This document shows positions 1 through 64,000 of a DNA stretch of 64,000 nucleotides, piece by piece. The position numbers were made by a program, and so were the translations under genes. Under the pieces are notes generated by a model that saw nothing but the letters and a program-made list of their open reading frames with translations, did not search any database and was not told where the DNA came from. The DNA is from Effrenium voratum (lineage: Eukaryota > Sar > Dinophyceae > Suessiales > Symbiodiniaceae), in NCBI GenBank assembly GCA_963377175.1, contig CAUJNA010002113.1, positions 121,001-185,000 on the forward strand, written 5' to 3'. Position 1 is the first letter of the stretch, and the number at the start of each line of letters is the position of its first letter.

Positions 1-330
1 TGCTGCACTGTGCAAGCGTGTGTTTTTGTTTCAATTCGCGCTTTGCGGAAATCTTTAGGAAACTTGCGGTTGCCGAAGTTTCGGAATTCGCGTGTTCCAG
101 TTGATTTCCGCCGGGCGGTACCTTTTGAGAATAAAGAAAAGCTAGGACGAAGAACTTGAAAGCTCGTTTTTTTGTCAAAGCGGCGCCTTGAGCCTCCACT
201 TGCTATTGGGCGAAGGATTCGCAAGCTCGTTGCTGCGAGTCTCTCTGGGGGCATGGGAGAATTGGTGTCCCCTGTGTTTGCGGACCCCCTCATGTCACCT
301 CTCAATTGCTGGAAAAAAATCGACCGCTAA
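1..330. other. Non-coding flank, no gene recognised
   Basis: No frame shows a recognisable domain or an exon bounded by a convincing acceptor and donor. The sequence is of ordinary composition and probably intronic or intergenic relative to the minus-strand TPR exons that follow. Confidence 0.4.
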
Positions 331-430
331 ACACCCGGCGTCGGACACGGGGCATCTGACCGGATCCACCAGTGCCCGGGACCCGCGCCGTGTCTGGGTG
401 GCTGTCGCCGAGGCGTCCCTGCGGTGAACT
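331..430 (-). CDS. Candidate TPR exon, kinesin-light-chain type (partial)
   Basis: Read on the minus strand, one frame gives RLGDSHPDTARV, which matches the helix-turn signature (LG..HPDT) of TPR_10/12 repeats in kinesin light chains and related proteins. Such repeats form protein-interaction scaffolds rather than enzymes. Only the front of the repeat is recognisable; after the motif the frame becomes proline- and glycine-rich, so either an exon border lies there or the repeat is decayed. It is the most 3' of five similar minus-strand islands between 0.3 and 4.9 kb, which suggests one gene read leftwards. Borders are approximate, and the gene linkage is inferred from order and strand only. 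Confidence 0.4.
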
Positions 431-1337
431 TTTGCTTTTGGGTTAGTGATCTGGCTGGGTCTCAAGATAGGGGGCCCTCCAAATTGGCGGCTTTCCTTTT
501 GCGCTCCTACCCTGGATAAACCCACCCCAAAAAGGGTACCCTCGAAAAAGGACACCCATTTGAAGATACCCGTGATTTTCTGATAGGAGGAGCAGGGGCA
601 CCATCTACCTTGTAGTGCCAATGAGGGTCTGGGGTTGACCTGCCAAAAGTCACAATCTCTGCCAACGACATGGGCCCACACCTGAAAAGCTTTCGAGTTC
701 AGGGAGCGTGCAGTGTCGAGTCACCAAGTCACTTGTTGGCACCCCAAAACTGGCTGGTGTCCCTTTTGGCTTCCCTTTAAAACCAACCAAAGAAGGGTTC
801 CAAAAAAAGACAAATCCATACTTGGGTGTTGGCTAAATTTAAACCACCAGGACTTGCACCGCAGGTTCTAGAAAGTCCTTTCCCTTTACCAGGGCAACCC
901 ATTTTGGGGAGTTCCCCGATTTTTGACCAGCCATTTTGCCGACCTCCGTCTTTAACCCGAGAAAAATCCCCGAGTCGAGTCCGCCTTGAAGCCATCCAGA
1001 GCCTTGTTCTGCACCGGCTCCGCCTCCTGCACCGGCGAAAAAAAAAAGAAGTTTGGGGTCCGAAATGGGCTCCGGCTTCCCTTTACCACTGTACTCTTCC
1101 CAATGTTAACCCCTTTGAATTAAGCCCAGTTTGTGAATAAGGGGCAAACCCCCTCCAAAAGTGATGGATCCCCACTTAACCCAGGCACACCCCCTGTTTT
1201 TCTCACAAACTGGGGGTTCATTCATCTGCGATCAACATCATATTCCAGCCACATTTCCCCAGCTTCAGGGCCCCCAGTCGCCCCCCACCGCACTTCTCTC
1301 CCCCCCCCTCCATCCCCCCGCAGCATCCCCCCGCAAC
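431..1337. other. Probable intron sequence with dispersed repeat
   Basis: No coding signal is seen. A stretch near 758-810 contains the dispersed motif CTTTTGGCTTCCCTTTAAA followed by an A-rich complement-like half; the same family recurs in introns elsewhere in the window. A pyrimidine-rich C tract lies at 1288-1345. Confidence 0.4.
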
Positions 1338-1470
1338 ATCCCCCCCGGCGCACCCCGCCTGGGCGCGGCCCAGCTGCTCCATCACGGAGGCCAGGGCCGC
1401 CACGTTGCACAAGGTGTCCGGGTGCTGGGCCCCCAGCTTCTGGTTCATGCCTCGACCCCCAACCCCCAGA
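1338..1470 (-). CDS. TPR exon, kinesin-light-chain type
   Basis: The minus strand encodes QKLGAQHPDTLCNVAALA followed by SVMEQLGRAQ. This is a near-canonical kinesin-light-chain-type TPR: the LGxxHPDTL turn, then an N/V-x-LA helix, then a G-R-A/E step. TPR arrays of this class bind other proteins and are greatly expanded in dinoflagellates. The island sits in line with similar single-repeat islands at 2.3, 2.8 and 4.8 kb on the same strand, consistent with an exon-per-repeat gene. Downstream on the minus strand the frame becomes Gly/Cys-rich, so the exon probably ends near 1338. Borders were not confirmed by a phase-consistent splice. Confidence 0.55.
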
Positions 1471-2317
1471 CCACAGACCCACCACACCCACCACGAGGGG
1501 TAAAAAAGAGGGGCCCCGGAAAAAGGCCGCCGGAGGTGGAAATCCGGGAAAGCTCCGAGCTCAGTAGTTTTCGAAATTGGCTTCCGAAGCCAAGGCCTTC
1601 AGGCTTCCCCCAGAGACCTCAATAAGGTGGTGAGGTTCGTTGACCCTGTGGCTTTGCCTTGTGGCACAGCCAAACTCACCTGCTGAGTTGACTGCCCAGA
1701 ACGAGTTGAAAGAATTTCGGGCCCAGACTAATATGATGAGGAAAGCCTGGAGTTGTGGAATGTTTGAGAACCTGAACTGGTTTTCAGGGACGTGCGCGGT
1801 GGACACCACAAACTTTGTGGGTCTTGCGTGGCCACCTTCTTCGGATTGAAGAATATGCATGGACAGGCGGATTTCCCCTGGAACACCAACCACCAAAGGG
1901 AACCTTCCCTGGGATTGGCCGAAAAACCAAAAGATCGCGTTCGAAAGGCGAGGGGGGGGGGTTCGAGTTTCTCTCATGTATCTCGCCCTCATGGACACCA
2001 ACTGAGCAAGTCCCACAAGCCTGATGACGAAAACCACAAGGAAAATCTGCGGAAACCATCCGGGGTGTCCTGTCACTCCGTAGCGTTGTCGATGCCGAAC
2101 CAAAAAGGGGGTTGTCCCCAAAGGGAGGTTCCTCAAAGTCCGGATGCTTGCTTTTGGCCCATGATGCATAAGAAGTCCCTTGACTAAAGATTGTGGCAGC
2201 ACAAAGCAAACCTTCCATTTGCTGAAGGCCCTGGAAAAAAAAAATTATTTCCAGTGGTAATAGATTCCCTTTAAAACCATCGGGGGCGAATAAAAATATT
2301 CTTAGCCAAATGGAAGA
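1471..2317. other. Probable intron, no gene recognised
   Basis: Long open frames on the minus strand here show no domain. Copies of the dispersed intron repeat occur near 1880-1930, 2100-2135 and 2262-2290. Confidence 0.4.
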
Positions 2318-2445
2318 AGCCCTTTTTTGAGCCCGGCCTTTCACCACCCGCTGCAGGTACTGCTCGGATTCCTGGGCGTAGCCCCGAGTCTTGAGTACCT
2401 GCGCCAGCTTGCTGAGGCAGTACCTCGGCTTTCGGCTGCTTCGTT
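2318..2445 (-). CDS. Candidate TPR exon (minus strand)
   Basis: The minus strand gives CLSKLAQVLKTRGYAQESEQ followed by YLQRVVKGRA. The L-x2-LA-x-VL-x3-G-x3-E pattern is that of a TPR helix pair: a small residue after the first helix, a Gly turn, then an amphipathic second helix with Tyr. It agrees in strand and spacing with the neighbouring HPDTL-type islands and may supply the second half of a repeat. The product would be a protein-interaction scaffold; no partner can be named. Exon borders are uncertain. Confidence 0.45.
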
Positions 2446-2744
2446 TCTGCCTCACCGTGCCCCATGCGGGTCGCAGCATCACAAAGGCATTGCTTCCCAC
2501 AGCTTCTCCCATAAGTGCCCCGAACTCAGCATCGCCTTCTGTTTCCCCTTGATCCCCTTGGCCTCCCATAGTTCCCCAGAAAGGTCTTCCCTTGTCACTG
2601 TCCACCTCGGCATCCCATACCTCCCAAAACGTGGGCCTCTGGGGAGAAAAAATCGAACCGCAAAACTCGCCTGTGCCGCTTCAAGGTGATCTAAACCTTC
2701 GAGAACCCCAACGGTTACGCACGGCGAGTCCTCAGACCTAAGGC

Positions 2745-2865
2745 CATCGTCAGATCCGAAGCCTTGGGGCCCCGGCAGGGTGTCCAAGTTCTTTGGGCCC
2801 AGCTCCGCCTCCAAGCCCTGGGCCGCGTGCCGGTAGAGCTTCCTCGGCCCAGGGCTTCCGAGGAC
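2745..2865 (-). CDS. TPR exon, kinesin-light-chain type
   Basis: On the minus strand the frame reads LYRHAAQGLEAELGPKNLDT, matching the common LYRRALEG.EAELGP.HPDTL core of kinesin-light-chain TPRs. The HP pair is replaced by NL, a mild degeneration. The downstream frame (PGPQGFGSDDG) does not continue the expected NNLA helix, so the exon probably ends or a small frame change occurs just after the Leu. It lies between the 2.3-kb and 4.8-kb islands of the same strand. Function is limited to an inferred protein-binding scaffold. Confidence 0.5.
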
Positions 2866-4769
2866 CATAGGGGGGCATGGAGTTGGGTGGGTGGGAAAAC
2901 CGCGGGCTGGGTTCGATGCGGGCGCCATGCGGACAGGACATTGGAGGATGTGACTTGAATGAACAGTTGGCCCAAACTAAAATGGCCCCGTCCTTCACCA
3001 GAAGACCAACCAAATATATGTTTTGTGTAACCCCAGCATTTGCAGCATGTGGGCACTTGATCTGCGGGATATTCAAGGGCTAAGTACAAAAAGAGCACCA
3101 GCAGGGGGGAACCTCAGGATGAAGCCGAAAAAAAACAACATGCGAACACAAAGCAGTGCTCTAGAACATGGGAATCCCGCTCTTGACACGTATCCGCCAG
3201 ACAGCGCTTCCTTGCCCTCGGTGAAGCGAGGCATCACCCGGTCACCCGAACATTCCGCCCGCTTCTTAATTGCTCAGAGAAACTTCAAAGCGTCCAGTGC
3301 GAGCTCCCCGATTTAAGACACGCATTTCGATTTACGAGGCTGCCTCGCCAATTTCAGAACAACCACCTCGGCGAGGTGAACAGGAAACGAGGACAACAAA
3401 TTCGAGCCAAACGGAACCCAACGGATCCCACCCTCTCTCAGTCGGAGTCGCTCCGCTTCGCTGGTGTTTCCCATGGCCGCCAGCAGCGCCGCCTCGAGTC
3501 TCCGAGTCTCCGAGTCTCGAGGCGAAACGGATCGGGCGGATCGGGAGTTCCGCACTGAGAGGAAAATGTTGAGTTGCCTTGGCCCACATCTAGGGTGCAC
3601 AGAAAACGCTGTGTTCAGATTCTGTTTCATATGAAGTCAAACAGCTCCAATTGGCATACCCAACGAATAGGTACAATTGGCACACTTAAAGATTCCCAGG
3701 AAACGCTGACGAAAATTGGAGGGCTTCCTTTTGCCAGGTGAGCCCGCCATAATCAGCCCATGCTTGATTGATCAACTGGGTTCAGGCAACGCCTCGCGCT
3801 TTGGCAGACTTGGCGCCCAACCTTCAAACACTTGGGCTGTGTGTGTGTGTTTCTTGCTTTTGATTTGGCCATACGAAACTTGCTTGGAACGCGGTTTGAC
3901 AAGCTGTTTCTGCTTTGTCGCTTTTCGTCTACGAGTTGGTTGAACCTTCATGGTCTGGATCACTTGGATCGCTGATGAGCTGAATGAGCTTGAAGCCCTT
4001 CATTCAATCCGGGGCAACGCGACAGTTCCCATGAGAAAAGCGCCAAAGACACCTTTCAACCCTTCCGACTGAAACTCCAACCCCAGGTTTACCACAGCGC
4101 CATCCCGGACTTGTTTGCCCACTAGATGCCCCCAAGACAAGGGATAGTAGCGGCTCCGCTTCTGCATGCTTTGTGACCCCTTCATCAAGTTTCATCATAG
4201 GGAGGCCAGCCAAAAAAAAAACAAAAACGTAGAATTGACTGTTTACGTATGGTGGGAAATTGACACTGATGCTGCAACTCATCAAAATGAACCAAGAAAA
4301 GGACCCATCATACCTCACTAGAATTGCTGCAGAATTGGACCAGGCAACAAAAAGGACAATAACACTACAAACGAAACAACAAAGGAACCAAGAACAATGA
4401 AGAAGACAGGCCACCTTTCTCGGCAACTGGCCCACGCACCATTCACAAAGAACCCTTCATTCCGAGCTTTTCATGTTTATGTCGATCGATCATTTTGGGC
4501 CTGGAACCCGGCCTCCAAAATGGAGTAGGTTGAAAGGTCGACTCGACAACTTAGACGGTCACCTGTAAATCAGGGTCACGTTGCCTTAAAGGCATCCAAG
4601 CGGATCTTCCTGTTTGGGGTTGGTTAACTGGCCGGCACTCACTTCTACAGTGTGTGGGCCAACAAATGCCGAGTTTGTCATTTGCCACTAGAAAGATCTT
4701 CCCAAAAAGAAAAGAAGGTCCAGGAACTCAGGGCGTGAGGGTATTCTGCAAGGGGACCCTGAGCTTCGT
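2866..4769. other. Probable intron or intergenic DNA
   Basis: No domain-bearing frame was found. A short hairpin with three TCTCCGAG-type units in its loop is described separately at 3490-3524. The remainder has scattered copies of the intron repeat (for example near 3716-3735) and short A tracts. Confidence 0.35.
3490..3524. repeat. Hairpin with triplicated GAGTCTCC loop
   Basis: CGCCTCGAG at 3490-3498 is exactly complementary to CTCGAGGCG at 3516-3524. The intervening loop consists of tandem GAGTCTCC units. It is short, and no function is evident. Confidence 0.6.
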
Positions 4770-4880
4770 CACGCGATTCGTGAGACACGGAAAGAGCTTC
4801 TTGCCCTCCAGGCGGCGAGATTGCAGGCCGTACGCAAGGCGTCCGGGTGGTTCTGGCCTCCAGCCGCGAGGTGGCTATGG
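4770..4880 (-). CDS. Candidate TPR exon, kinesin-light-chain type
   Basis: The minus-strand frame gives GGQNHPDALRTACNLAAW, a good match to the GxxHPDxLRTxxNLAxL core of kinesin-light-chain-like TPRs. After NLAAW the frame loses the pattern (RARSSFRVSRIA), and a neighbouring frame gives LEGKKLF, as if one base had been lost or gained. The plus strand also has an open, charged, helix-like frame here, so strand choice rests on the TPR motif alone. It is the most 5' of the five minus-strand islands. Confidence 0.45.
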
Positions 4881-5585
4881 GTCAAAACCCAAAAAAGTAG
4901 CCCCAGTGAACATCTCCGCTGCCCCACTAAAATCGGTTCTACAATGGGTAGTGCACCTACCCCAAAATGGTACCATTGGTTTTTGACCCAGGGCCAGTTG
5001 ACTATCCAAGGAGCTCGAGACATCAACCCGCGTGAGCACAAAATACCTCTAGGACCCATCATACCTCACCAAAGCAAAAATCAGCTGTTTGATTCTGGTC
5101 CGTAGTGAGGGAACCTGAAGAAGTGGAATACTCTGTACTGTGTAGAGGTTGAGAACAGATCCCAGAGGCCCCTCACCTGTTTCAAGATCTGCTGGACATA
5201 CGTAAGTTCCGATATGCCAGGGAGCTGATTACGTGGCTTTGTGCCTGGTTGGTACCTGCTTAAAGTAGAAAACCCTCTATGAACCCCTAAAAAATGCCTC
5301 ATAGGTTGGCACCCCTCGTCATATACACCGCTAGGCACTTGGGTGAGCGCAAATTCCTTTGACCCACAGGTTAAGGAGACACTATACCCCTTTCTGGGAT
5401 ACCAAAGTGTTCCACTGCCATCGCGCGCTGACTGCTTTGTCATAAAATAACCAAACCTTTCGTTCTTTTGGGCACGCCTCCGGCGACCTCCATTAAAAAA
5501 AGCACGCTCAATCACTTTTCCCCCAAAACACCAACTAAAGCCCAGATTTTGTTTGTAATGATACTCCAGAACGGTTGCCTAATGT
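4881..5585. other. No gene recognised
   Basis: The stretch between the last TPR island and the first Rep/DDE unit has open frames on both strands but none with a domain or consistent splice borders. Confidence 0.35.
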
Positions 5586-6010
5586 ACTGGGGAGGCCCTT
5601 TTGCGCGGCCTCAGTTTGGATGCTTTTTCAGGCCCCAAAACAGGTCGCGCAAACTGAGCACATTTTCTGGCTTTGGCGTGGAAGAGCGCTTGGAAGTGGT
5701 ATGGGATGCTTTTGCTGTTATCCGCTGTTCTGGTTGCACGGTGTGGGTCCATCAGTGGCATGCGGCGTTTGTGTTTGGGGAGCAAAAAGGTAGGTGAGTC
5801 GCTCTTCAGGCTCTGCTGGAGGACGAGCTGAAAAAGTTACAGCAGCAGCGGGCGGAGCTACGGAAGGCTCGTGAAGAGAATTGGCGCTGCGCTCTTGTTT
5901 TGCAGCACAGCGGTCTGCAAGGCCATCTCCAAGAACAGGAAAGAAAAGAAGCTCGCAAAGCAGCGGAAGGTCCGCCTTCTAAAGGCCAGGGCGTGGCCTG
6001 TCTTGCTCGT
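5586..6010 (+). pseudogene. Leader coding segment of the unit, copy A
   Basis: Present almost unchanged in unit B (12192-12640). The first part is an open frame rich in Trp, Phe and Cys (GPFARPQFGCFFRP, then FAVIRCSGCTVWVHQWHAAF). The second part, after a short interruption containing GGTAGGTGAG, encodes a charged helix rich in Lys, Gln, Arg and Glu (ELKKLQQQRAELRKAR). The interruption may be a very short intron or a frameshift: copy A has CTCTTCAGG where copy B has a longer form ending in CTGCAGG. It runs into the TG tract, where coding is lost. No family is recognised. It could be a small accessory ORF or a relic of a longer protein. Confidence 0.4.
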
Positions 6011-6026
6011 TCGTGTGTGTTCGCGT

Positions 6027-7890
<1,864 letters not shown>

Positions 7891-7906
7891 TATATAATAA
7901 TATATG
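7891..7906 (+). promoter_or_regulatory. AT-rich palindrome upstream of Rep, copy A
   Basis: TATATAATAATATATG followed by TTTAAAACAGGG lies about 210 bp before the Rep start, within very GC-rich DNA. The same element is kept in units B (13642) and C (17176). It may be a promoter or a replication origin; no CRESS-type nonanucleotide was recognised. Confidence 0.45.
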
Positions 7907-8117
7907 TTTAAAACAGGGTGGAGGAGCCAAGTTGCGCGCAGCGCAGGGAAAACTGCGTTGCGTTTCAGGCCCCTTCCGCCGTTGTGTTGAGTTTGCGTGC
8001 GTTTTTTCAGTGTTTTGGGGCGGAGGAGTGCCGGAGGAGCGGCGGAGGAGTGGGGGCGGGGGGTGACAAGCGTGGGCAAACAAGAGCAGCCAAGCGCGCT
8101 TGGCTCAAAGCCCAATC

Positions 8118-9465
8118 ATGGCCACGTCGGCCATTGTGAAGGCCAAGCGAGCCTTGGTCATTCTTCTGCGCTCCCTGGCAGCACTCTACCAAGTACACTT
8201 TTCATGCACCCGCGACTCTTCGGATGCTGAAGTGTTGCGAGCTTTCAGGCAGCTTGCTTTGAAAGTGCACCCAGACCGTGGTGGCAGTGTTGCGCACCAG
8301 CAGCAGATCAATGATGCCCGCAGGGCCTGGGATCAGGCTAAGGCCAACACAAAGCAGGCGGCTGCAGATTTGGTGTTGGTGCAGGCAGAAGGCTCTACAA
8401 AACCCGCTGCCGAGGGCAAGGAGTTTCGCGTCCAAGCAGCGTCTGTCCTGTTGACCTACCAAGCCTTCAGCGGGTTGGAGCAATGGGTGTGCTTGAACAT
8501 GTTCATTGTCAACCAGCTTAAGCCGTGGCGTGTAAAGCATTGGTGCACGACGCTGGAGGCGTGTGTGGATGGAAGTAGCTGCCACGCGCATGTGATGTTG
8601 CAATTCCACTCCAGTGTGGACATGTCTGCAACTGCCTTCCAGTTTGCTGGTGTGAGGCCCAATGTTCAACCAACAGACCTTTGCGGCGAAGGCCTTTGCA
8701 GGAAGAAGCTGCAAATCAGCGTGGACAGGGGTTTCTTTTATGTGTGGGCCAACAAGATAGGAACAGGCGACCCTGAAGGCAACTTGTGCGTTGCAGGGAA
8801 CTATGCCCCCGTCTGGACCGCCGAAAAGTTTCGCTACCAGGTCCTGGGAGCGTGGCCAGAAAAGCTTTGGAATTGCTCGCAAACGCAATCTAGACGCAGT
8901 CAAGGAGCGCGAAGAAAGCCTGGAGCTTGCGGATGTAGTTGCAGAGAACACCAAGCGGATTCGCTCCAACCCGGTTTTGTATCAAACGTTCCCAGACATC
9001 CCGGAGGTGACAGCCTGGAAAGCTCTTTTCAGAGACGATGCCTTGCGCTACCCTGTGCTTTTGTTATTGGGCCCTTCCATGTCTGGCAAAACAGAGTTCG
9101 CCCACTCATTGTTTCAGAATGCTTTGGAGTTGAAGATCGGCCCTCTCTTGCATTTCCCGGACAAGCTGCGTTCGTTTGACCGGAAGCTCCACGACGGTAT
9201 TATTTTGGACGATGTCCGGGATTTAAGCTTTCTTACTGAGAACCAAGACAAGATTCAAGGCAAATACAACACCCAGCTGGAGTTTGGGACCACGCCCGGT
9301 GGCCAATGCAAGTACGAAAAGCATTTGTTTCGAGTTCCAGTTGTGGCTACACTGAACTATTCAACCCAGAACTTATCTTACCTGGAGCACCATCATTGGC
9401 TTTCCAAAGCTGGGAATCGCGTAGTTGTACATTTCCAAGGCTTCAGCGCAAGCAGCGCAGGTTGA
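8118..9465 (+). pseudogene. J domain-HUH Rep-SF3 helicase gene, copy 1 (broken)
   Basis: The ATG at 8118 starts MATSAIVKAKRA. A J domain follows, with the diagnostic VHPDRGG at about 8266-8286 and a following INDARRAW helix. A rolling-circle Rep domain comes next: motif I VLLTYQAF, motif II CHAHVMLQF (the HUH pair) and a motif III-like YVWANK with Tyr five residues before Lys, plus the GVRPNVQ loop seen in CRESS-type Reps. After a frame change the SF3 helicase is visible: Walker A GPSMSGKTE, Walker B GIILDDV and motif C VVATLNY. Compared with copies 2 and 3, about 62 bp is missing near 8872, and a few bases are missing at 8766, so the reading frame is split. By family knowledge, HUH Reps nick and rejoin DNA at an origin and SF3 helicases unwind it; the J domain would recruit Hsp70. 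The combined role is inferred. Confidence 0.75.
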
Positions 9466-10381
9466 TGCTGGGCAACGCTCCCAGCCCAGACACGCAGCTG
9501 ACGCTCAATGTGTGCAAATTGTCGGGAAGAATCGTGCAGCGCTCACAGCTTCAGCTTCAGTACGTTTGTGTTGCTCGGTCCTCTTTGCGATGACCATGTC
9601 CAGAGGCTGGGCTTGCTGGTTGCGGGCCAGTGAAACGTGCGCAGAGGCAAGGGCGCCGCTTGCTGGTTGGGGGCGACTGCTGGTTGAGGGCGACTGAAAC
9701 AACATTGTGTCTGACAGTTTGGGTCATGGCCATCCATTGTTGTGTGTGCATGTGTCTGCGTGTTTGTGTGTTGTGACCGGCCAGTCTGCGTGTGTGTTTG
9801 TGTGTTGTGACCGGCCAGGCCTTCTTGGGATGACCGTGTCCAGAGGCGTGAGGGCGTTGGTTGTGGTCAAGGGTGATTGCCGCGCAGGCAAGCTGTGATT
9901 GGGGCCGAGGCAGACCTCAAGATGGTGTGTGTGTGTGTTGCGTGTGTGTTGCGTGTGTGTGCGTGTGTTTGTTGTGCGATTGTGGGTTTTTGTGTGCGCC
10001 GGCTTGTGCCTCGGTCCCTGTAAGATTGGTGCAGCCGCTTGCTGTTAGCTCTGAGTTGCAGCAAAACAAATAGCGCCGGCCATGGTGCTCGGAGCCAAAC
10101 GCACAGAGAAGGTTCCGGCCAAAGTCCGTGAGGCGCGGTGGCCGGTGTGAGTGTTGGGGAGAGCAAGGTAAGCCCTGTTTTGGGGCCCGGAATATACAAG
10201 AAACTTGGTACCCTGCAAAGGGGCCCCCCCGGTGCCGTTGCAGCAGCGTGTTGCTCATATCAGGCCTGAAGCAATGTTAGTTGCAGTCACGTGTTTGTGC
10301 CTGGGTGGGTGTTGGAAGTTGGCTTACAGGCTTAGGCTTGGCAGAGTCCCATTGTTTGCATAGTGTGGGCAACTCAAAGGC
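9466..10381. other. Unit A spacer between Rep and transposase
   Basis: Non-coding. It holds repeated TGTGTTGTGACCGGCCAG units at 9760-9820 and short TG tracts at 9924-9970, and ends with a GGGGCCCCCCCGGTG run at 10220. Nearly identical DNA recurs in unit C (19140-19648), and the last part recurs in unit B (14950-15430). Confidence 0.6.
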
Positions 10382-12166
10382 ATGGCCTTGACTATCGATG
10401 CGTCAGCCATGGAATTGGCTGAGCTCAATCAAAGGATTCGCCGGCGCCTGAAGCGTGCTCGTGAGGAGGTGGAGGAAGTTGGCCCGCAGCTGTCAATCTT
10501 GGTGCGGATGGTGTATGTTTTCAGCGGCTATGATCTGCCTCTGCGGCAGAGCTGCTGGCAAGAAGGCTTGAGCCGCGGTGCTTTGACGAGTTTCTAGCCT
10601 TGGCCCAGGATGTCTGCTTGCGCGCGCCTGCTTCTGCAATGGCGTCGCTCGCGGGCGAATCTTGTTTGGAGCGCCACAGCTTGCGCACCATGCCTCTGGC
10701 GTGCAGGTTCATTGTGGAGTTGCGTTTGTTTTGGTGGGTGCGCTGTCAAATTACGAGCACGGGGTGGCCCCAACACGGGCTCAGCTTGTGCGCTTTGCTG
10801 TGTCTGTGGCGCCGTCCGACGTCCCGCTGAAGCTGCAGGGCTTGGTGCGCCAACCGCTGCTGGGGTCGGCGCGCAGACAGCGCAAGTGGTTGCAGCGGTT
10901 CCGTGCTGCTTGGGGCGCTCGTCTTGGCAGGCTACGCGCTCTGGGAACGACACCGCTGCATGAGATGCAGGAAAAGGCGCAGCAGGGCAAGGGTGTCGGT
11001 CCCGCTTTCTGTTTCTCTGCCGTCAATTGGAAGTTGTTAGGTCCCCCGTTCGCGTTTCGGGGGCTCATTTTTTCCTGCCCAGCATTTGTCTTTGTCGAAA
11101 TATCTAGGTTGATGCGCGAGGCTTTGTTTTGGGGTCCATTTTTTACACCCCAAAATAAGGGGGGGCTGATGTCCTATAATTAAGCCATACCCGTTTTGGG
11201 GCGCTGTGTTTCGGCCCTAAATGTAGGTCTCGCTTTTCGGTGTGCTGTTGTTTCGCAGGCTGTGGCTATTTTCGTGGGCCAATGCTGCTTTAGATTGCCG
11301 CCGCGCTTGGCCCTAATTGTGTTGTCAATATTATGGACTGAGGCTAGTTTATGCCGCCATGTTGACGGGGCCTGTGGGCACTGTTTTGGCGACGTGCCCA
11401 GCTTAGCGCTGCAGGCAGGGGACCGCGCCCAGCATATTGGCCACCCGGTGTGGTTGCCGCTTCTTACCTTGCTTCTATTTGCAGCGAAGCGGACGCTTTG
11501 CTGGGAAACGAGACGTGTTCCGAAGGCCTGGGGTTTTTGAAGGGCATTAGGCAGAGCTTGGGGGCAACGTTTTCATTTGTCGAGAGAGGAGCGGGTGGGA
11601 ACAACCATGTGCTCATGAAGCGCTACATCAATTTACTCTGCCATTCTCTGGGCACGCTGCTGAGCGAGCGCACGGTTCTCCTTCTCGTAGACGTGGCGCC
11701 GTGTCACATCCACCACACTGTCTTTGATTTGGCTCGAAGGAGAGGTTTGAGAATGCTTCTGGTTCCTGCGGGTCTCACGGGGATGTTGCAGCCCCTAGAC
11801 ACTCATGTCTTCCAACCATTTCGCGCGAAGCTGCGGGAGTTATGGGTTGAATGCAGAAGCGTAGCCGAAGATGGGGAAGTGTCTTTCCTCACGTGGGCAA
11901 GGCTTGTTATCCAAGCCATTCAAGAGGTTGTTGTTGGCAAGCCGTGGCGGGCAGCTGAGCGGACAGGCTTCCTCGCAAAGCAAGCGCTGCTGTCCCCCAA
12001 AATTTTGAAGGCGTTGGCGTGGGAATCTTGCCCCAAAATTGCCGCAGGTCCCCCGCCGCATGGCCAAGCTTCAGGCATGTTCCCGCGCCGTTGCCAAGCG
12101 AATGTGGCGGCTTGGGTAGAGTGGCGGGCAACAAAGAAGTTGCCGCGCATCCAGACGCTTGACTAA
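10382..12166 (+). pseudogene. DDE_1/pogo-like transposase, copy 1 (frameshifted)
   Basis: The ATG at 10382 begins MALTIDASAMELAELNQRI, as in copy 2. Copy 1 has lost 9 bp near 10441, is altered near 10537 and is shifted in frame. The region of the first catalytic Asp near 11325-11345 is interrupted by extra bases and a stop. The second half (from about 11570) is intact and holds LLLVDVAPCHIHH with the second Asp and MLQPLDTHVFQPF with the third. These are hallmarks of DDE_1 (pogo/Tigger/jerky-like) transposases, which cut and paste DNA. An intron corresponding to that of copy 2 lies at about 10991-11259. The C-terminus extends beyond what copy 2 keeps and stops at 12164-12166. This copy is very probably inactive. 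Confidence 0.75.
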
Positions 12167-12191
12167 AGAGTGGATGAAAATGTGTTTTTGG

Positions 12192-12640
12192 ACTGGGGAG
12201 GCCCTTTTGCGCGGCCTCAGTTTGGATGCTTTTTCAGGCCCCAAAACAGGTCGCGCAAACTGAGCACATTTTCTGGCTTTGGCGTGGAAGAGCGCTTGGA
12301 AGTGGTATGGGATGCTTTTGCTGTTATCCGCTGTTCTGGTTGCACGGTGTGGGTCCATCAGTGGCATGCGGCGTTTGTGTTTGGGGAGCAAAAAGGTAGG
12401 TGAGTCGCTCTCGGACTGCAGGCTATGCTGGAGGACGAGCTGAAAAAGTTACAGCAGCAGCGGGCGGAGCTACGGAAGGCTCGTGAAGAGAATTGGCACT
12501 GCGCTCTTGTTTTGCAGCACAGCGGTCTGCAAGGCCATCTCCAAGAACAGGAAAGAAAAGAAGCTCGCAAAGCAGCGGAAGGTCCGCCTTCTAAAGGCCA
12601 GGGCGTGGCCTGTCTTGCTCGTGCGTGTGGCGTGTGTGTG
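12192..12640 (+). pseudogene. Leader coding segment of the unit, copy B
   Basis: Nearly identical to 5586-6010. An open frame runs to the sequence AAAAAGGTAGGTGAG at about 12391, and a second begins at the ATG at 12425 (MLEDELKKLQQQRAELRKAR). If the roughly 26-bp piece GTAGGTGAG...CTGCAG is removed as an intron, the two parts can be read together, but an intron this short would be unusual. The second frame then runs into a short TG tract and ends. No family was recognised; the helix is basic and Gln-rich. Confidence 0.4.
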
Positions 12641-12661
12641 TGTGTGTGTGTGCGTGTGTGT

Positions 12662-13641
12662 GAAAACCCTGTTCCTCTCATGACGCGCACAGGCGTGACG
12701 TACTGACAGTTGGGCGCTGGCACCCTAAAAGGATGCCCGCGACAGGGAAAGGACGATCTGCTTAATCCAATTCCTATCTTCCAACTTATGACTTCTGCTT
12801 TGTCGCTGATTTGCAACCATGCTATGTGTGAGCAGGAAGGCTTGTGTGTGTTGAGTGTTGTGCTCAAATCTGACAATTACCTTGCTTAATGGTTAAGACG
12901 ACGAGACGTTGTGTGTCTGTTTGGCCATTTGCCTGGGCAATGTGTGACTCGGCTTCCTGTACTCGAGACCGTCAGACTCCTCCCTTCAAAGTTTAAGCGT
13001 GTGTGTTTGTGCATGCAGTTCCAGTCAACTTGGCTAGCCGGTTGTTAGCGCTGCCTTCTTGGCAGGCTGCGCGGCAGCTGTCCGGGGAGGACTTGAAGCT
13101 GTTGATTGCCGCCAAGGAGACAGGGGCGGAAGGCCCGACATTGTTGGGTTTTGCTGGCAGCAACGTCTCGTGCCAGTGAACTCCCTAGTGGCTGAGACCT
13201 GGTACAGCGTTTTTTTTGGGTGCGCGTGGCCAGCGTTTGCTGGCAGCAGGACAGAGTTTTTCTTCAGTGTCCGGGTAGCGCGGCGTGTGCAGTGACAGCA
13301 GTGCCCCGGCAGTGGGGAAAAGGCGGGCCCAAAACAGTGGAGGGCTGCTTGCCATGAGTAGAGCAAGGACAAGCTTTCAAGGTTGTTGGCCGTGTGCCAG
13401 GCCACCAAGTTGGTGACGACGAAGGGCCAGCAGTTTGCAGGCGCTCGGGGTGGGGGCAAAGGTGGTTGAGGTTGCTTACATGCTTGCAAAGTTTGTCTTC
13501 TAAAGAGAAACCCGCTTGACAAGTCTTCTTGGCCAGATGCTTGGGACTGTTTTGGCGAATGGGCCACCCCTCTCGACTCCTAGCGCAGAGGGTCCAAGGG
13601 CGGGGGGCTCGGGGGGCGGGGCGGAGGAGCCGCTCACGACG
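12662..13641. other. Unit B spacer upstream of Rep
   Basis: Matches 6873-7890 of unit A with several small deletions and a short inserted piece near 13490-13520. No coding signal. Confidence 0.5.
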
Positions 13642-13657
13642 TATATAATAATATATG
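13642..13657 (+). promoter_or_regulatory. AT-rich palindrome upstream of Rep, copy B
   Basis: TATATAATAATATATG is identical to the element at 7891, with the same flanking GC-rich runs and the same distance to the Rep start. Confidence 0.45.
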
Positions 13658-13869
13658 TTTAAAACAGGGTGGAGGAGCCAAGTTGCGCGCAGCGCAGGGA
13701 AAACTGCGTTGCGTTTCAGGCCCCTTCCGCCTTTGTGTTGAGTTTGCGTGCGTTGTTTCAGTGTTTTGGGGCGGAGGAGTGCCGGAGGAGCGGCGGAGGA
13801 GTGGGGGCGGGGGGTGACAAGCGTGGGCAAACAAGAGCAGCCAAGCGCGCTTGGCTCAAAGCCCCAATC

Positions 13870-14937
13870 ATGGCCACGTCGGCCATTGTGAAGGCCAAGC
13901 GAGCCTGGCAGCACTCTACCAAGTACACTTTTCATGCACCCGCGACTCTTCGGATGCTGAAGTGTTGCGAGCTTTCAGGCAGCTTGCTTTGAAAGTGCAC
14001 CCAGTCCGTGGTGGCAGTGTTGCGCACCAGCAGCAGATCAATGATGCCCGCAGGGCCTGGGATCAGGCTAAGGCCAACACAAAGCAGGCGGCTGCAGATT
14101 TGGTCTTGGCGCCGGCAGAAGGCTCTACAAAACCCGCTGCCAAGGGCAAGGAGTTTCGCGTCCAAGCAGCGTCTGTCCTGTTGACCTACCAAGCCTTCAG
14201 CGGGTTGGTTGACCTACCAAGCCTTCAGCGGGTTGGAGCAATGGGTGTGCTTGAACATGTTCATTGTCAACCAGCTTAAGCCGTGGCGTGTAAAGCATTG
14301 GTGCACGACGCTGGAGGCGTGTGTGGATGGAAGTAGCTGCCACGCGCATGTGATGTTGCAATTCCACTCCAGTGTGGACATGTCTGCAACTGCCTTCCAG
14401 TTTGCTGGTGTGAGGCCCAATGTTCAACCAACAGACCTTTGCGGCGAAGGCCTTTGCAGGAAGAAGCTGCAAATCAGCGTGGACAGGGGTTTCTTTTATG
14501 TGTGGGCCAACAAGATAGGAACAGTTCGCGACCCTGAAGGCAACTTGTGCGTTGCAGGGAACTATGCCCCCGTCTGGACCGCCGAAAAGTTTCGCTACCA
14601 GGTCCTGGGAGCGTGGCCAGAAAAGCTTTGGAAGCAACGCAAGCTCTCCACTGAAATGTATGAAGAGTACCTTTTCCTGAGCCGAGATGGCGTTGTTGCT
14701 CGCAAACGCAATCTAGACGCAGTCAAGGAGCGCGAAGAAAGCTTGGAGAACACCAAGCGGATTCGCTCCAACCCGGTTTTGTATCAAACGTTCCCAGACA
14801 TCCCGGAGGTGACAGCCTGGAAAGCTCTTTTCAGAGACGATGCCTTGCGCTACCCTGTGCTTTTGTTATTGGGCCCTTCCATGTCTGGCAAAACAGAGTT
14901 CGCCCACTCATTGTTTCAGCATGCTTTGGAGTTGTGT
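13870..14937 (+). pseudogene. J-HUH-SF3 Rep gene, copy 2 (frameshifted, truncated)
   Basis: The ATG at 13870 is kept, but a deletion of about 26 bp just after it shifts the frame relative to the J domain. The J-domain signature reads HPV instead of HPD (13999-14010), which would abolish Hsp70 stimulation in known J proteins. Around 14181-14235 a 28-bp segment (CTACCAAGCCTTCAGCGGG core) is tandemly duplicated, which breaks the frame again. From there HUH motifs I-III, the linker KQRKLSTEMYEEYLFLSRDG (missing from copy 1) and Walker A GPSMSGKTE are intact. The gene then runs into TG-rich spacer at about 14935, so Walker B and motif C are lost. Confidence 0.75.
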
Positions 14938-15430
14938 CTGTGTGTGTGTTTGTGTGTGCGTTTGTGGGTTTTTGTGTGCGCCGGCTTGTGCCTCGGTCCC
15001 TGTAAGATTGGTGCAGCCGCTTGCTGTGCATAGCTCAGCTTGAGTTTGTGTCAGCAAAACAAGTAGCGCCGGCCATGGTTGCTCGCGAGGCCAAACGCAC
15101 AGAGAAGGCCGGCCAAAGGCGCATGGTGCTCGGAGCCAAACGCAGCAGAGAAGGTTCAGTCGGCCAAAGTCCGTGAGGCGGCGGTGGCCGGTGGCTGAGT
15201 GGTTCGTGAGAGCAAGGTAAGCCCTGCTTTGGGGCCCGGAATATACAAGAAACTTGGTACCCTGCAAAGGGGCCCCCCCGGTGCCGTTGCAGCAGCGTGT
15301 TGCTCATATCAGGCCTGAAGCAATGTTAGTTGCAGTCACGTGTTTGTGCCTGGGTGGGTGTTGGAAGTTGGCTTACAGGCTTAGGCTAGGCAGAGTCCCA
15401 TTGTTTGCATAGTGTGGGCAACTCAAAGGC
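14938..15430. other. Unit B spacer between Rep and transposase
   Basis: Corresponds to 9960-10381 of unit A, beginning inside the TG tract where the Rep deletion ends, with a small internal duplication near 15075-15150 (the GCCAAACGCA...GAGAAGG unit occurs twice). No gene. Confidence 0.55.
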
Positions 15431-17120
15431 ATGGCCTTGACTATCGATGCGTCAGCCATGGAATTGGCTGAGCTCAATCAAAGGATTCGCCAGACGCGGC
15501 GGCGCCTGAAGCGTGCTCGTGAGGAGGTGGAGGAAGTTGGCCCGCAGCTGTCAATCTTGGTGCGGATGGTGTATGTTTTCAGCGGCTATGATCTAGAGGC
15601 TGCGGCAGAGCTGCTGGCAAGAAGGCTTGAGCCGCGGCGCTTTGACGAGTTTCTAGCCTTGGCCCAGGATGTCTGCTTGCGCGCGCCTGCTTCTGCAATG
15701 GCGTCGCTCGCGGGCGAATCTTGTTTGGAGCGCCACAGCTTGCGCACCATGGCTCTGGCGTGCAGGTTCATTGTGGAGTTGCGTTTGTTTTGGTGGGTGC
15801 GCTGTCAAAATTACGAGCACGGGGTGGCCCCAACACGGGCTCAGCTTGTGCGCTTTGCTGTGTCTGTGGCGCCGTCCGACGTCCCGCTGAAGCTGCAGGG
15901 CTTGGTGCGCCAACCGCTGCTGGGGTCGGCGCGCAGACAGCGCAAGTGGTTGCAGCGGTTCCGTGCTGCTTGGGGCGCTCGTCTTGGCAGGCTACGCGCT
16001 CTGGGAACGACGCCGCTGCATGAGATGCAGGAAAAGGCGCAGCAGGGCAAGGGTGTCGGTCCCGCTTTCTGTTTCTCTGCCGTCAATTGGAAGTTGTTAG
16101 GTCCCCCGTTCGCGTTTCGGGGGCTCATTTTTTCCTGCCCAGCATTTGTCTTTGTCGAAATATCTAGGTTGATGCGCGAGTCTTTGTTTTGGGGTCCATT
16201 TTTTACACCCCAAAATGGGGCTCGAAAAGAAACTTTAGATAGCGAACCCCGTTTTGGGGCGCGTGTTTCCGGCCCTAAAAGAGGTCTCGCTTTTGGGTGC
16301 TTTTGTTTCGCAGGCTGTGGCGTATTTTCGCTGGGCCAATGCTGCTTTAGATGCCGCCGCGCGGCCCTACTTAGTTGTCAATATGGACGAGGCTAGTTTA
16401 TGCCGCCATGTGACGGGGCCTGTGGGCACTGTTTTGCGAACGTGCCCAGGCTTAGCGCTGCAGGCAGGGGACCGCGCCAGCTTGGCCACCCGGAGAGGTT
16501 GCGCTTCTTACCTTGCTTCAATTTGCAGCGAAGCGGACCTCAACCCAATCTTGCCGCAGGTTTTGCTGGGAAACGAGCACGTGTTCCCGAAGAGCCTGGT
16601 GAAGGGCATTCAGGCAGAACTTGGGGGCAACGTTTTCATTTGGCGAGAGAGGAGCGGGTGGAACAACCATGTGCTCATGAAGCGCTACATCAATTTACTC
16701 TGCCATTCTCTGGGCACGCTGCTGAGCGAGCGCACGGTTCTCCTTCTCGTAGACATGGCGCCGTGTCACATCCACCACACTGTCTTTGATTTGGCTCGAA
16801 GGAGAGGTTTGAGAATGCTTCTAGTTCCTGCGGGTCTCACGGGGATGTTGCAGCCCCTAGACACTCATGTCTTCCAACCATTTCGCGCGAAGCTGCGGGA
16901 GTTATGGGTTGAATGCAGAAGCGTAGCCGAAGATGGGGAAGTGTCTTTCCTCACGTGGGCAAGGCTTGTTATCCAAGCCATTCAAGAGGTTGTTGTTGGC
17001 AAGCCGTGGCGGGCAGCTGAGCGGACAGGCTTCCTCGCAAAGCAAGCGCTGCTGTCCCCCAAAATTTTGAAGGCGTTGGCGTGGGAATCTTGCCCCAAAA
17101 TTGCCGCAGGTCCCCCGCCG
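15431..17120 (+). CDS. DDE_1/pogo-like transposase, best copy (unit B)
   Basis: Exon 1 (15431-16045) begins MALTIDASAMELAELNQRI. A charged helix and a basic helix-rich segment (LLGSARRQRKWLQRFRAAW) follow; the latter resembles the DNA-binding HTH region of CENP-B/pogo-type transposases. Exon 2 (from 16314) continues in frame with AVAYFRWANAAL and contains three Asp motifs: NMDEASL (16386), LLLVDMAPCHIHH (16752) and LQPLDTHVFQPF (16860). The last two Asp are separated by 35 residues, as expected for a DD35D/DDE_1 catalytic core that cuts and joins DNA through two metal ions. Coding runs without stops to about 17120, where the unit is truncated, so the native C-terminus is lost and replaced by GC-rich read-through. 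The phase-consistent intron and the three aligned Asp make the family call good. Activity is doubtful because of the lost end. Confidence 0.8.
16046..16313 (+). other. Intron in transposase with AGG at both borders
   Basis: Removing 16046-16313 joins CAG|GCT and restores the transposase frame. Both borders read CAGG (CAGGGCAAG at the donor, CGCAGGCTG at the acceptor), so the exact cut is ambiguous by one base and the donor is GG or GC rather than GT. Inside are a small inverted repeat (TTTTGGGGT ... ACCCCAAAA) and stop codons in the exon 1 frame. Confidence 0.6.
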
Positions 17121-17175
17121 CCAAGGGCGGGGGGCGGGGGGCTCGGGGGGCGGGGCGGAGGAGCCGCTCCTGACG

Positions 17176-17191
17176 TATATAATAATATATG
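17176..17191 (+). promoter_or_regulatory. AT-rich palindrome upstream of Rep, copy C
   Basis: The third copy of TATATAATAATATATG. Here only about 30 bp separates it from the start of recognisable Rep coding sequence, because the intervening 5' leader is deleted. Confidence 0.4.
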
Positions 17192-17224
17192 TTTAAAACA
17201 GGGTGGAGGAGCCAAGTTGCGCGC

Positions 17225-18580
17225 ATTGTGAAGGCCAAGCGAGCCTTGGTCATTCTTCTGCTCCCTGGCAGCGCTCTACCAAGTACACTTTTCATGCACC
17301 CGCGACTCTTCGGATGCTGAAGTGTTGCGAGCTTTCAGGCAGCTTGCTTTGAAAGTGCACCCAGACCGTGGTGGCAGTGTTGCGCACCAGCAGCAGATCA
17401 ATGATGCCCGCAGGGCCTGGGATCAGGCTAAGGCCAACACAAGGCAGGCGGCTGCAGATTTGGTGTTGGTGCAGGCAGAAGGCTCTACAAAACCCGCTGC
17501 GTCCAAGCAGCGTCTGTCCTGTTGACCTACCAAGCCTTCAGCGGGTTGGAGCAATGGGTGTGCTTGAACATGTTCATTGTCAACCAGCTTAAGCCGTGGC
17601 GTGTAAAGCATTGGTGCACGACGCTGGAGGCGTGTGTGGATGGAAGTAGCTGCCACGCGCATGTGATGTTGCAATTCCACTCCAGTGTGGACATGTCTGC
17701 AACTGCCTTCCAGTTTGCTGGTGTGAGGCCCAATGTTCAACCAACAGACCTTTGCGGCGAAGGCCTTTGCAGGAAGAAGCTGCAAATCAGCGTGACAGGG
17801 GTTTCTTTTATGTGTGGGCCAACAAGATAGGAACAGTTCGCGACCCTGAAGGCAACTTGTGCGTTGCAGGGAACTATGCCCCCGTCTGGACCGCCGAAAA
17901 GTTTCGCTACCAGGTCCTGGGAGCGTGGCCAGAAAAGCTTTGGAAGCAACGCAAGCTCTCCACTGACATGTATGAAGAGTACCTTTTCCTGAGCCGAGAT
18001 GGCGTTGTTGCTCGCAAACGCAATCTAGACGCAGTCAAGGAGCGCGAAGAAAGCCTGGAGCTTGCGGATGTAGTTGCAGAGAACACCAAGCGGATTCGCT
18101 CCAACCCGGTTTTGTATCAAACGTTCCCAGACATCCCGGAGGTGACAGCCTGGAAAGCTCTTTTCAGAGAAGATGCCTTGCGCTACTCTGTGCTTTTGTT
18201 ATTGGGCCCGTCCATGTCTGGCAAAACAGAGTTCGCCCACTCATTGTTTCAGAATGCTTTGGAGTTGAAGATCGGCCCTCTCTTGTATTCCCGGAGACAA
18301 GCTGCGTTCGGTTTTGGACCGGAAGATCCACGGACGGTTTATTATTTTGGACGAAATGTCCAGGGATTTAGCTTTCTTACTGAGACCAAGACAGATTTCA
18401 AGGCAAATACAAACACCTCAGCTGGAGTTTTGCGGGGACCCACGACCGGTGATGCCAATGGCAAGTACGGAAAAGTATTTGTTTGAGTTCAGTTGTGGCA
18501 CATCTGAATCTATTCACCAGAACCTTAAATTATACCACGGAGCACCATTGATTGGCTTTCCAAAGCTGGGAATCGCGTAG
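17225..18580 (+). pseudogene. J-HUH-SF3 Rep gene, copy 3 (several frameshifts)
   Basis: The start codon and first residues are deleted. The J domain keeps VHPDRGG (about 17357-17375). A 22-bp-scale deletion near 17500 removes the KGKEFRVQ region before motif I. HUH motifs I (LTYQAF) and II (CHAHVMLQF) lie in one frame to about 17792. A one-base loss at about 17793 shifts YVWANK into the next frame, which continues through the linker and Walker A GPSMSGKTE. The frame then changes again near Walker B, where an alternative frame reads FIILDEMSRDLAF. The many small indels suggest decay without selection. Confidence 0.75.
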
Positions 18581-19138
18581 TTGTGCATTTCCAAGGCTTC
18601 AGCGCAAGCAGCGCAGGTTGATGATGGGCAACGCTCCCAGCCCAGACACGCAGCTGACGCTCAATGTGTGAAAATTGTCGGGAAGAATCGTGCAGCGCTC
18701 ACAGCTTCAGCTTCAGTACGTTTGTGTTGCTCTGTCCTCTTTGTCCAGAGGCTGGGCTTGCTGGTTGCGGGCCAGTGAAACGTGCGCAGAGGCAAGGGCG
18801 CCGCTTGCTGGTTGAGGGCGACTGAAACAACATTGTGTCTGACAGTTTGGGTCATGGCCATCCAACGGGAAAATCGTAGTTGTGCATGGCTTCAGCGCAA
18901 GCAGCGCAGGTGATGCTGGGCAACGCTCCCAGCTGACGCTCAATGTGTGAAAATTGTCGGGAAGAATCGTGCAGCGCTACAGCTTCAGCTTCAGTACGTT
19001 TGTGTTGCTCGGTCCTCTTTGTCCGCTGGGCTTGCTGGTTGCGGGCCAGTGAAACGTGCGCAGAGGCAAGGGCGCCGCTTGCTGGTTGAGGGCGACTGAA
19101 ACAACATTGTGTCTGACAGTTTGGGTCATGGCCATCCA
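18569..19138. repeat. Tandem duplication of about 0.28 kb downstream of Rep copy 3
   Basis: The stretch starting GGGAATCGCGTAGTTGTGCA at 18569 is repeated with small differences from 18868 (GGGAAAATCGTAGTTGTGCA). Both copies contain GCTTCAGCGCAAGCAGCGCA and end at TTTGGGTCATGGCCATCCA. Units A and B have a single copy. Confidence 0.85.
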
Positions 19139-19648
19139 TTGTGCGTCTCTGTGTGTGTGCATGTGTCTGCGTGTTTGTGTGTTGTGACCGGCCAGTCTGC
19201 GTGTGTGTTTGTGTGTTGTGACCGGCCAGGCCTTCTTGGGATGACCGTGTCCAGAGGCGTGAGGGCGTTGGTTGTTGGTCAAGGGTGATTGCCGCGCAGG
19301 CAAGCTGTGATTGGGGCCGAGGCAGACCTCAAGATGGTGTGTGTGTGTGTGTTGCGTGTGTGTTGCGTGTGTGTGCGTGTGTTTGTTGTGCGTTTGTGGG
19401 TTTTTGTGTGCGCCGGCTTGTGCCTCGGTCCCTGTAAGATTGGTGCAGCCGCTTGCTGTTAGCTCTGAGTTGCAGCAAAACAAATAGCGCCGGCCATGGT
19501 GCTCGGAGCCAAACGCACAGAGAAGGTTCCGGCCAAAGTCCGTGAGGCGCGGTGGCCGGTGTGAGTGTTGGGGAGAGCAAGGTAAGCCCTGTTTTGGGGC
19601 CCGGAATATACAAGAAACTTGGTACCCTGCAAAGGGGCCCCCCCGGTA
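19139..19648. other. Unit C terminal spacer
   Basis: Matches 9740-10230 of unit A almost base for base, including the GTGACCGGCCAG repeats and the final GGGGCCCCCCCGGT. No gene. Confidence 0.6.
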
Positions 19649-20476
19649 CGCTGACCCCCCTTTGTCGTCAGCGTCAACGACGTGCCGAAGGCCCGGAAGC
19701 TCTACAGCCGGGCCGACTCACCGGGCAATTCTGTTGCCAGCACAGGAATGGGTGAAGCAATCCTGCGCCAGCCCAGGATTGAGAAGGCAATCGCGCCCAG
19801 TACAGGATTGAGGACAATTCTAGAATTGACGGCATGGCGAGGAATGAAAAAACACTCCGGAAGCGATGCTCGAGGACGGCGTCACTGCCGGACCTCGGCA
19901 CTGGCCCGGTGATGGGTTTTTCGGGCAAAAAAGCAAGGTTGGAATTCCGACCTTGTGGGAGACCGAAGTAGGAATTCCGACCTCGGTGGAAGAATCCGAC
20001 CTTGGGTGGCGCGGGCTTGGCAGGAGGCTTCTATGCCAGGCAGGTGGCGCGGCCAGGAGGCTTCTATGCCCGGCAGGTGGCGCGCCAGACTGGAGGCTTC
20101 TATGTCAGGCATCAGGGAGACGCACCCGGAGTGCCAAACCGCCACCGTATGACCGTATGATCCGTATGATCCGTATGACTCGGGGCTGGCGTGGCTCCGA
20201 TGCCGGGCAGGTGGTGCGGCCGGGTGGGAGGCTCCGATGCCGGGCAGGTGGCGCGGCCGGGTGGCTCCGATGCCGGGTGGTGCGGCCGGGGCTTCGATGC
20301 CAGGCAGGGATGTGGCGCGCTAGGTATCGAAGCCTCCACGTTGGGCGAGCTAGGCGCAGTGCCAAGCCGTATGACCGTATGATCCGTATCGATGCCGGGC
20401 AGGTGGCGCGGCAGGAATGTGGCGCGCTCGGTGTCGAAGCCTCCACGTCGGCGGGCTGGCGCAGGAATGTAATGCT

Positions 20477-20505
20477 CGAAAGCACAAGTGGCACTTGTGC
20501 TTTCG
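20477..20505. repeat. Perfect 14-bp hairpin, copy 1
   Basis: CGAAAGCACAAGTG at 20477-20490 is followed after one base by its exact complement CACTTGTGCTTTCG at 20492-20505. It lies inside the minisatellite. Confidence 0.95.
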
Positions 20506-20546
20506 AAGCGGGTGGAAGGCTCCGACGCCGGGCAGGATGTGATGCT

Positions 20547-20575
20547 CGAAAGCACAAGTGGCACTTGTGCTTTCG
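20547..20575. repeat. Perfect 14-bp hairpin, copy 2
   Basis: An identical hairpin to that at 20477, 70 bp downstream: arms 20547-20560 and 20562-20575, again with a single G between the arms. Confidence 0.95.
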
Positions 20576-20749
20576 AAGCGGCCGGGTGGGAGGCTCCGAT
20601 GCCGGGCAGGCGGCGCGGCCGGGTGTCCGATGCCGGGCAGGTGGTGCGGCCGTGCTAGCACGTTGGGCGAGCTAGTTCGCGATTCGTATGACTCGGCGGG
20701 CTGGCGGGCTCCGATGCCGCAGGTGGCGCCAGGGTGTCCCCCGGATCCT

Positions 20750-20870
20750 TGCTATACGTCCTATATGTGCTATATGGGTCTCACAAGGCAAGCCGCAGAA
20801 CCTCCACTCTCTCCCCCGGCTCCTTGCTATACGTGCTATATGTGCTATATGGGTCTCACAAGGCAGCCCC
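20750..20870. repeat. Direct repeat with GCTATACG/GCTATATGGG core
   Basis: CTTGCTATACGTCCTATATG and the following GTGCTATATGGGTCTCACAA at about 20749-20788 recur at 20825-20863 with one base changed. The spacing is 75 bp. Confidence 0.85.
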
Positions 20871-20879
20871 AGATGCGGC

Positions 20880-21680
20880 CCCAGATGCGTTCAGACAGCT
20901 TGGAGATCGGCGCGAATTGGTTTGAGCTGAATAAATTGCTTTCTATAGAAAAAAATATTCAGTCGGTCGGACGAGCACGTCTTTTTTTGTCGGCGGCGCT
21001 GCCCTGCAGGTTCAGCGCTGTGAGGAGCTCTCTGGAGGCCACATCCAGCTCCTTGCACGCCTGCTTGGCGGTTGGATGGGGGTGACGGTGCAACTTTGCT
21101 GTGGCACGCCCTTGTGCTGCGCATTTGGGGGGTCCCGGGGGCAGGGGTAGCTGGTTGATGTCCATTCCGTCCTGTCCTTCATCAGCCGTGTCCCGACAGT
21201 GTTTTCCTATGTATTCCTATGTATTTACAGGGCTTGCGAGGATTTCCCTTTCTTCCGCCATTGCTTTCCTTCGTGTCGGTTTTCTTTCTTTGCCGCCTCA
21301 TTGGCTGGAGGCCTTACGTGGCTTCGTTTCCTTCTGTGTTCCATGATCAGTTTGCTGTGCCTGGATTTCGTTGAGTGGCGAATGTCTTGTGACCTATTGC
21401 ATTCCATTGTATTTCCATGATCTGCTGTGCATGGAGGTTCTGGCCGCTGGGTGCATTTCACTACTTTCTGTTTGATGAGCCTTTACTTGCAGCACTGGCT
21501 TCTCGTACTGCGATTATTCTGCGATTGGAATTCATCCTTTGTGAGCCTGGCATGTATAGTTGCGGAGTTGGCTTGTCTCCGTGCTCCTTCTTTTGCTTGC
21601 TTTTCGGTTTTTGGTGTGGTTTTGGTTTGGGTTTTGTTTGCTGGGTTCCCTCTCTGTCTTATGAGTCGGGGGCATTGCGA
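20880..21680. other. No gene recognised (flank of LTR element)
   Basis: A minus-strand frame at 20959-21165 is open and moderately charged but shows no domain. The rest is T-rich on the plus strand with no gene signal. It ends at the 5-bp target duplication of the retrotransposon. Confidence 0.4.
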
Positions 21681-21685
21681 CTTCT
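21681..21685. repeat. Target-site duplication, left (CTTCT)
   Basis: CTTCT directly precedes the 5' LTR and is repeated directly after the 3' LTR at 33209-33213. A length of 5 bp is typical for copia integrases. Confidence 0.93.
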
Positions 21686-21828
21686 TGAAGAATTTGATCG
21701 GTCAGTTTGGGGTTTTACATCCGTTGCATCCGCAGTGTGGCTGTTCAAGCGTGAAAATGTGCGAGCAGCGCACTTGGACGGTTTGTTGTTTCCTTTTGGG
21801 CCCCAAACCGGTAACCCTTGAATCTATA
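21686..21828 (+). repeat. 5' LTR, 143 bp
   Basis: Starts TGAAGAATTTGATCGG and ends CCCTTGAATCTATA. Identical over its full length to the 3' LTR. It begins with TG but ends in TA rather than the usual CA. It is short for an element of this size. Confidence 0.95.
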
Positions 21829-21844
21829 GGTTATAAGCCGTAGG
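21829..21844 (+). other. Candidate primer binding site
   Basis: Directly after the 5' LTR lies GGTTATAAGCCGTAGG. It lacks the TGG that pairs with a tRNA CCA end. Its first bases resemble the internal (anticodon-region) priming sites known in some copia elements, where a half-tRNA is used. The matching tRNA cannot be named from this sequence alone. Confidence 0.4.
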
Positions 21845-21860
21845 CCCCTAGCTCTAAGCA

Positions 21861-24800
21861 ATGGACGGTTCCCTTGTGCCAGTTGATGGATCCAGCATGC
21901 CTGTGGATGCTGCCGGAGCTAGCTCCGGCAACGCCACCGGCGGCGGTGTGCGAATGTTCGCATCAAGCGCTAATGCGCAATACAACCGCACCCTGGTGAA
22001 TTCCCTTCAACTGTACAATACCGCAATCTTTGCTTTTGGGAATGATGCAGCCATTAGGTCTGAAGCCGAAGCCCTGCATCAAGCAGCTGTAACGCATTTG
22101 CAAGCGGAAAACCGTGAGGAGCTCCGTGCCGCACAGAATCAGCTGCATGCACACTACGCTGAATGTGTGCAAGCCCAGTCGCATAGGATTCGTGAATACG
22201 AACAGCGAGTGAGCGATGAGTTCATGCAAGAAGTGAACTTCGCTGAAGCTAGGATAAGCCAAGTGTGTGAGGAAAATGCCCAAGCATTGCATGAAGCGGA
22301 AATGGGACGCAAAACAACTGAGTTTAGGCAAGCCATCGAATCCACCCTGGCTGAAGCCCAGCAGCTCCTCCATGAGCAAGCTGCCAAGCATGCCGATGAC
22401 ACAGCCCGTGTCGAGGCTACACACGCCAGAACGGTTGACATGATGGCACACCAAAACGGGCTTCTGCAGGACGAGCTTGATGAGCTGAAGAAGTATCAGA
22501 AGCAACACGACCTCCGCGAGGATGGATCGAAGCCCAAAGGGGTAGGTGATACCCGAGAGGATTCACCAGAGTTGATGACCGACGACATGAAGTCAGCTCG
22601 GTCCCAAAGGTCAATGTTGGACCCGTTGACCCATCCGTTTCAATATGCAAAGGAAAAGTTGAGGTCGCTTGTTACCTATGACGGTTACGGGGATGAATAT
22701 ACCCCTAGCGTGATTCCGACTGCCGAATGCGAAGCACTGCCCGCAGATGCTCGCGATCCGCAAGGACCAGCTGAAAAGCCATCAGGTAGCAGCCGATCCC
22801 CGGTGAAAACAAGTGCACCGGTTCCACCCCTGCAATTCTCTCAGGGGCCAATGTCAACTGACCGCAAGCAGGGTGGCAAGCCTCCTGGCGGTCCGCCACC
22901 TGATGATGATGGCGACGGCGATGGTGACGAAGACGATGGTGACGGCCTCGGGCCCAACCTCGGCAATGAAGCATTCGCCAAGATGTTGATGAAGTTAGTA
23001 AAAGGCCAAACGAACGATGAAAAGCCCAGAACCCGCGAAAGCGAGACGTTGCGATTCAAGGAGATGCCAACTCCTGAAACGTACCGTGAATGGAAAACAT
23101 CGGTTCGTGAGGATGTCCGCGCCGCATCTGACCGTCCAGACGAGGCTTGGCCTTGGATCATGGAAGTCTGGTCTGATCGCGAGGACAAGAAGAAGCTGTT
23201 GGAGGAGCTCGGCGAACCGGGAAAATTCGTGACCCTAGACACGAAGATTCTCGCAGCGCTCACGCGTTCAGCGAAAGGCGATCTGGCTCAGCGAATCCTA
23301 ACAGCAAAGGAAGAATGTGCCAAGGAGGGAAAGGCCATGAGAGGAAGGCAGGTCTTGTTTATGTTTGACCAATATTTCAAGACCAGTGAAGAAGCCGGAA
23401 ACCTCTACTCCTTGGAGGACCTGTTGCGTGTCTCGCGACACGGCGAAGGAATCATCGATCTCAAGCGTTTCCTGAATGCTTGGGATTCCGTGATCGCCGG
23501 CATGAAAAAGCCGCCGGAAGAAAAGGTGTTGAAAGACATCTTGCTTCGCCAAGTGAGAAGCTGCCATCTGTTGCGGTACGACATCGACACATATGATCGT
23601 TGCCGTGATGATGATCCCAATAAATCGTACGATTTCCTAATGCGTTGCATGAGGGATCTAATCGAGAGGGATAGGCTTCGCGAGAACCGAGAGCGCGTGT
23701 CCAAGGTCAATGCCAGTAAAGCCCCGACGCCCAAGGCTGGTGCTGCCGCTCCTGAAAAGAGGGACCCCAAGAAAAAGAGCGCACCTAAGCCGAAGGACAC
23801 CGAGGAGAAGTACTGTTTTGACTTCCAGAAGGGCTCGTGCACGAGGGGGGCAAACTGCCCTTACGCGCACCGCAAGGAGCCGCGAGGACGCTCTGCGACC
23901 CGTGGCAGGCCAAGTTCCCCCAAAGGCGGAAAAGGAGAGAAAGCACCGTGTTCTTTCTTTGCCCAAGGGAAGTGCACTAGAGGTGATAAATGCAAGTTTA
24001 GCCATGCCTCCACGGGCGGCAAATCTGCCGCCGCGGCATCGAGCAGCGAGGCCAATGCAAATCCTGCGGCTAAGAAGCGTGCAAATTCACCTAAGCCTAA
24101 GCCCAAGGCCAAAGCCGCTGCAGTCTGCACCAGGTACGCCATGTTCGCAAAGCCGATCAACCCAATTGGAGTGTCATTCGACACCAATGCTCATGTTCAT
24201 GAAATCCCCGCCGAAGGCGATGGTTTCAAGCTTGAGTATGAGGAACGTCAGTACAATAGGATGTTTCCAAGTGCCAAGGACTGCCCCAGGCCGACCAAAG
24301 GGACTAACAAGGCAGCGCGCAAGGCCGCGAATCAGTTGAATGCCGTAGTCAAAGCCATGGAGAATGGAGCCCAGCCCGCTTGCGGTTTCATGTGCGATGT
24401 GGAATCTGATTCCATCTCAAGCCTATCGTGTGACGAGTGCCTGAGAGTTGCCATGCCGCCTCACGATGTCCGTAAGGATGTCGAAGCGCCAAGGGCAGCC
24501 ACCCCTGCCCCAAAGGGAAAGGATGTGTGGCTCATTGATTCCGGTAGTGAGCAGGACCTCATCAGCAAGGCTGCACTGAGGAATGCGTCCAAGGCAATCC
24601 GAAAACAGGCCCCGCAGCCTATTCGCCTTGTGACTGCAAACGGAAACATCACTGCTTCCGAGATCGCCGACATCAATGTCGATGCATTGTGCGAGCCTGC
24701 TCAGCCTTACATCCTCGAGAGTTCTCCCGCAGTGCTGTCGCTGGGTGTGAAGTGTCTGGATCAAGGATATTCCTTTCATTGGGAATCCGGGAAGGCACCA

Positions 24801-27800
24801 ACCATGGTTCGCCCTGACGGTGCTCTGATCCAGCTCAAGGTTGACGGTCATGTGCCATACATGGACTCTAGTTGTGAAGCTGAGCCATCGTTGAGTGCAG
24901 TAGCAGCATCAAAGCCAGCGCCTGCGCCAGTTCATGACGAAGGCATCGACGAAGGTGATGATCCCGACGACGAAGTTGAGCGGTTGGTGAGATCCCGCAA
25001 AGAGCAAGATCTGGTTGCCGAAGCAGGTACCAAAGAGCACTTGTTTGCACACTATCCGAAGAATCCCTTTTGCCGCACTTGCCAACGTGCCAAGATGCTT
25101 GCCCCATATGCAAGATCGAAAGGCGGGCAGGGAAGGCTCGAGACGAAAGCGTTTGGAGATCACATCATTGCTGATCATGTGATCCTCAAGGCCAACATCG
25201 AGCAAGGCATAAAAGGCGAATGGTGTGCTCTTGTGATCAAGGACGTGCATACGCAGTTCAGGTACGTTTACCCGTCGACCAGCAAAAGCACGGAGCAATC
25301 CGTTGCAGGGATCCAGCATTTCATTTCCGGTAGGGATGAGGTTGAGGTTCTCTACACTGATAACTCCCGGGAATTGAAAGCCGCAATAGAGCAGTTGGGG
25401 TACCGTCATCAGACCTCCATTGAATATGTTGATTCTTCCAAATCTTTCGTGGAAAGGGAAATCAGACATCTGTTGGAGGGAGCACGTGCGAACCTTGTCC
25501 AGTCAGGGTTCCCACTGTCGATGTGGCCATTTGCCATCCAGCACAATGCAGTTGCGACCAACATCCTGCCACAGTTGAATGGAAATGATTCGCCATGGTA
25601 CCTCAGGTTTAACAAGACCTTTGATGAAGCTGAGATACCTTTCGGAGCAAAGATACTGTTCTGGAACAACCCTGCACGAGCTGACAATCAGGCAGGCAAG
25701 ACTTCGCCAACATCGAATGAAGGCGTGTTTCTCGGGTACCATATTCAGCCCGGGTTCGCATGGAAGGGTGAGTTCCTCGTTGCAAAACTAGAAGGGCTCG
25801 ATTACCATATCGAACATGCGTCCCTCACGGTACAGCGAACAAAGCGCATTGAGCTTCCGACTGATGAGTTCATCTTCCCGATGAGGTTGTTGAAAGACCC
25901 TGCATCTCATCCACCTGTTGCCAGTGCTAGGACACGAGATGATCCTGTGCCGTTGGAACGTGGGCAAGCCCACATCGAGGAACCCGCCGCATCGGAGAAA
26001 TCCGAAGCGAAGACCAAGCCTGTCGTGCCCGACAAAGGCGGTGCATTCGACCCGAGCATAATGCCTGATGGGTCACCAGTACCTGATGGCTATGTGTGGG
26101 ATGGGGTTCGGCTCGTCCGTAGGAAGGCCGGATCCAAAAGGCCTCCCGATATCCCGTCTGACATGTGGGTCATGCTCGGCAGCCAGGACCGAAAGGCCCT
26201 AACCCAGCAGTACGAAGATCAGCTCCGCGCAGATGCCAAGAAGGCAGTGCTTGAGACAGCAGTCTCTTCGGAGGCCAGATCCGAGCACCCCGAAGCCGCA
26301 TCGAGTGCAAAGCCGACCAGCGCCGCCCGCGAGGGCGAGCCGACATTGCCTGTGATCCGGCACGCGCCTGCGATGTCCGTTCTTCCGGAACGTGACAAGC
26401 CATCGAAGGAGCCGCATCGCCCGCAATTGCGTGAGTTGGTCAAAGAGCGAATCAAGAAGGTTGAATTTGATGTTGCTCTTGAACTGTTCAGTGCAGTCGT
26501 TGCCAGGCTTGTACCAAAAGCCGAAGTAGCCAATACGCCAAAGGCCCAAGCTGCCCTTGACAAGGAATGGGAAAACCTTCGAAAGAAAGGCACTTGGGAT
26601 GAGTTCAGAGTAAATGAGTGTAGGCGCGTCATCAGAGAAGCCCAGAACAAAGGGGAAAAGGTTCACATTGGAAGGATTTTCGAGGCTTGTTACGAGAAGG
26701 GTAGCGAGCTTCCCGATGATGATCCCAACAAGAAATTCAAAGGAAGGACCGTTTTCCAAGGGAACAATGTTTACGATGAAAACTCTGTTGCAGCATTATT
26801 TGCGGAGCTAGGGTCCAGCCCAGCGTCAATGGAGGCAGCCAAAATCCTCGACGCTTTCGGGTCGCAGCCCGGCTACCGCAAGGCGCAAGCCGATGCGAAG
26901 CAAGCCTACATCCAAGCCCTGTTCAAAGGCGTTCCCACATGGCTTAGATTGCCCAAGAACAGATGGCCCAGCCATTGGAGCAAACAATACATTGACCCCA
27001 TCGTTCCACTTGTGCTAGCCTTGTACGGACATCCCGATTCAGGGGGGCTTTGGGAAAAGCACCTCGAAGATGCCCTAAGCAAGCAAGGCTTTGTAAGAGT
27101 GTTACCCGAAATATGGACATCCATTTTCCATCATCCGGAACTCGACCTGCTGCTCGTTGTATATGTTGATGACTTCAAGCTTGCAGGACCCGCCGGTAGC
27201 CTTGATAAGGGATGGGAACTGATCGGGAAGGTTGTCGAGATCGACGCGCCCGAGCCATTCGGTAGATACTTTGGGTGTCATCACATCGAAAAGAACAATG
27301 TCAGATTGTCTAAAGAGGAACACCCTTTCAATCACGTGTTTGAGGGTTCTGCGCAACACGCGGGTGTTTGCTCTCAAAGAAGGACTGAGGACTACTGGGA
27401 GCATGATGAGAACACGAAAACGTGGACACGCTATCACTTGCAGCCCAGAAAGTGCCTATTCCGTCCTAAGGAGCAAATGAGTGCATTCGCTTGCAGCCTC
27501 GACCCCCAGCGTGTGACAATCAAAGATCAATCCAAATCAAGTCCAATTTGCGATGAGTGGTCGCGTCATGCAAGTGATCGCATTTCTGCGGACACCGCGT
27601 GGTGGACCGGACGTACTGTGTTTTCCTACGGTGAGAATCAGGAAGCAGCTCTGCAATGTGCATTGCCCTCTAAGCCTGGATCAATGAGAGACAAAACCGC
27701 GGCAAAGAAAGAAGTCAAGGTTTCGAAGTTCAAAGGACCCGAAACGATATGCGATAAACCTGTTGGTTGTATGACTAAAGAAGTCAACATTGTTGAGTAC

Positions 27801-29633
27801 GACATGTCTGATTTCCTCAAGTCATGCGTTGACGCATATTGCGAACTTGCCAAGGTGAACGTTTCTTCGCTGAGTAAGGTTAGCACTCCATTCATCGGTT
27901 CGAAGGTCGCGAGACCTGTCGTAAATGAAGAGGAGCCAAAGGGCAGGCTTCAAACGATCGCTGCAAAAGTACTAATGAAGATTCTATTCGCAGCCCGCAT
28001 GGCTAGGTATGACCTGCTAAGAGCCACGCAAAGCCTTGCCTCGCGCGTGAGTAAATGGTCCACTGAGTGCGACAGCGCTCTACATCGGCTTGTGTCTTAC
28101 ATACACTGTTCGAAGGACCTAAAGATGCGAGGTTTTATCGGGGATAAGTTCTCTGATTGTAGGCTGTGGTTGTTCGCTGACGCGGATTGGGCAGGCGAAT
28201 ACGACTCGCATAGTACAACTGGTTGCACCATGATCCTGGTAGGTCCAAACACGTACTACCCACTGAATGCCTTCAGTAGGAAGCAGACAGCGACCGCAAC
28301 AAGCTCGACTGAAGCCGAGGTCATCGCTGCGAATCAGGCGCTCAGAGCAGAGGGATTGCCGACGCTGTCGCTTTTCTGCCAGCTCAGCCTGTTTGGAAAA
28401 GAAGCACATGGGTATGCTCAAAAGGCAGGAAAGGCCTCCCTTGATGTGCCCGATGGCATTGTTGCTCGCATCGACCCCGAGTTGGATGAAATTCGGTACG
28501 GAAATGTTGATGCGGGCACAAGTGTAGCGAATATCAATGCCCTAACTGTGCATCTTAGTGATAAGTGGAAAGTTAAGCTGATGGAAGACAATCAGGCCAC
28601 GATCACTATCCTGCAGCAGGGACACTCACAGAAGCTAAGGCACACGGATAGGACCCAACGCATTAGCTTCAGATGGCTCCAGGAGCAATTCGTGAATAGG
28701 CAGTTCGAGTTAATCAATGTTGACACTACCCTCCAAGCTGCAGACATCTTGACCAAGGCGTTTGACAGCACCCCAGTGTGGCACCATGCACTTGAGCTGA
28801 TCGGTATCTCCCCCAATCGCCAGGCGCGAGCCTGTGCCACCAGTTTGCTGCTCTCCCCGTGCGCCAAGGCCGGAGAAGTTAGTGATCAGGGGGGGCAGAT
28901 CGCCGCGCTATGCAACGCTCAGCCCAAGCGCCTCCTTATTGAGTTCTGTTGTTCGACGACCTCACGGTTGGGCGAATCAAGAGACTCTTCAAAGGGATGT
29001 CGTGTCATTCGGGTAACTGAAACCGAAGACGGGTGCTCTGATACATGCAGGCAGTGGTTAGTCCATGAAATTGCCGAATTTAGGAGCAAGAATCCTAAGG
29101 GTGCAATAATGTTCTACGTTTCATTGCCTTGCACTGGAGGATGCCCGTGGGGTTATGTCAACCAGCAAACTCCCAAAGGTGCTGCCAAGATTGAGGGTCA
29201 CATCAAGCAATTCCGATCACTGCTGAGAGGGTTCAAACGCATTCTCAATGATGTCTATTCTGATGACGTTAGAGTAGCCTTCGAACTTCCCAAGGCGTGT
29301 CGTTATTGGAAATGGCCCGAACTATGGAGTTTCTTGACTAAGTACAAGATGAACAAGTACGAATTCCATGGTTGCAAAATCGGCATTAAAGGGAGAAATG
29401 GAAAACCTATGAAAAAGCAGTGGGTCGTTGCCAGTAATATGCCCACTATTTCCGTGGTTGAGTACTTCAAGTGTGATGGTTCTCACGAGCATGATGAAAG
29501 CCGTGGTACGCATTTGAAGGAAGCCGAGGGATACACGTATGTTTACACCGATGCCGTTCACAATGCATTTTCTGAACATGCCACCATGCAGCCGTTGCTT
29601 TCGAGTGATTGTGCTGCATCTTCTTCGCAATGA
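21861..29633 (+). CDS. ORF1: copia-type Gag-Pol polyprotein (2590 aa) with extra C-terminal domain
   Basis: The ATG at 21861 is the first in frame after the LTR. Domains by residue: about 60-220 coiled-coil Gag region; 330-360 Gly/Asp-rich linker; 380-620 Gag-like helical region; 652-700 two CCCH zinc knuckles (each C-x7-C-x5-C-x3-H); about 892 aspartic protease motif LIDSGSEQD; 1060-1085 HHCC pre-integrase zinc finger (HLFAHY...CRTC); 1104-1199 integrase core with Asp (IADHV), Asp (YTDNSRE) and Glu (SFVEREIRHLLEG); about 1678-1770 reverse transcriptase with ADAKQAY and the catalytic YVDD; 2106-2242 RNase H with FADADW, STEAEV and MEDNQA. After the usual copia end (DILTKAF) come about 250 extra residues including FYVSLPCTGGCPW. 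No stop or frameshift is present, so it is probably functional. It encodes particle, cDNA synthesis and integration functions. Confidence 0.93.
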   Translation: MDGSLVPVDGSSMPVDAAGASSGNATGGGVRMFASSANAQYNRTLVNSLQLYNTAIFAFGNDAAIRSEAEALHQAAVTHLQAENREELRAAQNQLHAHYAECVQAQSHRIREYEQRVSDEFMQEVNFAEARISQVCEENAQALHEAEMGRKTTEFRQAIESTLAEAQQLLHEQAAKHADDTARVEATHARTVDMMAHQNGLLQDELDELKKYQKQHDLREDGSKPKGVGDTREDSPELMTDDMKSARSQRSMLDPLTHPFQYAKEKLRSLVTYDGYGDEYTPSVIPTAECEALPADARDPQGPAEKPSGSSRSPVKTSAPVPPLQFSQGPMSTDRKQGGKPPGGPPPDDDGDGDGDEDDGDGLGPNLGNEAFAKMLMKLVKGQTNDEKPRTRESETLRFKEMPTPETYREWKTSVREDVRAASDRPDEAWPWIMEVWSDREDKKKLLEELGEPGKFVTLDTKILAALTRSAKGDLAQRILTAKEECAKEGKAMRGRQVLFMFDQYFKTSEEAGNLYSLEDLLRVSRHGEGIIDLKRFLNAWDSVIAGMKKPPEEKVLKDILLRQVRSCHLLRYDIDTYDRCRDDDPNKSYDFLMRCMRDLIERDRLRENRERVSKVNASKAPTPKAGAAAPEKRDPKKKSAPKPKDTEEKYCFDFQKGSCTRGANCPYAHRKEPRGRSATRGRPSSPKGGKGEKAPCSFFAQGKCTRGDKCKFSHASTGGKSAAAASSSEANANPAAKKRANSPKPKPKAKAAAVCTRYAMFAKPINPIGVSFDTNAHVHEIPAEGDGFKLEYEERQYNRMFPSAKDCPRPTKGTNKAARKAANQLNAVVKAMENGAQPACGFMCDVESDSISSLSCDECLRVAMPPHDVRKDVEAPRAATPAPKGKDVWLIDSGSEQDLISKAALRNASKAIRKQAPQPIRLVTANGNITASEIADINVDALCEPAQPYILESSPAVLSLGVKCLDQGYSFHWESGKAPTMVRPDGALIQLKVDGHVPYMDSSCEAEPSLSAVAASKPAPAPVHDEGIDEGDDPDDEVERLVRSRKEQDLVAEAGTKEHLFAHYPKNPFCRTCQRAKMLAPYARSKGGQGRLETKAFGDHIIADHVILKANIEQGIKGEWCALVIKDVHTQFRYVYPSTSKSTEQSVAGIQHFISGRDEVEVLYTDNSRELKAAIEQLGYRHQTSIEYVDSSKSFVEREIRHLLEGARANLVQSGFPLSMWPFAIQHNAVATNILPQLNGNDSPWYLRFNKTFDEAEIPFGAKILFWNNPARADNQAGKTSPTSNEGVFLGYHIQPGFAWKGEFLVAKLEGLDYHIEHASLTVQRTKRIELPTDEFIFPMRLLKDPASHPPVASARTRDDPVPLERGQAHIEEPAASEKSEAKTKPVVPDKGGAFDPSIMPDGSPVPDGYVWDGVRLVRRKAGSKRPPDIPSDMWVMLGSQDRKALTQQYEDQLRADAKKAVLETAVSSEARSEHPEAASSAKPTSAAREGEPTLPVIRHAPAMSVLPERDKPSKEPHRPQLRELVKERIKKVEFDVALELFSAVVARLVPKAEVANTPKAQAALDKEWENLRKKGTWDEFRVNECRRVIREAQNKGEKVHIGRIFEACYEKGSELPDDDPNKKFKGRTVFQGNNVYDENSVAALFAELGSSPASMEAAKILDAFGSQPGYRKAQADAKQAYIQALFKGVPTWLRLPKNRWPSHWSKQYIDPIVPLVLALYGHPDSGGLWEKHLEDALSKQGFVRVLPEIWTSIFHHPELDLLLVVYVDDFKLAGPAGSLDKGWELIGKVVEIDAPEPFGRYFGCHHIEKNNVRLSKEEHPFNHVFEGSAQHAGVCSQRRTEDYWEHDENTKTWTRYHLQPRKCLFRPKEQMSAFACSLDPQRVTIKDQSKSSPICDEWSRHASDRISADTAWWTGRTVFSYGENQEAALQCALPSKPGSMRDKTAAKKEVKVSKFKGPETICDKPVGCMTKEVNIVEYDMSDFLKSCVDAYCELAKVNVSSLSKVSTPFIGSKVARPVVNEEEPKGRLQTIAAKVLMKILFAARMARYDLLRATQSLASRVSKWSTECDSALHRLVSYIHCSKDLKMRGFIGDKFSDCRLWLFADADWAGEYDSHSTTGCTMILVGPNTYYPLNAFSRKQTATATSSTEAEVIAANQALRAEGLPTLSLFCQLSLFGKEAHGYAQKAGKASLDVPDGIVARIDPELDEIRYGNVDAGTSVANINALTVHLSDKWKVKLMEDNQATITILQQGHSQKLRHTDRTQRISFRWLQEQFVNRQFELINVDTTLQAADILTKAFDSTPVWHHALELIGISPNRQARACATSLLLSPCAKAGEVSDQGGQIAALCNAQPKRLLIEFCCSTTSRLGESRDSSKGCRVIRVTETEDGCSDTCRQWLVHEIAEFRSKNPKGAIMFYVSLPCTGGCPWGYVNQQTPKGAAKIEGHIKQFRSLLRGFKRILNDVYSDDVRVAFELPKACRYWKWPELWSFLTKYKMNKYEFHGCKIGIKGRNGKPMKKQWVVASNMPTISVVEYFKCDGSHEHDESRGTHLKEAEGYTYVYTDAVHNAFSEHATMQPLLSSDCAASSSQ
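28932..29630 (+). other. Extra C-terminal domain of ORF1 (residues about 2357-2590)
   Basis: This region lies beyond RNase H, where copia polyproteins normally end. Visible motifs in order: RLLIEFCCSTTS (hydrophobic strand then small residues), RVTETEDG (acidic after a strand), FYVSLPCTGGCPW (a Pro-Cys motif), FELPKACRYW and KQWVVASNMP. The order of a small-residue loop, an acidic residue, a PC motif and then an E/N-P motif is reminiscent of a SAM-dependent methyltransferase Rossmann fold such as C5-cytosine methyltransferases. No single motif is canonical, so this is only a structural suggestion. Confidence 0.4.
29630..29633 (+). promoter_or_regulatory. ATGA stop/start overlap between ORF1 and ORF2
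   Basis: The ORF2 ATG (29630-29632) shares bases with the ORF1 TGA (29631-29633). No slippery heptamer of the X XXY YYZ type is seen in the short overlap upstream, so coupled termination-reinitiation is more likely than frameshifting. Confidence 0.7.
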
Positions 29634-32600
29634 GCAGCGCGACGGCTATGGCGCATCCCGCGAGGGATTGCGATCCGGCATGGAGGAGATGGATGGAGAA
29701 TGTCGCTACCACTTCGGTATGCACGAACGGCAAATACGACGCTAACCTCGCCGCCACGGTCAAGGGCCTCCTCGAGACGACCTCTGCACAGTCGCTTATT
29801 CATACATGGGTGCAGGACCAACCGCACTACCTGCAATTGCTTACACCCCTGTTAACCATAAGCGAACCGTACTTGAAAGTTTTGCAGGCCCCACGTGTAC
29901 CAGACCGCGACCTCCTTATCTATGTGACTGTCGCTGATTCAGGACTGTCCATGGTTTCGGGCAAGAAGCGCAAGCTTCGCAAGTACGACTTTGCGGAGCG
30001 TTTGGATGCCTCTCGCCCGGCGCGTGTCGGTGCATGGAGGTCTGAAATGCTTTGGGGCAAGGGCTTACAACAGCTGTGCAAGCGGTTGGCCGCCCTCATC
30101 GACGAGGTGCGTACCGACTACCCAGCAGCCACCATCATTCCGATGATTTACTGGAATGGCAACGAGCTCGTTGGGAAGGACGGCCTCGAGCCCACTGGTA
30201 CATATCCTTACGACACCCCCATCGGAGACGCCGAGCAACTTCTCGCTGACACCAGGCGGCACCTGGCTTGGACCAGGGATTTCGCGGCCCGCAAGGGCTG
30301 CGCATGCCTTGGAGTCATGACCGGCGCGAAGAGCTACCTCTACGGCTTCTCTATGATTTGGGACCGTTTCATGACGGAAGTCCGGGATTACATCATCGGC
30401 GACCCCAACAATATGTTTGTATACGTTGATGCTACACCCTTCGTCGAGACCATTGATTTGCTGGACAGGTATCATATGTGCTTCAGCGACGACAATATCA
30501 CGAAGACCGTCCAGTTTATGCGCGGAACCCATCATATGTTGTACATGCTTTCCATCTTGCGCCCCGCAATGGGCAGCGTAGCCGAGCTGACACGTTCGCA
30601 TGATTGCACAATGCGTCCGATCGATGTGCTCGAGGTGCGCCACCAAGAGGATTGCACAGTCAACGTTGAGGTTCTCGCGTACTGCAAGGAAACGCTAACG
30701 AAGTGCGGCGTTTCATTGTCAGAGATGATCGGGCTCCCTTTCACCCGTGAAGAAGTGGAGTTCCGGCAGCCCCTCGATTTCGCCCCTGTCGATCCAGCCG
30801 AATTTGCAACTTCAGGTGAGCCTTCCGGTGCTGATGTTTCCGAAAGTGTTCGCCCGGCGCAAGCCGGTGCAAAGGCGGCTGCGGTGGCACAGAGGGACGA
30901 GGCGACGAGCAGGCCGGTACCACTCGACTCCTACGGGAGGAACGTGACTGGGGGCCACTACGATTGCTGGGTTTATAGCATCCATGACGGCGTGAAGTAT
31001 GTTGACTATGGTGAGGGCCCCAAGCGACTTGAGATCATCAAGCAGCCTTCTTTTGATTACGACCCTTCCGTCAGGAGAATCAGCAATGAGTACCACAGCT
31101 CCCTGACGTGCATCTCGAAGATCCTCCGTGGTCGAGGGACAGAAGGATGTGGGTACGTGATGGATGAGGACGGCTACATGGACCTTGAAGATTTGGGACT
31201 CGCGCTTCGCAAGGAGCTGCGACATCCCATTCCATGGAATATTCAAAGCATCATGGACATCTTCAAGCTCGACAAAAAGCAGAGGTTCATTGCGCTTGGT
31301 TGCCCGGACGCAAGCCGGTGCGGAGACGTCCCCTGTTCTCATTGGATTTTCAAGATCAAGGCCTCCCAAGGCCATGAGGACTGGCTCCAAATTGACGACT
31401 CCGGCATCGCAAAGGAGTGGTACGTGAACCCGGGGACGGACCTCGGGCGCTGGTCTGGCTGGAACGTCTGCAGCAACCCTCCTACGGTGCTCTATCATCG
31501 CACCGATAAGCGGAACTTCGCCAACATTATGCGAAACGGACTGCTTCCAGGAGGAGGTGACCAGCACGAGACAGGCAGACCTCACGTTTTCTTCGCTGAC
31601 ATTCCGAGCACAAACGAGAATTACATCTCAGGTGTACGCGCTAACAAGCCCTTGGAAATACAGATCGACCTCAGGATGGCCATTCGCGCAGGGCTTTGCT
31701 TTTTCAAGACAGAGAGCGATGGCGTCCTCACGCGCGACAAGGTGCCCAACTACACGATTATTTCTGTATTGGACGCTACAAATGGCGACGTATGGTACAC
31801 TCGCTCCGAGCAATCGGATGCAGGTGCACCAGCTGCGGCGACTGAGGATGAACCCCAGGGGATGAAGCGCGACCAAGCCGTGGTTGATGATCGGTCCACA
31901 GCACTGGAGCGCATTGCTACAACCCGCACCAATGTGGCGTCTCCTCGCGCCCCGCAAGGGGAAGCGAAGAGACAGAAGACTTTCAATCCAATGGAGAACG
32001 TTGAGCTGAATGTCGCCACGTGCCCGGTTTGCAACAACAGTGTGTTCGAGGGGCAGGTCCACTGCACATCATGTGGGCAGTTGTCACCCCTCAACCCTCG
32101 CCTGTTGAAAGAGCAGCAAAAGAATTACCTTCTGCAGCGTTCCAATTTGCTGAAGAAGATGGGCCTCAGCACCCATGTCACAGCCCAGGTTTTGGCATCC
32201 GTGGGAACTTTTGACCTCCGCGAGGAGGATCGGAGTAGCATCCTTCGTGGCCTGAACTCCCCGGACAGTGCTGTCATTCAGGAGGCCCGGAAGAAGCACA
32301 AGTCCGCCCTGAAGAACGGCTACCACTCTCTACTTGATCGCTATGAACTCGACCTTCAATACAGGGTTCGTATGCTTGAAGTGGGCCGTCGGGATGCGGA
32401 TATACTCCGCATGGAGTTGTGTGCAAACCTCGTCTTGGCTGCTCCAAAGCAGTCGCAAGCCCAGCGCACTCTTGGAGTTGGCCTTGGATCAACTTCTGAG
32501 TCGCGAATCGCAAGGCTCGCGTACATAAAGACGGAGGTGGAGTTTCTGCCCAGCGAATTGCAGGATGCACTCAGTTCCCGTTGGATCATCATGTTTCAGG

Positions 32601-32953
32601 GAATGCCATACAGTCCACGGGCTTTTGTGAATGTTGTCTCCGAGCAGGACAAGCCTCGCAGCATTGGATGTTGGAATGGCATCATCCATTTGCGAAGCAA
32701 TTCCCTCGAGGACCTCCGCCACGAAATGGACTGGATCTTCAGCCAGAACGAGCGATATGCCCGAAACTCAGTTGAGTTTTCAAAGAACGAGAGCACCAAG
32801 CACCTCGCTCGCAATGCCGCTCGCTATGCCGATCAGAGCGCTCCCGCCGCCCGCGAGGGTGAGCATTGGAGCCAAGGCAGCTGGCAGAACTGGTCCGGTT
32901 GGGGAGGATGGTATGACAGCAGCGGTTACCAATCTACTTGGCAGTGGCGCTAA
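29630..32953 (+). CDS. ORF2: protein with Tpt1/KptA-like RNA 2'-phosphotransferase domain (1107 aa)
   Basis: The ATG at 29630 overlaps the ORF1 stop as ATGA, frame -1. Residues about 1-340: unidentified; VTVADSGLS, YWNGNELVG and LDRYHMCFSD could be nucleophile, Asn and Asp-x-x-His blocks of an SGNH hydrolase (weak). Residues about 480-560: CISKILRG, DEDGYMDLEDL and DKKQRF match the N-lobe of Tpt1/KptA. Residues 620-725: LYHRTDK, MRNGLLPGG, TGRPHVFFA, LEIQIDL and KVPNYTII match its ADP-ribosyltransferase lobe. Tpt1 enzymes remove a 2'-phosphate left at RNA splice junctions, using NAD+. The His of the usual Arg-His pair is Gly here (LRG instead of LRH), so activity may be changed. Residues about 797-815 form a CPVC...CTSC zinc ribbon. 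The C-terminus is Trp/Gly/Ser-rich. The frame is intact, and the ORF is part of the retroelement. Confidence 0.85.
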   Translation: MSSATAMAHPARDCDPAWRRWMENVATTSVCTNGKYDANLAATVKGLLETTSAQSLIHTWVQDQPHYLQLLTPLLTISEPYLKVLQAPRVPDRDLLIYVTVADSGLSMVSGKKRKLRKYDFAERLDASRPARVGAWRSEMLWGKGLQQLCKRLAALIDEVRTDYPAATIIPMIYWNGNELVGKDGLEPTGTYPYDTPIGDAEQLLADTRRHLAWTRDFAARKGCACLGVMTGAKSYLYGFSMIWDRFMTEVRDYIIGDPNNMFVYVDATPFVETIDLLDRYHMCFSDDNITKTVQFMRGTHHMLYMLSILRPAMGSVAELTRSHDCTMRPIDVLEVRHQEDCTVNVEVLAYCKETLTKCGVSLSEMIGLPFTREEVEFRQPLDFAPVDPAEFATSGEPSGADVSESVRPAQAGAKAAAVAQRDEATSRPVPLDSYGRNVTGGHYDCWVYSIHDGVKYVDYGEGPKRLEIIKQPSFDYDPSVRRISNEYHSSLTCISKILRGRGTEGCGYVMDEDGYMDLEDLGLALRKELRHPIPWNIQSIMDIFKLDKKQRFIALGCPDASRCGDVPCSHWIFKIKASQGHEDWLQIDDSGIAKEWYVNPGTDLGRWSGWNVCSNPPTVLYHRTDKRNFANIMRNGLLPGGGDQHETGRPHVFFADIPSTNENYISGVRANKPLEIQIDLRMAIRAGLCFFKTESDGVLTRDKVPNYTIISVLDATNGDVWYTRSEQSDAGAPAAATEDEPQGMKRDQAVVDDRSTALERIATTRTNVASPRAPQGEAKRQKTFNPMENVELNVATCPVCNNSVFEGQVHCTSCGQLSPLNPRLLKEQQKNYLLQRSNLLKKMGLSTHVTAQVLASVGTFDLREEDRSSILRGLNSPDSAVIQEARKKHKSALKNGYHSLLDRYELDLQYRVRMLEVGRRDADILRMELCANLVLAAPKQSQAQRTLGVGLGSTSESRIARLAYIKTEVEFLPSELQDALSSRWIIMFQGMPYSPRAFVNVVSEQDKPRSIGCWNGIIHLRSNSLEDLRHEMDWIFSQNERYARNSVEFSKNESTKHLARNAARYADQSAPAAREGEHWSQGSWQNWSGWGGWYDSSGYQSTWQWR

Positions 32954-33053
32954 AAGCGCAACTGTCATGGTTTGCATGTATACAACGGTTCCCCATGACC
33001 TTCTCCCTCTGTTGTGTTTCCGTTTGGCTGCTTTGTGAAAGGCCCCTTTAACA

Positions 33054-33065
33054 CGCAGAGGGGGG
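33054..33065 (+). promoter_or_regulatory. Polypurine tract
   Basis: GCAGAGGGGGG ends exactly at the first base of the 3' LTR, the expected position of the RNase H-resistant plus-strand primer. Confidence 0.85.
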
Positions 33066-33208
33066 TGAAGAATTTGATCGGTCAGTTTGGGGTTTTACAT
33101 CCGTTGCATCCGCAGTGTGGCTGTTCAAGCGTGAAAATGTGCGAGCAGCGCACTTGGACGGTTTGTTGTTTCCTTTTGGGCCCCAAACCGGTAACCCTTG
33201 AATCTATA
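33066..33208 (+). repeat. 3' LTR, 143 bp
   Basis: Identical to the 5' LTR at 21686-21828 base for base, and followed by the CTTCT target duplication. Confidence 0.95.
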
Positions 33209-33213
33209 CTTCT
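33209..33213. repeat. Target-site duplication, right (CTTCT)
   Basis: Same five bases as 21681-21685. Confidence 0.93.
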
Positions 33214-35069
33214 CACTTTCTCTTTCGTCTCACCCCCCTTTTGCGATATCTTCTCACCACCTTTGTTTTACCTGGCTTTTGTGCAGACGCGTGCTCGACA
33301 CGGAACGCTGCCTCGGGTCAAAAAACTAGGAGCAGTGCAAGACGCTTAGGGTTTTCTTTTCCCTTGTGTTTAGGGCCTGTTGTGAATCTCGTACGCGGTG
33401 GCCATTTTGCTCCTAGCCTTGAACTCAAACCGCTTGTTTCGATTGAAACCCACCCGCCCACCCAGCTCTGCCTTGTACAAGGCAGGCTCCGAGGCGGCTG
33501 ACGCTCAGCGCCCCCACAGCGAGCTTGGGCACGCCTGCCCTTGCCTTCGCTTTCTAGGGCTGTACCCGCGGTACTCCCTGGTCTTCACACAGACCGCTGT
33601 CTGTTACAGAAGCGCGGGCACGCATGCCGCGCTGTGCCAAAGCACTGCAAATAGCCAGGACTCGCATGTCTGGCGCCCCTTTCAGTTTCACGCGGGGACA
33701 ATGCTTCCTCCTGCTCCAGGTGCACCGCGTGCTCTGGAGGCAGTGCTACTTTCAAGCAACCCGTGAAGAAGAAGTGCGCGCCATTTTGGGTTTGCGGAGC
33801 TCGTGGATTTGGAGGGTTGTTTGGGTTCAAGCTAGGAGCAGTGCAACAGGCCTTAACGCCTTTGTGGATTTGCGGTTCTTCTTGATTTGCGGCGTTTTTT
33901 GAATTGCGGCAGAACTTGTTTTCAGTTTTTTCTACCCCCGGATTTGCAGCGGAAACCGGCGGGAAAGCGGCGGATTTCCAGTTCTAGCATGTCTCTTCTT
34001 GCGCTGTTGATAACTTTTGCATACGGGTCATATGGGGGACTTGCCCCGGCTGGGGGGGTGCACGCCGACGCAAGTTTCTTGCACTGTGCGGGTCGTATGG
34101 GGGACCTGCCAACACTTTGGCCGAGGGCGTAGGCTTACGGCATGTCCTGTGTGCCTTGGCATGCAAAGGCAGCATGTCAAGACACAAGTGATGTTCAGTC
34201 GCATTGCCATGCACGTTGGGAATTAGGCATGAGCCACGACATCGCAGGCTCTAAGTGGATCAAAGGAAACAAGGTCCGCACTCCGCTTGTCAGGTTTCGT
34301 TTAATAATGGTTATCGTTGTTCTGGAGCCTCGGCTTGGTGTTGTCCCAATATGGTGAACCCCCAAAGCTGGTGGCTTTGGTTTTCCTGTGAAACATCCAA
34401 GAGGGGCTGCGTTATTTTATACCACATGCGGCCTCCCGGCGTAAGGGATGGTTTTTGTTCGATGCTTCAAGGTGACTTGCTCTCGAAAAAACTAAAAATA
34501 TCAATAAAAACAAAAAACAAAAACAAAAAAAAAGGATCCAGTATCCTTTTTGTCCGAGTTTGGGACCCTTCTTTTTTTGCTTGTCTCAGGGATTGGAGGT
34601 TGCAAGCAGAACAACTTTCCCTAAAATCCGGTGACTGCTAAGGTTGATTGTCTGACGATAGCCAACCTGAGTTCCACCAATGTCGATGACATTTTTTCTT
34701 GAAAGGTGCCTGCCTTCCTTTGTTTGAGCAGCCCCTCCGCCACGCCCCGCCCCCCCCCCCCCCAGCATGGGAAGGTTGACCTTCGGTGGAGTTGCGCTCT
34801 CAGACGGCTTACATGTTTTTTGGATATGGGGCGCGGGGCCAACACATTCCGCACTCTGCATTGTCCAGGAAACACTTTGGAAATCCGAGAGTATTTTTCT
34901 CATAGCACTTTGAGTGGATCTTGTGCAGCTTCATTCAAACGTATCACAACAACCCCCAAGCCCACAGCTCAGTTTGCCGGATGAAGCATTTGAATGTGTT
35001 TGCCACATCCAATCTTCGGCACGTTCTTGTGAAAACCTGTGAACCAGTTTTAGCTTTTTGGTTCAATAT
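33214..35069. other. No gene recognised; poly-C tract at 34750-34763
   Basis: No open frame carries a domain. Features seen: a run of 14 C at 34750-34763, A-rich simple sequence at about 34488-34531, and short direct repeats of a GTCATATGGGGGACTTGCC-like unit at 34027 and 34087. It may contain the promoter region of the receptor-like gene that follows. Confidence 0.4.
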
Positions 35070-35081
35070 ATGTGGGGCCCC

Positions 35082-35205
35082 ATGCGATCGCTGCTGCCAT
35101 TCTCATTCTTCGCGCTGCCGTGCGCTGCACCAACCACAGTGCGAGTCGCCGGTTCTTCCACTGTTTTTCCGGTTGTCAATGCATGGGCAGAAACCCAGCT
35201 GCCCA
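35082..35205 (+). CDS. PstS-like receptor gene, exon 1 (signal peptide and first binding loop)
   Basis: The ATG at 35082 (or 35070) starts MRSLLPFSFFALPCAAP, a good signal peptide: basic start, hydrophobic core, small residues before the cut. VRVAGSSTVFPVVNAWAE follows, matching the first strand and phosphate-binding GSST loop of PstS-family periplasmic phosphate-binding proteins (PBP type 2). The protein is therefore predicted to be secreted or to have an extracellular N-terminus. A donor lies near 35205 (CAG|TGG or CCA|GTG), and the next exon continues in another frame. Exon borders are approximate. Together with the exons to 40998 this forms one plus-strand gene. Confidence 0.65.
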
Positions 35206-35298
35206 GTGGGAGTGTTTCCCTTTTTCGTTGTGTTTTCTTTTTTGTGTGGCCCCTTCAAGATGGACCGCGAAACGGGTGCGATTTTCCTAAAGACCAAG

Positions 35299-35822
35299 GA
35301 AGCTATGAACTTGAGCAGCGAGGAAATCCGCATTGCGGGAGGAGGGTCAAGCGCGGGAGCGCGACGAGTCTGCCTTCCCCGCGACGACCCTGAACATGTG
35401 GACATTGGAGACATGTCTCGAGAGTGGAAAAACTCTGAGGCGCTTCTCTTGGATGATGCCTACACTTGGGAATGCGTGGGTTCGAAGAATCGTGTCACGC
35501 AGATTGAGGTGGGTGTGGATGGTTTGGCTGTGGTGGTTGGCAAAAACACCATAGCCCACGATTGTCTGACCAGTCCGGAAGTTGGCGGACTAACACTTGC
35601 CATGCTTCATTGGATCTACTCGAACTGGACTAATGATCAGCTGGCAGACTATGGCCTGAATATGGCATCTGTCATTCACAATGATGATGGTGACAATGTC
35701 AAGGAGTGGAGTGACATCTCGTCTCAATGTGATGAAGTCCCCATCAACGCGTATGGCCCAGGCTCGGACTCAGGAACCTTCGACTTCTTTGCAGAGACGG
35801 CGTTGTGCAAAGATTGCCTCGC
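35299..35822 (+). CDS. PstS-like receptor gene, exon 2 (substrate-binding domain)
   Basis: The frame reads EEIRIAGGGSSAGARRVC, then DIGDMSREWKNSE, QIEVGVDGLAVVVGKN, LTLAMLHWIYSNWTN and YGPGSDSGTFDFFAE. These follow the PstS order closely: the GGGSSAG ligand loop, the DIG.MSR segment, the domain-crossing D(G)LAVVV strand, the L..iysg..tnW region, and the SGT-DFF loop that completes the phosphate site. In bacteria the PstS protein delivers phosphate to the PstABC transporter. Here no transporter genes are present, and the downstream exons add Cys-rich and membrane regions, so a sensing or surface-binding role is inferred. The exon starts near GAAGCTATG after an AAG acceptor and ends near the LCKDCLAG coding region. 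Confidence 0.75.
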
Positions 35823-35918
35823 AGGCACGGGCATGGCAAGCTCAGAAACTACACTGGGATGGTCCTTTGGCTGTTTGATGATTCCCCCCATGCACATTTT
35901 TGTGAGCCCTGAGGCAAG

Positions 35919-36072
35919 CCTGGCTACAGGAGGGAGGATTTCAATTGGTGCCCGGACAATGACCAGCATGCATTGGAGCATGCGTCGGCGCTCAAGACCT
36001 ACATGGCGAATGGCAGGCCTCCAAACTGCTATATGGCTTCCGAGTCGGACTACCAGCTTGTTCAGTGGTTAA
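35919..36072 (+). CDS. PstS-like receptor gene, exon 3
   Basis: The frame gives GYREDFNWCPDNDQHALEHA, then ALKTYMANG and SESDYQLVQWLTA. The SESDYQLVQWL stretch corresponds to the s.sd..lv..V helix of PstS, which directly precedes the conserved GGI.YFGYAYY strand found at the start of exon 4. An acceptor AG precedes GAGGGAGGATTTC or the upstream GGCTAC. The end is placed near ACTGCTG because the same CTGCTG/CCGCTG context occurs at the next acceptor. Borders are approximate. Confidence 0.6.
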
Positions 36073-37119
36073 CTGCTGACACTTGGCTCAACGCCCACAC
36101 CACTTGGCTCATTGTGTGTTACAGTTGGCAGGCACTTCAGCGTTGAGCGCCATGTGAATTTGGCTTTACATGTGTGGTGGTGGCTGGGAACATTTTGTTT
36201 ACCGTGGATGTCTAGATTTTGGCAAAGCTCCTGTTTGCCAAAGGCAGGTGCTACCGCCCCTGTTTCCGTGAATTGTGGCATGGCCTGTAGCTCAGATTGT
36301 TTGTTTGCAGACTGCACTTTCCAAAGGGATAGCAATTGAGACACCACTCGAACGGCTTCTTGCCATGGCTTGGCAAGCACATTTTCCGGAAGTTAAGTCT
36401 TCTTAGATCTTAACACGCAAAGTTTCTTCGAGTTGTGACACACGCATTTGGGATGTATGTCCAGGAGCCTGAACGCACCTTCCAATGCTGAACAACGTGA
36501 CATTGGCCTCCGCCTCTTTCTGCCGACCACCCTGCGGCATGAATGCACACCTTCCTACTCTTGAAGAAACACGTCGTCAATGCCAAGACCAAAACAACAC
36601 CACTGATACTACAGACCTTGTGCTCACAAGAAACCTACATACCGACTCGAAGCTTACAACACACCATGCACTCTGATATGAGGTCTATTGTCACAACCAG
36701 AGCACACTGAGCAGTTGCAAGCTTTGGAGAGCCAACGGCAGTGCGCGCTATGTGCAAGAGGCTAGATGCGGATGCAAAGGCTATGCAACAGACTATGCAA
36801 CAGGCTATAGGTACAACAAGCTATAACATACATCACATAAATGTATATATATATATATACATACATATATAGGTATAGTAAAGACTCCTCAAGACGTAGC
36901 ACACCACGAGCGCCAACACAGAAAACACAGAAACACCCGTGCGAAGCTGTGGGTGACATTTTCGGCACGGTGTCGCCGGGCGAGTCCTGGAAAGGTGTCG
37001 AGTTGGCAAGATGTTTTGAGACCTTTACTACGGTTGACTTTCTTTGTGGCGTCAGTTTTTTCGAGGCTACTCTTTTTCACAGGTTCGAAGGGGAACCTGA
37101 TGGAAAAACACGCATTCCT

Positions 37120-37120
<1 letters not shown>

Positions 37121-37186
<66 letters not shown>

Positions 37187-37188
37187 AA
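37121..37188. repeat. GAAA tetranucleotide array (17 copies)
   Basis: Perfect GAAA repeats, followed by imperfect AAAT/AATA repeats to about 37480. Confidence 0.97.
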
Positions 37189-37496
37189 ACAATAAATAAA
37201 GAACTACTGTAATGAAATTAAGAAGGGAATAAATAAGGAAAGAAACGGAATAAAGCAAATAAAATGAATAAGACAAATAAAAAAAAGAAGAAATACATAA
37301 ATAAATAAAGACATGAAGTAAGTAAATAAGTAAATAAATAACATAAATACATAAAGAAAGAAAGACAGATAGACATAAATAAATAACTACATAAATAAAT
37401 ACATAAATGAACACAGAAGCAAAGAAACAAAGACATAATCAATCAACAACATACTGAAGGAAATAATAGACATAATGAACAAACAGCATAACATAT

Positions 37497-37770
37497 TAGG
37501 AAAGGAAGGACAAGGAAATCAAAATAAGTAGAGAGAAGTCAAAAGACACAGATAAAGAGAGGGGAGAAAGAGACAGAGAATGTGAAAAGAGAGACATGGA
37601 GAAAGAGGAAGAGCCGGGAGAAAGAGAGAGATAAAGAGAAAGAGGAAGAGGATGAGAAAGAGAGAAAAGGGCAGCCAGAAAGAGAGAGAGAGAGAGAGAG
37701 AGCTGGAGCAAGAGACACAGAGCAAGAGAGAAAGAGAGCAAGAAACCGAGAGGGAGCGGGGGGAACAGAA
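37497..37770. repeat. Long purine (GA-rich) tract
   Basis: Almost entirely A and G on the plus strand with GAGAAAGAG units, including GA dinucleotide repeats at 37681-37700. The low-complexity Ser/Leu-rich minus-strand frames and Glu/Arg-rich plus-strand frames here are not genes. Confidence 0.9.
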
Positions 37771-38341
37771 GCGCTCTCCCAACTATAGTGTTGATATTGG
37801 AACTTCGAGGGGGAACTGCCTTTTTTTCTGGTCCATGGAAGTCCCAAGCCGGGCTTGAGCCTTCTCCACAATGGCTTTCGGTTACCAAGCAGCCGGGCTG
37901 CGGCGCTCATATTTCAGATACGCGCCGTCTCCAACAGGCACTGGACGCTGCGTGCAATGACAACTATCTTCCTGCCGTGTTCTGATACAAACCGGCAAAG
38001 CCACCCCACCCTCCGCCCATTTGCCCCGGGGGAGGGAGAATCACACGGACATTGGCGCTGGTCGGTGCATCGTCATGGTTGGAACGCGTCTGGCTTCACC
38101 CGGGTACAATGTTGTATTGTGTTCATCGTTCTTGGTAATTGTGTGTGTTTAGTTGGGATCTTAGTTTGTTTCACTTTTGGCTGCATCTATCAAGGTTGGG
38201 ACAACACGTCTTCAGAGCGTGGCCGTAGGTAGCAGAGTGTTTTGGGTACTTGGACCCAGAATTTGGAACACTTTGGTTTGGGCCCGCACTGGACGTCTAT
38301 CTTTTTCTCGTTTGCTCGCGTGTCGAAAAGCAACCGCTGAG

Positions 38342-39625
38342 GACCCTGGTGGTATTTCATATTTTGGCTATGCGTACTACTCGATTTTTGCCGGTGAGCT
38401 GTCCACTGTTCGAATTGCAAGTGATAGGTTCCTCGGGGTGCAGGAGACGGCGGATGCAAAAGTTGAGCCTTCCACTTACACCATCACGGATGGCTCATAT
38501 AGTGTTTTCAAACGAAAGCTCTACGTGAATGTAGACAACACGGCTTGGGACTACGTGCATCCATTCCTTGCCTTCGGTTTTAGCTCGCCAGGGCAGGCAC
38601 TGGTGTCAAGTGTGGGATACATTCGAACAAATGTAGCACGGTTGGCGAAGATGAGAGCGCGAATCGCAGAGAGGGGCAATGACGAGGCAGACTATGTCTC
38701 CATCAAGCCAGACACTTGCCCTCTGGGCACGGAGCTCTCAGCTGTGCCATACGTGAATCAATTTGGAAATCCGAAGACAAGCTACAATTGTACCTTGTGT
38801 CCCTTGGGCAAGTTCAAGTTCTTGGACACTCCGACGCCTTGCACCTCATGCGAGGGAGGAAAATACACGGATGTAGTGGGGCAAACGGCCTGCCAGAGGT
38901 GCCAGGTTGGCTTTGAGGCGGTTGATGGCTTGTTCTGCCGTGCCTGTCAGCCTGGTTTCTACAAGAAGGAGACAGCAGCAGCTTCTTGTTCCCCTTGTAG
39001 CGCTGGCTCGTTCAGCAATCAATCAGCGCAGTCGGATTGCTTGTACTGCCCTCCTGGCCACTTCTCTCTGCAGGGCTCGACCACATGCGCACCATGCCCA
39101 ATCAACGAGATGGCGTCATTTCCGGGCACGACGCAATGCGCGCAATGTGGTGAAGGATTCTTTACGACCCAAGAAGCCTCAACAAGTTGCTCAAGATGTG
39201 GAAGTGGAAGATACAGGTCCAATGAATCGGCATGCCTGCAGTGCCCCGGCCGGATGACAACGCAATATTTGGCAGCCACCACCATATCAGATTGCGTTTG
39301 CCCAGAGGGCACGGTTTTCAATGGGGATGGTCGGCCAGGTGCGGGCGCTTGTGAAAACTGTATGGAAGGCTTAGATTGTATCTTGGGCAGTGACCTACGC
39401 AACTACGAGAGTTTTCTTGTTGGATCGGATAAGGAGCTGACCTTCCCGAGGTTGATTCCAGGCTACATTTCATATCCGAGTGAGCCTACGCAGGTGTACA
39501 AGTGCGGGAAGAACAGTCACTGTCCAGGCGGCGTTCCAGGAACGTGCGCTAGAGGGCGCATTGGCTTGGCTTGTGCGCGATGCCAAGCGGGTCAGAAGTT
39601 TGGTGTGGACCACTGCAAGGATCGG
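38342..39625 (+). CDS. PstS-like receptor gene, exon 4 (end of PstS domain and Cys-rich repeats)
   Basis: It begins DPGGISYFGYAYYSIFAG, the conserved last part of PstS (PGGIGYfGYaYY). ITDGSYSVFKRKLYVNVDN and FLAFGFSSPGQALVSSVGYI follow and complete the fold. From about 38710 come seven or eight GCC2/GCC3-type (ephrin-receptor/TNFR-like) modules of about 45 residues with C-x2-C-x-x-G-x-F/Y patterns: CEGGKYTDVVGQTACQRC, CQPGFYKKETAAASCSPC, CPPGHFSLQGSTTCAPC, CGEGFFTTQEASTSCSRC. Such modules are extracellular disulfide-bonded spacers, common in large protist surface proteins. The end is placed in the region after GVDHCKD because the next exon is in another frame. The extracellular location fits the signal peptide of exon 1. 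Confidence 0.8.
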
Positions 39626-39687
39626 CCTTGTCTTTGTCCATTGGGTGAAGAAATCGTGTGTTTTGAGGGAAACAATTTATTTGCTCA

Positions 39688-40998
39688 GAGAACCCTGACA
39701 AGGATTGCGAGCCCTTCGACCTGCTATCCTTTGTTGCATCCAGCATTGTCACGGGCTGTGCGCTTCCCATGTTCTACTACTTCATGAACTCCCCGATGAC
39801 TGCGAAGGCTTCAACCATCCTAAGCACAACCATGGCTTTCGGCATGACTTTGACGCTTCTTCAAACCATCGGCCTGGTTGGATTAGTCTCTCTTGACTGG
39901 CCATCCTACATGCAGCCCTTGATGGACTTCGTGTCTATTTTCATGCTGGATTTGGAATCGCTGAACTTTGATTGCCTAGGTTTCTCCTCGGCAGTCCGGT
40001 ACTGCATTAGTGTTGCTTGCTGGCCAGGTGCTCTACTTTGGCTGGTTGCCTGCAGTGTAGTTTCACAATTGGGCCCCAGGCGTTTTCGTTTCGCTGTGGC
40101 AAAGTTGCTGAGCACCATCGGCCAGGTCTTTCAGATTGGCTTCACAATTATGTCCAAGACCGCGCTCATGCCTTTCATGTGCTTCTCGCATCCCAATGGC
40201 AAATCCAGCGTATTAAGGTTCACAGATGTAATATGCTGGGAGGGAGGTGAGCATTCTACCATGGCTGTGTTTGGAGGCCTCATGACCGCCATTATGGCGA
40301 TGTTTTGGGCCATTTTGCTGTGGGCTGTGCTGCAGGCCCCAAGAAGATCTACGCAGGGGGATGCCTTCTTTCTGCAAGCCACGCGCTTCTTGTTCTTCCG
40401 CTTCCGGGGTGACTACTGGTGGTACGGCGCGTGGTTCATCCTGCGGGGGCCTTTGCTTTCCTTGCCGGTTGTCGTGTTCACCGATGTTCCAGCGATGCAG
40501 CTATTGACAATGACTGCGGTCCTTATGGTTTACATGGTGATTCAACTTGTGGCTTGGCCATGGAAAACCCCTCTCATCAATGTTGCCGATGGAGCTATGA
40601 GTATGATGATGATTCTGCTGCTCTTCATAGGTTCAGCGTTCTTGGATCGCTTGAGAGATGGAGAAATGCAGACATATTCGGTGCTTGCAATGGGCGTCCT
40701 TGGCATGCTATACTCGGTTGCCTTTGTTCTACTGTGCCTTGTGGGTCTGGCATTTATTTCAAGATCTGCCATGGGCTCCAAGGACGAGCTCAGCATTCTG
40801 ACCCTTGGCAAGCCTCCAAGCAACTCCATGCTGATGAACGCGCTCGATGCGTTTTGTCTGTCCTTTGGACAAGCAGACCGCAAGTTTCTTGAGCATACCA
40901 TAGATGAGCTCAGCGCCTATGACAGGCGACAGTCAGTCTGGCCCACGTGTTTTTTGCCGCTTCTTACAAAGAATTTGAACTTTTGGCCAGAAGCATAG
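39688..40998 (+). CDS. PstS-like receptor gene, exon 5 (multi-pass membrane region, C-terminus)
   Basis: After the acceptor TTTGCTCAG at 39687 the frame gives NPDKDCEPFDLLSFVASSIV and then about eight or nine hydrophobic segments. Examples are FVASSIVTGCALPMFYYF, ILSTTMAFGMTLTLLQTIG, AMFWAILLWAVL, MTAVLMVYMVIQLVAW, MSMMMILLLFIGSAFL and VLGMLYSVAFVLLCLVGLAF. A cytoplasmic tail of about 80 residues follows, ending WPEA at the TAG 40996-40998. The whole protein (binding domain, Cys-rich stalk, multi-TM domain) resembles the plan of class C GPCRs, though the membrane part shows no class C motif. It could equally be a TRP-like or transporter-like channel; protist GCC2/GCC3 proteins often end this way. 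Confidence 0.75.
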   Translation, partial: ENPDKDCEPFDLLSFVASSIVTGCALPMFYYFMNSPMTAKASTILSTTMAFGMTLTLLQTIGLVGLVSLDWPSYMQPLMDFVSIFMLDLESLNFDCLGFSSAVRYCISVACWPGALLWLVACSVVSQLGPRRFRFAVAKLLSTIGQVFQIGFTIMSKTALMPFMCFSHPNGKSSVLRFTDVICWEGGEHSTMAVFGGLMTAIMAMFWAILLWAVLQAPRRSTQGDAFFLQATRFLFFRFRGDYWWYGAWFILRGPLLSLPVVVFTDVPAMQLLTMTAVLMVYMVIQLVAWPWKTPLINVADGAMSMMMILLLFIGSAFLDRLRDGEMQTYSVLAMGVLGMLYSVAFVLLCLVGLAFISRSAMGSKDELSILTLGKPPSNSMLMNALDAFCLSFGQADRKFLEHTIDELSAYDRRQSVWPTCFLPLLTKNLNFWPEA

Positions 40999-42297
40999 TC
41001 CACTCCAAAGAATCAAAGCTGCTTTGCCTGTTACCACCCGAAGTAAAGAAAAGAAACAGAACCCCAACCAATAGCGCGCACACACACACACACAGCCAGG
41101 CCCAGACAGACGTAAAGAAAGCTGGACAAATAGGGGAGGGAAGAGGCAACCATGAACTTTTGCATAAAGTAGCCAGGTTTTCACAACAATGAAACCGTTC
41201 TCTTCTTTGTATAAATCGTGAACACTCCAACTCCCATTAGCCCAAGTCTTCCAGTTGAAGGCTCGTTTCAACTCAAGATTGTCGCTAAAATCTAAGACAT
41301 CCAACGCAGCCCCAAAAGCAAATTCAATGCACACTCGAACCACGCAATGAAAACTCAGAACCGGGAAAGAAGGAAGCTCCAGCAATTCCACATCAAATGA
41401 AGCTTAAATCCAATCTCAGCAGAAACTCCAAACCAGCAATACCAACCACATGGAAATCCACATCCTATCTCAACAGGAAGATCCAGCACGACTAGTTCTT
41501 ACGCCTCATTTTCCCAGACTGAAAAACATTGCCTCGCTCCAGAAAAGGGGTGTTTACTCTAAGGATTGTGTCTTTTGTTTGAGTGGTTTTGCCATTCTTT
41601 TTTGGCTTCCCCAAAAGGAAGCCAAAAGAGGATTCATTGTTTTCAGAAGTTGTCCAGGCCCTATTTGGCAGTGCCCTTTTGGTGGTTGTTTCAACGGGAA
41701 GTCAAAGGGTGGGGTTGCCTTTTGTATCGCCCTACACGTCTACGGGGTCATCAATCACTGGTCTCGGTTGCCTTCGAGGCTTAGGTGAATGCCACCAAAC
41801 CCCGCGCGCGAAGAGGCGGAAGCTGGCTGCAGTCCTCACCACCCTGGCCCCATACTTCGATGAGGGTCGGATGCACCTGGCACATCAGCTCTCCGTGAGC
41901 ACCACATCTTACAATGGCCCGAGGACAATTTCACAAATTTTTGTGTCGCAGAGCGAATGAAAACATCGATGGTTTTTGCTTTTGGCCAGGTTTTTACAGG
42001 GTGGAAGTTTGTTGGGTACACAAGATGCCTGAATTCCTCCAAACATACTCAAACACAGGGTTTGTAAGAAGACACGTTGCCTACCATAAGATACCAACCA
42101 AAACTTAATTCCGTTGATGGGTTTCTGCAAGGAAGTCCTTGGCCCGAATGTCCACCTCGACCAGCACACTGCTTGAGCTTGAAGAGACCAAGCAAAAGGC
42201 ATCTTGGCACTTGGGGTGCTAAGCAAGCCCATAAATGGTAAACGTTTGATCTTGTCTCAAGGGACCAAGTAGTTACACAAAGTTCTATTTTCCACAG
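40999..42297. other. No firm gene; possible short exon near 41790-41890
   Basis: The frame at about 41790-41890 encodes RAKRRKLAAVLTTLAPYFDE and looks coding-like, but no splice-consistent partner was found. Intron-repeat copies occur at 41598-41632. A CA tract lies at 41078-41094. Confidence 0.3.
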
Positions 42298-42326
42298 GCC
42301 TTCACCGTCCTTCACCGTCCTTCACC
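42298..42326. repeat. Three tandem CCTTCACCGT units
   Basis: GCCTTCACCGTCCTTCACCG followed by TCCTTCACC: two perfect 10-bp units and a third truncated one. Confidence 0.9.
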
Positions 42327-42533
42327 TTGCATACAGCATTGTTCTCCTTGGTTCGCTTTGGCCTTGGCCTGTTTGTTTCCCTTGTTCCGCAGGCCGAGAT
42401 GCTTGCAGTGGCGGGGAGAGAGGAACCGAGAGTCGAGGAGCCGGTTCCCTTGATTGAGCCCCGTAGCCTAGAGCCGCCGCCGACACAGGCTGGCGACCAA
42501 ATCAGTTTGCAAGTTCTATCCACATATGTTTGA
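42327..42533 (+). CDS. Candidate exon, unidentified Pro/Glu-rich protein
   Basis: After the acceptor TTCCGCAG at about 42391 the frame reads AEMLAVAGREEPRVEEPVPL followed by IEPRSLEPPPTQAGD. The biased, charged composition and the preceding AG favour a real exon, but no domain is recognised, and a stop follows at 42531. It directly precedes the 41-bp tandem repeat. It could be a chance open frame. Confidence 0.25.
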   Translation: MHTALFSLVRFGLGLFVSLVPQAEMLAVAGREEPRVEEPVPLIEPRSLEPPPTQAGDQISLQVLSTYV

Positions 42534-42536
42534 ACC

Positions 42537-42830
42537 TAGCGACCCGGGTGTCAGTCGCAGAGAATGTTGTTGTGGTGATAGCAAATTCTTGTCGCAGTCG
42601 AAGAAGCTTGTGATTATAGCGACCGCAGGCCCTGGTGTCAGTCGCGTAGCTCTTATTTCTTGCGACGTCAGGCCCCTTGTCTCAGTCGAAGAACCTCTCG
42701 ATTTAGCGACCGCGGACCCGTGTCTCAGTCACGGAGCACGTTGTTGCTTGACCCTTGGGCCAGTCACAGAACATTTCGTTTTAGCGACCGCAGGCACTAG
42801 TGTCAGTCGCAAAACCTGGAATGCGACAGC
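42537..42830. repeat. Degenerate tandem repeat of about 41 bp, seven units
   Basis: Units begin near 42537, 42577, 42617, 42658, 42702, 42747 and 42783. The best conserved form is TAGCGACCGCAGGC...GTGTCAGTCGC. In each unit the GCGAC at the front is complementary to the GTCGC at the end of the conserved block, so each can form a small hairpin. The GTCGC arm is degenerate in several copies. Confidence 0.75.
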
Positions 42831-44248
42831 ATTCCGACCCATCACGCTGGTGGCGGATTGGCCCCAGCGGGCTGATTTTGCAAGGCGAACAACCTGCTGG
42901 ATATATACAGTCAAATCTCCAGCATGTGACATCCTCATACATTGGCCCCTTGAAGGAGGGCCGCTCGAATGAGGGTAGAGTGGGTCGGGGGGTACGCGAT
43001 CGTAGCACCTGTTTTGGCCATGTTGCGGTATATCCTGAAACGGGCATGACTCTCATCCCTGAACATAATTAATATATTACATGAGGGCAACCACAGACGT
43101 GATGTACAACATCGTGCCAGCGTGAGTGGATGTGGCAAAAGGCAGCGTTGTTTGTTCCCGTTGTTCTGTCCCTCCAAGTATCCAGCCTTTGAACCGACAC
43201 ATGTTCATCCAGAACCCGAAGAATAGGCAACACTCAAATCAAAGGCAGCCCTCGCATACGCACCAACATAGCCCGAAAACGCCCCCCCCCCCCCACCCCA
43301 AAGAAAAGAGCCCACCCTCTCCCCAGCCTAAGAGGGTTTGCTCAGTGCTTTGTTTGAAGAGCTAGTAAGTTTCATTGAGCTTCACGTTGGCTCTTTGAAA
43401 GACTTCTTGCACATCCCGAGCTACGCCATCAGACCCTGACCCAGGCCGACCGGCGACAGACCACACTCGCACCCTTGGTGTACGGGCTTTCCATTTGGGA
43501 GTGGCTCAAAATTGAACGCCTGGGGCTACGCAGGCTTTAGTCTACTTTTTAGCTTTCCAGGGTTTCATTTTCGGCCCCTATTTTGAGCCATACCCATGTG
43601 TTCTATCCGGAGGGTGGGAACACTTTGAGGGAGCCACGATTTTGCTGCAGCGAAACCAGTGAAGGTGACTGTCAGCAGTTCCGCATAGGGTTGGGCGGAC
43701 TTGGTTGAACCAAGGCCATGGACCACTTGAGAAGGGAAAGTACATGAGAATGTTTGAACAGCGGTTGAGGATGTTTAATCCGTAGTTTAGTGTTCAAGTT
43801 GGGCGGTAGACCCAACCCTGCCACAACCCGTTTCCATGCACGCAAGCTTGCCTGGGGCGAGGAAAATGTCGGAGAACTCTTCTTTGCGAGCTTGAGGTGT
43901 CTCTCGTGCACGGCAGAATGTGCGGTTTTGAGTGTTTGCCTACTTGAGTGTTTGTGTGTGGATGTATGATATATATATATATATGGACATGTATATACAC
44001 ATGCAGATTGTTGGGCTTGAGTTTTTTTCCTAGTTGGGTTGGTTTGTTGGGCTTCCTCAAGTCAGGGTGTCAGACGAGCCTTTCCCACCCTCCCCGCCGG
44101 GAAAACCGGATGCGCTCTTGCCCTGCTGCTGGACACCTGTTTACTTGAGGCCGAGGGATGCAACCCAAGGATTTGTTATTCTTTAGTTTTACCTGGACAT
44201 CTCTTTCTTTAGTTGAAAGATCAAGATAGCCAAGCCAAGACCTCCTCA

Positions 44249-44317
44249 AAAAACCAAGATTCCAAGATTTTCAATTCTACCAGACATCTGTCAGAAAATC
44301 TTGGATTCTTGATTTTT
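44249..44317. repeat. Imperfect inverted repeat, 23-bp arms
   Basis: The arm at 44249-44271 (AAAAACCAAGATTCCAAG...) pairs with 44295-44317 (AAAATCTTGGATTCTTGA...) with two mismatches around a 23-bp loop. Confidence 0.85.
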
Positions 44318-44482
44318 GGGCTGGAAAAGGCAAGGGAGACGCTCGCACTGCTGCATTGTGCGGAAGTCTCCTTTCCTTATTCATTTCATACATGACCACC
44401 GCAAGACTTCCTCAATCAAGAGCGAGGATGCTTATGGAAACAGCAGAAATTAAAAACGTTCAGCAAGGTCAGCGCTTTATAA

Positions 44483-44557
44483 GGAGCCCTTAATGGAGCG
44501 GGATACCAGCTTTAAAGTCTTGACTCAAGCTGGTATAAAGCTCCATGAAAGGGCTCC
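44483..44557. repeat. Imperfect inverted repeat, about 30-bp arms
   Basis: GGAGCCCTTAATGGAGC...ACCAGCTT (44483-44512) pairs with AAGCTGGTATAAAGCTCC...GGGCTCC (44527-44557) with a few mismatches. Further AGCTCC/GGAGC-like words follow to 44620, suggesting a decayed foldback element. Confidence 0.8.
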
Positions 44558-45575
44558 TGATACAGCTCTTGACAATGCTACTTAAAGGCTCAGCGGAAAG
44601 CTCCTTTTCACGCTCCATAACAGGCTCAAGGTGCTTGTAAGCCAGTTTTGAGGCAAGTCTTCTTGTGGGGCTCGTAGAATTCCTGAAAAAGCTGCTATCA
44701 GGGTCTTAAAAAGACTGGGCGCAGAGGTGCTGTACGGGGCGCGTCAAACAGGGACGGTGGTGTCGCCTCGGTTCTTTCGAACAACCTGAGAAAAGGGTTC
44801 CTCCAAACCTGAGAAACTCGCTACCTGTGTTGCAAGCGCCGCAGATGCGTGTGAGAGTCGTGTAAGATGTGCGAGGAGTAGAAGTTTGCAGAGGTGGAAT
44901 GGAGGGGAAGATTGGACTGGTGTGAACATATTCTATTTTACCTGTTTGTTGATTTCTCATGGTTCCTTCTTGTATCTGCTGCGTGGTTCAGGAGGTAGCT
45001 TTCTCACCAAGAAGCGAAGCCATCTCTGGGCACAGCCAAACCTACCCAAAATCTACAAACCCGAAACGGCACTGAACCATCCCTAAGCCACACAAGACAA
45101 ATCCAAGCTCTCCCTAAAATAGCCATACTCCCACACTTGCCCGGATACTTTCTTGTGAGGCTGTGTGTGTGTGTGTGCGGATACTGCCGTGCGCGGGTGC
45201 ATATGATCGGCTGTGTTATCGTTACTTGGCCAGCGTGAGCTGCTCTTGTTACGTGGCCAGCGCGGACATTGTTTTGTGCGAGTGCCAGTGAGCGAGTGTG
45301 CTTAGTGCAGATGCTACCTTGTGCAGGTGCGCGTGGGTTGACCAGCTCGGATGCTCGTGCGGGTACACGTGAGGGTGTGCTGGTACAGCGTAGATACATA
45401 GGTCGCTTACTCACGGGTTCATGAAGTTGGGTGAGTGCAGTGCAGATTCATATGAAAGATTGAGTACTGATTGGGCTCAAGCCAGGGCTTGCACAACCAA
45501 AGAAAATCCAGTAATTAGAGGGTTGTTGACTGACCTGACGCAGAGCACGGAGCATTTCGCGGGCGCTTGGCGCTT

Positions 45576-45857
45576 AGTCGAAATGCACGAGCTTAGCATC
45601 CAGCAATGGCTGGAATCCATCGACCCCGCGCTGGGTTGCTATGCAGGGCAGTTCATGGAGCTTGGCTACGACAATGTGAAGCTCCTGAGCATGGTGGACG
45701 AAAGTGAGCTTTCAGATGACTTGAAGGAAATGAAGGCCAAGAAACTCCATTGCCGCCTCATACTCAAGCGCTTTGCCGAGCTGAAGGCCGAGCCGCAAGC
45801 GCCGCCGCGGCGGCCGGAGATGCACAGCTCGACCAACCCATGGGAATGCCCGCGGAA
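45576..45857 (+). CDS. SAM-domain exon (exon 1 of DNRRL-module gene)
   Basis: After the acceptor GGCGCTTAG the frame encodes a sterile alpha motif: LSIQQWLESIDPALGCYAGQ, then FMELGYDNVKLLSMVDESEL and KKLHCRLILKRF. The W-L-x-S start, the Y...F...GYD hinge, the L..M.E.EL turn and the final K.LH...IL..I helix are the SAM pattern. SAM domains mediate protein-protein or sometimes RNA binding. Ending at 45857 with a GC donor (CGGAA|GCTTGG) gives two leftover bases that complete an AAG codon with the next exon, giving WECPRK then SELARLGQ. There is no start codon inside the exon that must be used; ATG 45583 is possible. Confidence 0.8.
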
Positions 45858-46233
45858 GCTTGGTGCGTTTGAGCTGGGCACGCTATGCGGGTTGTTCATC
45901 AGAGGGAGAACATATCTATTCCTTTTCGTTTTCCTTTTAAGCAACCCAAAACAGGGTAGCGAGCCCGGAAAAAAGGCACATGCACTTGGTGCATATCTCT
46001 GGCTATAAACGATTTGCGGATATAGATCTTTTTGTAAATGGGGCACACCCAAAGGTACTCCTATCCAGTGCGGCACAGTGAACATCTCTCGGAACCCTTT
46101 GGCATGGGCGTGTGTTTTCTTCGGGTGCACCCTTTGTGAATTCACCTTTCTCGAGCAGTGGGGCTTCCGCAATGTGGCGTGTGGCCTTTGTCTAACTTAA
46201 CCGGCCGAGATGATTCGCGCTTCGGAAGCCCAG

Positions 46234-46351
46234 GAGCGAGCTGGCGCGGCTGGGCCAGAGCTTGGGCTCTGTGCAGCGGGTCCCAGTGTGGTGGCTGCGC
46301 TTCACCCAGTCCCGGGTCAACGGGCAGATGGTCTTCTCCTCGGGCCACCAG
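46234..46351 (+). CDS. DNRRL-module gene, exon 2
   Basis: Bounded by CCCAG|GAGC and CACCAG|GAACGC (a GA donor). The frame encodes SELARLGQSLGSVQRVPVWW, then LRFTQSRVNGQMVFSSGHQ. Joined to exon 3 it reads through the Phe-x-x-Gly...SVYELL pattern of a module I recognise only loosely: an RFTQ strand, a SVY helix, LPPLEVV and a final DNRRL. Module function is unknown; the layout recalls ParB/sulfiredoxin-like folds, but no catalytic residue is certain. Phase agrees on both sides. Confidence 0.7.
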
Positions 46352-46493
46352 GAACGCAACGCGCCGGTTGGTCGGGGGTCGCCGGGAGTCATATTTTTTG
46401 TTCGTTGCTGGGGAGGGGGTTGGTAGTACTACATATTTTTATTTGGGGGGCGGGTAGGGAGGGCATTTTGGCTTTTGGGGTGACCCGGGGAGA

Positions 46494-46547
46494 AGGTTTC
46501 CTTTGTTTTTGTGGGACACAAGGTTTCCTTTGTTTTTGTGGGACACA
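46494..46547. repeat. 26-bp tandem duplication
   Basis: GGTTTCCTTTGTTTTTGTGG followed by GACACA occurs twice in a row within the intron between exons 2 and 3. Confidence 0.95.
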
Positions 46548-46555
46548 TATATGCA

Positions 46556-46578
46556 TAGATAGATAGATAAGTAGATAA

Positions 46579-46612
<34 letters not shown>

Positions 46613-46613
46613 G

Positions 46614-46645
<32 letters not shown>
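46556..46645. repeat. GATA tetranucleotide array
   Basis: About 22 GATA units with a few variants (GTAGATAAATA, GGATA). Intronic. Confidence 0.97.
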
Positions 46646-46729
46646 CATGTGTCTTTCTTGATAAATGGAAGCCCAAGGGAAAGCGAAGCCCATTTTGCCG
46701 GTTCCATATCCCATGTGGCAATCCCACAG

Positions 46730-46804
46730 GACCGCTCCGTCTACGAGTTGCTGCACGAGCTGCTGAGTGGGCGCCAGAGCATTGATGAGCTTCCGCCCTT
46801 GGAG
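46730..46804 (+). CDS. DNRRL-module gene, exon 3
   Basis: A 75-bp exon of exactly 25 codons: acceptor CCCACAG|GACCGC and a GC donor TTGGAG|GCCGGG. It encodes DRSVYELLHELLSGRQSIDE and then LPPLE. It joins exon 2 in phase after SSGHQ and exon 4 in phase before VVLDGHLYS. The next bases would give a non-conserved continuation, so the exon end is set by phase and by the conserved LPPLE-VV junction. Confidence 0.75.
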
Positions 46805-48033
46805 GCCGGGAGAGTCTTTGCAACTGGGTGGGTGGGTAGGTGCAAGAGTCCATTGAAGTGCGTTGCATTTCGAGGGGTCCTTTCTGAGTGACGAAAGGGA
46901 GGTTGTTTCCCTCCAAACAACCATCATAAGGGCAATTCTGAGGATATCACTTTGATGGACCCAGTGCGTGTAAAGGCGCTTTGAAACATCATCTTTTCTA
47001 GGATATCACACATTTTTAGAATGCACGCTACTATACCTTTTTTTAAGGGTGATTTCGACTGGGAAGCCAAAAGGGAAGCCGCCCATTTTGTGGACCCTCT
47101 ATTTTAAGAAGCACCCATTCTGGATAGATGTTGGGAGGTTGCATCATGTGAGCACGTGACAATATCACTCCTCTGAACACTAACATGGATCCTGAGCACA
47201 TCCCATTTGTAGAACTCATTTTTTGAGGTCGTCACACTCTACAAACACAGACACCAGGGTCAAAGCAACATGTCACTTTAAAGCAACATATTTTGGGAAT
47301 GGCCGGCAATCGATTAGTACAGAATTTAGACAACCATGAGAAGGATTTGTTCAACGAGGATCGCTACCATGACCCACGTAAGGAGATTGTCTCATGGCAC
47401 ATGTGCGCTGACAACATTACTGCCTTTAGTGTGGGGAGAAGCTCGCCCAAGTGAGCCACAGACGGAAGGCTGCCCGATTTCCCATGCCCTCCCATTGTTC
47501 CTATGATTCGCTTGGAGCGCCGTTTGTCTTAGAATCTTGCAGCCTAGGGAGTGGGCTTTGCGGGTGGATCTATAGCTGGCGGTCCGGAAAGTCAGTTTTG
47601 GCGTGATTTGGTACCAATTCTCACGTTTTTATGGGTGAACAATGCACCAAGAAACGGACCCCCAAGAGAGGAACCCGAATCGTGGGTGAGATTGCAAAAC
47701 CCTGTTGCCAGATTTTGTTCTGGTCGGGTTGCGGGATCAACCTCAACATCAAGCATTCCCCAATCGGAAGCCTGGATCCAAATGAAAGGATCCGTCATCA
47801 TGCCCTTGATTCTACATTTGCTCACGGAACGACGCAGGCAAAAAGTACACCAAACTCGAGCACAAAAGAAAGGTGGGCCCCCCCACGTCTTCCCACTAGA
47901 CCAGCAGCATTCTGTCCGTTGCTCATATTTGGGTAAGGGACCCCGCCAATGGTGGTTGATCTTCCTTTGGGCCTTTGGATGTCCTTTTGAAACCTGCCCG
48001 AATAAGACCCGGCGGCCCCAGAAAACGTGGCAG
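46805..48033 (+). other. Intron 3 of the DNRRL-module gene
   Basis: GC-AG intron of 1.2 kb. Copies of the dispersed intron repeat lie at 47052-47105 and 47955-47995. Open frames within it carry no domain. Confidence 0.55.
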
Positions 48034-48173
48034 GTGGTCCTGGACGGGCACCTCTACTCCATGGACAACCGCCGTCTCCTGGCGCTGCTCCTCCTGCAGG
48101 GCTGCCGGCGGCACCAGCGGATCCTCGCGCGGTGCCGGGTGTTGAGTCCCACGGACTCTCGAGTGGCGGAGAG
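48034..48173 (+). CDS. DNRRL-module gene, exon 4
   Basis: Acceptor GTGGCAG|GTGGTCC. It encodes VVLDGHLYSMDNRRLLALLL, then LQGCRRHQRILARCRVL. The DGxLYSxDNRRL core is the most conserved part of the module. A possible GT donor follows GAGAG at 48173; beyond it the same frame stays open to about 48240 (RIYRLKKDRRLGAEKW), so the end is uncertain. The gene must continue further right, but the next exon was not found with matching phase. Confidence 0.7.
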
Positions 48174-48240
48174 GTACAGCCAGAGGATCTACAGGTTGAA
48201 GAAGGACCGAAGACTTGGAGCTGAAAAGTGGTTGTCCCAA

Positions 48241-49608
48241 ATCCAGTCAGACATGGAACCTGGCTGGGGGTCCTGCAGTAAGTGTCGATTGGTGTTGCTT
48301 CTGATCTTTAAGCACCGCAAGTTTGGAAGCTGACACGCAGCCCCGTGAAGAGGAACACATTTTGTGGGAGCTTCTCTCAGATCCTATGGCAGGGAGGATT
48401 TCATCGATCCTTTTTGGGATGGAAACGTTTTGGTCTCATGTTGCCCCTCCTGAACGAGGGAGGAACATGAGGGGGATTGGCAAGAAATTGAAAACGCACC
48501 AGCCCTTACAAGCGGAGCCAAGACCAATCTTTCCTATGCAAAGGACTTGCCATTGGAGAGGCAATCTGTTCTTTTCATGCGAGCCTGAGGGAGGACATGG
48601 GCGGAACAGACCATCACCCAGCTGAAAGCGAGGTGATACAGTTTTACCCTGTGAAGAGTATCGCGTAGCGACGTTAATCTGCCCTGCTTGCATGGAGACC
48701 GGTTTCTTCTGTTGTTTTTTGCCGGCCTCCGGTCATCATTTTTGGGTCCTTGATTTCACACAGCGGCCCGGATTCTCTTTGGGGGGGTGTCACAAGTGGA
48801 AATGACCCAAGAAATCGCACCAGGCTTTGGGTCCCCCCTTATTTCAAGGCACACATGGGCATGCGGGCATACATGTAGGAACACGAGGCATAAGCATGCA
48901 TGGTTTCTCGCACATATCTTTAGCCTGGCCGTCAAAGGCGGAATCGCATATCGTGCAATCAAGACCTGGATAGATGAATAGGTGACAGTCCCAACATATC
49001 GATGCGGCTCCTCCTTCAGGTTTTTCTATTGGTTTTTGGAAGACTCCTTCAGGTTCTATCATGATTCAATCCAGTATCCAAAAAAGGAGGCAAGCTCTCT
49101 TTGCCGGAAGTTTTGCTCAAAGGATCCGTGCGCTTCCATGTTGGGGTAGCGGAACAGGGTAACGCCGCATACAGACACCTGTTTACTTGCTGGTTCCTTG
49201 CAAGAAACCACCAGTGTCTTGACAGTGAACCTATTCTGTGAAGGGAATCCACTCGGGGGTGGTTCAGTTTGGGGTGGGTTAAGACGGTCGGCCGCTTCGG
49301 AGGACGGCTCGGAGGGCTTCGATCAGGGCTCCGGCCTGGGCGTGGCGCTGCACAGCCTCCCCTCCTCAGAGGCGAGGTGAAGCGTCCCCCCTCATTCAGG
49401 TTCAACGTTCGAACAGTTTCAGGGTCTCTCCGATGTTTTGTTTGAGACAAAATCTGTTTGTGAAACCTTCACAGAAAAGAAAGGGGGGGAGAAAAAAAAA
49501 CAAAACGCCCAACCAACATGGCCCGCTTGTAAGTTGTAAGCGGTTTCAGGGTCACAGCAAGATGTTGAAACTTCTCCCCAAGTTTGGATCGTCCTCCACT
49601 TCCGGCAG
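48241..49608. other. No firm exon; possible exon near 49289-49376
   Basis: Mostly intron-like. One short open stretch (SAASEDGSEGFDQGSGLGVA) at 49289-49376 has exon-like GC content but no phase-consistent neighbour. Confidence 0.3.
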
Positions 49609-49744
49609 ACCTGTGGCAAGGCCTGGCACCTGGGCTCGCCCCTCTTCCGCCGCACCGGGGAGTGGTGCGACGAGAGCCCGGCTGCCCTGGAGGCCCTGGC
49701 AGCCGCGGCCTCGACGGAGGGTGCGCTGGGCAAAGCCTTGGGCT
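49609..49744 (+). CDS. Candidate exon, unidentified protein with CGKAWHLG
   Basis: After the acceptor TTCCGGCAG the frame reads TCGKAWHLGSPLFRRTGEWC, then DESPAALEALAAAASTEGAL. It ends near a GT donor at 49745. The Ala/Leu-rich helix and the CGKAWHL start suggest a structured protein, perhaps with a small zinc site, but no family is recognised. It may belong to the gene starting at 45.6 kb or to a separate one. Confidence 0.4.
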
Positions 49745-50538
49745 GGTGGGCATGGCTCGTATAGGGAAGGAGTACCCTCAGAGCACACTGGACTGTCAAT
49801 CTGGCGGATACTTGTTCAAAGTGCCTGCTCTCCACTGGGATTTCTTTTGGTTTCCCTTTTAAACGACCACATCGAGAACCTAGGCAGTGTTGACCATGGC
49901 GAGGTTGTTCCAGTGCGCAGAGGGCTTGGCCATGAACTCGCGTATCTTGAGAGAGGGCCGCTACATCGAGGCGAAGCCAGCAAACCTATGAACGCTGAGG
50001 CAGACTTCTTCGCATGCGAGGAGCGCACAGAGAAGGCGCGCCAGTTGCGAACTCACATTGCTTGACTTCTGGGGTTGAAGAGTGACTTCACGTGTTTGCG
50101 AGGCGTTTAGGGAGGAAGCTTGCGGTGCTTTGCGCGAATTGATGTTTCGCCAGCGTCTCTCATTGAGTCAGTGCCCGATATCCTCAACTTAAGTTGCCTT
50201 TTGCCAGTTCCTCCTGCATCCTTCTTTTTGCAAGGCATGAGAAGCTGCACGCAACAAGTTTCAGTAGCCAGCACTTTGGCTTTGATGCATTCCACTTGGA
50301 ATAGCCATCTCAGTCATGATGAAGATTCTGCCACACATATTATCAGGGTAGCTCTCTTTTCTTGAGGAGCTTCGAGTCTCAGTTGGATGATCCCCCTGTG
50401 ACAGGTGGCGCAGGATTCGTGTGTGGCTCCGGCTAGCGCGAAGGGCAAGGGCGAGGCCGCGGTGTTGTCTTCTTATTTGTCGGGGAAAATCAAGGGATCA
50501 ACTGACCTCCATGGCCCCAAAAGGATGGTCTAAGTCCG
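49745..50538. other. No firm gene; short open frame at 49896
   Basis: An ATG at 49896 opens MARLFQCAEGLAMNSRILRE followed by GRYIEAKPANL and a stop. It is too short and isolated to call. A dispersed intron repeat copy lies at 49841-49870. Confidence 0.3.
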
Positions 50539-50572
50539 ATGTTTTCCGGCCCTGGGCAAGGCCTCTCTGAAG

Positions 50573-53500
50573 GTGGTGCAAGGGATGTTGGTGAGGGTAC
50601 ACGATGGTGGAGACGTTTGCTATGGCAAAGTGATGGAGATCAATTGCGGGGCGGAGGCGCCGGTGAAAGTGAAATTCTTCAGCAAGGCAAAGGCGCAGGC
50701 ATGGCTCTGCCTGACCTCTGTGCTAATTCCTGACTATGCCGCGATTCAGGTGGGAATGGAAGTTACTGTCCTGACAGCCAACAAGCGGCAAGTGGAAAAG
50801 GTGACGGATGTTGACCATGCACGTCAAAACGACCCGGTGCAAGTCAGCCTTGACGGTTTGACAGGCACAAAGTGGGTTGGGGCTGATCGGTTGCGATCCA
50901 AAGTCATTGAGTTCCTCCCAGCGAAGCTGTCGGATGAAAGCTGTGCCCCGCAAGAAGAGCCAAACCCCGAGAATGGAAAGGCGGCTGGGAGTGACAAGCA
51001 AGCAGCGACGGTGTGCTGCATGTGGCTTGCAGGGGAGTGTCAGAAGACAGAGTCCCATTCGACGGGTAAGCGCCTCTACTTGCATGAGGACATTCCGGGG
51101 ATGCCATGTGGGCAGGGCCAGGCATGCAAGTTCCGGCACTTTGAGAGCAGAGAGCAGCTAAGTCAGCAGGAAAGAGACGCAGCCAGCGAACCCAAAGATG
51201 CCGTGCCGATTTTGCACACAATCCTGGGTCCAGGCCAGGAACTGGCAGAAGGCATGCTTGTGAAGGTGCAGGGTGGAAAAGAAGACTTTGCAAAGGTGGT
51301 GGCTGTCAATCGTGGGGCGGAGGCACCAGTGAAAGTTTGCTACTTGAACAAGGCGAAGGCAGATGCGTGGCTTTGCTTGAAGTCCTTGTCGGTACCAAAC
51401 TATGCTGCGGTGAAGGTGGGCCTCGAAGTCACTGTGAAACACAGCGGGAACTGGACCAGTGGCGGGGTGATGGCGGTTAACCCGTCGTTGGGCAGATCGC
51501 CTGTGCAAGTGAAGGTCCATGGCTTGTCGGATGTCTCAATATGGGTGGGGGCTGATGAGCTGCGATCCAAAGCCATCACTTTTGTCCCAGCAAAGCTGTC
51601 AGATGATTGCCATGCCCCACAAGAAGAGCCAAACCCTGCAGATCCACTCGCAGCTGGGACTGCAAATCAAGAAGCAAAAGTGTGCTGCCAGTGGCTTGCA
51701 GGGGAGTGTCAGAAGACAGAGTCCCATTCGATGGGTAAGCGCCTCTACTTGCATGAGGACATTCCAGGAATGCCGTGTGGGTGGGGGCCATCATGCAAGT
51801 TCCGGCACTTTGAGACAAGAGAGCTGCTAAGTCAGCAGCAAAGAGCCGCAGCTAGCTTGATTTTGGACACAACCCTGGGTCCGGACAAGGAACTGGCAGA
51901 AGGCATGCTTGTGAAGGTGCAGGGTGGAAAAGAAGACTTTGCAAAGGTGGTGGCTGTCAATCGTGGGGCGGAGGCACCAGTGAAAGTTTGCTACTTGAAC
52001 AAGGCGAAGGCAGATGCGTGGCTTTGCTTGAAGTCCTTGTCGGTACCAGACTATTCTGCAGTCAAAGTTGGACAAAGCGTTTGCGTGAGCTGTAGCGGTA
52101 GCTGGAAGCTTGCCGCCGTGCTCGCAATCAATCATGCATTCAGCAGATGGCCCGTGCAAGTGAAGGTTCAGGGCTTGTCGGATGTCTCAAAATGGGTGGG
52201 GGCTGATGAGCTGCGATCCAAAGTCATCACTTTTGTCCCAGCAAAGCTGTCAGGTGATTGCTGTGCCCCGCAAGAAGAGCCAACCCCTCAGAACGGAAAG
52301 GTGGCTGGGAGTGACAAGCAAGCAGCGACGGTGTGCTGCATGTGGCTTGCAGGGGAGTGTCAGAAGACAGAGTCCCATTCGACGGGTAAGCGCCTCTACT
52401 TGCATGAGGACATTCCGGGGATGCCATGTGGGCAGGGCCAGTCATGCAAGTTCCGGCACTTTGAGAGCAGAGAGCTGCTAAGTCAGCAGGAAAGAGACGC
52501 AGCCAGCGAACCCAAAGATGCCGTGCCGATTTTGCACACAACCCTGGGTCCAGGCCAGGAACTGGCAGAAGGCATGCTTGTGAAGGTGCAGGGTGGGAAA
52601 GAAGACTTTGCAGAGGTGGTGGCTGTCAATCGTGGTGTGGAGGCACCAGTGAAAGTTTGCTACTTGAACAAGGCGAAGGCAGATGCGTGGCTTTGCTTGA
52701 ATTCCTTGTCGGTGCCAGACTACGCTGCCGTGAAGGTGGGACTGCAAGTGACTGTGAAGCATTGCATGAAGTGGCACAGTGGCACGGTGAAGGCAGTAAA
52801 CCCTTCGTCGAGCAGATCGCCTGTGCAAGTGACAGTTAACGGCCAGCAGAATGTTTGTGAGTGGTGGGGGCGGAGCGGTTGCGAACCAGCGCCCTCACGT
52901 TTCGTCCAGCAACCATGTCCAAGATTCAGCAGCAGATATCGGAGTCGCTTGTAGCCACGCGCGGAGCAAGCTTGCAAACGGAGGTGTTCAGAAGGGCGCA
53001 TTCAGGACTTGCAGAGGGCATGCTTGTGAAGGTAGAAGATGTCAACAAGGAGCAGTTTGCAGAGGTGCTGGAGCTTAGCAATGGGACGGAGCCACCTGCA
53101 AAAGTTCGCTTCCTGAACGCGACGAAGGCGGATTCCTGGCTTTGCTTGAAGTCCTTAGCGATTCCAGACTATGCGGCAGTCCAAGTGGGACTACAAGTCA
53201 ACGTGAACTACGGTGGCATTTGGATGCTTGGTAGCGTGATCGCAATCAATCATGCCTTCACCAGATCACCGGTGCAAGTGAAGGTCCACGGCTTGCCGCC
53301 GGGCGCCACAAAGTGGGTGGGGGCTGATGAGTTGCGCTCCAAAGCCATCAAATTTCTCCCAGCAAACCTTGCGGACGGGACTGAGAATGGACCTGCGGGA
53401 AGTGGCAAGAGGAATGTATCAGTCTGCTGCAGGTGGCTTGCCGGGACGTGCCTTAGAGCAGAATCCCATTCAATGTTCAACAACTTGTATTTGCACGAGG

Positions 53501-53761
53501 ATGTCCCAGGTATTCCTTGCGCCCTTGGACATGAATGCAAGTTCCGCCACTTTGAGACTAGAGGGTTGCCGAGTCATCCAGGAAGTGCAGAAGCCTCTTC
53601 GGTTGGTGCCAGCTGCCAGAATGTCGAGGCACCCAGAGCAAAGAATCCTGGGCCGGGCGAAGCACGTTGGAAACCGGTGGCCCTCGCCAGCAACCTGGGC
53701 CGAGCCCAAGGCCGAGCAGGCCCGCGCGCGACTGCAGATGCACCTGGATTGTCAGACTTGA
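50573..53761 (+). CDS. Tandem Tudor/SH3-like and CCCH-like repeat protein (one apparent frameshift)
   Basis: Five tandem units of about 220 aa begin MLVRV/MLVKV at 50585, 51253, 51904, 52570 and 53020. Each has a small beta-rich module (VKVCYLNKAKADAWLCLKSL), a second one (SPVQVKVHGLSD...WVGADELRSK) and, in units 1, 2, 3 and 5, a zinc motif. That motif is C-x6-C, about 24 residues including LYLHEDIPG, then C-x5-C-x3-H (the KFRHFE end), resembling CCCH RNA-binding fingers. Binding to RNA or modified peptides is inferred. Unit 4 lacks the zinc motif. At about 52863 one G seems missing (GAGTGGTGGGG for GAGTGGGTGGGG), so coding continues in the next frame to 53761. Near 50570 the first unit is also out of frame with the GPGQGLSE coding just upstream. 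The repeats are very similar, suggesting recent expansion. Confidence 0.75.
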
Positions 53762-53862
53762 GCGCTTCCTCCCAGCTCCTGGGCCAACTTTGGTCACTTC
53801 TGAATTTGTTTGCCCCTTCGCTCGACTTGATGATGGTGGAAAACACATTGGTCTGTGTTAGG

Positions 53863-53945
53863 GGGGTTTCTTTTGGTCTCCCTTTAAAACCACGAGGTCT
53901 CTGTTAGGGGGGTTTCTTTTGGTCTCCCTTTAAAGCCATCCAAAA
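53863..53945. repeat. Direct repeat of an intron-repeat copy
   Basis: TTAGGGGGGTTTCTTTTGGT followed by CTCCCTTTAAA occurs at 53858 and again at 53907, the second time with the full complementary half (CCATCCAAAAGGGG). It marks the 3' flank of the CCCH repeat gene. Confidence 0.85.
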
Positions 53946-54007
53946 GGGGTAGCAACTCCAAAAAGACACACCCAGCCACAAGTCCAAGGCTTCCCTGGAC
54001 TTCTTTG

Positions 54008-54165
54008 GACGCCGATCCGGAGGGCCTGGAGCACGGCCTCCAGGCCGCCATCGACGCACTGGAGGCCCTGCTGCAGGTTTCGGCGGCGGCTCCGGAGGAG
54101 TTGGCCAAGCTGCAGCAGGCCGCGAGATCCCAGTTGGTGCGGCCCATCCTGGAAGCGCACTCCTG
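54008..54165 (+). CDS. Candidate exon, Ala/Leu-rich helical protein
   Basis: The frame gives DADPEGLEHGLQAAIDALEA, then LLQVSAAAPEELAKLQQAAR and SQLVRPILEAHSW. Strong heptad-like spacing of Leu and Ala predicts helical or coiled-coil structure. It has exon-like GC content against an AT-richer surround, with a donor near ACAGGCGGG or AACAGGTGAG. No family is recognised. Confidence 0.45.
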
Positions 54166-54249
54166 GACAGGCGGGCAAAAAACAGGTGAGCTGTCGCTGG
54201 TTTTCGTCTTTGCCGACGAGCAGCGGCGAGAGAAGAGGGAAGGTTGACA

Positions 54250-57200
54250 AAAATGAGACTTGAGGAAAGGGGCAGCGGGCTTCCAATCGAGATTTAACAC
54301 AGCCCCCAGGCAAGCAATCAGGAGAGCCTTTTGTGATGGGTCAGCCGGCACAGCTTTTTGTGATGCCACCTCGGGGATTTTGGGGGTGCAAAGATCTGAG
54401 TAAGTCCACTCCAGGCAGTCAGTTCGCCAGCGATGCCGATTTGCACGCGGTCCTGGCCCAGTTGAAAGTTGCCAAGGCGGAGGTGGACGATGATGTGACC
54501 AGCTGCAGCGACCAAAGCGAACACGAGGAGTGCTGTCCTTGTGCGATGGGGTTCTTTTCCTCCTGTTGTGGCGGAGTATATATGCCCACCCCTAAAATAA
54601 TAATTGAGGAAGGGGGTGGTTCCTGGAATTCCATTTGCCTTGATAGAGTGCGGAGCAATCTGAAGACTGCGCACTTATGTGATGGCTGCTGCTGCTATGT
54701 TAGCAGGGAGTTGACAACTGCTGGCGCTAAAAGTAAAAACACTACACAACAAAGCAAAGCGAGTCAATGAGGCAGCACGTTACACAACAAGCACAACATC
54801 CAACAAACACCATCTGCGCCAAATACAAAACAAGAGCAACAAACCACATAGCAAAAACGCAACCAATCACAGCTAACAACCAGAGCCTGTCTTGGTAACG
54901 CTTCCTCTAGGAGAGCGACTTCGAGGAGAACCTCTCCACTTGCGCTGAATCTGCTGGCTTGGAGACGCTGGAGAGGCGCCTTGCAGCGCAGCAGGAGGAG
55001 TGAGGGGGTGGGGCGAACGACTTGTTTAAAATGCGGCATGATAAAATGAAGCACCAAGGCCAGATGTGGAATGATGTTTGCTTAAGGGCCCGTTGGTACA
55101 TGAGGGTCTATGTTCACCAAACCTCGTTGAGGGTTTATCCCGGTGAAACTCATAGCCACATCTATGTTTAAGCCACAGACTGTTGTGACATTCTCATTTG
55201 ACCTTCGGAGTAGGGCTTCCTACTGAGGGGCCTGGGACATCGATCCACATGGCCGGGTTGTTTGTTTCAAGGGACACCCAGGGAAGCCACGCATTTTGTT
55301 GGGGCTCTTCCATTTTGAGACAGACCCAGATCGTTAAACTACTGTTGTTTGCCAAGGGCTGTTGCTAGGTACCCCCTGCGGGTGTATCCTAGTGGCTGCA
55401 AAGTATGTAGGCCAGGAATCTCTATATATATATACACATCGCCTGATAAGAGATAGTTGATACATAGGCATTAAGCATACTCATGTCAGGTGTCATAGGA
55501 AATGCCCTTCTGCATGTCTACGTGTTCCCGTGATCTTTTGGTTTGCCCCCAAAAGACACCCATATCGGTGAAAGACACCCATATCGGTGCGATCCAAATT
55601 GGTGAATGTAACCCCCCATGTAAATGTTGTTCACCCTCAGCGTCCACCCATGGACGTTCATACCCACATCAGGCCTAACTAGATCCCGAGGTTACCCTTC
55701 ACAGGTGTGCTGTTTGCGGAGTGTTTCCGTGTACCGGGGAATCCGAATTTCCACGGCCCCTTTGCGTTGGTCTTTGCATAAGTGCAGCGCTGTGAGGAGT
55801 TTCGGGAGATCACCGGGGTGCTGGTCTTCGGAACGTTTAGGCGGCAGCCGGGTTGACGGGCAAAGACGGGGAGCGGAGTTCTCTTTTTTGAAATGAACGA
55901 GCGTGTTGGCATGTTTTGGGGGATTATGATGGGATTATGATTACGATGTACTCCTGGTCTATCGATGTTGGAGGGGTGGATTAGGCTAGCTTGTATTGCA
56001 TTGGGTTGGATTGGATTGGGCTTGACATAATTGGGCTTGACACTTTTTTTGGGGGGACCCACTTGAGCACGTCAGCAAGTTTCACCCTAGTTTGAGGGAT
56101 GCCTATTTGCTCCACATGCTTGACGGGCGATGTTTGTTGTCTGACCTTGTTTGGCGGTTTTGAACGACACCTTTGAGAAAAGCCTATTTGAAGTGAGCTT
56201 TTCTTTGGTGTGGTGTTGTTTTCGGGTTCGAAATGCAGGAAGCTTTGCGCTGCTAAATTTTCGGAATAAATTGCCTCCATAGCAAAGCCGAGGCAATCGG
56301 GGAGCCGGTCATGTTTGCTTTGGTGGAATCTGCAAAAAGTGCACCCTGTGATGCTACCTGGCGAATGGTTGGAACACGTCCACCAAAGGCTCCCCAAGTA
56401 AAGTTCAACTCTCTTGTATCTCAAGCCCCGTTGGTTGAAATTTGTGCTGCGACAAACATATCCATAAATAAGCGCGACCACCCTGTCTAATCTTTAAACT
56501 AGGGGTTTAGGGTATTTGGAGATCACTGGGAGCTCTCCGAAATTTGTGGTTTCCCCAAACAGTCCAAAAGGATACCGTCACACAAACACATCTCCATCCT
56601 TTCTCCAAAAAAGATATAGCAAGTCACTCAAACCACTTCGGCGGGGTTGGGTGGACTCCGTTGAGTCGCCGGGTTTGGATTGCGGGGACTCATTTGGCCG
56701 TGTCCTTTTTTGAGGGCACCTGGTTCGGGGTTGGTTTAAAGAGAAACCAACAAAAACACACGCACCAGCGGAGGCCTTTTTCGGGACCCTGGCGACATGT
56801 GGTGTTGCTCGCTCCAAAATCGGTCCATACATTTGAGAGCGCCAACGTGTGCAGGTGCGTGTCCGGTGACAAGCAGCACAGCAACAGTGGGGAGGTGCTG
56901 GTGGAGCGTGGGCCGAGGCGACGGGATGTTGCAAGGACGCTGACTTGAACACCCGAAAAATGGCTCGAGTAGCACAAAACTCCACTGTAAGCCGAATCCG
57001 GTGAGTATTTGGGGACTTCCCCAAGTTTGCCTTGGCAGGTGTATACGCGCTTTGTCCGCTCTTGTCCCAGCAACTTCAGAGTCTGGCCAGTTGAGGAGCT
57101 GCATGCTGTGCCTTTAGCAAGTCATGTTGTGACCAACCCACGTTAAGCAAGCCGCACGGGCGACGTGCAGCGCTTAACCCGCACCACTTTCATGGACGCC

Positions 57201-57873
57201 CGGCCTGTACCACCTTGAAATCCGTAGCTGCGTCGCCAGGTGCCCAAACTCCAGTTGAGGTGTCCTTGTTCAGTTTGATGTTGGGATCAGTCCAAGTATC
57301 GCTTGCTGACAAGCTACGTGTCTTATTCTTGTTCGGGGCTTAAAGGGGACCCGAAGGGACAACTGCCTTTTTCGGGGGTCCATTTCTCTTGAAGATACAC
57401 CTATATGAGTTATCTTATGTTATGGGTATATTCATGACCAAGGCTTCTCTGATACGGGTCTTTGACTTGAATCCCTCAAGCGCAATCAAGACCGATTTAG
57501 CTTTTTCTTACCAATGGGTTTTAGGCTTCTGGCACAGCCGTTTTCCTCTTCTCCTTCTCAGGGCTTGTCTCTACCTTGAAGTTGTTCCAGACCTGACACC
57601 CGGGAAGCTGCAAGCGGCACTGCCTCCAGCCGTGACGCGAGCAGTAGGACTTCCGCTCTGCACAACCTAGGAGTCCCCAGGAGCAACATGACACACTTAA
57701 AGATGGACAAACCCAAACGCAGTGCTTGACTTTTCAGTTTTCCTTTCAAACCCTGAGTTGTTGAAGACCACACTTTGCAACCTTTGGTAGCGGGCCCCAA
57801 AAGAAATAAACACTTCAAACTTTGGAGCTATTTATTTGGAACCCATTTGGCCTCCAAGAAGAGGTTCCTGCAG
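54250..57873. other. No gene recognised
   Basis: Intron-like or intergenic DNA. Noted: a TATATA run at 55423-55435, intron-repeat copies at 55265-55320, 57345-57385 and 57725-57755, and a run of GGATT/GGGCTTGACA words at 55995-56045. Open frames show no domains. Confidence 0.4.
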
Positions 57874-58018
57874 CTGTCCGGACCCAGCATGCGCCCGGAG
57901 GCTCTTGCTGGGGCGCCGGGTGCGGGTCATCGGCAGCTGCAGGGCCGCGGCCTTCGACCAGGACCAGGTCTACCTGCGGCTCTTGATGGCCCGGACCCTC
58001 AAGCTCCAGCTGGGCCGA
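57874..58018 (+). CDS. Candidate exon, unidentified basic helical protein
   Basis: After the acceptor TTCCTGCAG the frame reads CPDPACARRLLLGRRVRVIG, then SCRAAAFDQDQVYLRLLMAR and TLKLQLGRG. High GC and regular hydrophobic spacing support an exon. The end is near CGAGGGTTTC. No family is recognised. Confidence 0.45.
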
Positions 58019-61000
58019 GGGTTTCGGGGACCGGTTGAGAATGGGATCTGATGAAAGGGTTCCAGCCAGCACCAAAGGACAATCATGTCTGTATCCTATC
58101 ATGTGTGTAGCATCCTACAAAACATGTGTTAGAAAAGACTCGAATATGTTCGAACACCTCTTGTTTCAACGGGTCCGTTTCAAGACCGGGACACAGGGCC
58201 CAATGCTTTGGCCGTTTCTGCTGGCTATCATCCTGACTTGGTGCTGAGTGGGACACACACACACACACATGTCCGAGAAGCTGCAGATCCATCCGAGTCG
58301 CTTCATTTGCGCAACAACGAGACAGCGTTCCCAAGATTGCGTTTTGCACATCATCCACCTGCAACAGAGTTTCAAATCGGCTCAACAGTGCTGTTTGAGA
58401 CAACCAACAGGGGGGGGTTCGTTGACGCCAGTCGAGCGTGTAGATGGTAGCTCTTGTAAGTCTGGCATGGCTGTTTTCCTCTGGAATCCTTGTCAAAGCA
58501 GACGCATTTTGGCTCAACATCTGGGGGTTGCACAAAGCACATGAGTCGTTAATCTTCTCCAGCCCTTGCCGATTTCGCCTAGCGAAGCTTTGCTCGGTTG
58601 CCGCAGCAGGGCAGGTTTTGCACTCCCTGCTGCATCGAGGTTGGTCCTGAATGTGTTTGTACTTTGTTTCACTGACTCTGTGCGGCCTTGGCATGTCTTG
58701 GTCATCCCTATGACTTGGATGGGTAGATTAAGGTGGGCAGGGGACAGGACCCTGGATGTCCACCTTTATGTTGATTATTTGCCTTAGTCTTGGGTAGACT
58801 CCTGTGATACCAGATGTGCTTATGACACATGGGTTTGACTCCAGATGGAAAAACCGGAAGAGCTCAAACTTGGTGGTTCTTTTTGCCAAGAACCAACCCA
58901 TCCAAACAGGTACCAACTTCAATTCAAGAGACATCCAACTTGATCTTGATGTGTAAAACGGGATATGGACCAAACAAACAGTTAGTGTTTCAACCATCCC
59001 CAACAACCCATCCATGAACATGGAAACTGACGGGGGGGGGGGGGGTGTGGCTGGATGATTCTTTTCTCTACAAGGGACCCTCAGGGGTCCTCTCATGGCT
59101 TTGAGATGTTTGACTAGGGCAAGTTCTTCCCCCTGGACGGCCACGCCCGCCGAGCGCCGGGGCCAATGACAGCGGGGCAGCTTGCGAGGAGACCGCAGCG
59201 AGCGTAGGGAAGGATTGGCGCAATGCAAAGGAACGGGAACTGGCAAAGGAGTAGAACACAATGATAACGTACGGTAGATGGGGAGAAAAGGAGTAAGCCA
59301 CCTAAAAAGACATGTCGAACTACGAGGACAAGGACAACAATGATCTCGCAGAATGAATCCACATACTAAATGAACCGTGATAGTGGTTATAGTTGCAATT
59401 GTGATAATGCTAACATCTCATGCTAGACAACTGCGAATCTAACAGCAACAAACCGAATTGCTGGTAACAATTGCAAGGGCGTGTGAACTGGGACCCCGAC
59501 CGGTTGATTGTTGACATCGAATGAGAAGGCGCTCCTTCAACCTCCAGACCAAACCAACTTGAAGCACCGACTATGTAGGGCTCAACGCATGAATTGCCGG
59601 AGGGTTGCGGACTCAGAAGATTCACTGTAGTGTACGTTGGATTAGCTTAGTGACCAATCTGTGCGTTTTATGCAATGCATTTCCGGCTTCGGTGGCTATG
59701 ATCACATACCTTCAATTTTGCATCTACTCCCCATTTTGTGCCGTCGGCTACAAGGGAGCTGCGATCGGAATGTCGCTTTCGCTGCTTTGACTCTTGAAGA
59801 TGTTGGGGTCCGGCTAGCTAGAAGATGCGCATTTGCAATGCAACAGTTTTGTTTTGTTGGCTGAGACGCAGAGAATCGCCACCTCCGCCGATTCTTCGGT
59901 TGACGTGTTGCGGCTCTGTGAGGACCGAGCTGTATGGACGAGTGCTGCATGCCAGTGGGACCTCTCGACAGCGGCTCTTCGTGTGCTGCAGGAGTCAGCT
60001 CTCTTGTCGGGAAATGGCTTTTTAGCATGCTTTGACCAACAGTTGTGGGATATGAGTCGCTCTTGCTCTTGTTCTTCGCTAAGCTACATTTGCTTGAACG
60101 TTGCACAGAGGGATTGCCCATTTCGGAAAGGTAGACTTGCAACCGTCGGCAAGTCCAGGGCCTATATGTTCTTCTTGGGGTGATTTCTGAAAATCAGCTT
60201 GTGATCGAAGTTTGAGTGAGAGCCAAGGATGATTCTTAAGATGGATAATATTTGCTCCTTGAAGTCCCAGACTAGAGGAAGTAAGGGGGTGGTAGCAGGA
60301 GGGTCAAACGACGGACTAGCGGCAGCAGTGGTGCCCAGTAACTTGCCTGACTCGAATCACCTCACCCAATTCAGCTGCATTCTTTGTGCAGGTGTGCCCA
60401 TGTGTGCCCAATCTTGTTTACCGCTGTTTGAATGGGGGAGGGTACCATCTGCTTTAACAAGGACAAGTCAGGGGCCAGGCCGCACATCCGCGCATCCGTG
60501 CATCCCTTGTGGTAAAAAGCGGTCGTGTTGAGAACTGGCCCTTTGTTCTTTGTGTTCAACCCAGCTTCTTTTGCAGGTCGAACATTCTTCCGGGGTGTCA
60601 AACATATGCCCCCGCTTTCCGCCTGCTTCAGGACCAAGATGGTGCGCAACAAGAGCCTGGGCTCATGGCATGGGGTGGATTCTGGTTCTTGCAACCACAC
60701 CACCCTTATTTGCGGCAAGATTGCAGGGTTCCCCGTGTTCCCTCAGCTGCAAGTTGTTAAGCAGCCACCATAGCTCCCCCTTGGTTTTGTCCGTATTGAT
60801 GGTTGGCAAGACGTGACCTGTGGCTTTGCCAGTCAGGCTCCAGGGGGCCCGAAACGGGCTTGCTGGTTCTCAAGAAATGGGAAACGTCCCACCAACCGAT
60901 CCTTGCAATGATGTCTTTATGGTTGGGAGGGGGGACTCTGGCCCACCTTTTTGCGAGCCTCTTGTTTTGAGGGGTCTTTGGGTGTTTTGATTTCTCCTTC

Positions 61001-61370
61001 CCTTTTGCGTGACGTGGGAAGTGAGGGCATGGTTCCCACTGCAGGGTTGCAGGCAATCCCCAGCCCTGTTTGCAAGGGTGGCCACTTCTCCGAACAAACG
61101 GAGAATGTACCCTACAAACCAATTGCTACAAAGTGGTTTGATTACTCCATTGGGTCTCTTCACATCATGATTTGTGAGTCCGATTGGCATAGGTTCGACC
61201 CCCTTTTTGATCCTTTGGAAGGGACAACTTTCAAGTCTCTAGAGATGTTGTCTTCCGACCTCTTGCTTTCAGGTTCCCTCTAATTGGTGGTTTGCTCCTT
61301 AAGCACCAACCCACCACTCCAAACCACCAATTAGAGGGAAGCTGAGTCTTTTCGCCTGCCAAGGAACCAG
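58019..61370. other. No gene recognised; SL-like 13-mer and poly-G
   Basis: No domain-bearing frame was found. A 13-bp match to the dinoflagellate spliced-leader core is at 58505-58517, a CA run at 58252-58268, and a run of about 14 G at 59032-59045. A weak open frame at 59833-60183 has no recognisable domain. Confidence 0.4.
61274..61340. repeat. Perfect 21-bp inverted repeat
   Basis: The arm TTCCCTCTAATTGGTGGTTT (plus G) at 61274-61294 is exactly complementary to 61320-61340. The loop is 25 bp. It lies just upstream of an exon-like island at 61371. Confidence 0.95.
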
Positions 61371-61469
61371 ATGACTTTCAAGCCCATCAACGGCAAGCTA
61401 CCGCCCATCTCGGTGCCGCTGCACGGCAAGACGGGCGACTTCGATCGCTTCGACCTGCACCTGGTCGAG
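61371..61469 (+). CDS. Candidate exon, part 1 of unidentified gene
   Basis: It begins right after the acceptor GGAACCAG and reads MTFKPINGKLPPISVPLHGK, then TGDFDRFDLHLVE, for exactly 33 codons. It ends at GTCGAG|GCGAAA, a GC donor. It joins in phase to the exon at 62196. A strand-rich pattern is seen; no family is recognised. Confidence 0.55.
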
Positions 61470-62195
61470 GCGAAAACCTGGGGCATGGGACGTGCCGCGA
61501 AAGCCTGGGACCCCTTCTGAAACGTTCGGCTTCGCGAAATGGCTGTGGGTCAAAACTCTGTACCCAAAATGGATTGCCCTATGAAAACAAGGACGACTAA
61601 AGCCCCCGCGGTCCCCTGGTTTAATGTTGACCCATACCCAAATGTTTTCCAGAATCAACCTGTCGGTTTTGGCGGGGCAAAAGCTGAGGTAGAAAAGCAC
61701 CGCCCATGGCAGAGATCCGGTTCGCGTGACACACTCCTGGAAGAATGGTCGGCTGGCCCAACGGCATATTTATTCAACGTGAGCGTTGCCCCTCTCCCTT
61801 GCTTTTCTTTGGGAGCCTCCGCAGCCTTTTTGGGGGTCTTTACAGGAAACCAGCAAAAGGGTACTCAGTTTTGGGCGCAGACGGGGGAGGAAGGGAAGAG
61901 TTCGGCTCTCAGAGAGGTTGCCAAAGCGAGCAATCTCTTTCCATACGTCAATCCCGTCTCGGTGGCGCATTCCGACCACTTTGAATGGTTAGTTTCGTGC
62001 TGGCCCTGCTGCCCTGGTTTTGACACATGGGCCACCAGGATGAGCCATGTACAAGACCTACCATTGCCTTTTTTTTGGCTAGCAACGAGACAGCCGCCTG
62101 TTCGGCCTAACCCCATCGCAGTTTCCCTCGCCCACCGCTTTTCTTTTTGGCTCTCGCGACCCAACTGACCAACTGACCTGGGATGCTTCCTCCAG
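61470..62195 (+). other. Intron between the 61.4-kb and 62.2-kb exons
   Basis: GC-AG intron (GAG|GCG ... CTCCAG|GTG). Open frames inside it carry no domain. Confidence 0.45.
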
Positions 62196-62326
62196 GTGCT
62201 GCACTGGCGCGAGGGCCAGCGTCCCAGAGGCGTGTACCGCCGCGCCCTGAAGATGAAGTCCCGGCAGAGCGACGCGGAGATCTTGGAGGAGGGGAAGATC
62301 CGATGGATGGGGAAGATCCATTTGAG
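62196..62326 (+). CDS. Candidate exon, part 2 of unidentified gene
   Basis: After the acceptor TCCTCCAG the frame reads VLHWREGQRPRGVYRRALKM, then KSRQSDAEILEEGK. It joins the previous exon as LHLVE-VLHWREG without a phase change. Charged and basic; no domain is named. A GT donor at GAGGTGGC (about 62327) or a nearer GGAAG may end it. Confidence 0.5.
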
Positions 62327-63047
62327 GTGGCAAACTTGTTCAAATTCAGCTGGTTTGGTTGCCTGTTGGTGAAGGTTGGGTTAATTGATGGAGGTGTCTG
62401 GATATACAGAAGACTTGCTGGGAAGTTCGGGGTTTGTACAGGGAAACCTCATGATTCCTCCCTGATCCAAACCGTTGATAATCACAACTCGCAAGGAAGC
62501 TGGAGCGAGAACGCTTCAAACATATTCAAGCAGGTGATCCGATTTGTTTCGGGCAAGTTGGGAGTTTTGGCCTTTGAAGGAAGGCCAAAAAGAAGCCACA
62601 AATTTTTGCCCATAGGAAACACCCGCTGCAGAACATTGACGATTCCTAAAACATGCCCTAAGATCTTGGACCCTCAAAAGTGCTTGGTTTCCTTTTGGTT
62701 CCTGTCTCCATTCCCAAAGCCCGATTGTGGACATGCCCTCCAGATTCTCCAGCATACCCAACAGCAAAGCTAGGCAAACCAGTACTGGGGTTCTCACGGG
62801 GCGTGACCTCCTGCGTTTTCCATGTGATGTTTTTTTTCTCGTTCTAGAAAGTCATTTGAAGGCCGGTCAGATTTTGCTATGAGATATGGTCAACATTTCG
62901 AAGGGATGGGGGGGGACTCCAAAGTCCCTCCCATAAAACAAAGGACTCTTTCCAGTTGCGCCTTTCCATTTTGAACAAGTTCCATTTGTTTGCAAGTCCT
63001 CGGCACGTCCCGGGTCCCGGGATGACCTTGGGAGCCGAGATTTGCAG
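62327..63047 (+). other. Probable intron
   Basis: An intron-repeat copy lies at 62570-62605. No coding domain. Confidence 0.4.
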
Positions 63048-63110
63048 GTGGTGAAGTTGTCCATGAACCTCACCGACTGGGAGCCCGAAGAGGCATCTTC
63101 TTGGCTTCGA
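63048..63110 (+). CDS. Candidate exon, part 3 of unidentified gene
   Basis: Acceptor GATTTGCAG, then VVKLSMNLTDWEPEEASSWL. The preceding intron and phase are compatible with the 62.2-kb exon. The end is unclear. Confidence 0.4.
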
Positions 63111-63588
63111 CTGGGGTGGGTTTGCAACCGAGGGCACAAGCCATTGCTTTCATGTGGATGAACCGGCACCCAAGAACCAGCGGGTGTGCACAGGAACTAT
63201 GGGGATCCGTCTCACTTTGATGGGCCCAGCTTTCCCACTGCTCGGCAAACCGATGTTCAGGAGTGGATTTTACTCGTCCTAGTTGGCACACCCGCTTTTC
63301 GCACAATCGCGTCTCTTTCTCGCGGCTGACCTCAGCCCGGGCCTTCCGCTTTAAAACCGACGAACCCCGGCAGCTACGTAGGGCACCGACCTGCGGCTCG
63401 CGGTGCAGGCTTCCCAGCGTCGAGCAGAGGCCGGGGCTCGGTCTACCCGACCTTGAAATTGGCTTGGGGCCAGAGGTAGACCCAGAAAGAGGACCTCACC
63501 CATGCCCCAAATTCGAACATTTTTGCTTACAGTAGATCTACGGTAGAACCTCATGTAGTGAGGTCCTCATATCTCAACATGGGTCCAG
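63111..63588. other. No firm exon
   Basis: A GC-rich stretch at 63360-63450 is open in several frames, but no domain or phase-consistent borders were seen. Confidence 0.3.
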
Positions 63589-63752
63589 GCCGAGGGCGCC
63601 CGCCGCGACCTGCGGGGCACGGCCCCAGCCGTGGGGGTGCAGCATCTTGGGCCGACTGCGCTGCTGTTCTCGGAGACCACGCAGTTTTTACAGGCGAGAG
63701 TCAAGTTTCGGGGGGGTTACGGGCCGGTTGGAGCTAAGATGAATTGTTGAAG
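63589..63752 (+). CDS. Candidate terminal exon of unidentified gene
   Basis: After the acceptor GGGTCCAG the frame reads AEGARRDLRGTAPAVGVQHL, then GPTALLFSETTQFLQARVKF and a short Gly-rich tail, ending at a TGA near 63750. It could be the last exon of the gene represented by the 61.4-63.1 kb islands. No family is recognised. Confidence 0.4.
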
Positions 63753-64000
63753 CAGCCTGCTGTTATTTTCCTTGGAACGGGACGCCCTTATTTCCTTTTG
63801 GGGTGGGGCAGGGTGAATACCGCAAACTTCCTTTTTAGTGTTGTTTGTTGGGGTGTGGTGCTGCAGAATAGCTTTGAAGTGTCCATGGCACGGGTTGGCC
63901 CTGCCGATTTGGGTTGTGGGCGAGCGGAGGAGCCCGAATTTTGCTTCCAGTTTCCTTTCCTCTCTGTTGTTTTTTAGTCGCGGATGCAGAAGCTTACGCC
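63753..64000. other. Window end, no gene recognised
   Basis: T- and G-rich sequence without a clear exon; the last short open frame runs off without a domain. Confidence 0.4.

Follow-up and report, generated by a model that had tools for sequence, protein, structure and literature searches.

The window, a stretch of 64,000 nucleotides from Effrenium voratum, contains a complete copia-type LTR element at positions 21686-33208, with two identical LTRs of 143 bp and a 5-bp target duplication. The features of the element are as follows (coordinates refer to the window).

21681-21685, no strand: target-site duplication CTTCT, 5' side
21686-21828, plus strand: 5' LTR, 143 bp
21829-21842, plus strand: putative primer-binding site; 13 of its 14 bases can pair with the anticodon arm encoded by tRNA-Ile(AAT) genes
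21861-29633, plus strand: gag-pol ORF, 2590 aa
23793-24005, plus strand: two CCCH zinc fingers (Pfam PF00642)
24525-24566, plus strand: protease motif (DSG), identified by eye
25038-25376, plus strand: integrase motifs (HHCC-like, TDN), identified by eye
26718-27188, plus strand: reverse transcriptase (YVDD), identified by motif; RVT_2 below the Pfam cut-off
28173-28328, plus strand: RNase H motifs, identified by eye
29630-32953, plus strand: ORF2, 1107 aa; its start codon overlaps the pol stop codon (ATGA, 29630-29633)
31112-31735, plus strand: Tpt1/KptA-fold domain; R18 and R121 retained, R68K, H19 absent (CthTpt1 numbering)
32018-32080, plus strand: zinc-ribbon-like CxxC pairs, sub-threshold
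33057-33065, plus strand: purine tract preceding the 3' LTR
33066-33208, plus strand: 3' LTR, identical to the 5' LTR
33209-33213, no strand: target-site duplication CTTCT, 3' side

The short LTRs, the 5-bp duplication, the primer site directed at an anticodon arm and the order of protease, integrase, reverse transcriptase (RT) and RNase H, as read from motifs, correspond to Ty1/copia elements. In contrast to these, the window element contains a long extra ORF with a Tpt1 domain after pol, and an additional module at the C-terminus of pol. Its RT scored 18.8 bits (E 0.0013) against the RVT_2 profile, whose cut-off is 31.6. All 40 scored genome matches of the 5' LTR (313 candidates) are identical to it. 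Eight of ten further copies of the family possess both LTRs, and matching 5-bp flanks were found for all eight, two changed LTR end bases being allowed for in copy C1369; for differences between the LTRs of these copies, substitutions were counted and gaps ignored. The window element is a copia-type LTR retrotransposon that is complete and was recently inserted; its second ORF contains a Tpt1/KptA-fold domain.

The primer site of the window itself was originally read as tRNA-Ile(UAU), with the pattern ACGGCTTATAACCGT; this reading was changed after other copies had been considered. Because the site reads GGTTATCAGCC in eight other copies with a 5' LTR, the putative primer is tRNA-Ile(AAT) with an inosine at the wobble base, which agrees with these eight copies but leaves the base in the window element unexplained. 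Drosophila copia is primed by a half tRNA.

Tpt1 is an RNA repair enzyme whose usual job is in tRNA splicing. The earlier note had assigned ORF2 to this fold within a copia-type LTR element, and the assignment stands on the profile match, the fold match, the LTRs and the target duplication. The match to PF01885 (Tpt1/KptA) is significant with 60.7 bits (E 2.5e-16; curated cut-off 26). The predicted fold of the domain comprises an RNA lobe and an NAD lobe and matches solved Tpt1 enzymes, with residues from about 20 onwards aligning; this match is to be read with caution, as the input alignment of the structure model contained known Tpt1s.

The tetrad R-H-R-R (R18, H19, R68 and R121 of CthTpt1) is present in 27 of 27 reference rows. 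In the window family, R18 is found in 20 of 21 rows and R121 in all 21. A His at position 19 is absent from all 21 rows, which confirms a replacement that had been noticed from the window alone; two alignments contain an R plus an inserted G at this position, a third contains a G, and none a His. All 21 rows contain a Lys at position 68, a second tetrad change that the earlier note had missed. All 21 rows retain the NAD-site residues H101, T103 and R139; further changes are H125 to Phe or Tyr and G102 to Arg. One alignment of the domain comprised 39 of 45 sequences; the six omitted include one that contains a stop. The window domain thus shares with Tpt1/KptA/TRPT1 the profile, the two-lobed fold, R18, R121, H101, T103 and R139, but differs from them in the Lys at position 68 and the missing H19. 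Moreover, free Tpt1 enzymes comprise about 180-250 aa, whereas this domain is part of an 1107-aa retrotransposon protein with other modules alongside. Since two of the four tetrad residues are kept, R68 is replaced and H19 is missing, the domain is best filed as a divergent PF01885 homologue rather than as a proven 2'-phosphotransferase.

In the 1.16-Gb genome of E. voratum, 81 of 150 scored PF01885 places were assigned to the window family by profile range and score, a part of them being read individually. Among the matches listed, a Tpt1 match lies 3.7-5.7 kb downstream of the RT in at least 73 of 131 scored RT copies, and at 4.4-4.6 kb in at least 62. Three of the 58 RT copies with no listed Tpt1 match were read, and all three hold at least part of the domain. 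A sister family, whose RT is 62% identical, carries the domain in the one copy read, and this copy keeps R68 as judged by eye. Homologous elements therefore carry the domain, contrary to the possibility raised earlier that they lack it and that this copy represents a unique host-gene capture.

In 20 copies chosen from the 81, dN/dS of the domain relative to the window is 0.03-0.06 for 18 and at most 0.11 for all 20; for comparison with the RT, the latter was unusable in three of them (C3273, C3089, C3), and in some further copies a part of it aligned. In six of six copies, the domain has the lowest dN/dS of five ORF2 segments. Purifying selection acts across the whole of ORF2, and some windows outside the domain are more constrained than the domain. 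The window family has kept its Tpt1 domain under strong purifying selection; a host-type enzyme is fixed here in a multi-copy element family. The N-terminal module of ORF2 had been read by eye as an SGNH hydrolase; this reading was discarded, as the model had a mean pLDDT of 31 and neither PDB nor Pfam gave a match.

The earlier note had dealt with a single element. In the same genome, Tpt1 is also carried by a LINE family that has an OTU-like region, and probably by a second one, whose additional region resembles a helicase. At C1241, the one locus of this type that was read, endonuclease, RT and RNase H lie upstream of the helicase-Tpt1 ORF, and we infer that they belong to one element. The whole tetrad is kept in most LINE-type rows. 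In a separate comparison covering 14 of 29 LINE rows, dN/dS is very low. The OTU reading of LINE ORF1 found no Pfam match. A profile of three ORF1 sequences had its best PDB match in viral polymerase chains (E 0.0014), which we take for OTU proteases of nairoviruses. The scores of ATPEG2 and of a fusion protein that is unrelated come close to those of the weaker matches of this profile.

A tree of 46 of 86 prepared Tpt1 domains joined the window family weakly with the LINE types (84/74) and grouped the helicase-type domains with rows labelled eukaryotic (95/96), a label that for P0017-P0022 is our own assignment; however, long branches meet there. Eight groupings were tried in topology tests, two of which needed no test. 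Not rejected were a single clade of all mobile Tpt1s (p 0.148) and the groupings of the helicase type with LINE (p 0.122), of the helicase type with the window family (p 0.352), of the window family with the eukaryotic rows (p 0.349) and of LINE with the eukaryotic rows (p 0.219). For all mobile Tpt1s together with the host ORF, p was 0.043. The argument that copia and LINE-type elements took up Tpt1 separately is based on their unrelated backbones and not on the Tpt1 tree.

A comparable situation is described for retrotransposons with DNA methyltransferases (DNMTs), where a host-type nucleic-acid enzyme was repeatedly captured by unrelated retroelements and is under purifying selection (PMC5890265). 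These elements of Symbiodinium and Klebsormidium include SymbioLINE-Dnmt, SymbioDIRS-Dnmt3 and KnitGypsy-Dnmt3, with Ka/Ks below 0.2 (PMC5890265). Here, in contrast, RNA phosphate chemistry and not DNA methylation is concerned, and a copia element is involved; according to PMC5890265, no DNMT domain is present in the copia elements of Symbiodinium.

The conservation of Tpt1 in the copia element and its presence in unrelated elements suggest that its chemistry helps such elements to copy themselves. We tentatively favour, at somewhat less than even chances, the reading that the family keeps the domain for an NAD+-dependent action on RNA phosphates in the element ribonucleoprotein. The enzyme would ADP-ribosylate, and perhaps then remove, 2'-phosphates or phosphorylated ends that arise when element RNA or primer RNA is cut or joined, which would allow this RNA to persist and to be copied. 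One candidate for the substrate is the 5' half of a cleaved tRNA-Ile, as implied by the primer-binding site: priming would need a free 3'-OH, whereas the halves of cut tRNAs commonly carry a terminal 2',3'-cyclic, 2'- or 3'-phosphate. Some Tpt1s reportedly have a terminal 2'/3' phosphomonoesterase activity, to judge from the title of one study. LINEs need no tRNA primer, and a half-tRNA primer therefore cannot explain their Tpt1. In tpt1-deleted yeast a longer primer-extension product was observed, and a reverse transcriptase seems able to pass a 2'-phosphate (PMC6456296). A 2'-phosphate as an absolute block of reverse transcription is thus not supported by the data described there, and blocked copying does not account for the presence of Tpt1. 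The genome contains one match to PF08302 (tRNA ligase CPD), with 37.6 bits.

Since Lys replaces R68 and H19 is absent, the reaction may halt after step 1 and leave the RNA ADP-ribosylated. For RslTpt1, the exchange R64A (corresponding to R68) is reported to reduce the rate of step 1 about 3-fold and that of step 2 about 210-fold, and H17A (corresponding to H19) to reduce that of step 2 about 3-fold (PMC6333775). A wider proposal, which we regard as unlikely, is that RNA phosphate/ADP-ribose chemistry of the Tpt1 fold serves dinoflagellate retroelements in general as an accessory function, which copia and LINE-type elements acquired separately, and that the copia version is a step-1 enzyme, an element-encoded RNA ADP-ribosyltransferase leaving ADP-ribose on RNA such as a half-tRNA primer or cut element RNA.

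The domain might alternatively counteract a host defence directed at RNA, by repairing or modifying tRNA or element RNA after this defence has cut or tagged it; it could, for instance, protect 5'-phosphate ends from exonucleases by means of an ADP-ribose cap. We know of no such defence in dinoflagellates. The acquisition of Tpt1 by unrelated RNA-copying elements would fit an arms race, and TRPT1/KptA can ADP-ribosylate 5'-phosphorylated RNA ends (PMC6582358). However, arms-race interfaces often evolve fast whereas dN/dS is very low here, and the tetrad changes predict a loss of the 5'-end activity (PMC6582358), which makes counter-defence a rather improbable function.

No better placed is the reading that the domain has lost its catalytic activity and binds RNA or nucleotides as a component of the particle. 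The tetrad is described as essential (PMC6333775), and Ala at each of its positions in human TRPT1, H41 included, abolished ADP-ribosylation of 5' RNA ends (PMC6582358); the variant of the window family might therefore be inactive. The loss of H19 and the Lys at position 68 throughout the family, together with the changes at H125 and G102, point in this direction, but H101, T103, R139 and R121 are intact in every row, R68 is retained in the sister copy, and most LINE-type rows have the whole tetrad.

An action on another substrate, such as ADP-ribosylation of cDNA ends or of a host protein, is very unlikely: TRPT1 also modifies 5'-phosphorylated DNA (PMC6582358) and the fold of the NAD lobe is common to ADP-ribosylating toxins, but an RNA lobe is predicted in the ORF2 domain as well, and the authors of PMC9458441 were unable to detect activity of human TRPT1 on proteins. 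Finally, the idea that the window copy alone picked up a host Tpt1 gene, which has no function there, can be dismissed in view of the copy number, the age and the selection: the genome does contain a separate Tpt1 ORF in which the canonical tetrad is present (L001, C276, 174 bits), but this ORF is not close to the window domain in the Tpt1 tree, the domain occupies the same place in many copies and occurs in the sister family, and dN/dS is far below 1.

A search of open-licence papers found no report of Tpt1 in retroelements. The enzyme is present in all domains of life, and its substrate outside fungi and plants is described as an open question (PMC6333775, PMC6582358). Unrelated selfish elements of one genome keep Tpt1 by selection, and what these elements share is that RNA has to be protected and copied. 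Tpt1 is thereby tied to RNA that could be isolated, namely element RNA and its primer, and the list of enzymes captured by retroelements grows by one. The canonical tetrad in most LINE-type rows and the altered one in copia form a natural set of variants.

The window contains a complete copia-type LTR retrotransposon, whose second ORF (ORF2) carries a Tpt1/KptA-like domain.

21686–33208: complete LTR retrotransposon, 11,523 bp, with paired LTRs and target duplication
Element ends: LTRs, 143 bp each, mutually identical
Both flanks: target-site duplication CTTCT, 5 bp
21829–21842: putative primer-binding site
21861–29633: first ORF, 2590 aa
29630–32953: ORF2, 1107 aa; its start codon shares ATGA with the pol stop

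A purine tract lies just before the 3' LTR. Motif reading of the first ORF gave protease, integrase, RT and RNase H in copia order; a profile search yielded two CCCH fingers and, under the cut-off, RVT_2. The middle of ORF2 (aa 495–702) matched PF01885 with 60.7 bits in a profile search. This match confirms the observation in the earlier note of a Tpt1 fold within an ORF of an LTR element, and establishes the domain, by sequence, as a PF01885 homologue. Functional 2'-phosphotransferases are recognized by the tetrad R18, H19, R68 and R121 (CthTpt1 numbering). The window-family domain retains R18 and R121, but contains a Lys at position 68 and lacks H19; membership among the functional enzymes is therefore not claimed. 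Two further modules were seen in the window element and at locus L199. At the pol C-terminus (28960–29560), 3' of RNase H, lies a module rich in cysteine that bears the motifs PCTGGCPW and ELPK..YWK and by eye is reminiscent of a methyltransferase; the profile search of the first ORF gave no Pfam match for it at E up to 1. The N-terminal module of ORF2 (29924–30484) displays, by eye, SGNH-hydrolase-like motifs (ADSGLS, GNE, DRYH).

The possibility raised by the earlier note that the domain was captured once, by a single copy, does not hold. In a profile search of the dinoflagellate genome G000 (3699 contigs, 1.156 Gb), 558 places were candidates for PF01885; 150 were scored, all above the cut-off, and 81 of these were assigned to the window family by profile range and score. 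For 73 of 131 RT copies scored among 4436 candidates, a listed Tpt1 match lies 3.7–5.7 kb downstream on the same strand (4.4–4.6 kb in 62 of the 73). Conversely, no RT match was listed for eight of the 81 window-family Tpt1 places. The remaining 58 of the 131 RT copies have no listed Tpt1 match; of the three that were read, two contain a frameshifted domain and one contains part of it. In a protein search, ORF2 was 97% identical to the representative of a cluster of 126 member sequences. The ends of ten more copies were checked. Eight possess both LTRs where expected, all with matching 5-bp flanks (C1369 is counted despite two changed end bases) and with 0–2 substitutions between paired LTRs (gaps uncounted); no 5' LTR was found in the other two. 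All 40 LTRs scored among 313 candidates are identical to that of the window; they comprise 18 pairs 11.34–11.44 kb apart, another pair 28.8 kb apart, and two LTRs without a partner. Given this identity and the few substitutions within pairs, the family has moved recently.

Just 3' of the 5' LTR, the window reads GGTTATAAGCCGTA and the eight other copies that have a 5' LTR read GGTTATCAGCCGTA. The complement of the primer site corresponds to an anticodon arm that stops at the second base of the stem's 3' strand. In G000 the 15-mer ACGGCTAATAACCGT was found at five places, against 0 for the reversed control, and two of the five were called as tRNA-Ile(AAT). Site and tRNA agree in 13 of 14 bases; the mismatch is at the wobble A, which in mature eukaryotic tRNA-Ile is inosine. 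Opposite this position, the eight copies contain a C, which would pair with inosine, whereas the window contains an A, which would not; the C is as expected if the inosine of mature tRNA had been copied. On the basis of this match to the anticodon arm, the family is probably primed by the cleaved 5' half of tRNA-Ile. Drosophila copia is likewise primed by a cleaved 5' tRNA half, but that of tRNA-iMet.

Twenty copies, chosen from the 81, were compared with the window sequence. For the Tpt1 domain, dS was 0.034–1.05 and dN 0.002–0.055; dN/dS was 0.03–0.06 in 18 copies and 0.10–0.11 in two. Copy C3 has a stop codon within the domain. In all six whole-ORF2 comparisons the Tpt1 segment had the lowest dN/dS of five segments (0.028–0.061; N-terminal part 0.065–0.115, C-terminal part 0.094–0.112). 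In sliding windows, however, aa 31–120 and 271–330, outside Tpt1, were tighter still (0.01–0.02), meaning that the entire ORF2 protein is under selection. For RT (17 of the 20 copies usable), dN was 0–0.007 and dS 0.025–0.185, the latter far below that of the Tpt1 segment. The sole explanation at hand is exchange between copies; this excess of synonymous divergence in Tpt1 (31070–31768) over RT (26601–27500) within copies L124–L163 suggests mosaics arisen by template switching or gene conversion.

Tpt1 domains were also found in non-LTR elements of G000.

L002–L030: main LINE type; PF01885 places of 150–167 bits in one large ORF
L184, L033, L034 (G000:C1241:34001–55500), L035, L040–L042: helicase type, a probable second LINE family, ending in Tpt1; endonuclease, RT and RNase H read at one locus

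In the copy on C1668, read at full length, another ORF begins 21 bases after the Tpt1 ORF and matches Exo_endo_phos (26.4 bits) and RVT_1 (46.9 bits); this element is therefore a LINE. An OTU-like motif set precedes Tpt1 in the same ORF, and the more divergent types L037, L038 and L039 have the same layout. In the LINE family comprising L002–L032 and L037–L039 (e.g. G000:C1668:28001–45000), an OTU-like protease region and Tpt1 share the first ORF, upstream of the endonuclease-RT ORF. A third backbone, at C1241, contains Exo_endo_phos (25.6 bits), RVT_1 (34.8) and RNase H-type RVT_3 (35.2), and in the next ORF a helicase-like region (AAA_30, 18.7 bits; cut-off 27) and Tpt1 (59.3 bits). Judged from this single locus, the two parts probably form one element of a second LINE family. 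The tetrad is complete in all seven main-LINE, both L039-type and all five helicase-type rows; both L037-type rows have a Lys at 68. Tpt1 dN/dS was 0.03–0.05 in 11 main-LINE comparisons listed with dS 0.87–1.18 and 0.10–0.12 in three close ones. Constraint is weaker for L037 versus L038 (about 0.16) and in the helicase type (0.15–0.32). A free-standing Tpt1 ORF with the canonical tetrad (L001, G000:C276:95860–96411) scores higher against PF01885 than any other place in G000 (174 bits) and is probably the host Tpt1 gene. No earlier description of Tpt1 in retroelements was found in the literature searched; the nearest precedent there is the capture of a DNMT by Symbiodinium LINE and DIRS elements, as reported in PMC5890265.

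A sister family, whose RT is 62% identical to that of the window family, accounts for five of the 58 RT copies that lack a listed Tpt1 match. Of these five, C225 was read; it encodes a homologous protein split over two frames. This protein aligns with ORF2 over 590 columns at 27% identity (E 3e-46) and scores 32.2 bits against PF01885 (profile positions 49–176); the N-terminal module is kept at 23% identity over 216 columns. By eye, C225 reads LRGR, without the His, and retains R68. Judging from this one copy, the loss of H19 may therefore be older than R68K.

In step 1 of its reaction, Tpt1 transfers ADP-ribose from NAD+ onto an RNA 2'-phosphate, and in step 2 it sets the phosphate free (PMC6333775); TRPT1 is described as also ADP-ribosylating 5'-phosphorylated ends (PMC6582358). 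Mutants of RslTpt1 suggest that step 2 suffers much more than step 1 when the R68 side chain is lost (PMC6333775). By analogy, it is conceivable that the copia-family enzyme stops at ADP-ribosylated RNA. Against such a step-1-only enzyme, alanine at any tetrad position of human TRPT1 abolished 5'-end ADP-ribosylation (PMC6582358). Alternatively, Lys at 68 may do the job of Arg. Since an RNA stage is common to all Tpt1-bearing element types, we favour the proposal that the domain would process RNA ends or 2'-phosphates in the element particle; in the copia family, the half-tRNA primer is a candidate substrate. In fungi, 2'-phosphates originate from the tRNA ligase, and the one PF08302 match in G000 (profile search, 37.6 bits; cut-off 23) hints at a fungal-type tRNA ligase in this genome.

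Two further observations lie outside the element. Downstream of it, the window contains two long ORFs (38177–40998). The first is repetitive and rich in cysteine, and the second has hydrophobic stretches resembling membrane segments; by eye, they are perhaps a host receptor-like gene. Elsewhere in the genome, on the minus strand of G000:C722:109307–122977, exact matches to the dinoflagellate spliced leader are arrayed in tandem.
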